Assembly (NCBI GenBank): GCA_021200975.1
Contig: JAJQFT010000099.1
Coordinates: 1-41,577, forward strand
Reading direction: 5' to 3'
Source: Bacillota bacterium
GTDB taxonomy: Bacteria; Bacillota; Clostridia; Oscillospirales; Oscillospiraceae
Length of the DNA stretch: 41,577 nucleotides
The translations under genes were made by a program, and so were the position numbers. Positions 1-41,577 of the stretch are shown here, piece after piece. Below the pieces are notes generated by a model. It saw only the letters and a list, made by a program, of their open reading frames with translations, was not told the origin of the DNA and ran no database searches. Numbering within the stretch: position 1 is the stretch's first letter; every line of letters starts with the position of its first letter.

Positions 1-321
1 ACCGACGCGCTGCTCCGGCTCAACGTTTCGCCGCGGCACAAGGGCTTCCCGCTCGTGCGCGAGGCGATTCTGATGCACCCGCAAAACGAGAGCCGCTCCA
101 TGACCAAAGAGGTCTACCCCGAGCTGACACGTCTGTTCGATGCCAGTCAGATTCAGATCGAGCACGCCATCCGCACGGCCATCCACGCGGCGTGGGAGCA
201 CCGCGAGCTGCGCGTCTGGGCGCAATATTTCCCGCTCGACCCCAGCGGCGACGTCTCTCGCCCCACCAACGCCGGCTTCATCACCCGCCTCTCCGCCGCC
301 CTCCAAATCGGGAGGCTTTAA
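1..321 (+). CDS. Spo0A-type sporulation response regulator, C-terminal DNA-binding domain (5' end outside window)
   Basis: Frame 1 is open from the first base to a TAA at 319-321 (106 codons seen). The translation resembles the C-terminal effector domain of Spo0A: a conserved SMTKEVYPELTRLFD segment, then IEHAIRTAIHAAWEHREL (matching the VERAIRHAIEVAW recognition-helix region) and RPTNAGFI near the end (like KPTNSEFI). Spo0A is the master regulator of entry into sporulation and binds TGTCGAA boxes. The receiver domain, if present, lies left of the window, so this could be canonical Spo0A or a paralogue with another N-terminus. The stretch after AAW (REL..WAQYFPLD) differs from typical Spo0A. 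No clear terminator is visible in the 41 bases before the next, convergent gene. Confidence 0.85.
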   Translation, partial: TDALLRLNVSPRHKGFPLVREAILMHPQNESRSMTKEVYPELTRLFDASQIQIEHAIRTAIHAAWEHRELRVWAQYFPLDPSGDVSRPTNAGFITRLSAALQIGRL

Positions 322-362
322 GGGGCATCATCACGCTCCGCTTTCCGTGCCGCTTTGCTTTT

Positions 363-662
363 TCAGAGCAGCAGAAGCAAATGATGGAGCAAAGCAAAAG
401 CGAAAATACCGCCCATGAGCAGTACCCAAAAGCTGCTTATGATCGTAGAAATAATGTTTACTGCGCTTCTGCTTTCTCGGCTCTTTACGCAGACAATGGA
501 AAGTGTCAAGCCCACGAAAACAGAAAGAATATTACCCACCGCCCAGACAGAACGTATTCCGTCTGTCAGCGTAATATGAAGCAAAACCGGGATAAAGGTT
601 GCCAGCGGAAAAATGCTGATAATCAACGCTGCCAGGCTCATTTTTTGTAGTTTCTTCTCCAT
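363..662 (-). CDS. Small membrane protein of unknown function, last gene of the lantibiotic-immunity remnant
   Basis: The 99-residue product is very hydrophobic, with about three to four predicted membrane segments (near residues 9-30, 40-60, 68-97) and a short charged stretch (KSRESRS) between them. It begins four bases after the stop of the permease remnant, and a GAGG ribosome site sits inside that gene's end, so it was probably translated from the same mRNA. I do not recognise the family. Its frame is intact although both upstream permease genes are broken, so it may be untranscribed or simply not yet decayed. It ends convergently with the Spo0A-like gene. Confidence 0.55.
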   Translation of the reverse strand: MEKKLQKMSLAALIISIFPLATFIPVLLHITLTDGIRSVWAVGNILSVFVGLTLSIVCVKSRESRSAVNIISTIISSFWVLLMGGIFAFALLHHLLLLL

Positions 663-666
663 AAAG

Positions 667-1405
667 TTACCTCATTTCTTTTTTCCCGAAGCGTGTTACC
701 GATACGAAAAGCACCAATGCAAAGATTAAAACAGCACGCGGCAGGAACGGGAACAGATCAAACCCGGTGCTGATGCCTGTTGTTGTGAAATCATGCAGCG
801 AACAGGAAACCAGGTAGCCGCTGTAACAATAGGGGTATGCAATCCAAAGTGGGGTATTTGTTACCAGTACGCCGGGAATGACAAGGAACAGATTGAAACC
901 GACAGACAGCAGCGGCTTATCAAAAAGCACGGTAATCGCCCACAAGGAATAATCCGACGCACCATTTCAGAAGATAGAAAAACGGCAGCGTTTCCGTAAT
1001 CCCTGCATTGCTTGTGGCGATCAGTCCCGCAATCACGAACACCGCAAGAAATACCACCATTTCCAGAGCCAGAAAGACTAACAGCACACAAAACTTCGCA
1101 GCAGAAAGCGCATACCGGCTCACGGGCAGGGCTAACATTTTCAATATCCCGTTGTTTCCCGTTTCCCGTCCTGCAATCATCACACAGACCACGATCATAC
1201 TGAACGGCAGCAGATAATAGGCATAGACCAATGCGCTTTGAATGAACATAGCAGCCCAGGCGTTTGTATAATCCGGGGTAAAATAGCTATACAGATTTGC
1301 CACGCCGGACACTACAACGAGCAGCGGGGCAATGAAAATCAGAGGGACGATTTTTCCTCGTTTGACTTTCATAAGCTCAATTCGAAGCAATTCCAAAAAA
1401 CTCAT
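667..1405 (-). pseudogene. Lantibiotic-immunity type ABC transporter permease (MutG/SpaG-like), frameshifted
   Basis: The gene starts at the ATG at 1403-1405 (MSFLELLRIELMKVKRGKIV) with an AGGAGG site 8 bases upstream. About 150 codons continue to LLKWCVGLFL near 940, where the frame runs into a stop. The remaining 92 codons (WAITVLFDKPLLSVGFNLF onward) lie in another frame and end at 667. Joined, they give about 245 residues with six hydrophobic segments, the usual size of the MutG/SpaG/EpiG permeases that help expel lantibiotics from the producer's membrane. The break is either a one-base change or a small deletion; as I recall the family, a few residues normally lie between the two halves. 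It is not expected to make a working protein unless the break is a sequencing error. Confidence 0.7.
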
Positions 1406-1431
1406 TTCCGTACACCTCCTATTCGTACCGC

Positions 1432-1997
1432 TTATGTTTTTGCAGCCCATAATCCAGCGCAAAGGAAAAGGACTGTCTCAGCCAGAGATACAACGATAAC
1501 GGTCATATCCGGCTGTGCGCTCATGGCGACGGCAGGCTTTAGCATAACCACAAAGGGATGCAAGAGACCCCCCGCTCCATCCAATGCAGCCAATGCCATT
1601 CCGCTTAAAAGCCCGCCACGCCGATACCAAGCGGCACCCGCATATTTTCAAAATGGGACGACACGAAAACCATAAACGACAATACGGGCATTGCCGTTAG
1701 AAAGGAATATCCGGCAAAGGATATAAGGGTCTGGGCTTCAAATGGGCCTTGCGGTAAATCCTTGATACCGATTGCGGCAAGTGCCATATTTTGAAGGCAT
1801 ATAGCAATCAAGAGCAGAACGGTCAAAATCAGAAACTTGCATAGGTACATGGCGGGAACGCTCATAGGGAGCATATACATCTTTTTGACTGCGTTCCCCT
1901 TAAATTCCATGTTGTAGATCATGCAGGCAGCAACGATGATTCCGAACATATTTAAGACCATAATCATGCCGTAAACCTGCGTCAGCAGAACATCCAT
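1432..1997 (-). pseudogene. Lantibiotic-immunity type ABC transporter permease (MutE/SpaE-like), 5'-truncated and frameshifted
   Basis: An open frame from about 1997 encodes membrane segments (MDVLLTQVYGMIMVLNMFG; MYMLPMSVPAMYLCKFLIL) and stops at 1605 just after GIGVAGF. Restoring one T in a short T run next to the stop joins it to a second frame (LSGMALAALDGAGG to LCAGLWAAKT) that ends with TAA at 1432-1434, 27 bases before the next permease start. The rebuilt C-terminal part matches the MutE/EpiE type of immunity permease. The N-terminal part is missing: the reading frame meets plus-strand kinase sequence near 2000-2040. The ATP-binding partner (MutF/SpaF) is absent from the window. Confidence 0.65.
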
Positions 1998-2017
1998 ATG
2001 CGGCAGGGGGCAGATGA

Positions 2018-2602
2018 ACTCTGACAGATGCAGAACGTCAAAAGGCGGCAGTGATTGTGAAACAGAGCAACCGTATTAAAAACCTGATTACCGATCTCAA
2101 CCTTGCGTCCAAACCGGAATATGATATGCAGCCACTGAAAAAGAGACAGGAAAATGCGATTGCGATTGTCCGGCAAGTTGTTGTAGCTTTTATGAATATG
2201 GACATCGAAGAGAAATACCCGATCATTTGGAATACCGATGAAAATCTATCCTCCTGCATCATTGAGGCAGATGGAGATTTGCTGAAACGTGCTGTAGAAA
2301 ACCTGATTCAAAACAGTATAAACCATAATGAAAATGGATGTACTATTTTTATATCTGTTGCGGAAGATGCTGAAAATTGCATGATCTATATTGAGGATGA
2401 CGGTATAGGGGCCTCTGAGCGGTTGATCGAGCAGCTGAACCATACGCCCCATTATATGGTCTGCGACACCAGCACTTCCGAACAACGGCACGGGCTGGGG
2501 CTGCTGATTGTGAAGCAGATTATCAGCGCGCACAGCGGAACCGTCCGGATTGGAAAAAGCAAATACGGAGGATTCAAGGTTGTTTTGACGATACCGAAGT
2601 AA
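2018..2602 (+). pseudogene. Sensor histidine kinase, C-terminal fragment (lantibiotic-system type)
   Basis: The frame is open from 2018 to a TAA at 2600-2602. It contains the end of the dimerisation region (KQSNRIKNLITDLNLASK) and a full HATPase domain: N box AVENLIQNSINHN, G1 box IEDDGIGA and G2 box HGLGLLIVKQI. The phospho-accepting histidine, sensor and membrane segments are missing. Just upstream, GCA GAT GAA in a neighbouring frame would continue smoothly into the ACT CTG ACA GAT frame if one A were restored, so a further one-base loss is likely. It points away from the permease remnants, whereas in mut/spa/epi loci regulators and immunity genes commonly share a strand. No response regulator is present. 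Confidence 0.7.
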
Positions 2603-2614
2603 ATATGGCCGCTT

Positions 2615-2648
2615 AGAAGGCGCGCAAATACCCTGCGCCTTCTATTTT
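2615..2648 (+). terminator. Rho-independent terminator after the histidine kinase fragment
   Basis: A perfect 9-bp stem (AGAAGGCGC paired with GCGCCTTCT, 11-base loop) is followed by ATTTT, 12 bases after the kinase stop codon. It would end plus-strand transcription. Confidence 0.75.
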
Positions 2649-2762
2649 CACCCGATGCTGCGCGCCCCACGCCGCTGTTTTGGAATTCGTTTTTCTTGAC
2701 AAATTGCGGGCGAATAACCGCGCCGTTTTCTCCGGCGGAGGGATGGTTTTTCCTGTTTATCC

Positions 2763-3326
2763 TTATTTTTCCGAGCAAACGCAGCGCGCAAGCTTGAGAA
2801 TCAGCGCCGTTTCCTCCTGCGTGCTGATGGGCGCGGGCGCAGTCAGCCATTGCTGGAGCAGGCGACACGCTCCATAGGTCACGAAGTCGATGCGGGCGCG
2901 GCGCTCGGCCTCGCTGGGCACATCGGCAAGACTCTCGTGCAGCAGATTCTCGATTTTTGGCAGCGAGAACAGCCGCAACGCGAACTGCGTGCCCTCGCTG
3001 CTGCGCATCAGCAGCAGCGTGAGCTCCTTATTGCGCATGGCGTTGTCCAAGCACATCTCCACCCTGCGCTGCACGCCCGCCTGATCGCGCGGGGAGACAT
3101 CGAGAAGCTGCGCCTCCAAGTCCTCAAGGAAGGCGTCCGTCAGCTCGGCCAGCACATCGTACTGGCTCCCAAAATGATGGTAGAAGGTGCTACGGTTGAT
3201 TCCCGCCAGCTGGCAAAGCTCCGAGATGGAAATCTGGTGAATCGACCTGTCCCGCATCAGGCGCAAAAACGCGCCGTAAATCCGCCGCTTGGTTTCCAAA
3301 ATCCGCTGCTCGTATTGTGATTTCAT
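2763..3326 (-). CDS. TetR/AcrR family transcriptional regulator
   Basis: The product is about 187 residues when started at MKSQYEQR (ATG at 3324-3326, GGAGG four bases upstream). A longer start at 3347 (MDFGGGG) is possible, with GAGG upstream, but adds only a glycine-rich lead. The N-terminal helix-turn-helix is clear: ISISELCQLAGINRSTFYHHF, near residues 28-48. The rest is the helical ligand and dimer domain (PF14278-like C-terminus: DFVTYGACRLLQQWL). It is divergent from the TauE/SafE-fusion gene, and the shared spacer holds a perfect palindrome inside the transporter promoter, the usual arrangement for a TetR repressor controlling a neighbouring exporter and itself. The ligand is unknown. 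Confidence 0.88.
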   Translation of the reverse strand: MKSQYEQRILETKRRIYGAFLRLMRDRSIHQISISELCQLAGINRSTFYHHFGSQYDVLAELTDAFLEDLEAQLLDVSPRDQAGVQRRVEMCLDNAMRNKELTLLLMRSSEGTQFALRLFSLPKIENLLHESLADVPSEAERRARIDFVTYGACRLLQQWLTAPAPISTQEETALILKLARCVCSEK

Positions 3327-3367
3327 GCCGCCGCCTCCAAAATCCACAATTTCCTCCCATCTGTCGC

Positions 3368-3396
3368 TTGCATAATCAACAAATGTTGATTATAAT
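3368..3396 (+). promoter_or_regulatory. Promoter of the transporter fusion gene with embedded 22-base palindromic operator
   Basis: TTGCAT (3368-3373), a 17-base spacer and a perfect TATAAT (3391-3396) form a sigma-A promoter. A perfect inverted repeat, ATAATCAACA then AA then TGTTGATTAT, spans 3372-3393, filling the spacer and touching both hexamers. A dimeric repressor bound there would block RNA polymerase. The TetR gene begins 45 bases to the left on the other strand, so it is the obvious candidate binder and probably also represses itself. Confidence 0.85.
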
Positions 3397-3433
3397 AGTA
3401 GCATATTTTTCCCGAAAAAACAAGGTGAATTCT

Positions 3434-4954
3434 ATGGAGTATTTCTGGTATATCCTAGCCGCGCTCGGCGCGGGCGTCGGCACCGGGCTGGCCGGGCTGT
3501 CCGCCGCGACGGTGATGGTGCCGATCCTGCTCGTGCTGTGCCCCTCGTTCAGCGGGGAATACGGCGCATATCAGGCGACCGCGATCGCGCTTGCCTCCGA
3601 CATTCTCGGCTCCGCCGTGACAAGCGCGGTCTACGCCCGCAACAAGCGCGTCGACCTGAAGCACGGCTGGGTGATGATGGCCTGCATCATCGCCCTGAGC
3701 GCGGTGGGCAGCTACGCCGCCTACCTCGTGGGGAACGTGGTGCTGGGCGGCTTCACGCTGGTGCTGACCTTCTGCATCGGCATCCGCTTCCTTGTAAAGC
3801 CGGATACCTCAAAATCCGGAGCAAGCGCCGCCAATGTGCGCCTTGGCTGGAAGCAGATCCTGATTTCCCTCTTCTTTGGGCTCACGATTGGCTTTGGCAC
3901 CGGCTTCGTGGGCACCGGCGGCGGCATGATGATGCTGGTGGTATTCACGGCCTTCCTCGGCTACGACCTGAAAACTGCCGTTGGCACCAGCACCTTCATC
4001 ATGACCTTCACAGCCCTGATTGGCTTCGTCAGCCACGCGCTGATCCACCCCGCTATCGTGCTGGAATGCTGGGATGTGCTGCTCATTTGCATTGCCGTGG
4101 CAACAGCGGCCTCGCTCCTTTCCGCACGCTTTGCCAACCGCGTGAACAGCAAAACCGTGGGCAGGGTCACCGGCGCGATCCTCACGGCGTTGGGCGCCGC
4201 CATGATTTACCTCAATTATTTCTGCGGCGTCGTGCTCCCGCCGCTGGCGCAGGAGCTGCTGCGCACGCTGGCGGTGCTGCTTGCCTTCCTTGCCGCAGCC
4301 GTGTGCGCCGCGCTTCTGGGCTTCCGTTTTCTGCATATCGGCGGGGAAGCGCGGCGCAAGGTGCTGCACACGGTGGCCTTCCTTCTCATTCTGGTGATGC
4401 TTCTGGCGGCGCAGCACTGGTATGTGCCGGTGCTGCTGGCGGCGCTCTTCGTCGCCATCGTGTACCCAGTGCTGAAGCTGTGCGAAAAGCGGGGCTTCTA
4501 CGCGAGCCTGTTTCAGGAGCGCGCCGCGGGCGAGGTGCGCAGGAGCCTTGTCCTGCTCTTCGCCACCTCCGCCGGGCTGATTGCGCTTTTCTGGGGCGCG
4601 CTGGATTCCAAGCTTAGCGTCCTCTCGGCAATCTTGGGATGGGGGCTGGGGGACGAGGCCGCCGCGCTGATTGGCAAGCGCTACGGCCGCCACAAGCTCC
4701 GCTGGAGAATAGCGGACGCTCAGAAATCCTATGCCGGCAGCGGCGCGATGCTCCTTACCTCCTTCCTCGCCGTGCTTGCCGCGCTGACTGCCAGCGGTAT
4801 TCCGCCCGCCGCGGCGCTCTGCGCGGCGGCCGTCAGCGCCCTCGTCGGGACAGTAACGGAGGCCGTCACCAAAAAGGGTTACGACACCGTGACCGTCCCC
4901 TGTCTGCTCGCCGCCGCGATCTGGCTGACCCTTCGCGGCTTTTCGGAAAGATAA
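3434..4954 (+). CDS. TauE/SafE (TSUP) membrane exporter fused to a polyprenol/phytol kinase-like membrane domain
   Basis: The start is the ATG at 3434 (MEYFWYILAALGAGVG), six bases after AAGGTGA; longer in-frame starts lie inside the promoter. The product is 506 residues. Residues 1 to about 270 are a TauE/SafE transporter: glycine-rich half-repeats GAGVGTGLAGLSAATVMVP and GLTIGFGTGFVGTGGGMMML, the family hallmark, with about eight membrane spans. Residues from about 290 form a second multi-span domain carrying GGEARRKVLHT and WGLGDEAAALIGKRYGRHKL, which resemble the RRKxxH and GDxxAxxxGxxxGxxK motifs of the SEC59/VTE5 (dolichol/phytol kinase, CTP-transferase-like) group. TauE/SafE proteins move sulfite, sulfonates and other organic anions. 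The substrate here, and whether the second domain is catalytic, is unknown. A terminator follows. Confidence 0.8.
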   Translation: MEYFWYILAALGAGVGTGLAGLSAATVMVPILLVLCPSFSGEYGAYQATAIALASDILGSAVTSAVYARNKRVDLKHGWVMMACIIALSAVGSYAAYLVGNVVLGGFTLVLTFCIGIRFLVKPDTSKSGASAANVRLGWKQILISLFFGLTIGFGTGFVGTGGGMMMLVVFTAFLGYDLKTAVGTSTFIMTFTALIGFVSHALIHPAIVLECWDVLLICIAVATAASLLSARFANRVNSKTVGRVTGAILTALGAAMIYLNYFCGVVLPPLAQELLRTLAVLLAFLAAAVCAALLGFRFLHIGGEARRKVLHTVAFLLILVMLLAAQHWYVPVLLAALFVAIVYPVLKLCEKRGFYASLFQERAAGEVRRSLVLLFATSAGLIALFWGALDSKLSVLSAILGWGLGDEAAALIGKRYGRHKLRWRIADAQKSYAGSGAMLLTSFLAVLAALTASGIPPAAALCAAAVSALVGTVTEAVTKKGYDTVTVPCLLAAAIWLTLRGFSER

Positions 4955-4964
4955 AAGATACAGA

Positions 4965-5014
4965 AAGCCCGGCTCCTTTGCGGTAAGCGCCGCGTAAGAG
5001 CCGGGTCTTTTTTT
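4965..5014 (+). terminator. Rho-independent terminator after the TauE/SafE fusion gene
   Basis: The stem CCCGGCTC (4968-4975) pairs with GAGCCGGG (4998-5005) around a loop that contains a small GCGG/CCGC hairpin, followed by TCTTTTTTT. It ends the plus-strand gene and sits in the spacer before the end of the convergent minus-strand run. Confidence 0.85.
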
Positions 5015-5078
5015 GTGATTGCGCCCTAACCTCCGGGAGAAGCCCCATCCGCTATTTGCCGATGGATTCCGCTCTTCC

Positions 5079-6251
5079 CTAGATTCTTGCCACGCCGGAG
5101 CGTCTGGCAGCTTCCGCCACGGCCTTCGCCACCGCGGGCCCCACTCTCGGGTCGAAGGCGGCAGGGATGATATAGTCGGCGGACAGCTCGTCGTCGGAAA
5201 TCAGGCCGGCGAGAGCCTCGGCGGCGGCCATTTTCATTTCCTCATTGATGTCGCGGGCGCGAACATCGAACGCGCCCCGGAAAATGCCGGGGAAGGCCAG
5301 CACATTATTGATTTGGTTGGGATAGTCGCTGCGCCCGGTAGATACCACCTTCGCGCCGCCCGCCTTGGCCTCATCCGGGAAAATCTCGGGAATCGGGTTG
5401 GCGCAGGCGAAGATGATAGCGTCGCGGTTCATGGTTTCCACCATTTCCTTGGTCACCTGTCCGGGAGCGGACACGCCAATGAACACATCCGCGCCCCTGA
5501 TCTGCTCCGCCAGCGTGCCGGGCTTTCTGGAGAGGTTGGTGACCTGCGCCATCTCCTCCTTGATCCAGTTCAGCCTTTCGCGCCCGCTGTAAATCGCGCC
5601 GCTGCGGTCGCACATGGTGATATCCCGGAAGCCAGCGGAGAGCAGCAGCTTGACGATAGCAATCGCCGCCGCGCCCGCGCCGGAGGTGACAATCTTTACC
5701 TCCTCCTTCTTCTTGCCCACGACCTTCAGCGCGTTCGTCAGCCCGGCGAGGGTGATCACAGCCGTGCCATGCTGGTCGTCATGGAAAACGGGAATATCGC
5801 ACTTTTCCTTGAGCTTGCGCTCAATCTCAAAGCAGCGCGGCGCAGAAATATCCTCCAGATTGATTCCGCCGAAGCTGCCGGAAATCAGATAGACCGCATT
5901 GACAAATTCATCCACATCCTTGGTTTTGATGCACAGCGGGAAGGCATCCACCTGCCCGAAGGCCTTGAACAGGACACACTTGCCCTCCATGACCGGCATT
6001 CCCGCCTCGGGCCCGATATCGCCCAGCCCCAGCACGGCGCTGCCATCGGTGATGACCGCGCACAGATTGTGCCGCCGCGTCAGGTCGTAGGAGCGGCTGG
6101 GATCCTTTTGGATTTCCAGGCAGGGCTGCGCCACGCCGGGGGTATAGGCCAGCGCCAAATCGTCCCGCGTGGACACCGGCACCGTGGGGTTGATTTCGAT
6201 TTTGCCCTTCCACTGGCCGTGCAGGCGCAGGGATTCTTCTGCATAGTTCAT
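5079..6251 (-). CDS. NAD(P)-dependent malic enzyme (oxaloacetate-decarboxylating malate dehydrogenase)
   Basis: The 390-residue product has the length of short bacterial malic enzymes. Near the N-terminus it has TPGVAQPCLEI; then the substrate and metal region ITDGSAVLGLGDIGPEAGMP and FPLCIKTKDVDEFV; IPVFHDDQHGTAVI, the classic malic enzyme signature; and a Rossmann segment IVTSGAGAAAIAIVKLL. It catalyses L-malate plus NAD(P)+ to pyruvate, CO2 and NAD(P)H in the cytoplasm. It starts 12 bases after the transketolase C-subunit, with GGAGG upstream, and is the last gene of the long minus-strand run. Its place next to a LarA racemase suggests that it consumes L-malate made from D-malate in the proposed inositol route. 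A general anaplerotic or NADPH-forming role is the alternative. Confidence 0.93.
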   Translation of the reverse strand: MNYAEESLRLHGQWKGKIEINPTVPVSTRDDLALAYTPGVAQPCLEIQKDPSRSYDLTRRHNLCAVITDGSAVLGLGDIGPEAGMPVMEGKCVLFKAFGQVDAFPLCIKTKDVDEFVNAVYLISGSFGGINLEDISAPRCFEIERKLKEKCDIPVFHDDQHGTAVITLAGLTNALKVVGKKKEEVKIVTSGAGAAAIAIVKLLLSAGFRDITMCDRSGAIYSGRERLNWIKEEMAQVTNLSRKPGTLAEQIRGADVFIGVSAPGQVTKEMVETMNRDAIIFACANPIPEIFPDEAKAGGAKVVSTGRSDYPNQINNVLAFPGIFRGAFDVRARDINEEMKMAAAEALAGLISDDELSADYIIPAAFDPRVGPAVAKAVAEAARRSGVARI

Positions 6252-6263
6252 AAGCTTCCTCCT

Positions 6264-7205
6264 TTATTTGCCCAGCTTTTCCCTGACCACCCGGGCGATA
6301 TGCTCGTCCGTCAGGTCAAAGCGATCGCGCAGGTAATCCTGCGGCCCGACCTCGCCGAAGCAATCCTCGATAGCGACATAGCCTACTCTCGCCTCGCCAT
6401 CCAGGCATTCCTTGACGGCGCTGTACAGCCCGCCGATTTTGTTGTGATTCTCCGCCGTGACAAGCACGCCGGTTTTCCGGGCATACTGCCGAACCAGCTC
6501 CTCATCAAGCGGCTTAATGGAGAAAATGTCAATTACGCAGGCGGAAATACCCTCCTGCTCCAGCTTCTGCGCCGCCTGCAGGGCCTCGTGCACCATGATG
6601 CCGCAGGCGATGATGGTCGCGTCGGCGCCCTCGCGCAGGACGATGCCCTTGCCGAAGGTGAAGTGCGTGCCCTCCGCGTAGACTTGGTAGGATTCCTTAC
6701 GGGGCACGCGGAAATACTTCACGCCGGGGATATCCTTCGCCTGATGCAGAATGTCCACCAGCATGGGCACATCGGTGACATCCACGATTTTCGCTCCGGG
6801 CAGGGCGCGGTAGAGCGCCACATCCTCAAAGGGCATGTGCGTCCCGCCGTTGAAGGCGGCGGTGATCCCCGGGTCGGTGCCCACCACGGTGACGCTATTG
6901 CCGGCATAGCCGCCGGAGAGGAAAATCTGGTCGTAAGCCCGGCGGGAAACAAAGGGCGCAAAGGAATGGACATATGGCTTCCAGCCTACGGCGCTCATAC
7001 CGCAGGCGACGCCGACCATATTGGCCTCCGCCACGCCGCAGTTGATGACCCGCGGACTATGAACGGCGCTTACGCCGCTGCACGACTGCAGGTCCGCGTC
7101 CAGCCAGACCACATTTTCGTCCTCGTCCAGGAGCTGCTGCATGGTCTTTCCAATCATGGCCTTGAATTGGCGGGAATCCTTGCGCCCGGTATACACGATT
7201 TTCAT
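6264..7205 (-). CDS. Transketolase, C-terminal subunit of a split enzyme
   Basis: The 313-residue product covers the pyrimidine-binding and C-terminal domains of transketolase. CGVAEANMVGVACGMSAVG contains the catalytic glutamate that activates thiamine diphosphate. SFAPFVSRRAYDQIF, GGTHMPFEDVALYRALPG (with the conserved histidine) and the C-terminal TAENHNKIGGL follow. Its ATG overlaps the stop of the N-subunit gene by four bases, so the two chains should be made in equal amounts. Transketolase moves a two-carbon ketol group between sugars. Context (iolEBDG, GAPDH-like, PGK-like, LarA, malic enzyme) suggests the donor may be 2-deoxy-5-keto-D-gluconate rather than a sugar phosphate. That is inference; a pentose-phosphate role is the null hypothesis. 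Confidence 0.9.
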   Translation of the reverse strand: MKIVYTGRKDSRQFKAMIGKTMQQLLDEDENVVWLDADLQSCSGVSAVHSPRVINCGVAEANMVGVACGMSAVGWKPYVHSFAPFVSRRAYDQIFLSGGYAGNSVTVVGTDPGITAAFNGGTHMPFEDVALYRALPGAKIVDVTDVPMLVDILHQAKDIPGVKYFRVPRKESYQVYAEGTHFTFGKGIVLREGADATIIACGIMVHEALQAAQKLEQEGISACVIDIFSIKPLDEELVRQYARKTGVLVTAENHNKIGGLYSAVKECLDGEARVGYVAIEDCFGEVGPQDYLRDRFDLTDEHIARVVREKLGK

Positions 7206-8050
7206 ATTCCGCCTCCCTGCGCTTCCAGTGCGCTCAGCTGCGTGCGAAGCTCCTCCAGCCAGCGGTCAAAGACCTCGGCGCTTACGTTCATGGAGTGGTT
7301 GCTCACGGTCTGCTCCACCTGCGTAACGCCCTTGCCCTTGATATTGTCCATCACGATGGCGATCGGCCGATCGGAGGTCTTGGTAAGCGCATCATATAGC
7401 TGCGCGACGTCGTGGCCGTCGATTTGGACTGCCTCGAAGCCGAAGGCTTCAAATTTCGCCCGGATGTCAAACGGCTCGAGAATATCGCTTACATAGCCGT
7501 CGAGCTGCTTCTTGTTCCAGTCGATCAGCCATGTCATATTGTTTACGTTTTTTCCGGCGGCAAACATGGCCGCCTCCCATACCTGCCCCTCGTTCAGCTC
7601 GCCGTCGCCTACAATCAGGTAGGTGCGGCTGCTCCTGCCCTTGAGCTTGTCGCCATAGGCCATCCCCACGGCAAGGGACGTTCCCTGCCCCAGAGAGCCG
7701 GTGGTCATGTCCACGCCCGGGGTGAGCCTGCGGTCGCAGTGGGAGGGCAGGTGCGTGCCCGGCTGATTGAGGGTATAGAGCATATCATAGGGCATATAGC
7801 CCTTCAGTGCCAGCGTGGCGTACACGGCCGGGCCGGCGTGCCCCTTGGAGCATACGAGCTTATCGCGCTCCTCCCATTGGGGATTGCGCGGGTCGATTCG
7901 CATCACCTTCCCATACAGCACCGCCAGCGCGTCCACCACCGACAGGCTCCCGCCAATATGGCCGAAGCCGCGCGATTTCACGCATTCGACGGTGCCGATA
8001 CGAATCCGCAGGGCAAAGCTTTGCAGCTCCCGTTTTTCCTGATCCGTCAT
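7202..8050 (-). CDS. Transketolase, N-terminal (thiamine diphosphate-binding) subunit of a split enzyme
   Basis: The start is the ATG at 8048-8050 (MTDQEKRELQSFALRIRIGT), with AGGAGG upstream and a four-base ATGA overlap with the larA-like stop. The 282-residue chain has the typical split-transketolase N-subunit size. It shows HIGGSLSVVDALAVLYG, GHAGPAVYATLALKGY, TGSLGQGTSLAVGMAYGDKL and the thiamine diphosphate/Mg motif GDGELNEGQVWEAAMFA ending in IDWNKKQLDG. It pairs with the next gene. Divided transketolases are common in Clostridia and archaea and in specialised routes. The translational coupling to a racemase on one side and to its partner subunit on the other indicates a dedicated pathway enzyme rather than the housekeeping copy. 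Confidence 0.9.
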   Translation of the reverse strand: MTDQEKRELQSFALRIRIGTVECVKSRGFGHIGGSLSVVDALAVLYGKVMRIDPRNPQWEERDKLVCSKGHAGPAVYATLALKGYMPYDMLYTLNQPGTHLPSHCDRRLTPGVDMTTGSLGQGTSLAVGMAYGDKLKGRSSRTYLIVGDGELNEGQVWEAAMFAAGKNVNNMTWLIDWNKKQLDGYVSDILEPFDIRAKFEAFGFEAVQIDGHDVAQLYDALTKTSDRPIAIVMDNIKGKGVTQVEQTVSNHSMNVSAEVFDRWLEELRTQLSALEAQGGGI

Positions 8051-9312
8051 GATTGATCCTCCTGTTGTTCTGCAATTGGCAGGGTCGCCCCGCCGAAGGG
8101 CATGGCAATCACGGTAGCGCACGCCCCGTATTTCTCCATTGCCCGGTCGAAGGCGGCCTGCGCGCTGGGCTGGGGATTGAGGAAGATGCTGCGCACAAGG
8201 CTCTCATCCATCTCGCTGACCAGGTCGATCGACGCGTCCTCCAAAACCATCGCAATGGCCGCCGCCTTGTGACCGCCGAGCTGAAAATCTCTGTGAACGC
8301 GCTCTATCAGCGAATGCGCCGTGGGCGCCTCGGTGAGCCACTCGGCAAATACGCCGCTGCCCAGCCCCTCCTGGCACGCGCCAATCAGGATAATGGTGCC
8401 GCCCTTTTTTACGGCGTGCTTGGCATTGTCAAGCGCCTTCTGGGTCTGGTAAAGGTTGGCATCCTTCGGCGCGCCTCCCTGCGAAACCAGCACGATATCC
8501 GCCCGCTGCCGGATTGGCTTGCGGTACATTTTATCCAGATACGCGCAGCCGACACGGTGCGCCCGAACCACATCCCCCGCCACGGCATAGACAATGTGCT
8601 TATGCTCGTCGAGCACCACATTGACAAGGTAATCCAGCCCGACGATTCTGCCCGCCTGCTCGATATCCTCCCGAATGGGGTTGCCCTCCAGCTTCCCGGC
8701 GCGCGCCTCGGGGCGAATCATCATGCGGTGGTTCGCCTGAATGGCCTCCGGCGTGGAAACGCCAGGCATCAGCGCCTTTGCGCCGCCGGAATAGCCGGCA
8801 AAATAGTGAAATTCAATATTCCCCGTGCAGATTCGGAAATCCGCCTGCGCCACGACCCGGGTGATGTCCACCGGCGTACCGCAGTCAGTAACGCCCATAC
8901 GAACGCAGTCCTCCGGGTCGCTGTCCACGCAGCGCACGCGGGAATATACCTCACTGCCCACGAGCCTCTCGCGCTCGCGCGGGGTATGCGCGCGGTGCGA
9001 GCCGAGGCCGAATACCACCGTGACATCCTCCGCCCGGCAGCCGGCGGCAAAAAGCTCCTCCAGCAGCGGCGGCAGGATTTCATAGCTGGGAACGGGACGG
9101 GAAATATCGCTGACGAGAATCGCCACCCGCTGCCCGGGACGCACCTTCCGGCGCAGCGGAATGTCGCCGATAGGGTTTGCAAGTGCGTAGCGAACCGCCT
9201 CCTCGCCCCGGCGGGCGTGCTCCATGGGATTGGCAGTAAGCACCGCCTGCAAATTCCCGTCAGGGATCTGCACAGTCTGCACGCCCTCGCCGTAGCCGAA
9301 TTCGACGATCAT
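8047..9312 (-). CDS. larA: LarA-family nickel-dependent 2-hydroxyacid racemase (proposed malate racemase)
   Basis: The 421-residue product shows LarA features in order: SDISRPVPSYEILPPLLEEL, GLGSHRAHT (the GTHR-type nickel-region histidine), and EFHYFAGYSGGAKALMPG followed by ANH. These supply the His, Lys and His expected to bind and carry the nickel-pincer nucleotide cofactor. LarA interconverts D- and L-lactate; homologues act on malate, 2-hydroxyglutarate, phenyllactate or sugar acids. Both ends overlap neighbours by four bases (PGK-like upstream, transketolase N downstream). Here I infer D-malate to L-malate, because the proposed upstream chemistry yields the D form and malic enzyme needs the L form. 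The cofactor-maturation genes larB, larC and larE are not in the window. Confidence 0.88.
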   Translation of the reverse strand: MIVEFGYGEGVQTVQIPDGNLQAVLTANPMEHARRGEEAVRYALANPIGDIPLRRKVRPGQRVAILVSDISRPVPSYEILPPLLEELFAAGCRAEDVTVVFGLGSHRAHTPRERERLVGSEVYSRVRCVDSDPEDCVRMGVTDCGTPVDITRVVAQADFRICTGNIEFHYFAGYSGGAKALMPGVSTPEAIQANHRMMIRPEARAGKLEGNPIREDIEQAGRIVGLDYLVNVVLDEHKHIVYAVAGDVVRAHRVGCAYLDKMYRKPIRQRADIVLVSQGGAPKDANLYQTQKALDNAKHAVKKGGTIILIGACQEGLGSGVFAEWLTEAPTAHSLIERVHRDFQLGGHKAAAIAMVLEDASIDLVSEMDESLVRSIFLNPQPSAQAAFDRAMEKYGACATVIAMPFGGATLPIAEQQEDQS

Positions 9313-10571
9313 GCCGCGTCCCCTCCGAATTTATCGCAGGCATAGCGCAGCGCCTTGACGACGGGCAGCTCCTCCCCGGTCAGGAAGCGAATGAGCGCCC
9401 CGCCGCCGGTGCATACATAGCCCAGACGATCCTTGACGTGGTACTGGTCCGCGGCGGTCACGCTGTCGCCGCCGCCGACGACGGTGAAGCCCTTCGCATC
9501 CGCCAGCGCCTCAAAGACCACGCGGGTACCAAGCTCTGTCTGCGGCACTTCAAACACGCCCATCGGCCCATTGACGAACACCGTTCCGGAGGACAAAATC
9601 GTCTCGCGATAGCGATGCGCGGTTTCCGAGCCGATGTCCAGCACGGTCGCGTCAGCGGGAAGCTGCCCAACCGGGCATTCCGCCCGCTCTCCCCCGGCAA
9701 GGTAGGCAAGGTCTGTGGGCAGGGCGATGCGGGAGCCGTATTTCTCCCGGATTCCCCTCGCCTTCTCGATATACTCGCCGTAGCCGCTCTCTTGAATAAA
9801 GTCCATGCTTCCCTGCCCGATGGGCTCGCCCGCGGCGGCAAGAAGGATATTCGCCACCAGCCCGCCGGTGAGCACCCGATCCGCCGCGCCGCTGCCGAGG
9901 ACGGTTTCCATCATCAAAAAGGCGTCGGCGATTTTTGCGCCGCCCAATACATAGGTGCATGGGTGCGCCGGGCTTTCCATCAGCTCCGAAATGACGCAGT
10001 ATTCCTTCTCAAACAGCCGCCCCATGGCCGAGGGAAGCACCTGCTCGAAGCCGCACAGGCTGGGTTGATCCCGGTGCGCGGCGGCGAAGGCATCGCATAC
10101 ATACAGGTCGGCCAGCGGCGCGAGCTTCTCCACCAGCAGGGTCTTCGCCTGCTGGGCATGGCTCAGGCGCAGCTTCTTCTCGAACAGGGTCTGCTCCTCC
10201 GATACGAAGCGCACATTGTCCAGCAGCAGCACCTCGCCCTCGCCCAGGGCGCGGATGGCCTCCCTCGCGGCGGGGCCGCAGACATCGTCGAGCCATTTTA
10301 CCTCCTGCCCCAGAAGCTCGCTGAGCACCTTGGCATGGGGGCGGGTGCAGTAAAAATTCTGGTATTCAATGTCGCTCCCCTGATGTGCCAGCAGCACCAC
10401 CTTTGCACGCTTCTGCACCAGCTCGCGGATGGTGGGCACGCAGGCGGTGATTCTTGCGATGCTTTTCAGGCTATCGGTCGCGCGGTCTACCGGCTGATTC
10501 ATATCCACCCGGCAGAGCACCGTCTTCCCCGCCAGAAAAAAGTCATCTAGTGTACAAATTCCAAATCGCAT
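9309..10571 (-). CDS. Phosphoglycerate kinase homologue, probably with a changed substrate
   Basis: The start MRFGICTLDDF (ATG at 10569-10571) is preferred over the ATG six bases upstream because GAGGG then stands six bases away. The 420-residue product has the PGK fold markers: CRVDMNQPVD, LLLDNVRF, YVCDAFAAAHR, LGGAKIADAFLMMETVL, NGPMGVFE, and the nucleotide motifs VVGGGDSVTAADQ and CTGGGALIRFLTG. At the 3-phosphoglycerate site the usual SHLGRP reads AHQGSD, so the histidine is kept but the phosphate-binding arginine is replaced by serine. PGK transfers the phosphate of an acyl phosphate to ADP. Next to a type II GAPDH and LarA, I infer a malyl-phosphate kinase making ATP and D-malate. An ordinary second PGK is the alternative. 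Confidence 0.85.
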   Translation of the reverse strand: MRFGICTLDDFFLAGKTVLCRVDMNQPVDRATDSLKSIARITACVPTIRELVQKRAKVVLLAHQGSDIEYQNFYCTRPHAKVLSELLGQEVKWLDDVCGPAAREAIRALGEGEVLLLDNVRFVSEEQTLFEKKLRLSHAQQAKTLLVEKLAPLADLYVCDAFAAAHRDQPSLCGFEQVLPSAMGRLFEKEYCVISELMESPAHPCTYVLGGAKIADAFLMMETVLGSGAADRVLTGGLVANILLAAAGEPIGQGSMDFIQESGYGEYIEKARGIREKYGSRIALPTDLAYLAGGERAECPVGQLPADATVLDIGSETAHRYRETILSSGTVFVNGPMGVFEVPQTELGTRVVFEALADAKGFTVVGGGDSVTAADQYHVKDRLGYVCTGGGALIRFLTGEELPVVKALRYACDKFGGDAA

Positions 10572-10617
10572 ATCCATCCCTCACGAAAGGCGCGGCCGCA
10601 GCCGCAAGCCGGCTTCC

Positions 10618-11679
10618 TTATGATTTCTTAAACCTGCCGATTCCCAAATAGCGGTTAGTCATCGCCGTTCCCTCTTCGCGTGTCAGCTGCATACGCATGG
10701 CCGCGCGGATGGCGTCCATCGTTTCGGGAATGGTGACGGACTCCTGGGGAATATTGATGGCGTACATAATGTCGTTGCCGGACTCCACGATGGAATCCTC
10801 CCAGAGCGCAATCTCGTACATATCGCCGCGGCGGTTGCCCAAGTCGCGCGCGTATTTGAACAGGCTGGCGTTGCCCTTGAAGCCCTCGTCGATGGACACC
10901 ACCCGGATGCGGGGGTGCTTCTGGAAAGCGGCCAGCGCCTGCTCCTTTGTGATTTTCCTGCCGTCCCGCGCGGTGGCGAGTACGGTGATGATATGCCCGT
11001 GGGTCACCGGGGTATGCACCAGAATGCCCGTGGCGTCCACATGGGGCATAATGGTCATCAAATCCAGCGCCTGATGGGAGGGTGCCTTCTCCATTTGCAG
11101 GGCGTTGGTCAGCCCGCGGTGATAATCGCCGGGGTCAGCCACGCGGCGGATGATGGTGATGGCCACCTTTTCAATGCCGAATTCCCGGTCGAGGCAATCG
11201 ACGCTGCGAATCAGGCCGGTGGTATTGCAGGAGGTCAGCTTCAGGTAATCCTGCCCCAAGCCCTTCTCGTAGTTGGCATAGCCGTGGAAAAACACATCGG
11301 CTACGCTGTTCTTTTCGCCGCCCTGGAAAATGGCCTTCACGCCGTATTTTTCATAGTAATTCGCCTTGTTCTTCGCGCCGACGCCGCCGGGGGCGGAGTC
11401 GAGCATGATATCCACCTTCTGGCACAGCTCGTCGAAGCTGCCGGCGACGGGAATATCCTTCGCTTCGAAGGCGGCGGAGTCTGCTCCGTCCACCAGATAC
11501 AGGTTGTACTTCACGCCGTTGGCGCCAATCATGTCGTTTTCCCGAAGCGCCTGAATGGAGAGCGTGGGCGCGAGGTCGGCAATGCCGACAAGCTCCATAT
11601 CTCCCTGCAGCGCCACGCCGTCCGCCAAGCGCTGCCCGATGGTGCCGTATCCGGCGACACCTACTTTAATCTTTGCCAT
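10618..11679 (-). CDS. Type II (archaeal-type) glyceraldehyde-3-phosphate dehydrogenase homologue
   Basis: The start MAKIKVGVAGYGTIG (ATG at 11677-11679) has AAGGAGG upstream and gives 353 residues. The N-terminal Rossmann motif is VAGYGTIGQRLADGVALQ. The catalytic cysteine lies in SCNTTGLIRSV, followed by IIRRVADPGDYHRG and APSHQALDLMTIMP, which match the SCNTTGL and RRAADP motifs of the archaeal type II family rather than bacterial GapA. The family converts an aldehyde, phosphate and NAD(P)+ into an acyl phosphate. It is 40-50 bases from the PGK homologue, so the two probably act in sequence. I infer that D-malic semialdehyde, with a carboxylate where GAP has a phosphate, is the true substrate. 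Ordinary GAP oxidation is possible. Confidence 0.87.
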   Translation of the reverse strand: MAKIKVGVAGYGTIGQRLADGVALQGDMELVGIADLAPTLSIQALRENDMIGANGVKYNLYLVDGADSAAFEAKDIPVAGSFDELCQKVDIMLDSAPGGVGAKNKANYYEKYGVKAIFQGGEKNSVADVFFHGYANYEKGLGQDYLKLTSCNTTGLIRSVDCLDREFGIEKVAITIIRRVADPGDYHRGLTNALQMEKAPSHQALDLMTIMPHVDATGILVHTPVTHGHIITVLATARDGRKITKEQALAAFQKHPRIRVVSIDEGFKGNASLFKYARDLGNRRGDMYEIALWEDSIVESGNDIMYAINIPQESVTIPETMDAIRAAMRMQLTREEGTAMTNRYLGIGRFKKS

Positions 11680-11718
11680 ACTGTTTTTCCTCCTTAGCTT
11701 TCTTGGGAAGTTCTGAAT

Positions 11719-11736
11719 CAACCGCCAGAGCGGTTG
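11719..11736 (-). other. Intercistronic hairpin between iolG and the GAPDH homologue
   Basis: A 7-bp stem (CAACCGC with GCGGTTG, four-base loop) lies in the 69-base gap. No T run follows, so it is more likely an mRNA processing or stability element separating the iol part from the GAPDH-to-malic-enzyme part than a full terminator. Confidence 0.4.
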
Positions 11737-11748
11737 GATTCGGAGCTT

Positions 11749-12789
11749 CTATTGGTACATTTCCGGTTTTTCCATGGTGTTTACCTTGTAGAATTGGGAC
11801 GTACCGCGGGAGGCGTTCAGGGCATCTCCCGCCACGCAGGCCACATAGCCATCCCACGCAGACGGGCCGGTGAGCTTCCCGCCGCAGTTGATGGACTCCG
11901 CCCATTTGCACAGCTCGATGTCGTAGGCCTCGATGAAGCGCTCCTTCCAGTCGGTCATGATGGGCATACTCTCGGCGGGGTTCCCGCTCTCCCAGCCGGC
12001 GGGGCGGCTGCGCCGCACCACAGCATAGGGATCGGGCAGCTTCACCGTGCCGTTTTCGCACACCACCTCGCACTGGATGTCGTAGCCATAGCCATCGGCC
12101 ACCTGAACCTCCACATCGATGAAGCAGCCGTTCTTCGTGCGCATCAGCATCACCTGCGGATTGTCGTAGCCCTTGTTGGAATTGGCGCTCTGCCGAACCC
12201 TTACGCACTGCACATCCTCGTATTCCTCGCCCAGCAGCCAGCGGCAGATATCCAGCTCGTGAATGGCCACGTTGGTAACGCCGTTCTCCGTCTTAAAGCC
12301 GGGGCCTTGGCTGACATTGCGGTGGCAGGCCTTAATCAGCAGCGGGCGGCCAAGCTCGCCGGAATCGATGATGCGCTTCATCTCGGCATAGCCCCGGTCG
12401 TAGCGGCGCATAAAGCCCACCTGCACCAGCCGCTTCCCGATTTCCAGCTCCTTGCGGATAATTTCCTCGCAGTCCGCCGCATTCTGGGACAGGGGCTTCT
12501 CGCAGAAGCACCATTTCCTTTCCGCCAGCACCTTCATCACATAGTCGTGATGGGTCGGGTCGATGGAGGTAATCAGCACCGCCTCCACCTCCGGGTCGCG
12601 GATCATACCGTCGCAGTCACTGCCATAGGAGCGAATGCCGTAGCGCTCCGCCGTAGCGTCCGCAGCGGCGGCGGCATAGTCGGATACGGCCACCACCGTC
12701 GCGCCGGGAACCGTTTCCATGATGCGGCGGCAGTGATCCTTGCCGATTGCGCCGCAGCCGATAATGCCCACTTTCAAGACTTTCTCCAT
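11749..12789 (-). CDS. iolG: Inositol 2-dehydrogenase (Gfo/Idh/MocA family)
   Basis: The start MEKVLKVGIIGCGAIG (ATG at 12787-12789) has AGAGGG upstream; the longer frame would overlap iolD. The 346-residue product has the NAD-binding motif GIIGCGAIGKDH, the CEKPLSQ motif with the catalytic lysine, and the IHELDICRWL motif with the Asp/His pair typical of IolG-like enzymes. IolG oxidises myo-inositol to scyllo-inosose with NAD+. The gene follows iolE, iolB and iolD on the same strand, which supports inositol over other Gfo/Idh substrates. It could also accept scyllo- or D-chiro-inositol. It is the last standard iol gene before the GAPDH-PGK-LarA-transketolase-malic enzyme block. Confidence 0.85.
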   Translation of the reverse strand: MEKVLKVGIIGCGAIGKDHCRRIMETVPGATVVAVSDYAAAAADATAERYGIRSYGSDCDGMIRDPEVEAVLITSIDPTHHDYVMKVLAERKWCFCEKPLSQNAADCEEIIRKELEIGKRLVQVGFMRRYDRGYAEMKRIIDSGELGRPLLIKACHRNVSQGPGFKTENGVTNVAIHELDICRWLLGEEYEDVQCVRVRQSANSNKGYDNPQVMLMRTKNGCFIDVEVQVADGYGYDIQCEVVCENGTVKLPDPYAVVRRSRPAGWESGNPAESMPIMTDWKERFIEAYDIELCKWAESINCGGKLTGPSAWDGYVACVAGDALNASRGTSQFYKVNTMEKPEMYQ

Positions 12790-12805
12790 GATTGCATCCC
12801 TCTTT

Positions 12806-14734
12806 TTAATATTTTCTCGCATCCTTCAGGTGCGCAATATGCTCCTCGTAGGCTGCCAGGTTCTCTGGCCGCTTGGAAACCTCGGTATCGCCCACACGCC
12901 ACCACGAGCCATAGCCGTCGGTCATGGTTTTCGGCAGCACCTTGATATCCAGCAGCACCGGGCGGCCCCGGACGAGCTTGGCCTCCTCCATCGCGTGAAC
13001 CAGCTCCTGCATGGTGCGCACGGTATAGGCCTTGCAGCCATATGCCTCCGCCACCGCGGCATAATGGATATCCATAAAGCTTCCGCGCAGCCCCTCGGCA
13101 TCCCGATAGCGCAGCTCCGTGCAGAGCGTTTCGTTCCCGTGGCCGACCTGCAAATTGTTAATGCAGCCGAAGGAGGCATTGTCGAACACGCAGATGTTGA
13201 TTTTCTTGCCCTCCTGCGCCGCGGTGATCAGCTCGCTGTGGAGCATATTGAAGCTGCCGTCGCCGCAGAAGGCATAGACCTCGTGCGCATCGCCCACGGC
13301 CAGCTTCGCCCCCAGCGCGCCCGCGACCTCGTAGCCCATCGTGGAATAGCCGTACTCCATGTTGTAGGTGTCCTTCCCGGTGGGGCGGAACATTCGCTGC
13401 ATATCCCCGGGCAGGGAGCCTGCCGCGCCAACCGCCACGTCGCCCGGCTCCATCATGGCGTTGATTTTACCCAGCGCCTCCACCTGCGTCAGCGCGGCGT
13501 TCAAATCCTCCGCGAAGCGCTGCACGCTGCCCTCGTTGGCATCGCGCACCAGCGGCCGCCAGCCCGGCTCTGGGGAATAGGTGAAGTGGTCGAGCCGCTC
13601 CAGTTCCGCCATCCATTCCTTTTTGGCAGCTTCGGGCTCGCCGCAGTAGCAGCTGTGGTAGCCCTCCAGCAGTGCCTGCAGGCGGGGCAGTGCCTCCTTG
13701 GCGTCGGCCACTACCGGCACGGCATCCATTTTCAGGCTCTGGAACTCCGAGACATTGATATTGACGAAGCGGCAGTCCTCGCGGTAGAGCCACTTCGAGG
13801 AGGTTGTGAAATCCGTGTAGCGTGTGCCGACGCCGATGACCACATCCGCCATCTTTCCAATCTCGTTGGCGGCGGAGCAGCCGGTCACACCGATGCCGCC
13901 CAGATTCAGCGGGTGACGCCAATCCACCGCCGACTTGCCCGCCTGCGTCTCGGCAAAGGGAATATCGAAGGCCTCGGCAAAGCGCCGGAATTCCTCATGT
14001 GCCTCGGAATAGCGCACGCCGCCGCCGCAGATAAGCAGCGGATGCTTAGCGCCGCGAATCACCTCCGCCGCCCGCCGGAGCGCTTCCTCCGTGGCGGGGC
14101 GGCGCTCCAGATGCCAGACGCGCTTGGCAAGGAAGGAAGCTGGATAATCATAGGCCTCCCCCTCCACATCCTGCGGCAGGGCGATGCACACCGCGCCGGT
14201 GTTGGCCGGGTCGGTGAGGGTGCGCATGGCGCTGAGCATAGCGCTCATAAGCTGCTCCGGCCGCACAATCCTGTCCCAGTAGCGGCACACCGCCTTAAAG
14301 GCATCGTTGGTGGAGATGGAGAGATTGTGGATCTGCTCCACCTGCTGCAGCACCGGGTCGGGCTGACGGCAGGCGTAGGTATCGCCCGGCAGCACCAGCA
14401 GGGGGATATTGTTGGCGGTGGCGGTGCCGCAGGCCGTTACCATGTTGGCCGCGCCGGGGCCGATGGAAGAGGTAACGGCAAAAATCTGCTTGCGCTTTTT
14501 CTGCTTTGCGAAGGCGACGGCCGCCTGCGCCATCCCCTGCTCGTTTTTCCCCTGATAGATTTCCAGCCGCCTGCCCTCCTGCTGCAGCGCCTGCCCCAAG
14601 CCGACCACGTTGCCGTGCCCGGGGATGATGAACACGCCGCGCACGAAGGGCGTCTGCTCGCCGTCCACCTCGAGATATTGGTTTTCCAGAAAGCGCACCA
14701 GCGCCTGCGCCATCGTTAAGCGTTCGGTTTTCAT
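12806..14734 (-). CDS. iolD: 3D-(3,5/4)-trihydroxycyclohexane-1,2-dione hydrolase
   Basis: The 642-residue thiamine diphosphate enzyme resembles the acetolactate synthase superfamily. It opens with RLTMAQALVRFLENQYLEVDG and FIIPGHGNVVGLGQAL, as IolD does, and keeps the cofactor motif CGDGSFNMLHSELITAAQ with NASFGCINNLQ. IolD opens the six-membered ring of the diketo-inositol to give 5-deoxy-D-glucuronate, the committing step of inositol breakdown. It begins six bases after iolB with GGAG upstream, and ends 16 bases before iolG. Length and motif order fit full-length IolD with no breaks seen. Confidence 0.95.
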   Translation of the reverse strand: MKTERLTMAQALVRFLENQYLEVDGEQTPFVRGVFIIPGHGNVVGLGQALQQEGRRLEIYQGKNEQGMAQAAVAFAKQKKRKQIFAVTSSIGPGAANMVTACGTATANNIPLLVLPGDTYACRQPDPVLQQVEQIHNLSISTNDAFKAVCRYWDRIVRPEQLMSAMLSAMRTLTDPANTGAVCIALPQDVEGEAYDYPASFLAKRVWHLERRPATEEALRRAAEVIRGAKHPLLICGGGVRYSEAHEEFRRFAEAFDIPFAETQAGKSAVDWRHPLNLGGIGVTGCSAANEIGKMADVVIGVGTRYTDFTTSSKWLYREDCRFVNINVSEFQSLKMDAVPVVADAKEALPRLQALLEGYHSCYCGEPEAAKKEWMAELERLDHFTYSPEPGWRPLVRDANEGSVQRFAEDLNAALTQVEALGKINAMMEPGDVAVGAAGSLPGDMQRMFRPTGKDTYNMEYGYSTMGYEVAGALGAKLAVGDAHEVYAFCGDGSFNMLHSELITAAQEGKKINICVFDNASFGCINNLQVGHGNETLCTELRYRDAEGLRGSFMDIHYAAVAEAYGCKAYTVRTMQELVHAMEEAKLVRGRPVLLDIKVLPKTMTDGYGSWWRVGDTEVSKRPENLAAYEEHIAHLKDARKY

Positions 14735-14740
14735 GCTCGC

Positions 14741-15550
14741 TTACTCCTTTCCGTTGGGATAAATGTGGGCGTTAGCATCGCTTCTCCACAGCCATGCGTG
14801 CTCCGGGTCGTCGATGCGGGTCTTTTTCCACGGGTCGCCGGGCAAATGCCGGATGCCCCACGCATAGCACATGGCGTAGCCGGGCGCGGCGGTTTGGGAG
14901 TGGAAGCCGTGGTTGATCACGGCGCAGCCATTGTGCCCGGTTTGATAGATTTCGCCGTTGGCGAAGCCCGCACCGAAGCCGCAGGGATGGTCGAAGCGGT
15001 AGAAGTACACCTCCGGCTGCGGATGGTGATGCGGCGGGTAGGACGACCATTTCCCCGGCAGATTCAGCACCTCGCCGAGCACCATATTGGAAAACGGCGC
15101 GTTGTCGTAGTCAAAAAAGGTCTTGATCTCCCGCTCCATACAGCCCATCAGCTCCCCGCCGTTGCCGGCGTGCTGGGTCTGAACTGTTTTCGGCGTGTAC
15201 AGCACCGGGGCATAATCGCGCTCGTTGCGCGTCGCCTGCACATACAGCTCGCTGTGGCAGCGGGCGGTAAGGGTAATGCGCGTCCTCCTCGGCGCCAGCA
15301 GGCAGTAGGCCTCGTGGTGGAAGCAATCCGGGCGCTGCGCCTCGACGGCCTCCGCGTTCCATTCGTAGCGCACGCTGCCGCTGAACAGGAGAATGGCGAC
15401 CTCCTTCTCCTCGCTTTCGTAGACATAGGTATCCCCCGCCTCCATCAGCAGCAGCCCTACATCCATCTGGGTGCCCATATCGTCGCTCGCGGCGTCAATA
15501 TAGGCGTTATAGCCGTTGGTCAATTCCGAATTTTTAGAAAAATAGCTCAT
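14741..15550 (-). CDS. iolB: 5-deoxy-glucuronate isomerase
   Basis: The 269-residue product is a KduI/IolB-type bicupin. The metal site is visible as SYPPHHHPQPEVYFYRF (histidines plus glutamate), with a further histidine later in VINHGFHSQTAAPG. IolB converts 5-deoxy-D-glucuronate to 2-deoxy-5-keto-D-gluconate (DKG). It starts three bases after the iolE stop with a weak ribosome site, so translation is likely coupled. DKG is normally phosphorylated by IolC and cleaved by IolJ; neither gene is in the window. This makes the fate of the IolB product the key question for the locus. Confidence 0.93.
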   Translation of the reverse strand: MSYFSKNSELTNGYNAYIDAASDDMGTQMDVGLLLMEAGDTYVYESEEKEVAILLFSGSVRYEWNAEAVEAQRPDCFHHEAYCLLAPRRTRITLTARCHSELYVQATRNERDYAPVLYTPKTVQTQHAGNGGELMGCMEREIKTFFDYDNAPFSNMVLGEVLNLPGKWSSYPPHHHPQPEVYFYRFDHPCGFGAGFANGEIYQTGHNGCAVINHGFHSQTAAPGYAMCYAWGIRHLPGDPWKKTRIDDPEHAWLWRSDANAHIYPNGKE

Positions 15551-15553
15551 TTT

Positions 15554-16453
15554 TTACAACCCCGTATGCTCCCGAATGTATTTGCGCGCCTTGATGGCGT
15601 ATTCCAGCGGGTCGGCAAGCGCCGGATCCTGCTCCGCCTCCACCAGCAGCCAGCCGGTGTAGCCGGCCTCCGCCAGCGCCGCGAAAACCGGGTCGAAATC
15701 CACATCCCCGTCGCCAGGCACGGTGAATGCGCCATTGCGGACAGCCTGCAGGAAGCTCCACCGGTTTTCCCTTGCCTTGGCAACCACGTCCAGCCGCATA
15801 TCCTTCAGATGAACGTGCCCAATCCGGCCGGCATATTTCTTCAGCATGGCCAGCGGGTCCTCCCCGGCGAAGGTAAAGTGGCCGGTATCGTAGCACAGGA
15901 AAACATAACGCTCGTCGGTATGGGCCATCATGCGGTCTGTTTCCTCGCTGGTCTGCACCACGGTGCCCATGTGATGATGATAGCACAGGCGGAAGCCACG
16001 GTCGCTGGCGAGAGCGCCAAGGCGATTGAGCCCGTCGCAGAAGCGATCCCATTGCCGGTCGTCCATCACCGGCTTGTGCGCGCCGGTCAGCACCGGCACA
16101 TCCTTGCCCTGAATCGAGCCGCTCTGCTCGCTCACATTGATGCGATTGGCGCCCACGGCCGCGAGAAAATCCAGATTGGCAAGGAAATCCGCCGCCTCCT
16201 CCTCAAAGGGGCGGGTAAGGAGGAAGGAGGAATACCAGCGGCTGGCAATGCGCATTCCCCGCATCTGGAGCGCCTTTTTCAAAACCGCGGGATCCTTGGG
16301 ATATTTGTTGCCAATCTCGCAGCCGGTAAATCCGGCCAGCGCCATTTCGCTGACGGTCTGCCGGAAGGTATTCTCCGCCCCCAGCTCCGGCATATCGTCG
16401 TTGCACCAGCCGATGGGCGCAATGCCCAGAAAAACCTTCTCTTTATCGAACAT
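15554..16453 (-). CDS. iolE: Inosose dehydratase (TIM-barrel isomerase-like family)
   Basis: The 299-residue product begins KVFLGIAPIGWCNDDMPELG, the typical IolE opening, and has the metal-binding TIM-barrel segments CEIGNKYPKD, LCYHHHMGTV, YDTGHFTFAGEDP and HVHLKDMRLDVV. IolE dehydrates scyllo-inosose to the diketone used by IolD. AGGAGG lies five bases before the start. It heads the iolE-iolB-iolD-iolG block and stands 47 bases after a GH43 gene, with no visible terminator between them, so the inositol genes are probably co-transcribed with the hydrolases. Confidence 0.93.
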   Translation of the reverse strand: MFDKEKVFLGIAPIGWCNDDMPELGAENTFRQTVSEMALAGFTGCEIGNKYPKDPAVLKKALQMRGMRIASRWYSSFLLTRPFEEEAADFLANLDFLAAVGANRINVSEQSGSIQGKDVPVLTGAHKPVMDDRQWDRFCDGLNRLGALASDRGFRLCYHHHMGTVVQTSEETDRMMAHTDERYVFLCYDTGHFTFAGEDPLAMLKKYAGRIGHVHLKDMRLDVVAKARENRWSFLQAVRNGAFTVPGDGDVDFDPVFAALAEAGYTGWLLVEAEQDPALADPLEYAIKARKYIREHTGL

Positions 16454-16500
16454 AAAAACCTCCTGCTTGAAAAAATATTGCCAAATTGTTCAGAGCTTCC

Positions 16501-21978
<5,478 letters not shown>

Positions 21979-21982
<4 letters not shown>

Positions 21983-22944
21983 AGTATGCGATTCCTCCTA
22001 TGGCACTCCAGCATCGCGGCGCCCAATAGCCCCGCGTCGTTGCCAAGCTGTGCCAGTACAATTTTGGTGTTTTTTTCTGCGTTTTTTGAGTAGACCATCG
22101 GGTAGGTTTTCTCGCGCACCGGCGCAAGTAGCCGCTCCCCGGCATGGCTCACCCCGCCGCCAATGCAGAACACGGCAGGCTGAAAAAGATTGATTAGATT
22201 TGCGATGCCCTCCGCCAGATAGGTGGTATAGCAGTCAAGCAGCGCCGCGGCGGCGCAATCGCCCATCGCAGCGGCATCGAACACGATTTTTGCCTCCACC
22301 GCCTGCGCATCGCCGCCGCACAGCTCCCAAAGCAGTGTGTCGCCGCGCCGCGCCATGCAGTCCATCGCCTGCCGCCGCAGAGCGCTGGCGGAGGCGTAGG
22401 CCTCCCAGCATCCCCGCCTGCCGCAGGTGCAGGGCTCGCCGCCCATGCAAATGCTCATATGCCCAAATTCCGCAGCTGCGCCGTTGATCCCCGGCCAGAG
22501 CTTGCCGTCTAAGATAAGGCCGCCGCCGATGCCCGTGCCGATGGTCATCAGCGCGAAAGACTCCTCCCGGCCGCCGCCGGCGATATATTCACCCCATGCC
22601 GCCGCGTTGGCATCGTTGGCGAAGCCTACCGGCAGCTCCAGCGCCCGCTCCAGCAGCGGCAGGAAGGGCGCATCCGCGATACCCAGATTGTTGGCGTCCT
22701 CGATGTGGCCGTTTTCCGGGTTGGCCGTGCAGGGCACGCCGACGCCCACACCGCCAAGGCTCGCCATGGGCAGCGCGTTGCGCCGCGCCAAGAGGCGCAC
22801 CAGCTGCGCCATATCCTCCACCAGCGCCTCCACCGGCCGGGGCGCGCGGGTTTTCACGCTGCACCGATCCACGATGTGCAGCCTCTCGTCCACCAGCGCG
22901 GCGGCGATGTTGGTGCCGCCAAGGTCAATTCCAATGCGAAGCAT
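21979..22944 (-). CDS. ROK family sugar kinase
   Basis: The 321-residue product has the phosphate loop GIDLGGTNIAAALVDE, ATP and sugar motifs LMTIGTGIGGGLILDG and AAEFGHMSIC, and the ROK zinc motif CTCGRRGCWE. ROK kinases phosphorylate glucose, fructose, mannose, N-acetylmannosamine or N-acetylglucosamine in the cytoplasm. It starts 14 bases after GH38 and overlaps the next gene by four bases. Given the adjacent alpha-mannosidase and the YihS-like isomerase on the other strand, mannose or fructose is a reasonable guess at substrate, but sequence does not settle it. Confidence 0.88.
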
Positions 22945-22958
22945 AATGCGATACCGCC

Positions 22959-25934
22959 TTATTTCAGGTGCAGAAGGAGGGTCTTGATTTCAAAGGGCCC
23001 GAATTCCAGCGCCAGCTCGCCCTCCCCGCCCAGCAGCTTCGGATTTTCCTCGAGCATATCCGTCTGCTCGACGCTTTGGATCCGCGGCGAGAGCCGGAAG
23101 GCGGTCGCCGTCGCCTTACCCATTGCCTCATAGACCCGCGCCATAAGGGCATTGGGCGCCGAGTCTGCCGGTTTTATGGTTTCCACCACGATGTTGCGGC
23201 TGCGCGGCAGGAGGATAGGCATCCCCGTGAGCCCCAGCTGCGCGCCGAGGATCGGCGGCTCATTGAGCGCGGCCGCCTCCAGCAGAATATCGCTGTCCGA
23301 CAGCGCGCCGAGGAACGGATACACGCTGTAGGTGACCTCCTGCGTCCCCTGGTCGGCGTGTCCATCCGGCATCATGGGGGCTTTGAGCAGCGTCAGGCAA
23401 ATCTCGTTTTCCTGCACACTCACGCCATACTTGCCGTCATTGAGCACCGCCACGCCGCACCCGCCGTCCTCCAGCGCCGTATAGCGATGGTTGCAGACCT
23501 CATAGCGATCCCGGTCTGCCTGACGGGAGCGGTGGGTCGGGCGGCGGACATAGCCGAATTGAATCTCCTGAATGGCCTCCGTAGCATAGACATTCACCGG
23601 GAAGGCGACCTTCAGCAGCTTATGCCGCTCCTGCCAGTCGATGCGCGTGCAGAAATCCAGCCGCTGCGCCTGATGGCCGAGGAAAATCCGCTGCGTCAGC
23701 AGCGAGCCGTGCAGCCGCCGCTCCACGCGCACGCCCACGCCGCCCGGCTCGGAAAACGGCGTAAGCCGCACCGGTGTATCCAGCGGAACCGGCAGCTTCT
23801 CGTACATGCTGCCAATCTCCCATGCGTCGTAGGCGACGTTCACATCCTTGTACATCCGGAAGCAGTTGCCCTTTCCCGCCATAAACTCCCGCTTTTCTCC
23901 GGGAATCGTCACGCCGCAAAGGCATCCGTCCTCGTCTATGCGGCAGCATAGGCGCGCGTTTTTCAGCTCGTAGCAGCGGCCATCCTCCGTGTGGCGGATA
24001 GTCGCGCCGGTTTCCTGCGGCGGCGTGTCGAGCACGGCGCAGCCCTGCGCCGGGATGCACACACCGCGTTCGCTACGGGGGAAGCAGAGCGGGTTATACG
24101 CAACGGCCTGCTGCGTCGGCTCGCCCAGCATCTGGCGCAGCAGAGACGCGCCTCCCTGCGCCACATCTTCCAGCTCCTTTTCCGCGCGCTCGTACACCCG
24201 GGCGATGGAGCTTCCAGGCGCAATGTCGTGAAACTGGTTGAACAACAGCAGCCGCCAGAGCGAAGCGAGCCTTTTCTTCCATTGCTCTTGGAGCGGCCTG
24301 CCGGAAAGGAGCAGCATGGACATGGCATACTCCACCTGCCGGAGGCAGATTTCCGCCTTGCGAATCCCTCGCTTGGTTCTGGCCTGCGAGGTCAGCGTCC
24401 CCCGGTGCCACGCTAGGTACAGCTCACCGCAGTAGACATTTTCCACATTTTCCTGCCGGCGGAAGAAATTCACGGGGTTCTCCGTCCGGCAGCGCGGCGC
24501 GCCCTCTAGGTCGGCGCAGCGGCGAACCATCTCGAGCATCTCCCGGGTGGGGCCGCCGCCGCCATCCCCATAGCCATAGGGGAAAAGCATACCGTCGATT
24601 CCCTCGCGCTGGATGCGATCGTCCTCCCAGCGTTCCACCAGCGCGCCGGGGTGGAACACGGCGTTGTTCTTCTTATAGGAATGGGCGAGCACCCGGCTGC
24701 CGTCGATCCCCTCCCACCAGAAAAGGTTGTAGGGGAATGGCTCGGCCTCGGGGTCCTGCCGGGTGAGCTTCTGGGTGGCGAAATAGGGGATTCGGCACCT
24801 TTTCATAATCTGCGGCAGCTGGCCGGAAAAGCCGAAGGTATCCGGCATCCACGCCAGTGACACCTCCACCCCCAGCTTCTCGCGAAACCAACGCTTGCCC
24901 CAAACAAATTGGCGAATCAGGCTCTCGCCCGAGGGAATATTGGTATCCGACTCCACCCAAAGGCCGCCCTCCGGGTAAAACGCGCCCTCGGCGGTCTTTT
25001 CCAACACTCTCTGGTACACATTCGGGTAGAATTCCGCAAGCCATTCGAGTATCGGCGGCTCGCAGAGCAGGAAGCGGTAATCGGTATACTCCTCCATCAG
25101 CGCGAGCTGATTGGCATAGGTGCGGGCGGACTTGCGGATGGTTTCCTCCACCGGCCAGAGCCACGCCAAATCCAGATGCGACTGCCCAAAAACCGTAAAC
25201 TCCGGCGCCGTGGAGCCATTTCGGCATTCCAGCAGGGGCTTTAAGCACCTCCCCGCCTCCACGACGCTTTCCGTAAGCGCCGGCTCAGGCAGCTCAAAAT
25301 CCGCTAAGTAGGTAAACTGCTTCAGGCCCTCCAGAACCTTCATGGCACGCAGGCTTTTCTCCGGCAGCCTTTGCAGCAGGGAATAGAGGGTCAAATAATC
25401 CATCGCCGTCTGAAACAGCGCCTCATTCCAAACGCCGTAGCCAGAGGGGGAAATCGTAAGCTGCGGCTCAATCGGCTCCGGGATGGATTCCTCGCCCCAC
25501 GCCACAGGCCCCGCGCCCTCGTTGCGGACGCCGTGCCCGGCGTAGCACTCGGCAAAAATCTCATAGTGCGTCCCCGGCTGCGCGCAGCGGGACAGGGTGA
25601 TGAAGCGGTGCTGCTTGTCGATTGCGCCGGCCTCCACGCCGTTGACCCACACGAGCATTTCCTCGGCCATGCGCAGGGTGAACACCAGCCGCTGCCCGGC
25701 GAGCGCCTCCGGCACGGTAAGCGTCGTGCGGAACCAGCCGTACTCCCATTTCCTGCCCCAGCGGCTGCCCTCGCGCGCGGGCGCGAAGCTGCCCTGCCGC
25801 GCCTGCTCGAAGGAAAGCTGCTCCATCGTGGTGAAGCCGCAAACCGGCAGGCTGCCGATTTCACGGTAATAGTGCTTCGGAAACTCCTCCGCCCAGATTC
25901 GCAAGCGGTCAGACCACTGCCTGCCGATTTTCAT
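22959..25934 (-). CDS. Glycoside hydrolase family 38 alpha-mannosidase
   Basis: The start MKIGRQWSDRLRIWAEEFP (ATG at 25932-25934, GGAGG upstream) gives 991 residues, normal for bacterial GH38. The zinc-binding and catalytic region is intact: FTVFGQSHLDLAWLWPVEET near residue 255, GLWVESDTNIPSGESL near 310, and LAWMPDTFGFSGQLPQI near 360 with the nucleophile Asp. The C-terminal beta domains follow. No signal peptide is present. It removes alpha-mannose from imported oligosaccharides, for example from N-glycan or plant glycolipid heads. It lies between GH105 and the ROK kinase gene. Confidence 0.92.
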   Translation of the reverse strand: MKIGRQWSDRLRIWAEEFPKHYYREIGSLPVCGFTTMEQLSFEQARQGSFAPAREGSRWGRKWEYGWFRTTLTVPEALAGQRLVFTLRMAEEMLVWVNGVEAGAIDKQHRFITLSRCAQPGTHYEIFAECYAGHGVRNEGAGPVAWGEESIPEPIEPQLTISPSGYGVWNEALFQTAMDYLTLYSLLQRLPEKSLRAMKVLEGLKQFTYLADFELPEPALTESVVEAGRCLKPLLECRNGSTAPEFTVFGQSHLDLAWLWPVEETIRKSARTYANQLALMEEYTDYRFLLCEPPILEWLAEFYPNVYQRVLEKTAEGAFYPEGGLWVESDTNIPSGESLIRQFVWGKRWFREKLGVEVSLAWMPDTFGFSGQLPQIMKRCRIPYFATQKLTRQDPEAEPFPYNLFWWEGIDGSRVLAHSYKKNNAVFHPGALVERWEDDRIQREGIDGMLFPYGYGDGGGGPTREMLEMVRRCADLEGAPRCRTENPVNFFRRQENVENVYCGELYLAWHRGTLTSQARTKRGIRKAEICLRQVEYAMSMLLLSGRPLQEQWKKRLASLWRLLLFNQFHDIAPGSSIARVYERAEKELEDVAQGGASLLRQMLGEPTQQAVAYNPLCFPRSERGVCIPAQGCAVLDTPPQETGATIRHTEDGRCYELKNARLCCRIDEDGCLCGVTIPGEKREFMAGKGNCFRMYKDVNVAYDAWEIGSMYEKLPVPLDTPVRLTPFSEPGGVGVRVERRLHGSLLTQRIFLGHQAQRLDFCTRIDWQERHKLLKVAFPVNVYATEAIQEIQFGYVRRPTHRSRQADRDRYEVCNHRYTALEDGGCGVAVLNDGKYGVSVQENEICLTLLKAPMMPDGHADQGTQEVTYSVYPFLGALSDSDILLEAAALNEPPILGAQLGLTGMPILLPRSRNIVVETIKPADSAPNALMARVYEAMGKATATAFRLSPRIQSVEQTDMLEENPKLLGGEGELALEFGPFEIKTLLLHLK

Positions 25935-25962
25935 GCAACGACCTCCTCCGTTGTGGACGCTC

Positions 25963-26006
25963 AAACGGAGAACGAGGCGAAAGGAAAATCACCCCATTCT
26001 CCGTTT
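25963..26006 (-). other. Intercistronic hairpin between GH105 and GH38
   Basis: A perfect 10-bp stem (AAACGGAGAA with TTCTCCGTTT, 24-base loop) fills the 76-base gap. On the minus strand no T run follows the stem, so it is probably an mRNA stability or processing element. On the plus strand it is followed by TT only, and no plus-strand gene precedes it. Confidence 0.45.
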
Positions 26007-26010
26007 TTGG

Positions 26011-27147
26011 TTACGAATGGCAGCCCACGGGCGCGGGCTCCACCAGCTTCGGGTCGAGCAGGCACTCAATCAGGAACAGGATGGCAAGCGCCTGCCCATA
26101 GGGCATACATTTGAGTGGAATATTCTTGTAAAAGTCCCGGCTTTCTCTGCCCATCGGCGTGCCATAGGACACCTGATGCAGGATGCCCTCGTCATCGATC
26201 TGCTCCAGAATAGGCGCAAGCGCTCTCCACGCGGTCTCCTCAAAGCGGCGGTCAAGCCGCCCGGTGTGGGCTGCCCGCAGAATGCCGTAGCCAAAGCCGC
26301 AGGTGGCGCTCGCCTCCACATAGGAGTCGGGGTCGTCCAGCAGGGTGTGCCACATTCCGGACGGGTCCTGCTCGCGCGCCAGCGCCTGAACCTGCCGGAG
26401 CAAAAGCTCCGTGAGGGTCTTTTCGGTGGCCGGGTCGCAGGGCGCCATCTGCAAAAATTCCGGGATGGCAATGGTCACCCAGCAGTTGCCCCGCCCCCAA
26501 AAGGCTTTAGCGAAATTGTGCCGCCCGCGGAATGTCCAGCCGTGGTACCACAGCCCGGTTTCCGGGTCAGCCAGATATTTGGCGTGTAGCAAAATCTGGC
26601 GCTTTGCCTCCTCCAAATATCCCGCGTTGCCCTCAATCCTGCCCATATTGGCAAGGAAGAGGACGGTCATAAATAAGGTATCGTCCCACAGCTCCTGATC
26701 GTTCCGGGCGTCGGAGGTGATATGCTGGAAGCCGTCCTCCTCCGTCCTGGGGAAATGCTCCACAATCCACCGCGCCGTCTCCCGGCAGGGAGCCAAATAG
26801 CGCTCGGAATGCAGGTATTCCCCCACATAGGACATGGTCAAAAACGGCGTGACCGTATTGACATTCAAGGCCGGAAAGCCAATCTGAAGCTGCCTGTCAA
26901 AGAATTCGGTCAAAATCCGCAGAAATTTTTCCTGCTTCGTGCAGTTGAAGAGCTTCCAAATCCCGTAAAGGCCCACGCCCTGCGTCCATTCCCAATGCTG
27001 GTAGCGGCGAATATCGTCACCGGCCAGATTTTTCTGCTCCATGTTCTTCAGGAAGGTCTCATCGTCCTCATAGAGGACGGGGCAAAAGGAATTTACCAGT
27101 TTGGTAAGCTTATCTTCGATTGCTGCTCTTTGCACAGCTTCTACCAT
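26011..27147 (-). CDS. Glycoside hydrolase family 105/88-type unsaturated uronyl hydrolase
   Basis: The start MVEAVQRAAIEDKLTKLVN (ATG at 27145-27147) has AGGAGA upstream and gives 378 residues. The (alpha/alpha)6 toroid markers of the YteR/YesR group are present: QHWEWTQGVGLYGIWKLF, WDDTLFMTVLFLANMGRI with the catalytic Asp, HGWTFRGRHNFAKAFWGRGN, and SATCGFGYGILRAA. Members hydrolyse the unsaturated uronic acid left by pectin or rhamnogalacturonan lyases. There is no signal peptide. It follows the HAD gene by 16 bases. The substrate could be rhamnogalacturonan or another unsaturated uronide. Confidence 0.85.
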   Translation of the reverse strand: MVEAVQRAAIEDKLTKLVNSFCPVLYEDDETFLKNMEQKNLAGDDIRRYQHWEWTQGVGLYGIWKLFNCTKQEKFLRILTEFFDRQLQIGFPALNVNTVTPFLTMSYVGEYLHSERYLAPCRETARWIVEHFPRTEEDGFQHITSDARNDQELWDDTLFMTVLFLANMGRIEGNAGYLEEAKRQILLHAKYLADPETGLWYHGWTFRGRHNFAKAFWGRGNCWVTIAIPEFLQMAPCDPATEKTLTELLLRQVQALAREQDPSGMWHTLLDDPDSYVEASATCGFGYGILRAAHTGRLDRRFEETAWRALAPILEQIDDEGILHQVSYGTPMGRESRDFYKNIPLKCMPYGQALAILFLIECLLDPKLVEPAPVGCHS

Positions 27148-27163
27148 AGCCAAATTTCTCCTA

Positions 27164-27688
27164 TTACAGCGTTTCCTCCAGGGCATGCAGGAGTGGGATC
27201 AGCTCCGCCGGTGTTTTCACGGTGTAGTCCGGCTGCCAATCCGGCTCCTCCACCCGGTGGAAATATCTGGGCGACCAGTCCAGCCACACAGAGGTAAGCC
27301 CCTGCCGGTTGGCCCCGGCCACATCCTTCTTCAAATTGTTTCCTATCATTATAATACGACATTTGTCGGCCGGTGTCAAGTGCAGCGCCTCATAGGCTGC
27401 CTCAAACATGGCCGCCGCCGGCTTCTGCTGACCCACCACCTCCGAAACAATCCACGCATCGAAGCAGTAGCCAAGCCCGTTCTCGCGGTAGGTATTCTGG
27501 AAGGATTCCCATTCCCCATCCGCCACGAGCGCAATCGTGAAGCCCTCGTCGTGGAGCTGCTTGAGCACCTCGCCGGCGCCGGGAATCAGCTCCGCCCGGA
27601 GGACAATCCCCCGCTCGTCACGAACCTGTGTGCTTTCATCGACGATGGTATCGCCGCTGTCGGTGAACAGGATCAGCCTCTTACTCAT
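27164..27688 (-). CDS. HAD-superfamily hydrolase-like protein with altered catalytic motif
   Basis: The 174-residue product has a HAD fold: motif I LFTDSGDTIVDE, motif II region IALVADG, motif III lysine in GQQKPAAAMFEAA, and motif IV IIMIGNNLKKDVAGANRQG. Motif I of phosphatases is usually DxDxT, where the second Asp is the acid/base; here it reads D-S-G-D-T, so that position is glycine. The nucleophile Asp is kept. The protein may therefore be a slow or unusual phosphatase, or use another residue. It overlaps the oppF-type gene by eight bases and is followed by GH105, so it is co-expressed with the importer and hydrolases. Confidence 0.8.
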   Translation of the reverse strand: MSKRLILFTDSGDTIVDESTQVRDERGIVLRAELIPGAGEVLKQLHDEGFTIALVADGEWESFQNTYRENGLGYCFDAWIVSEVVGQQKPAAAMFEAAYEALHLTPADKCRIIMIGNNLKKDVAGANRQGLTSVWLDWSPRYFHRVEEPDWQPDYTVKTPAELIPLLHALEETL

Positions 27689-28682
27689 AGCTGAACCCTC
27701 TAAGCTTCAGCTCCTGCGCCCGGTGGCAGGCGACATAGTGCCCCGGCTCCTGCTCGACATACTCCGGCGCCTCCTGCTTGCATTTTTCGGTGCAGTAGCG
27801 GCAGCGGGTGTGGAAGTAGCAGCCCGTGGGCGGATTCGCCGGGTTGGGGATTTCTCCCTCCAGCGGGATGCGCTCCATCTTCACCGTGGGGTCGGCGACA
27901 GGAACCGCCGAAAGCAGGCTCTCGGTATACGGATGCAGGGGCTTGGTGAACAGGTCCATCGTGGGCGCGAACTCCACCAGCTTGCCCAAGTACATCACGC
28001 CGACCTTGTCGGAAATGTACTCGACCACGGAAAGGTCATGGCTAATAAACAGGTAGGTCAGGCCAAATTCCTTTTGCAGGTCGTGCAGCAGGTTAATCAC
28101 CTGCGCCTGGATGGAAACATCCAGCGCCGACACTGCCTCGTCGCATACGATGATTCGGGGATTCAGCACCAGCGCCCGGGCGATGCCAATTCGTTGCCGC
28201 TGGCCGCCGGAGAACGCATGTGGATAGCGCTTGAGGTAGGCGGTGTTGAGGCCGACCTTCGCCGCGATGTCCATTACCCGCTGCTCCTTCTCCGCCTTGG
28301 GCATTTTGGGGAAATTGGCGTCGAGCGGCTCCTTGATGATGTCCAGCACCGTCATGCGGGGATCCAGTGAGGAATAGGGATCCTGAAAAATCATCTGAAT
28401 CTCCTTGCGGTACTTCTTCATGGTTTTCTTGTCGATTTTCTGGAAGTCAATCTTCTCACCGTCGGAGGCGGTGTAAATTACGCTTCCCTCAGAGGCCTCG
28501 TAGGCACGGACGATGCAGCGCCCCAGAGTGGTCTTGCCGCAGCCGGACTCGCCCACGATGCCGATGGTTTCCCCGACGTCGACCGTAAAGCTCACATCCG
28601 TGACCGCCTTTACAATCACGCCCTTGGAATTGAAGCGCATGTGGACATTCTGCACATCCAAAATCTGGTTATTCTCAGCCAT
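27681..28682 (-). CDS. Oligopeptide/dipeptide-type ABC transporter ATP-binding protein (OppF/DppF-like)
   Basis: The 333-residue product has Walker A GIVGESGCGKTTLGR, Q loop MIFQDPYSSLDPR, signature HAFSGGQRQRIGIARAL, Walker B RIIVCDEAVSALDVS and the switch histidine in LFISHDLSVV. The C-terminal oligopeptide-transporter extension with four cysteines (CYFHTRCRYCTEKC) is present and probably binds an iron-sulfur cluster. It pairs with the upstream OppD-like ATPase, with which it overlaps by eight bases. Opp-family importers near glycoside hydrolases often carry oligosaccharides rather than peptides. Confidence 0.93.
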   Translation of the reverse strand: MAENNQILDVQNVHMRFNSKGVIVKAVTDVSFTVDVGETIGIVGESGCGKTTLGRCIVRAYEASEGSVIYTASDGEKIDFQKIDKKTMKKYRKEIQMIFQDPYSSLDPRMTVLDIIKEPLDANFPKMPKAEKEQRVMDIAAKVGLNTAYLKRYPHAFSGGQRQRIGIARALVLNPRIIVCDEAVSALDVSIQAQVINLLHDLQKEFGLTYLFISHDLSVVEYISDKVGVMYLGKLVEFAPTMDLFTKPLHPYTESLLSAVPVADPTVKMERIPLEGEIPNPANPPTGCYFHTRCRYCTEKCKQEAPEYVEQEPGHYVACHRAQELKLRGFSYE

Positions 28683-29748
28683 TGGCGTTTACCCCCTCTT
28701 TCTTTTCTGCATTGGGGCAGCCGGTGCAGGCGAAGCAGGCAACCTTGTGCTCCTCTCCGCAGGTCACCAAATTGGGATCGTAGACGTTGCACACGCCATC
28801 GATGCGCTTATTGCAGCGCTCGTAGAAGCCGCAGCCTGCCGGGAGGTTCAGCGCCAGCGGCACTGTGCCCTCGATAGAGAACAGCCGCTCCTGCGCCTTG
28901 GTGCCAATTTTGTGCACAGAGCCCAGAAGCCCCTGCGTATAGGGATGCTGAGGATTCTTGTAAAGCTCCTCGGCCGGGGCGGACTCCACAATCCTGCCCA
29001 GATACATCACGGCCACGCGGTCGCACATTCTTGCCACAGTGCCCAGGTCGTGCGTGATGAAGAGGATAGACATCCCGAAGTCCTTCTGCAGGCTCTTCAT
29101 CAGCTCCAGAATCTGCGCCTGAATGGTAACGTCCAGCGCGGTGGTCGGCTCATCGGCAATCAGGAGCTTCGGGTTGCACACCAGCGCCATCGCAATCAGC
29201 GCGCGTTGCAGCATACCGCCGGAAAATTCATGGGGGTACTGGTCGTAGCGCTTCTCGGCGTTGGCGATGCCCACCTTCTTCATGACATCCAGCGAGATTT
29301 GCTTGGCCTTCACCTTGTCCTTGGTAATATGCAGCAAGGTCGCCTCGGTAATCTGGTTACCGATGGTATACATGGGTGAGAACGCCACCATTGGCTCCTG
29401 GAAAATCATCGAAATCTGCTTGCCGCGCACAGAGCGGATCTCCTTACCCCTCGGGTTCAGCGACAGCAGGTCAACCTTGCCCATGTTATCGGTTTCAAAA
29501 ATGATTTCGCCGGACGCTTTGCATTTTTTATCGTTGATGCCCAGAATCGCCTTGCTGGTTAGGCTCTTGCCGCAGCCGGATTCGCCGACCAGGCCCAGCG
29601 TTTCACCCTTTTTTATCTCGAAATCCACGCCCCGCACAGCGGTGAGCGTGCCCTCGTCTACCTTGATATTAATCCGCAGATCGTGAATGCGGAGAATGGT
29701 ATCGTCGCGCATTTCCTCTTCTGCATTCAGCTTTTCATCATGTTCCAT
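28675..29748 (-). CDS. Oligopeptide/dipeptide-type ABC transporter ATP-binding protein (OppD/DppD-like)
   Basis: The 357-residue product shows Walker A GLVGESGCGKSLTSKAIL, Q loop MIFQEPMVAFSPMYTIG, signature HEFSGGMLQRALIAMAL, Walker B KLLIADEPTTALDVT and switch LFITHDLGTVA. The C-terminal extension has CGFYERCNKRIDGVC and further cysteines. It works with the OppF-like partner to power the OppB/OppC channel. An 18-base gap separates it from oppC and it overlaps the next ATPase gene by eight bases, indicating one operon. Confidence 0.93.
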   Translation of the reverse strand: MEHDEKLNAEEEMRDDTILRIHDLRINIKVDEGTLTAVRGVDFEIKKGETLGLVGESGCGKSLTSKAILGINDKKCKASGEIIFETDNMGKVDLLSLNPRGKEIRSVRGKQISMIFQEPMVAFSPMYTIGNQITEATLLHITKDKVKAKQISLDVMKKVGIANAEKRYDQYPHEFSGGMLQRALIAMALVCNPKLLIADEPTTALDVTIQAQILELMKSLQKDFGMSILFITHDLGTVARMCDRVAVMYLGRIVESAPAEELYKNPQHPYTQGLLGSVHKIGTKAQERLFSIEGTVPLALNLPAGCGFYERCNKRIDGVCNVYDPNLVTCGEEHKVACFACTGCPNAEKKEGVNANG

Positions 29749-29766
29749 AATTTGCCCTCCTCTCGC

Positions 29767-30903
29767 TTATTTGTAGGGATCGGCAGCATCGCGCATACCG
29801 TCACCCAGGAAGTTAAAGGCAAGCACGGTGACAACGACGAAAAACAGCGGAATCATTCTCCACGGATAGGAGGCGACGGAGACCAGATCCTGCGTTTCCT
29901 TGAGCAGCACGCCCCAGGAGGTGGCAGGGGATTTCATGCCCAGGCCCAGATAGCTCATGGAGGTTTCGCCCAGAATCGATCCGGGGATGCCCAGCGTCAG
30001 GTTCACAATCAGGTAGCTCATAAAGCCGGGGACCAGATGCTTGGTGATGATCTTGGGGCTGCTCACACCCGCAAGCCTCGCCGCCATGACATAATCCTCA
30101 TTACGCATGGAAATAAACTTGCCGCGAACCACGCGGGCCAGCCCCGTCCAGCCGATGAAGGATAGAATTATCGTGATGTACAGGTACATGGCCGTCACGG
30201 AAATATCCGCCGGAATTGCCGCCGACAGCGCCAGCCACAGTGGGATGGTGGGGATGGCGGACAAGACCTCGATGATACGCTGAATCAAGTTGTCAACAAA
30301 GCCGCCGAAGTAACCGGAAATGCCGCCGAGGATAATGCCTAAGATAAAGCTCAGCGCCGCAGAAACCAGCGGAATGGTGAGCGATACGCGCGCGCCCAGC
30401 CAGATGCGGGAGAAGATGTCGCGCCCGGTGCTATCCGCGCCGAAGACATAGATGCGGGCGTCCGTGGTGACCTCCCCATCCTCATCCACGAGGCCATACA
30501 GGTGCAGGTTGCAGGTGAACAGGCCAAGCACCTTATATTCGGTGCCGGTCACGAAAAATTTCAGGTAGTACTTCGCGCTGGTATCCTCGGTGATTTCCAC
30601 CGTCCAGGTTTCCTTGTTGTTGTAGCGCTGCAGCCCATAGACGTAGGGCGCGCTGAGGCTTCCATCCTCATTTGTCCAATACACGTTGGAAGGGCTGGCG
30701 TTTTGATACATCGAGGAGAAATCCTCCAGCCCGTAGGGCGCGAGGAAATCGGCAAACAATGCGCCTAAATATAAAATCAGCAGAATGGCCAGGCTGACTC
30801 TCGCCAGCTTATGCTTCTTCAGCTTCCGCCACATCAGGGTCCATTGTGACGCTAAGTAATAGGACTCGTCTTTTTCGTGGCTCTTCTTTTTGCTCAAAAC
30901 CAT
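29767..30903 (-). CDS. Oligopeptide/dipeptide-type ABC transporter permease (OppC-like) with enlarged outer loop
   Basis: The start MVLSKKKSHEKDESYYLAS (ATG at 30901-30903, GAGGGG upstream) gives 378 residues, compared with about 300 for typical OppC. The six-span permease core and the EAA-type loop (ARVVRGKFISMRNEDYVMAARLAG) are normal. The extra length lies between the first and second membrane spans (roughly residues 60-140), where a beta-rich segment with WTVEITEDTSAKYYLKFFV is predicted outside the membrane. Such a loop might contact the binding protein. It starts five bases after the OppB stop. Confidence 0.9.
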   Translation of the reverse strand: MVLSKKKSHEKDESYYLASQWTLMWRKLKKHKLARVSLAILLILYLGALFADFLAPYGLEDFSSMYQNASPSNVYWTNEDGSLSAPYVYGLQRYNNKETWTVEITEDTSAKYYLKFFVTGTEYKVLGLFTCNLHLYGLVDEDGEVTTDARIYVFGADSTGRDIFSRIWLGARVSLTIPLVSAALSFILGIILGGISGYFGGFVDNLIQRIIEVLSAIPTIPLWLALSAAIPADISVTAMYLYITIILSFIGWTGLARVVRGKFISMRNEDYVMAARLAGVSSPKIITKHLVPGFMSYLIVNLTLGIPGSILGETSMSYLGLGMKSPATSWGVLLKETQDLVSVASYPWRMIPLFFVVVTVLAFNFLGDGMRDAADPYK

Positions 30904-30907
30904 AGGC

Positions 30908-31903
30908 TCATCCCCTCTCCGAGAAACGAATGCGCGGATCCAGCCACGCCAGCGCAATATCGGACAGAAGCGTTCCGATTACGACCAGCACAGCCTGCAC
31001 CATCACAATCGTTCCTGCAAGATACATATCCTGCGATTTCAGCGCGGCAAGCAGAACGGGGCCCTGAATCTGAAGATTCATGACGATTGCCGACACGGTG
31101 GAGCCGGAGAATATGCTGCTGAGGGAATGGGACATTCCGGATACAACGGGGTTCAGCGCCGAGCGCAGGCAATACTTATAGGTAATTGTCTTCTCGCTGC
31201 AGCCCTTCGCGCGGGCGGTGAGGGTGTACTGGCGGGTCTGCTCGTCGAGCATCTGCGCGCGCACGGTACGGATGATGCCGCAGGTGCCGGAGGTACCAAT
31301 GACGAACAGCGGAATCAGGCAGCGCCCAAGGAACTCCGGAACGTATTCCCAGCGCATACCGTTTTGCATCATTTCCGTACTGAATAACCCTAAGTACACA
31401 CTTCCCGTGGCGCTGTACACCCAGTACATTACGAGGATTGCCAATAGGAAGTTTGGCGTTGCCGTCCCCAGGAAGCCGATAAACGACCATATGTAGTCGC
31501 CCGCAGAATACTGGTGGTTGGCGCAGTAGATGCCAATCGGCAGCGAAACGCCATACTGAAATATGAAAATTGTGAAGGAAACGCCCAGTGTCAGCCACAG
31601 TCGATCCATGATGACATCCCAGACATCTCGCCCGTATTCAAAGGAGTAACCAAAGTCTCCTTCCGTGATAATATCCTTCATCCAGTTGAAATACTGCACA
31701 TACCACGGGTCATCCAATCCAAAGCTCTGGCGCAGGTAGGCGATGTCGGCCTCGGTAAAGGTTTCGCCTTCCGCGATTCGCGCCGCGACATAAGAGGTAA
31801 CGTAGTCGCCGGGCGGAAGCTGGATAATAAAGAAAATCACGATAGAAATGATAAGAATCGTCGGGATGAAGAGAAGCAATCGTTTGCCAATATACTTTTT
31901 CAT
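30908..31903 (-). CDS. Oligopeptide/dipeptide-type ABC transporter permease (OppB-like)
   Basis: The start MKKYIGKRLLLFIPTILII (ATG at 31901-31903) gives 331 residues, with the usual OppB opening helix, six membrane spans and the cytoplasmic EAA-type loop RTVRAQMLDEQTRQYTLTARAKG. It forms the channel with OppC. It is separated from the binding-protein gene by 136 bases that hold a strong hairpin, while OppC follows after five bases. Confidence 0.92.
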   Translation of the reverse strand: MKKYIGKRLLLFIPTILIISIVIFFIIQLPPGDYVTSYVAARIAEGETFTEADIAYLRQSFGLDDPWYVQYFNWMKDIITEGDFGYSFEYGRDVWDVIMDRLWLTLGVSFTIFIFQYGVSLPIGIYCANHQYSAGDYIWSFIGFLGTATPNFLLAILVMYWVYSATGSVYLGLFSTEMMQNGMRWEYVPEFLGRCLIPLFVIGTSGTCGIIRTVRAQMLDEQTRQYTLTARAKGCSEKTITYKYCLRSALNPVVSGMSHSLSSIFSGSTVSAIVMNLQIQGPVLLAALKSQDMYLAGTIVMVQAVLVVIGTLLSDIALAWLDPRIRFSERG

Positions 31904-31946
31904 TTGGCGTTTCGCACCCCTTCCAGTTTGCAATTTTTGAGGGAAA

Positions 31947-31991
31947 ATGCGGGGGCTTTTTCTTTGGGACACAAAGAAATCACCCCCGCAT
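31947..31991 (-). other. Strong intercistronic hairpin between the binding protein and OppB genes
   Basis: A perfect 9-bp outer stem (ATGCGGGGG with CCCCCGCAT) encloses an inner stem (TTTCTTT with AAAGAAA). On the minus strand it is followed by TTTCCC rather than a long T run. This placement, just after a binding-protein gene, is typical of hairpins that protect the abundant binding-protein mRNA and reduce read-through to the permeases. Confidence 0.7.
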
Positions 31992-32039
31992 CTCTACATT
32001 TTGTTATTTACGATTGTTCGTGCAATGGAAAAGGGGAAA

Positions 32040-34040
32040 TTACTCCTCGATGTACCAGCACCAGCAATGTGCAAGACCCGTATCACGGTAGATATCGGAA
32101 TACACGCCCTCCTCGGGGAAGTTGTGAATCCGCTCGTTCACAGCGAAGTAGGTGGGGCTGGCCTCTACATAGGCGATGACCCACATATTCTCCTCGTGCA
32201 GCGCCAGCATCTGCAGCGCGATCTCGGTGCGCTCATCCGCGTCAGCGGTCACGTCCAGCTGTGCCTTCAGGTTGATCAGCTCCAGCAGGTCGCCGGTAGC
32301 GGTCTCCGCGGTCATGTTGCCATACCAGACCACGTTGGTAGCGGTGCCGGGAACCATGGAGTTGGGCTTCAGGATGATGGAAACATCGCCGATGCCGGTG
32401 ACCGGGTACAGGGTGCACTCAATCTCGTTGGCCAGCATCATATTATCGATGTTGCTGCGGTCATAGTCGCGGAAGGTAGTCTTGATGCCCACGGCGTCGT
32501 AGTAGAGCTTCAGCAGAGCGTAGGTATCGGCCGCGCCGCTGTCGGCCACAGAGACGATGTTCAGCACGAAGTCGGTGCCGTCCTCGAAGTCATAGTAGCC
32601 GTCGCTGCCCATCACCAAGCCGCAGCTTTCCAGCAGCTCCTTTGCGTAATCGGGGTCATACTCGGTCCACTTGGTGGCCCATTCCTCGCTGTAGCCCAGC
32701 ATGCCTTCGGACGGGGTCGCCTGCCCGCCGGACAGCCAGCCCTCGGAGTAGATGGAAGCGAACTCGTCGCGATCCACGCAGATGCTCATTGCCTGACGGA
32801 AGGCGGAGTTGTTGAACAGCGCGTTCAGATGCTCGTCTTCAATGCTCAGGTTCCACATGATCTGGGTGCCGGTATCGCCCCAGGAGCTGCCGGACCACTC
32901 ATAGATGTTGATGCCAACGCTCGCCTCTGTCTGAATGGTGGAGATGGCATCCATGGAAACGATCTGGTAATCCACCGTGCCGTCGAGCAGCAGAAGCAGG
33001 GACTGGTCGGTGTTCTGGATGGTGGTGTAGATGATCTTGTCCATGTAAGGCAGCTGCTGACCGGCAGCATCGACCTTCCAGTAGTAAGGATTACGGACAT
33101 ACTCGTAGTAGTCGCCGCTGACATCATTCTTGCCAGACTCAGTGGACAGTACGTAGGAGTTCAGGGTGGGTACGCCGGAGTAGTTCCAGAAGTAGTACAG
33201 CAGCTCCTTGCCGGCCTTGGCGACATCGGAGAACGTCACGCCGCAGATAGCCTCCGCCTCGGCCAGAGCCTTGGATTCCGCCTCGGCCTTAGCGGTGTCG
33301 TCAGTCGCGTTGTTGTACTCGATTACGTAGTTGACAAAGTCCTCGAAGATGTGCTTGGGGGCCCAGTACCACTTCAGCTCGACCGCCAAATCCTCGATGA
33401 AGGAGTACTTGGACTCGCTGAAGGTCACGGTGAAGGTATAGTCGTCCACCTTCTCCACGACTGCGTAGGTGCCGTCAGTGCTGGTGTTGCAGTCACGCAC
33501 GCCCTTGGAGTCTACATTGTTCAGCAGGACATAGTTGTAGTACCACACGCAGTCCTCAGCGGTGAAGTCCTCGCCGTCGGACCACTTCATCCCCTCGCGG
33601 AGATAGATGGTGTAAACGGTAGCGTCGTCATTGACATCGTAGCCCTTCGCCACGTTCGCCTCAAGCGTGCCGTCGGAGTTGAACAGGAACAGGCCCTCTT
33701 CAATGATCTTGCCAGTAGCCCAGGAGCTGCTGGAGGTGGAAGTCTTCAGCTCGCCGCCGTAGGTGCCGATCTCCAGGTAGTCAGCATTCTCGACCTTGAT
33801 GTCCTCTTCCACAGGCAGTCTGTCGGTTACATCCCCGTAGATGCCAAGCTCCGTGATGTAGGGGGCCTCGGAATACGAGGAGATTTCCTCCGCCACGGTG
33901 CCCTCGGTCTCGTCTGAAGACGAGCTGGCTTCGGTTTCGGCGTCGGTGCCTTCAGTTTCGTTGCCGCCCGAAGTGCCCGAGCAGGCCGCGAACGACAGCA
34001 GCATAACCAAAACCAAAAGCAGAGCAATGAGTTTTTTCAT
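32040..34040 (-). CDS. Extracellular solute-binding lipoprotein of the Opp/Dpp type (family 5)
   Basis: The 666-residue product begins with a lipoprotein signal (MKKLIALLLVLVMLLSFAAC, Cys at residue 20) and a Ser/Thr/Glu-rich linker of about 45 residues. Family 5 features follow: YTIYLREGMKWSDGEDFTAE, then WYYNYVLLN, the AFRQAMSICVDRDEFA region and a C-terminal lobe. It is anchored outside the cell membrane and delivers a ligand to the OppBCDF complex. At 666 residues it is longer than average peptide-binding homologues. Its place at the head of a hydrolase and inositol operon suggests an oligosaccharide or glycoside ligand. AGGAGG stands before the ATG. The promoter must lie in 34041-34352. 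Confidence 0.92.
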   Translation of the reverse strand: MKKLIALLLVLVMLLSFAACSGTSGGNETEGTDAETEASSSSDETEGTVAEEISSYSEAPYITELGIYGDVTDRLPVEEDIKVENADYLEIGTYGGELKTSTSSSSWATGKIIEEGLFLFNSDGTLEANVAKGYDVNDDATVYTIYLREGMKWSDGEDFTAEDCVWYYNYVLLNNVDSKGVRDCNTSTDGTYAVVEKVDDYTFTVTFSESKYSFIEDLAVELKWYWAPKHIFEDFVNYVIEYNNATDDTAKAEAESKALAEAEAICGVTFSDVAKAGKELLYYFWNYSGVPTLNSYVLSTESGKNDVSGDYYEYVRNPYYWKVDAAGQQLPYMDKIIYTTIQNTDQSLLLLLDGTVDYQIVSMDAISTIQTEASVGINIYEWSGSSWGDTGTQIMWNLSIEDEHLNALFNNSAFRQAMSICVDRDEFASIYSEGWLSGGQATPSEGMLGYSEEWATKWTEYDPDYAKELLESCGLVMGSDGYYDFEDGTDFVLNIVSVADSGAADTYALLKLYYDAVGIKTTFRDYDRSNIDNMMLANEIECTLYPVTGIGDVSIILKPNSMVPGTATNVVWYGNMTAETATGDLLELINLKAQLDVTADADERTEIALQMLALHEENMWVIAYVEASPTYFAVNERIHNFPEEGVYSDIYRDTGLAHCWCWYIEE

Positions 34041-34352
34041 TTTTGCAATCCTCCTATTTTTAATAGTGTTTCACCGGGTCTTTGTTTTTCGTCCTGGTAA
34101 CATAAATGATACCGCATTTTCTCTGGATATGCTACGCATTATTTGCGAAATCCGAAAATAAATATTGCATTTCATGCTTTTTTCATCAAGCGCCCCCCCA
34201 AACTTTATGCAAATTTTACAAAAATTTGACCTCATTTTTGACACCCTCGAGCCAGAACTGTCAATTTCAGGTATAAAAAATGCAATGTCCTATTGCATTC
34301 CTCCGGAATTTGTGGTACACTTATGCTACCCATAAGAAAGAAGGTAAACGCG
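34041..34352. promoter_or_regulatory. Divergent control region between the binding-protein operon and GH28
   Basis: This AT-rich 312-base gap holds no ORF of note and must contain both divergent promoters. A perfect inverted repeat, AATGCAAT then five bases then ATTGCATT, spans 34279-34299, about 55 bases before the GH28 start, and a further ATTGCAT occurs at 34174-34180. A possible -10 for GH28 is TATGCT at 34322-34327 without a good -35, as at activator-dependent promoters. The AraC regulator gene just downstream of GH28 is a likely binder. I could not assign a convincing promoter for the minus-strand operon. Confidence 0.5.
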
Positions 34353-35672
34353 ATGCAATACAACGTTTTGGACTTCGGCGCGGTGGGCGACGGCGCCGCC
34401 AACGATACCGCCGCCATCCAATCGGCCATCGATGCCTGCCGCAGCAGCGGCGGCGGGAGGGTCGTACTGCCCGGGGGCAGAACCTACCGCTGCGGCGCGC
34501 TGGCGCTCTGCTCCAATCTGGAGCTTCACCTCGAGATGGGCGCCGTGCTCAAGGGCAGCGACGAAATTTCTGACTTCGTCCCCGCCGGCCGCTCATTCGC
34601 CCGCCCGGAGGGCCGGCAGCTTCCCTCGTATGTCAACTGCGACTACGACGGCGCGCCGCCCCTGTGCTTCCTCTATGGCAGGGACTGCGAGAACCTCGCC
34701 ATCACCGGCTTTGGCCGCATTGACGGCAACGAGGAGATTTTTTACGGTAAGGTCACTCCCGACTTCATCGACGGGAGCTTCTATCCCCGCACGCCGATGC
34801 TTTTCTTAGAAAACGTCTCCCACCTGACCATCACCCAGCTCACGCTCTCCCGCAGCGCCTTCTGGACGGTGCATCTGGTTGGCTGCCGGGACGTTTTGAT
34901 TGACGGCATCCGCATTCTGAACAACCTGCATCTGGCAAACTGCGACGGCATCGACCCCGACCACTGCCAGGATGTCCGCATCAGCAACTGCTACATCGAA
35001 TGCGCCGACGACGGCATCGTATTCAAGAACACCGCCGCCGCCATGCGCTACGGCCCCTGTGAAAACATCACCGTAAGCAACTGCACCATTCACAGCTCCA
35101 GCGCCGCCATCAAGTTCGGCACCGAGAGCGAGGCGGATTTCCGCAACATCCTCGTGCAGAACTGCGCCATCCGCTGCTGCAACCGCGGCATCTCCCTGCA
35201 GCTGCGGGACAAGGGCAGCATTGAAAATGTGAGCTTTCAGAATATTTCCATCTGCACGAGGCTTTTTAAGCGGGAGATTTACTGGGGGCAGGCCGAGCCG
35301 ATTGCCATCACCGTACTAAAGCGCCGGGAGGACAGCGCCGTGGGAGCCGTGCGGAACATCCGCTTCAGCCAAATTCTCTGCACCGGGGAAAACGGGATTT
35401 TCCTCTATGCCGACCAGCCGGGCGCGATCTCCGGGCTGTATTTCGATCAGGTTGACCTCTCCCTGCAAGCCGTTACCGCAGAGGAAAAGGGCTACCACGA
35501 CCTGCGCCCCTGCTTTGGAGCAAGCTATATGAAAACGGGGCTGCACTATGTAGACGCCCGCCATGTTTCCGGCGCGGTCTTTCACGGCTGCTCCTTCCGC
35601 GCCGACGGCGCGATGGCCGCCGCGCTTTCCGAGCCATATCGGCTCTGCGACTGCGCCGATGTGCAGCTTTAG
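34353..35672 (+). CDS. Glycoside hydrolase family 28 (polygalacturonase-like, parallel beta-helix)
   Basis: The start MQYNVLDFGAVGDGAANDT (ATG at 34353, AAGAAGG upstream) gives 439 residues. The pectate-lyase-superfamily opening DFGAVGDG..NDTAAIQSAID is clear. The catalytic pattern appears as NCDGIDPDHCQD and CADDGIVFK, giving three aspartates; the GHG motif of fungal enzymes is replaced by AIKFGTES, as I recall for many bacterial homologues. There is no signal peptide, so it probably trims imported galacturonide-containing oligosaccharides. It is nine bases upstream of an AraC regulator and divergent from the import operon. Confidence 0.88.
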   Translation: MQYNVLDFGAVGDGAANDTAAIQSAIDACRSSGGGRVVLPGGRTYRCGALALCSNLELHLEMGAVLKGSDEISDFVPAGRSFARPEGRQLPSYVNCDYDGAPPLCFLYGRDCENLAITGFGRIDGNEEIFYGKVTPDFIDGSFYPRTPMLFLENVSHLTITQLTLSRSAFWTVHLVGCRDVLIDGIRILNNLHLANCDGIDPDHCQDVRISNCYIECADDGIVFKNTAAAMRYGPCENITVSNCTIHSSSAAIKFGTESEADFRNILVQNCAIRCCNRGISLQLRDKGSIENVSFQNISICTRLFKREIYWGQAEPIAITVLKRREDSAVGAVRNIRFSQILCTGENGIFLYADQPGAISGLYFDQVDLSLQAVTAEEKGYHDLRPCFGASYMKTGLHYVDARHVSGAVFHGCSFRADGAMAAALSEPYRLCDCADVQL

Positions 35673-35681
35673 AGGCGCAAA

Positions 35682-36587
35682 ATGCTGATTCAGGATCTTG
35701 CGCTCTACGAGGATCGCTACTATATCCGCATCCACGAGGAGAGCGACACGATTTACTACTTTTTCGACTATGACGCGCGAAGCGCGGATATCAACATGAA
35801 GTTCCAGCACCTGCATCCCTTCTACGAGATTTGCATCCCCCTGTGCCCCAAGGCGACCATTTTTATCGAGGGCGTGCCCTACGAGCTGCAAGCGTTCGAT
35901 ATTGTGTGCGTCCCGCCGAACACGCTGCACAAGTCCCAGTACCCCGCCGACGGCGGCGCCTGCAAGCGGCTGATTATCCAGTTTAATCTTCCCAAAACGG
36001 TGCAGGGGCTGTCCAACGAGTATGAGCAGCTGCTGAACGTGTACCACCGCAGCGTGCCGATTTTCCGCTTCGATGCGCAGATGCAGAAGCGGCTGTATGG
36101 CAAGCTGAACGCCATCTTCCTTCTTGCCCCGAAGCAGGATCCGCTGCGCGATTTGATTATCCACCAGACCTTTATCGAATTTCTCACCCTGATTTTCCTC
36201 AAGCAGGACGAGAATCTTTTCGCCAACGGCTCCGAAATGACGCCGATGAAGGAAAAAATCTACGGCGTCGCAGGCCATATCCACGCCCATTATTCGGAGG
36301 ATATCTCGCTGGACTCGCTGGCGGAGTACAGCGGCATCAGTAGCAGTCACCTTTCCCGGCAGTTTAAGAACATCACGGGCTTCACCGTCACGGATTATAT
36401 TCAGATGACCCGGGTGCGCAACGTCCAGTCCCTGTTGGTCAGCACCCAGATGCCCATCACCGAGGTCGCCGCGCCCTGCGGCTTCAACAGCTTCTCGCAA
36501 TTTAACCGGGTTTTCCGCAAGCACACGGGGCTGTCCCCCTCGCAATTCCGCAAGCAGAACCAAATGCGTTATTCCGAATTCGACTGA
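35682..36587 (+). CDS. AraC family transcriptional regulator
   Basis: The 301-residue product has an N-terminal cupin-type sensing domain (MKFQHLHPFYEICIPL; EGVPYELQAFDIVCVPPNTLH) and a C-terminal pair of helix-turn-helices (ISLDSLAEYSGISSSHLSRQ and ITEVAAPCGFNSFSQFNRVF, then HTGLSPSQFRKQ). Such proteins usually activate nearby sugar genes when a ligand binds. It lies between GH28 and a YihS-like isomerase gene in a tight plus-strand operon, and is the only sugar-type regulator in the window. It therefore probably controls GH28 and perhaps the divergent 29-kb operon. Confidence 0.92.
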   Translation: MLIQDLALYEDRYYIRIHEESDTIYYFFDYDARSADINMKFQHLHPFYEICIPLCPKATIFIEGVPYELQAFDIVCVPPNTLHKSQYPADGGACKRLIIQFNLPKTVQGLSNEYEQLLNVYHRSVPIFRFDAQMQKRLYGKLNAIFLLAPKQDPLRDLIIHQTFIEFLTLIFLKQDENLFANGSEMTPMKEKIYGVAGHIHAHYSEDISLDSLAEYSGISSSHLSRQFKNITGFTVTDYIQMTRVRNVQSLLVSTQMPITEVAAPCGFNSFSQFNRVFRKHTGLSPSQFRKQNQMRYSEFD

Positions 36588-36602
36588 CAAGGAGATAATA
36601 CG

Positions 36603-37838
36603 ATGCAATACACAATCGACACGCCCGAAAACAAGCAGCTTCTTTCCGCTCTGGCGCAGGAGCTTCTGCGCTTTGCCGTGCGCTTCCCCTCCCCTGGCGG
36701 CAGCGCCTACTATCTGAAAGGGGACGGCTCACCGTGGGTGGAGAAAACGCTCGATACCTACGAAACCTGCCGCATGGTGCACAGCTACTGCATCGGCAAA
36801 TTTCTGGGCTTCCCTGGCAGCGACGCACTAATTGACGCCGGGCTGCGGGGGATTGCCGGCGAACTGCGCGACACCGCCCATGGCGGCTGGTACACCAGCC
36901 TGAACCCGGACGGCTCTCCCCTGCCGGGCAAGCTGTGCTATGCCCATGCCTTTGTGCTCCTGGCCTCCGCCTCCGCGATTCTGGCGGGGCACGCGCAGGC
37001 CGGGCCCCTGCTGGAGCAGGCGCTGGAGGTCTTCGACCGCTACTACTGGAGCGAGGAGGAGGGGCTCTCGCGCGACACTTGGGACACCGCCTTCACTACC
37101 TTGGAGGACTATCGGGGCATTAACGCCAATATGCACACGGTAGAGGCCTTCCTCGCCGTAGCGGACGTCACCGGCGACGAGAAGTACCGCGCCCGCGCCG
37201 GCCGGATCATCGACCATGTGATATTCTGGGCACAGAATAACGGCCGGCGCATTCCCGAGCACTACACCAAGGACTGGACGCCCGATTTGGAATGCAACCA
37301 CGACCGGCCGGACGACCGCTTCAAGCCCTACGGCGCGACCCCCGGCCACGGCATCGAATGGGCGCGCCTGATTACCCAGTGGGCGCTTTCCACCTTCCCC
37401 GGGCAGCTACAGGAGCAGCGCCGCTACATCGATGCCGCCGAGAATCTATTCGACACCGCCGTGCGCGACGGCTGGAACGCGGACGGCGCACCCGGCATCG
37501 TCTACACGACCGACTGGAGCGGCAAGCCCGTGGTGCACGACCGGATGCAGTGGACGCTGGCCGAGGCCATCAATTCCTCCGCCGTGCTGTACCGCGTAAC
37601 CGGCAAGCCGGAATACGCCAAGGCATACCGGGAATTTCTGGTATATCTCGACAGCACCGTCCGCGACCATACCTACGGCAACTGGTACCACCAGCTCGAC
37701 CGGGAGAATCACCTGCTCGATACCGTTTGGCCCGGAAAGCCGGATATCTACCACGGCCTGCAATCCATGCTGATTCCCTACTGCGCGCCGGAGCTGTCCG
37801 TCGCCGTCGCTGTCGCGCGGAAGCAATGCGCGCTGTAG
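36603..37838 (+). CDS. AGE/YihS-like aldose-ketose isomerase
   Basis: The 411-residue (alpha/alpha)6 protein resembles YihS closely along its length. LCYAHAFVLLASASAILAG, YYWSEEEGLSRDTWDTAF, YRGINANMHTVEAFLAVADV, ATPGHGIEWARLI, GIVYTTDWSGKPVV and KPDIYHGLQSM all have YihS counterparts, and the three catalytic histidines expected (in NANMH, PGHGIEW and DIYHG) are present. YihS isomerises mannose to fructose and also acts on sulfoquinovose. With GH38 and a ROK kinase in the window, mannose to fructose is my preferred guess; sulfoquinovose cannot be excluded from sequence. AGGAGA precedes the ATG. It ends before a bidirectional terminator. Confidence 0.85.
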   Translation: MQYTIDTPENKQLLSALAQELLRFAVRFPSPGGSAYYLKGDGSPWVEKTLDTYETCRMVHSYCIGKFLGFPGSDALIDAGLRGIAGELRDTAHGGWYTSLNPDGSPLPGKLCYAHAFVLLASASAILAGHAQAGPLLEQALEVFDRYYWSEEEGLSRDTWDTAFTTLEDYRGINANMHTVEAFLAVADVTGDEKYRARAGRIIDHVIFWAQNNGRRIPEHYTKDWTPDLECNHDRPDDRFKPYGATPGHGIEWARLITQWALSTFPGQLQEQRRYIDAAENLFDTAVRDGWNADGAPGIVYTTDWSGKPVVHDRMQWTLAEAINSSAVLYRVTGKPEYAKAYREFLVYLDSTVRDHTYGNWYHQLDRENHLLDTVWPGKPDIYHGLQSMLIPYCAPELSVAVAVARKQCAL

Positions 37839-37904
37839 ACAGCCTGTAGGCGTTCAGAGAGCGTCGCCGGCACCGCCTTTTGCGGCAGGGTGTGCCAAAA
37901 TAAA

Positions 37905-37954
37905 AAGCGCGGCACAGCGGGGAAAGCCAATCCCCCCGGCTGTGCCGCTGTTTT
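37905..37954. terminator. Bidirectional terminator between the YihS-like and alpha/beta-hydrolase genes
   Basis: CGGCACAGC (37910-37918) pairs with GCTGTGCCG (37939-37947), extended inward by GGGG/CCCC. A-rich sequence (TAAAAAG) lies on the left and CTGTTTT on the right, giving T runs on both strands. It ends both convergent transcripts. Confidence 0.8.
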
Positions 37955-37995
37955 GTGCCCGAAAAGGCGCAGAGCGAAGATGCCCCCATGGAAAG

Positions 37996-38033
37996 CCCGG
38001 CGAAGCCAGACCTCTTCGGTCGGCCGCGCCGGG
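37996..38033 (-). other. GC-rich hairpin after the alpha/beta-hydrolase gene
   Basis: CCCGGCG (37996-38002) pairs with CGCCGGG (38027-38033) 11 bases downstream of the minus-strand stop codon. It has no clear T run and may add to the nearby bidirectional terminator. Confidence 0.4.
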
Positions 38034-38043
38034 CGGGAAGCCT

Positions 38044-39018
38044 TTATGCCAGATAACGGCCAAAGAACGCGCACATTTTGTCAAAAGGAATCACATCCAC
38101 CCGGTCGTACAAATCCGTGTGAACCGCGCCGGGGATGATCATCAGCTCCTTATTGTCGCCGGTCAGCCTTGCATAGGCGTCCCGGCTGAAATAGCAGGAG
38201 TGCGCCTTTTCCCCGTGGACGATGAGGACGGCAGAGCGGATTTCCGAGCTATACTGCAAAATGGGCTGATTCAGGAAGGACTGGCAGCCCGTCACGTTCC
38301 AGCCGCCGTTGGAATTCAGGCTGCGGGGGTGATAGCCCCGCTGGGTTTTGTAATAGTCGTAATAGTCCTTCACAAAGAATGGAGCATCCTCCGGCAGCGG
38401 ATCCACCACACCGCCGCCCAGGGCATAGCTGCTGCTTCTGTAGTCCGCAGTCCGCTGGGTGCAGAGGGCCTTGCGCTTCTCGTAGCGCGCCTGCTTGCTG
38501 TCCTCGCTGTCGAAGTAGCCCTTGGCGTTGACCCGGGTCATGTCATACATGGTGGAGGACACCGTGGCCTTGATGCGGGTATCCAGCGCCGCCGCATTCA
38601 GCGCCATGCCGCCCCAGCCGCAGATTCCGATGATGCCGATGCGCTCCGGGTCGACCCTCTCCTGCACGGACAGGAAGTCCACCGCTGCCAGAAAATCCTC
38701 GGTATTGATGTCCGGGGACGCCATATACCGGGGCAGCCCGCCGCTTTCGCCGGTGTAGGAGGGGTCGAAGGCGATGGTCAGGAAGCCCCGCTCCGCCATC
38801 GTCTGGGCATACAATCCGGCGGCCTGCTCCTTCACCGCGCCGAACGGGCCGCAGACCGCAATGGCCGGCAGCGCGCCCACGGCATTTTTCGGCACATACA
38901 TATCCGCCGCCAGCGTGATCCCATAGCGGTTGTGGAAGGTCACCTTGCTGTGGCTGACCTTGTCGCTTTTGGGAAAGGTTTTGTCCCACTGCGACGTCAA
39001 ATGCAATTTTTCTTCCAT
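38044..39018 (-). CDS. Alpha/beta-hydrolase family protein with atypical nucleophile elbow
   Basis: The start MEEKLHLTSQWDKTFPKSD (ATG at 39016-39018) gives 324 residues. It looks like a YcjY/dienelactone-hydrolase-type protein: VTFHNRYGITLAADMYVP, the oxyanion region AVCGPFGAVKEQA, the late active-site region AVLIVHGEKAHS and the histidine in PGAVHTDLYD. At the nucleophile turn, where homologues have GxSxG or CASGG, this protein reads GICGWGGMALNA, so the serine is absent and a nearby cysteine is the only obvious substitute. It is the last gene of a three-gene operon, 23 bases after the CMD-cupin gene. The substrate is unknown. Confidence 0.82.
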   Translation of the reverse strand: MEEKLHLTSQWDKTFPKSDKVSHSKVTFHNRYGITLAADMYVPKNAVGALPAIAVCGPFGAVKEQAAGLYAQTMAERGFLTIAFDPSYTGESGGLPRYMASPDINTEDFLAAVDFLSVQERVDPERIGIIGICGWGGMALNAAALDTRIKATVSSTMYDMTRVNAKGYFDSEDSKQARYEKRKALCTQRTADYRSSSYALGGGVVDPLPEDAPFFVKDYYDYYKTQRGYHPRSLNSNGGWNVTGCQSFLNQPILQYSSEIRSAVLIVHGEKAHSCYFSRDAYARLTGDNKELMIIPGAVHTDLYDRVDVIPFDKMCAFFGRYLA

Positions 39019-39041
39019 AATAATAGCCTCGCTTTCCGCAT

Positions 39042-39797
39042 TTATGTCAAAAGGCCATACTGACTGCCGTCCACCGGCTCCAGCCATTCATTGGCGCTGT
39101 TCTCCCCCGGAACTTCTATCGCCAGGTGGGAAAACCAGCTGTCAGGAGCCGCGCCATGCCAGTGCTTCACGCCGGCAGGAATATTGACGCAGTCCCCCGG
39201 CTTCATCTCGATTGCCGCCTTGCCCCATTCCTGATAATAGCCTCGGCCTGCCACACAGATCAGGATTTGTCCGCCGCCCCGATCCGCGTGATGGATATGC
39301 CAGTTGTTCCGGCATCCCGGCTCAAAGGTCACGTTGAAAACGCCCACCTGCCGGGTAGATACCGGGGCAAGATAGCTCTGCCCAATAAAGTATTTTGCGA
39401 AGGCATCATTCGGCGCACCAATCGGGAACACCATTTCCGCCGCATGGGCAGCCTTTGCGTCCGCCGGTGCAGTATCCTCCGCCCAAATTTCCTTCGCCAT
39501 GTTGAACACTGCCCAGCCCTTGGGCCAGCCGACATAGAACGCCGTGTGCGTGACGATGGCGGCGATCTCCCGCCTCGTAACACCGGCCTTCTTCGCATTC
39601 TCCAAATGGTATTTCAGCGAGGAATCCGTAATTCCCGACGCCATCAGCGCCACCACGGTGACGATGCAGCGGGTCTTGTGGTCGATGCCAGGGTCGTTCC
39701 AGTTTTCGCCGAACAGCACATCGTCGTTAAAATGGGCGAATTCCGGCGCAAAGTCCCCGAGGGTGCTTCGTCCGGCGGTCTGTACGATTTTTTCCAT
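39042..39797 (-). CDS. Carboxymuconolactone decarboxylase-like domain fused to a cupin domain
   Basis: The start MEKIVQTAGRSTLGDFAPE (ATG at 39795-39797, GGAGG upstream) gives 251 residues. Residues 1 to about 110 are a CMD/AhpD-like helical domain (ASGITDSSLKYHLENAKKAG, VTRREIAAIVTHTAFYVGWP). Residues from about 150 are a cupin with metal ligands in NWHIHHADRGGGQILIC and IPAGVKHWHGA. CMD-cupin fusions are common next to cyclophilin-like and alpha/beta-hydrolase genes in Firmicutes under LysR control, as here; their reaction is not established. The AhpD-type CxxC is absent, so it is not an obvious peroxidase. Confidence 0.88.
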   Translation of the reverse strand: MEKIVQTAGRSTLGDFAPEFAHFNDDVLFGENWNDPGIDHKTRCIVTVVALMASGITDSSLKYHLENAKKAGVTRREIAAIVTHTAFYVGWPKGWAVFNMAKEIWAEDTAPADAKAAHAAEMVFPIGAPNDAFAKYFIGQSYLAPVSTRQVGVFNVTFEPGCRNNWHIHHADRGGGQILICVAGRGYYQEWGKAAIEMKPGDCVNIPAGVKHWHGAAPDSWFSHLAIEVPGENSANEWLEPVDGSQYGLLT

Positions 39798-39840
39798 GTT
39801 GCAAGCCTCCATTTTGATAAAATCCATACTGCTCTGCGGC

Positions 39841-40365
39841 TCAGGACTGACCCGGCAGCGACAGCGTTACCGTAACATCCCCGTCCCCGAGCAGCTCTCT
39901 GAGCGCCCCGGCGGTAATGCCTTGTATTTTTCCGAGCCTTGTGAAGCTCCACGAATTTGTATCGTAGTAGATAACAAAGGAATTTCCCTGATAGAGAATC
40001 AGGTCGCCCGCCTCCGTGCTAGTCTGCCGGTCGTTCCTCGGCAGATCCGTCCCCAGGGAGCCGACCTTTTCCATATCCCCGTAATCCTGCATTTTAATTG
40101 TAAGCGGGCCGTCCGCAAGCAGCTCCAGCAGAGCGGACACAGAGGAGTTTTCCTCCATGACCGCCGTAAGCGCTGTGCCGTTGACTGTAAGAATCATAAT
40201 CGTATCCTCCGGATTCTCCGCCGCCGGATCGGCGGCTTTTTCGCTTTCTGTGGCCTCCACTGCCGCGGGCGCCGTGCTTTCGGGCGCATCTCTCAGCCCT
40301 CCGCACCCGGAAAACGCTGCCGCAAGGAATGCCGCCAAAAACAAAAATAGGATTCTACTTTTCAT
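39841..40365 (-). CDS. Cyclophilin-like fold lipoprotein
   Basis: The start MKSRILFLFLAAFLAAAFS (ATG at 40363-40365, AAAGGAAA upstream) leads to a lipobox ending FSGC with Cys at about residue 21. An Ala/Glu/Pro-rich linker of about 35 residues follows, then a domain of about 115 residues (MILTVNGTALTAVMEENSSV, MQDYGDMEKVGSLGTDLPRND, GDLILYQGNSFVIYYDTNSWSFTRLGKI) of the cyclophilin-like type (PF18050-like). These domains lack known prolyl isomerase activity. It is probably anchored outside the membrane. It heads the three-gene operon opposite the LysR gene. Confidence 0.82.
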   Translation of the reverse strand: MKSRILFLFLAAFLAAAFSGCGGLRDAPESTAPAAVEATESEKAADPAAENPEDTIMILTVNGTALTAVMEENSSVSALLELLADGPLTIKMQDYGDMEKVGSLGTDLPRNDRQTSTEAGDLILYQGNSFVIYYDTNSWSFTRLGKIQGITAGALRELLGDGDVTVTLSLPGQS

Positions 40366-40489
40366 TCCATTTTCCTTTTTCAAATTCCTGCCATTTGTTC
40401 GGAAACTCCTCAGATGGATATCGTTCGATTTTATAATAGCATATCCCACTCAAAATTACAAATACTTTCTTTGATGCCGATTCTATGCC

Positions 40490-40518
40490 TTGCAACTATG
40501 GATTTTTTCTGATATACT
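40490..40518 (+). promoter_or_regulatory. Promoter of the LysR regulator gene
   Basis: TTGCAA (40490-40495), a 17-base spacer and TATACT (40513-40518) lie 31 bases before the start codon. On the minus strand, TTGTAA and TATTAT with an 18-base spacer may form the divergent promoter of the cyclophilin operon. The 184-base gap is the expected site of LysR control; no clear T-N11-A palindrome was confirmed. Confidence 0.65.
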
Positions 40519-40549
40519 TAAGGAAATCGACAGATTAGGAGGCAATGCT

Positions 40550-41437
40550 ATGGATTTGCGGGTACTGCGATATTTTCTGACGGTCGTGCGCGAGCAGAGC
40601 GTCAGCGGCGCGGCGGAAGCCCTGCATCTGACCCAGCCAACCCTCTCCCGGCAGCTTAAGGAGCTGGAGGAGGAGTTTGGCGCGCAGCTTTTCATTCGCG
40701 GTAATCGTTCTCAGAAAATAACCCTGACGGAGAAGGGGATGCTCCTGCGCCGCAGAGCCGAGGAGCTGATTGCGCTGGCCGATACCACGCGTGAGGAGAT
40801 GCTGCTGCGGGATGCCGAAATTGGCGGCGACCTAAAAATCGGCGGTGGCGAATCCGCCGGGATGCGCCTTGTCGCCAAAGCTGCCAGCGAGTTAAAGGTG
40901 CTCTATCCGGGCATTCGCCTTCACCTGTTCAGCGGGAACGCGGCGGATGTAAAGGAGCGCTTGGAAAGCGGGCTGCTGGATTTTGGGGTGTTCATTGGGC
41001 CATACAGCCTGGAAGCGTACCATACCCTGCGCCTGTCGGAAACGGATTCCTGGGGGCTGCTGGTGCGGGAGGATTCTCCGCTTGCGGAAAAAAGCGCCAT
41101 TGCGCCGGAGCTGCTGGCGGGAATTCCCCTGATTGTCTCCCGTCAGGAGCTTGCGGTGCATTCTCTGGGCGAATGGGTTGGCGTTGCGCCGGAGAAGCTG
41201 AACATTGTGGCCACTTATAATCTGCTTTTCAACGCCTCTCTGCTGGTGGAGGCCGGGTTGGGACACGCGCTGTGCTTAGGCGGCATCGTGAATACGGCAG
41301 GCACGCCGCTGCGCTATGTGCCGCTGGAGCGATCGGCCGAGCTTCCCCTGTCCCTGGCATGGAAGAAATACCAGAAGCTGACAAAACCGGCGGAGGTATT
41401 CCTTTTGAAAATGCGGGAATTGTGCAATGGCGCATAG
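40550..41437 (+). CDS. LysR family transcriptional regulator
   Basis: The start MDLRVLRYFLTVVREQSVSG (ATG at 40550, AGGAGG upstream) gives 295 residues, a normal LysR length. The winged helix is AAEALHLTQPTLSRQLKELEEEFG. The effector domain follows (GGDLKIGGGESAGMRLVAKA; LFNASLLVEAGLGHALCLGG). It is divergent from the cyclophilin-CMD-hydrolase operon and most likely regulates it. The inducer is unknown. Confidence 0.93.
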   Translation: MDLRVLRYFLTVVREQSVSGAAEALHLTQPTLSRQLKELEEEFGAQLFIRGNRSQKITLTEKGMLLRRRAEELIALADTTREEMLLRDAEIGGDLKIGGGESAGMRLVAKAASELKVLYPGIRLHLFSGNAADVKERLESGLLDFGVFIGPYSLEAYHTLRLSETDSWGLLVREDSPLAEKSAIAPELLAGIPLIVSRQELAVHSLGEWVGVAPEKLNIVATYNLLFNASLLVEAGLGHALCLGGIVNTAGTPLRYVPLERSAELPLSLAWKKYQKLTKPAEVFLLKMRELCNGA

Positions 41438-41529
41438 CTGCGGCTGCGCCGCGGTCTTGCAGGAGCGCAGGAGGGTAAGCCGAAAAGCCCGCCGATTGCC
41501 CGGCAAGCTTTCCCTCCCCTTCCCCGAAA

Positions 41530-41546
41530 TTGTCGAAAAATGTCGA
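41530..41546 (+). promoter_or_regulatory. Tandem Spo0A-box-like sites at the right edge
   Basis: TTGTCGAAA (41530-41538) matches the Spo0A box core TGTCGAA, and a second TGTCGA starts exactly ten bases later (41541-41546), the spacing of tandem boxes bound by a Spo0A dimer. A possible -35 (TTGCAT) begins about ten bases further on. The target gene would be right of the window. Confidence 0.45.
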
Positions 41547-41577
41547 TGAAAAGTGCTTGCATTTGGCCAAAAGGTGT

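Follow-up and report, generated by a model that had tools for sequence, protein, structure and literature searches.

In the classical pathway of inositol degradation (IolG, IolE, IolD, IolB, IolC, IolJ and IolA; Bacillus subtilis), IolC phosphorylates 2-deoxy-5-keto-D-gluconate (DKG) and IolJ cleaves the product between C3 and C4, giving dihydroxyacetone phosphate and malonate semialdehyde (PMC8355322, available portion). The steps as far as DKG are common to this pathway, to the Anaerostipes rhamnosivorans variant described in the same portion and to the operon reported here; unlike the classical pathway, the latter lies in a genome without IolC, and a cut between C4 and C5 with D-malic semialdehyde as the product is predicted. 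For the LarAH6/Mar2 malate racemases, the available texts of PMC7583248 and PMC11770544 give no in vivo route, and the words 'inositol' and 'transketolase' are absent from their main texts. A literature search found no description of a transketolase–malate route for inositol; the route thus looks unpublished, in agreement with the preliminary description of the locus, which knew of no published pathway with such a layout.

Gene order and predicted reactions

The window is the whole stretch of DNA analysed (41 577 nucleotides). A block of ten genes with uninterrupted open reading frames runs along its minus strand from position 16453 to 5079; the genes are tightly packed, with operon-like intergenic gaps of −17 to +40 bases and 4-base overlaps at PGK/LarA, LarA/TK_N and TK_N/TK_C, where TK_N and TK_C are the two halves of a split transketolase. 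Genes were named from Pfam and NCBIfam profile scores relative to the model cut-offs, and the order from iolE to malic enzyme given in the preliminary description was borne out in coordinates, strand and names. IolE, inosose dehydratase (15554..16453), scored 406.9 bits with NCBIfam TIGR04379 (cut-off 290) and IolD, trihydroxycyclohexanedione hydrolase (12806..14734), scored 873.5 bits with TIGR04377 (cut-off 715). IolB, 5-deoxy-glucuronate isomerase (14741..15550), is divergent, with 157.6 bits for Pfam KduI/IolB and 95.7 bits for NCBIfam IolB, below the cut-off of 205; confusion with KduI was considered and rejected, the genome's other KduI match lying on contig C99 among other genes. IolG, inositol 2-dehydrogenase (11749..12822), scored 365.3 bits with NF052679, below the cut-off of 540; among solved structures it matches inositol 2-dehydrogenases best (307.7 bits).

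These four genes are followed by a type II GAPDH homologue, a putative phosphorylating D-malic semialdehyde dehydrogenase (10618..11721; NF003251, 394.9 bits, cut-off 185), which begins with TTG and has an alternative ATG 42 bases further in, and by a PGK homologue, a putative D-malyl phosphate:ADP kinase (9309..10577; PF00162, 371 bits), which is 38% identical to the other PGK of the genome. LarA, a LarAH6-type nickel-pincer malate racemase (8047..9312), scored 548.9 bits with NF052593 (cut-off 500), the nearest solved structure being the malate racemase Mar2 (405.9 bits). The N-terminal, ThDP-binding half of the transketolase (7202..8050) matched Pfam Transketolase_N over its cut-off with 140.7 bits and, as the nearest solved structure, 6yak with 228.4 bits. 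This gene was correctly recognized in the preliminary description, but its earlier start at GTG 8122 is less likely than ATG 8050, which is preceded by a Shine–Dalgarno-like AGGAGG. The C-terminal half (6264..7205) matched Pfam Transket_pyr and, over its cut-off, Transketolase_C, and malic enzyme (5079..6251) scored over the cut-offs of Pfam malic and Malic_M, with the NAD-dependent malic enzyme 5cee as the nearest solved structure (452.9 bits). No aldehyde dehydrogenase was found by Pfam among the ten genes.

The preliminary description had read the block as a pathway from inositol through transketolase to malate, a reading supported by the gene set, its conservation, the absence of IolC and the residue changes described below. 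On this sequence evidence, we consider it probable that the operon serves an inositol fermentation in which unphosphorylated DKG is cleaved by transketolase. IolG, IolE, IolD and IolB carry out known chemistry leading to DKG. The split transketolase would then move carbons 5 and 6 of DKG onto glyceraldehyde-3-phosphate; the products would be xylulose-5-phosphate and D-malic semialdehyde. The latter corresponds to D-glyceraldehyde-3-phosphate in which a carboxylate has replaced the phosphate ester. With NAD(P)+ and phosphate as co-substrates, the GAPDH homologue would oxidize the semialdehyde to D-malyl phosphate, from which the PGK homologue would form D-malate and ATP with ADP. LarA would convert D-malate to L-malate, a family function shown elsewhere, and malic enzyme, again by its family function, would yield pyruvate, CO2 and NAD(P)H. 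Xylulose-5-phosphate would be recycled through the pentose phosphate pathway with regeneration of the acceptor. The D-malate stereochemistry was re-derived by hand and agrees with that proposed earlier: the C4–C5 cut of DKG leaves a D ((R)) hydroxyl, and a malate racemase would accordingly stand ahead of malic enzyme because the cut yields D-malate. By hand count, the yield from three inositols, leaving aside any further use of pyruvate, would be five pyruvate, five ATP, eleven NAD(P)H and three CO2.

Substrate-site residues and the kinase–aldolase route

PGK residues are numbered after human PGK and transketolase residues after the E. coli enzyme. In the C-terminal half of the window transketolase the motif KSFDR replaces the phosphate-orienting RSFHR, and xxFDR, in which Asp takes the place of the phosphate-orienting His, was found in 54 of 54 relatives; the other split transketolase of the genome, on contig C2, has RAFHR. 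Four loci (L012, L016, L019 and L021) were left out of the transketolase counts because the neighbouring gene encodes an E1_dh subunit, as scored for the representative L021 and assigned by clustering and BLAST for the other three. The sulfofructose transketolase likewise carries RAFDR against the canonical RSFHR, whose His orients the phosphate (PMC11659671, available portion).

The catalytic Cys of the GAPDH homologue is kept at all 80 loci compared and in all 12 genome copies, whereas none of the aligned relatives has the archaeal SHH motif, taken from four aligned archaeal GAPDH chains, the motif reading SHQ, THQ or NHQ instead. In the PGK homologue of the window, Ser stands at the second basic residue (HxGR/HxGK) of the 3-phosphoglycerate site. 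All 79 relatives have Ser or Asp in place of this Arg/Lys of the basic patch: Ser at 67/67 loci (those of 71 that passed the length filter) and Asp in 11 and Ser in one of the 12 genome copies. Lys is kept in the canonical PGK of the genome. The six other 3-phosphoglycerate-site residues examined (two rows being gapped at two of them) and the ATP-site motif residues are kept in the homologues. The catalytic residues of LarA and the His–Lys pair that marks a malate-type enzyme under a published rule are both kept at 57/57 loci (of 60, after length filtering) and in 9/9 genome copies, so that the pair occurs in 66 of 66 sequences. The nickel cofactor gene larC has one match in the genome (468.9 bits) and is present in nine of the 12 GAPDH genomes, this one included; it was not found in the other three, two of which (G098 and G270) have LarA. 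Taken together, the active-site changes in transketolase, GAPDH–PGK and LarA fit predicted substrates that are non-phosphorylated and carboxylate-tailed, though for the Asp of transketolase the fit to an anionic substrate is not an obvious one.

Functional iolC and iolJ elsewhere in the genome had been named as evidence that would count against the pathway. In the 97.6% complete genome no protein exceeded the TIGR04382 (IolC) cut-off of 300; of four PfkB proteins, none reached it, and the best (198.8) scored 238.6 with a fructokinase model, also below cut-off. On other contigs the genome does hold two IolJ-like, class II aldolases; this class is multifunctional, and either enzyme may serve as IolJ. 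The aldolase and split transketolase on contig C24 were considered as the missing IolJ route and rejected, since their neighbours, judged from sequence starts, are FGGY-like kinase, SDR, RpiB-like and PHP genes with no iol genes among them. The aldolases and PfkB kinases, together with a ROK kinase gene upstream at 21979–22944, would suit an explanation in which the GAPDH, PGK and transketolase of the operon duplicate enzymes of glycolysis and the pentose phosphate pathway and process triose phosphate that an unrecognized kinase and an aldolase encoded elsewhere form from DKG. This is very unlikely: it leaves LarA and malic enzyme without a role, phosphate-contact residues are lost from PGK and transketolase in every relative examined, and canonical PGK and split transketolase are encoded in the genome by genes of their own. 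The idea of a hidden kinase among the ROK or PfkB proteins was also rejected, there being no IolC over the cut-off and no ROK gene among the identified representatives of gene clusters common to at least three relative loci.

Occurrence of the module in other genomes

A search with the GAPDH homologue gave 436 relatives, the best 80 of which were kept for comparison of loci; open reading frames were clustered with the aid of a codon score set against antisense frames, and loci with 7 kb or more of sequence on each side (32 of 80) were treated as well flanked. IolB, IolD or IolE occurs at 47 of the best 80 loci and iol genes at 28 of the 32 well-flanked ones; together with the module, they are conserved in several gene orders. 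These 28 loci hold PGK in 27 cases, LarA in 27, both transketolase halves in 21 and malic enzyme in 18. Where the locus has no transketolase (seven of the 28), an Asp-type split enzyme may lie elsewhere, as in 11 of 12 tested genomes of this kind; in the twelfth, G397, none was found in locus or genome. Asp-type transketolases also occur as second copies, 41–46% identical.

Malic enzyme, placed in the module by the preliminary description, thus belongs to it in the window and at 18 loci but not universally, being missing from 10 of the 28. At locus L071 the gene after GAPDH–PGK is a tartrate dehydrogenase over the cut-off, which replaces LarA and malic enzyme. Members of the tartrate dehydrogenase family can decarboxylate D-malate as a side activity, and the L071 gene therefore also speaks for the D-malate step of the proposed pathway. 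Both observations would agree with a scheme in which transketolase acts as proposed and the C4 product is handled otherwise, D-malate being excreted or decarboxylated by a dehydrogenase and LarA making D-malate from L-malate; this is most improbable given malic enzyme in the window and the majority of iol loci and LarA at 27 of 28.

The same dehydrogenase beside the module in L071, a UxaE homologue adjoining it in L022 and in the second module copy of G109 (L126), GH28, GH88 and GH43 genes in the window, and a tartrate side activity reported for published malate racemases (in the text available) speak for use of the module on another acid sugar, e.g. fructuronate from pectin, with the iol genes as mere neighbours. 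In that case tartaric semialdehyde would be left by transketolase and turned into tartrate by GAPDH–PGK, for further processing by LarA and malic enzyme. We regard this as unlikely, because the module sits with iol genes in the window and in most well-flanked relatives, those genomes of the class sample that have the module have no IolC, and the malate signature of LarA is invariant.

That class sample favours the transketolase–malate reading. IolD was found in 28 of 391 genomes, 12 of them with IolC (one just below the cut-off), 12 with this GAPDH and none with both; for 11 or 12 against 12 the hypergeometric probability of zero overlap is 2e-4 or 6e-5, shared ancestry being ignored. The exclusion also holds inside families f25 and f45. 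It is not universal, because in a second class (a spirochaete-group sample of 297 genomes, judged from GAPDH, IolC and fetched loci) two of the 16 GAPDH genomes carry both, close to the chance expectation of 0.9. The co-occurrence expected in the preliminary description therefore stands for the iol genes and for exclusion from IolC within the class, but not for the loci without iol genes or the two of 297 genomes with both. Its implied tie of GAPDH–PGK to inositol alone has to be dropped: the pair is not exclusive to inositol, being found without nearby iol genes at four of the 32 well-flanked loci and without IolD at 10 of the 16 spirochaete-group loci; one of these ten (L187) holds IolB.

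Four IolD genomes of the class have neither IolC nor GAPDH. Their loci and the iol cluster of G179, a GAPDH genome, all carry a transaldolase and an aldehyde dehydrogenase of the semialdehyde dehydrogenase type (5/5), the transaldolase of L140 scoring below the NCBIfam transaldolase cut-offs. Kinase and aldolase would therefore have been replaced twice by a group transferase with a dehydrogenase fitting its predicted product. Thus, from the exclusion and these clusters, inositol cleavage seems to have three forms, kinase–aldolase, transaldolase and transketolase, like sulfoquinovose cleavage. We further think it fairly likely that cleavage is an interchangeable step, performed by kinase and aldolase, by transaldolase and malonate-semialdehyde dehydrogenase, or by transketolase and GAPDH–PGK with ATP kept and D-malate made, and that GAPDH–PGK is a transferable unit which oxidizes carboxylated aldehydes with conservation of ATP and recurs next to other cleaving enzymes, namely an HpaI-type aldolase, UxaE with transketolase, and an E1–E2–E3-type complex.

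Implications and comparison with known systems

Judging by gene content, transketolase, remodelled GAPDH–PGK and malate racemase seem to take the place of kinase and aldolase in many bacteria of the gut and rumen. If so, many Clostridia from these habitats would ferment inositol, both dietary and from phytate, by the transketolase–malate route, with malate and pyruvate as products, not malonate semialdehyde, and surveys based on IolC could miss or misread such fermenters. One survey blamed missing core iol genes on assembly or frameshift faults (PMC9430895, available portion); a 2026 study of isolates from other genera reported growth on myo-inositol in 21 of 40 without a recognized cluster, for which its authors suggested a pathway yet to be identified (PMC12838507, available portion). 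The route would also give the LarAH6 malate racemases an in vivo role and would represent a transfer of glycolytic ATP-forming chemistry to a new substrate.

The window LarA belongs to the same NCBIfam equivalog as LarAH6/Mar2 of Thermoanaerobacterium thermosaccharolyticum (PMC7583248, PMC11770544; available texts) and agrees with it in catalytic residues and in the malate signature. With the glycolytic GAPDH–PGK pair and archaeal type II GAPDH the window pair has in common the folds of the sequence families, the catalytic Cys and the ATP-site motif residues; it differs at the substrate site, where every relative examined has altered residues, and in its predicted substrate, which bears a carboxylate, not a phosphate ester. 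As described in the available portion of PMC11659671, the sulfo-TK pathway (SqwGH) employs a split transketolase to form xylulose-5-phosphate from an unphosphorylated, acid-tailed 2-ketose, as is predicted here, and the two transketolases show the identical His-to-Asp change in the headgroup-orienting motif. Sulfo-TK acts on a sulfonate and includes an isomerization and a second transketolase step, whereas the window route would act on a carboxylate and combine one transketolase step with ATP-forming oxidation to malate. The sulfo-TAL pathway described in that portion parallels in its logic the transaldolase-type iol clusters (L136 to L140), not the window type.

The operon and its host genome

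The ten minus-strand genes at 5079–16453 are real, contiguous and operon-like; coordinates, contiguity and family matches confirmed the operon of the preliminary description, and its family names agreed with the assignments made here. The window is contig C7 of an assembly of 1.89 Mb in 123 contigs (97.6% complete, 0.02% contaminated). Upstream lies a glycan-breakdown region (window 16501–37838) encoding GH43, GH2, an unassigned 543-residue protein, ROK, GH38, GH88 and HAD proteins, followed by an oligopeptide-type ABC transporter, a GH28-like protein, an AraC regulator and a GlcNAc 2-epimerase. Speculatively, the inositol source could be an inositol-bearing glycan, for example a plant inositol sphingolipid head group.

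The claim that iolC is missing was borne out across the genome: none of its four PfkB proteins reached the IolC cut-off of 300, and the top-scoring one (198.8) gave 238.6 with the fructokinase model, under that cut-off too. Of two class II aldolases found, one gave 491 bits against a cut-off of 511 for a fructose-bisphosphate aldolase model and passed TIGR01859 (350, cut-off 343); the second lay under the equivalog cut-offs among the matches listed. One of them may be IolJ, which would lack a substrate in the absence of a kinase.

Distribution of the module among iol genomes

IolD was over cut-off in 28 of 391 genomes of the window's class. IolC was over cut-off in 11 of these, with a further match of 283 bits beside IolD in G057; the GAPDH homologue was present in 12, and none of the 28 held both. 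The chance of zero overlap is 2.0e-4 (11 versus 12) or 6.0e-5 (12 versus 12) if the genomes are taken as independent, which they are not; the split was also seen within families f25 and f45. Neither protein was found in G037, G065, G093 (one genus) and G082. In these four genomes (L137, L138, L139 and L140, respectively) and in G179 (L136), that is at 5/5 loci, iolB, iolD and iolE had a transaldolase homologue as a neighbour, together with an aldehyde dehydrogenase, G179 having a GAPDH homologue yet an iol cluster of the transaldolase type; the 15 remaining fetched loci gave no transaldolase match. TAL_FSA was confirmed by Pfam in both copies scanned, and the dehydrogenases were of two types, MMSDH (584.9, cut-off 448.5) and the acylating sulfoacetaldehyde dehydrogenase family (602.6, cut-off 600). 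Malonate semialdehyde, which would be left over if transaldolase acted on 2-deoxy-5-keto-D-gluconate (DKG), has sulfoacetaldehyde as its sulfonate analogue. With transaldolases scored at fetched loci of the leftover and GAPDH genomes, all 28 genomes fall into three types: kinase (12), transketolase module (11) and transaldolase (5). GAPDH and an iol gene shared one stretch in nine of the 11 module genomes, the window's own included, and lay on separate contigs in G322 and G340.

GAPDH relatives were searched for in genome contigs and the best 80 of 436 (83–92% identical) were used. Record titles in the public genomes place the relatives mainly among Lachnospiraceae, Oscillospiraceae and other Clostridia of the rumen or gut; a few are titled Spirochaetes, and one Synergistaceae. 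Neighbours at these 80 loci, many of them cut by contig ends, were PGK (71/80), LarA (60/80), TK_N (47/80), TK_C (50/80, a few of E1 type), malic enzyme (32/80) and at least one of IolB, IolD and IolE (47/80). Conservation with iol genes, which had been suggested as a check, was seen in 28 of the 32 relatives with at least 7 kb on each side; L016, L022, L053 and L071 had no iol genes. The 28 loci held PGK and LarA (27 each), TK_N and TK_C (21 each) and malic enzyme (18). Gene order varied among lineages, and the association has therefore outlasted rearrangement. Whole-genome searches placed a split transketolase of the Asp type (Asp replacing His in the phosphate-orienting motif) elsewhere in the genome for 11 of 12 loci without a local copy; none was found in G397 (L034).

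Many genomes have second Asp-type split transketolases (L150 to L163, L166), 41–46% identical to the window's. The iol clusters of L028, L029, L035, L046, L073, L076 and similar loci carry four tandem HAD phosphatases, a duplicated phosphoglycerate-mutase-superfamily protein and LacI, PHP and PfkB-like genes, ∼4–9 kb before GAPDH (one representative per family scanned); this gene group is a candidate set for inositol-phosphate dephosphorylation.

A second sample of 297 genomes came from the class to which G391 belongs, the source of L018 (record title: Spirochaetes bacterium). Here the GAPDH homologue and IolC each occurred in 16/297, and together in two (G603, G689) against ∼0.9 expected by chance, so there was no depletion in this sample. 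IolD was present at six of 16 fetched GAPDH loci, with IolC in G603 alone among those genomes; the ten loci without IolD indicate that the GAPDH–PGK pair has further uses. In G603 the complete GAPDH-PGK-transketolase-LarA-malic enzyme module shares a single contig with IolC-IolE-IolD (L182; G603:C96:16374-17315).

Active-site residues and proposed chemistry

Phosphate is oriented by RSFHR in canonical transketolase and by RAFDR in sulfofructose transketolase, according to the text extract of PMC11659671. The window's transketolase reads KSFDR, with xxFDR in 54/54 relatives aligned; another split transketolase of the genome (contig C2) reads RAFHR and a third (C24) differs from both. The catalytic Glu and the His adjoining the cofactor are retained. 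In PGK (human numbering) the equivalents of Asp23, Asn25, Arg38, His62, Arg122 and Arg170 are retained, two rows being gapped at Asp23 and Asn25; the Arg/Lys65 equivalent is Ser in 67/67 loci, and Asp (11) or Ser (1) in the genome copies (n = 12). The Cys, Arg pair and Asp of the GAPDH homologue are invariant, and archaeal SHH is replaced by SHQ, THQ or NHQ in 92/92. The nickel cofactor of LarA requires LarC, which was found in 9/12 GAPDH genomes, the window's included; G098 and G270, both with LarA and 96% complete, gave no LarC match. The LarA catalytic residues and His-Lys malate pair are invariant (66/66), and the pair fits the malate-signature rule as excerpted from PMC11770544.

In the proposed route transketolase would cut DKG between C4 and C5 to D-malic semialdehyde, GAPDH and PGK would yield D-malate and ATP, and LarA and malic enzyme would lead to pyruvate. 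By-hand reasoning suggests that the glucose C3/C4 configuration would survive IolD and IolB, so that DKG would have the fructose-like D-threo pair required by transketolase; the product would carry a D hydroxyl and after oxidation would be (R)-malate. A synthetic malyl phosphate route uses a malate semialdehyde (extract of PMC12104201). The carbon and energy balance of the proposed route was calculated by hand. The semialdehyde of the synthetic route is reportedly the other regioisomer.

Other contexts and the nearest known system

A UxaE (tagaturonate epimerase) homologue adjoins a GAPDH-PGK-transketolase module without iol genes at L022:14260-15627 and L126:9520-11055, the latter the second module copy of G109. 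These loci may represent a transketolase route for hexuronates via tartrate, UxaE perhaps being there because tagaturonate must become fructuronate by epimerisation before transketolase use. At L071:12436-13497 a tartrate dehydrogenase (over cut-off) immediately follows GAPDH-PGK, replacing LarA and malic enzyme. The GAPDH homologue lies beside a thiamine-dependent E1_dh subunit at L012, L016, L019 and L021 (L021 scanned), with an E1-E2-E3-like set at L016, where lipoyl- and flavoprotein-like genes were judged by sequence starts. L176, L179 and L180 combine GAPDH-PGK with an HpaI-type aldolase (family scan of the L179 protein, otherwise matching sequence starts), a racemase-like gene and a LacI regulator, without iol genes; this gene content argues for another use of the pair.

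The genome comparison supports the transketolase–malate interpretation put forward in the preliminary description. That no such pathway is known from print also agrees with our search, in which no paper joined inositol breakdown to transketolase cleavage or malate in a literature with few subscription journals or preprints. There, iolD, iolE and transketolase occurred together in PMC12130570 alone, with transketolase in another context in its extract. The window pathway would be a variant form of a known pathway type, apparently unpublished in the literature searched; its nearest mechanistic parallel is the sulfo-TK pathway, the window's route being predicted from sequence comparison.
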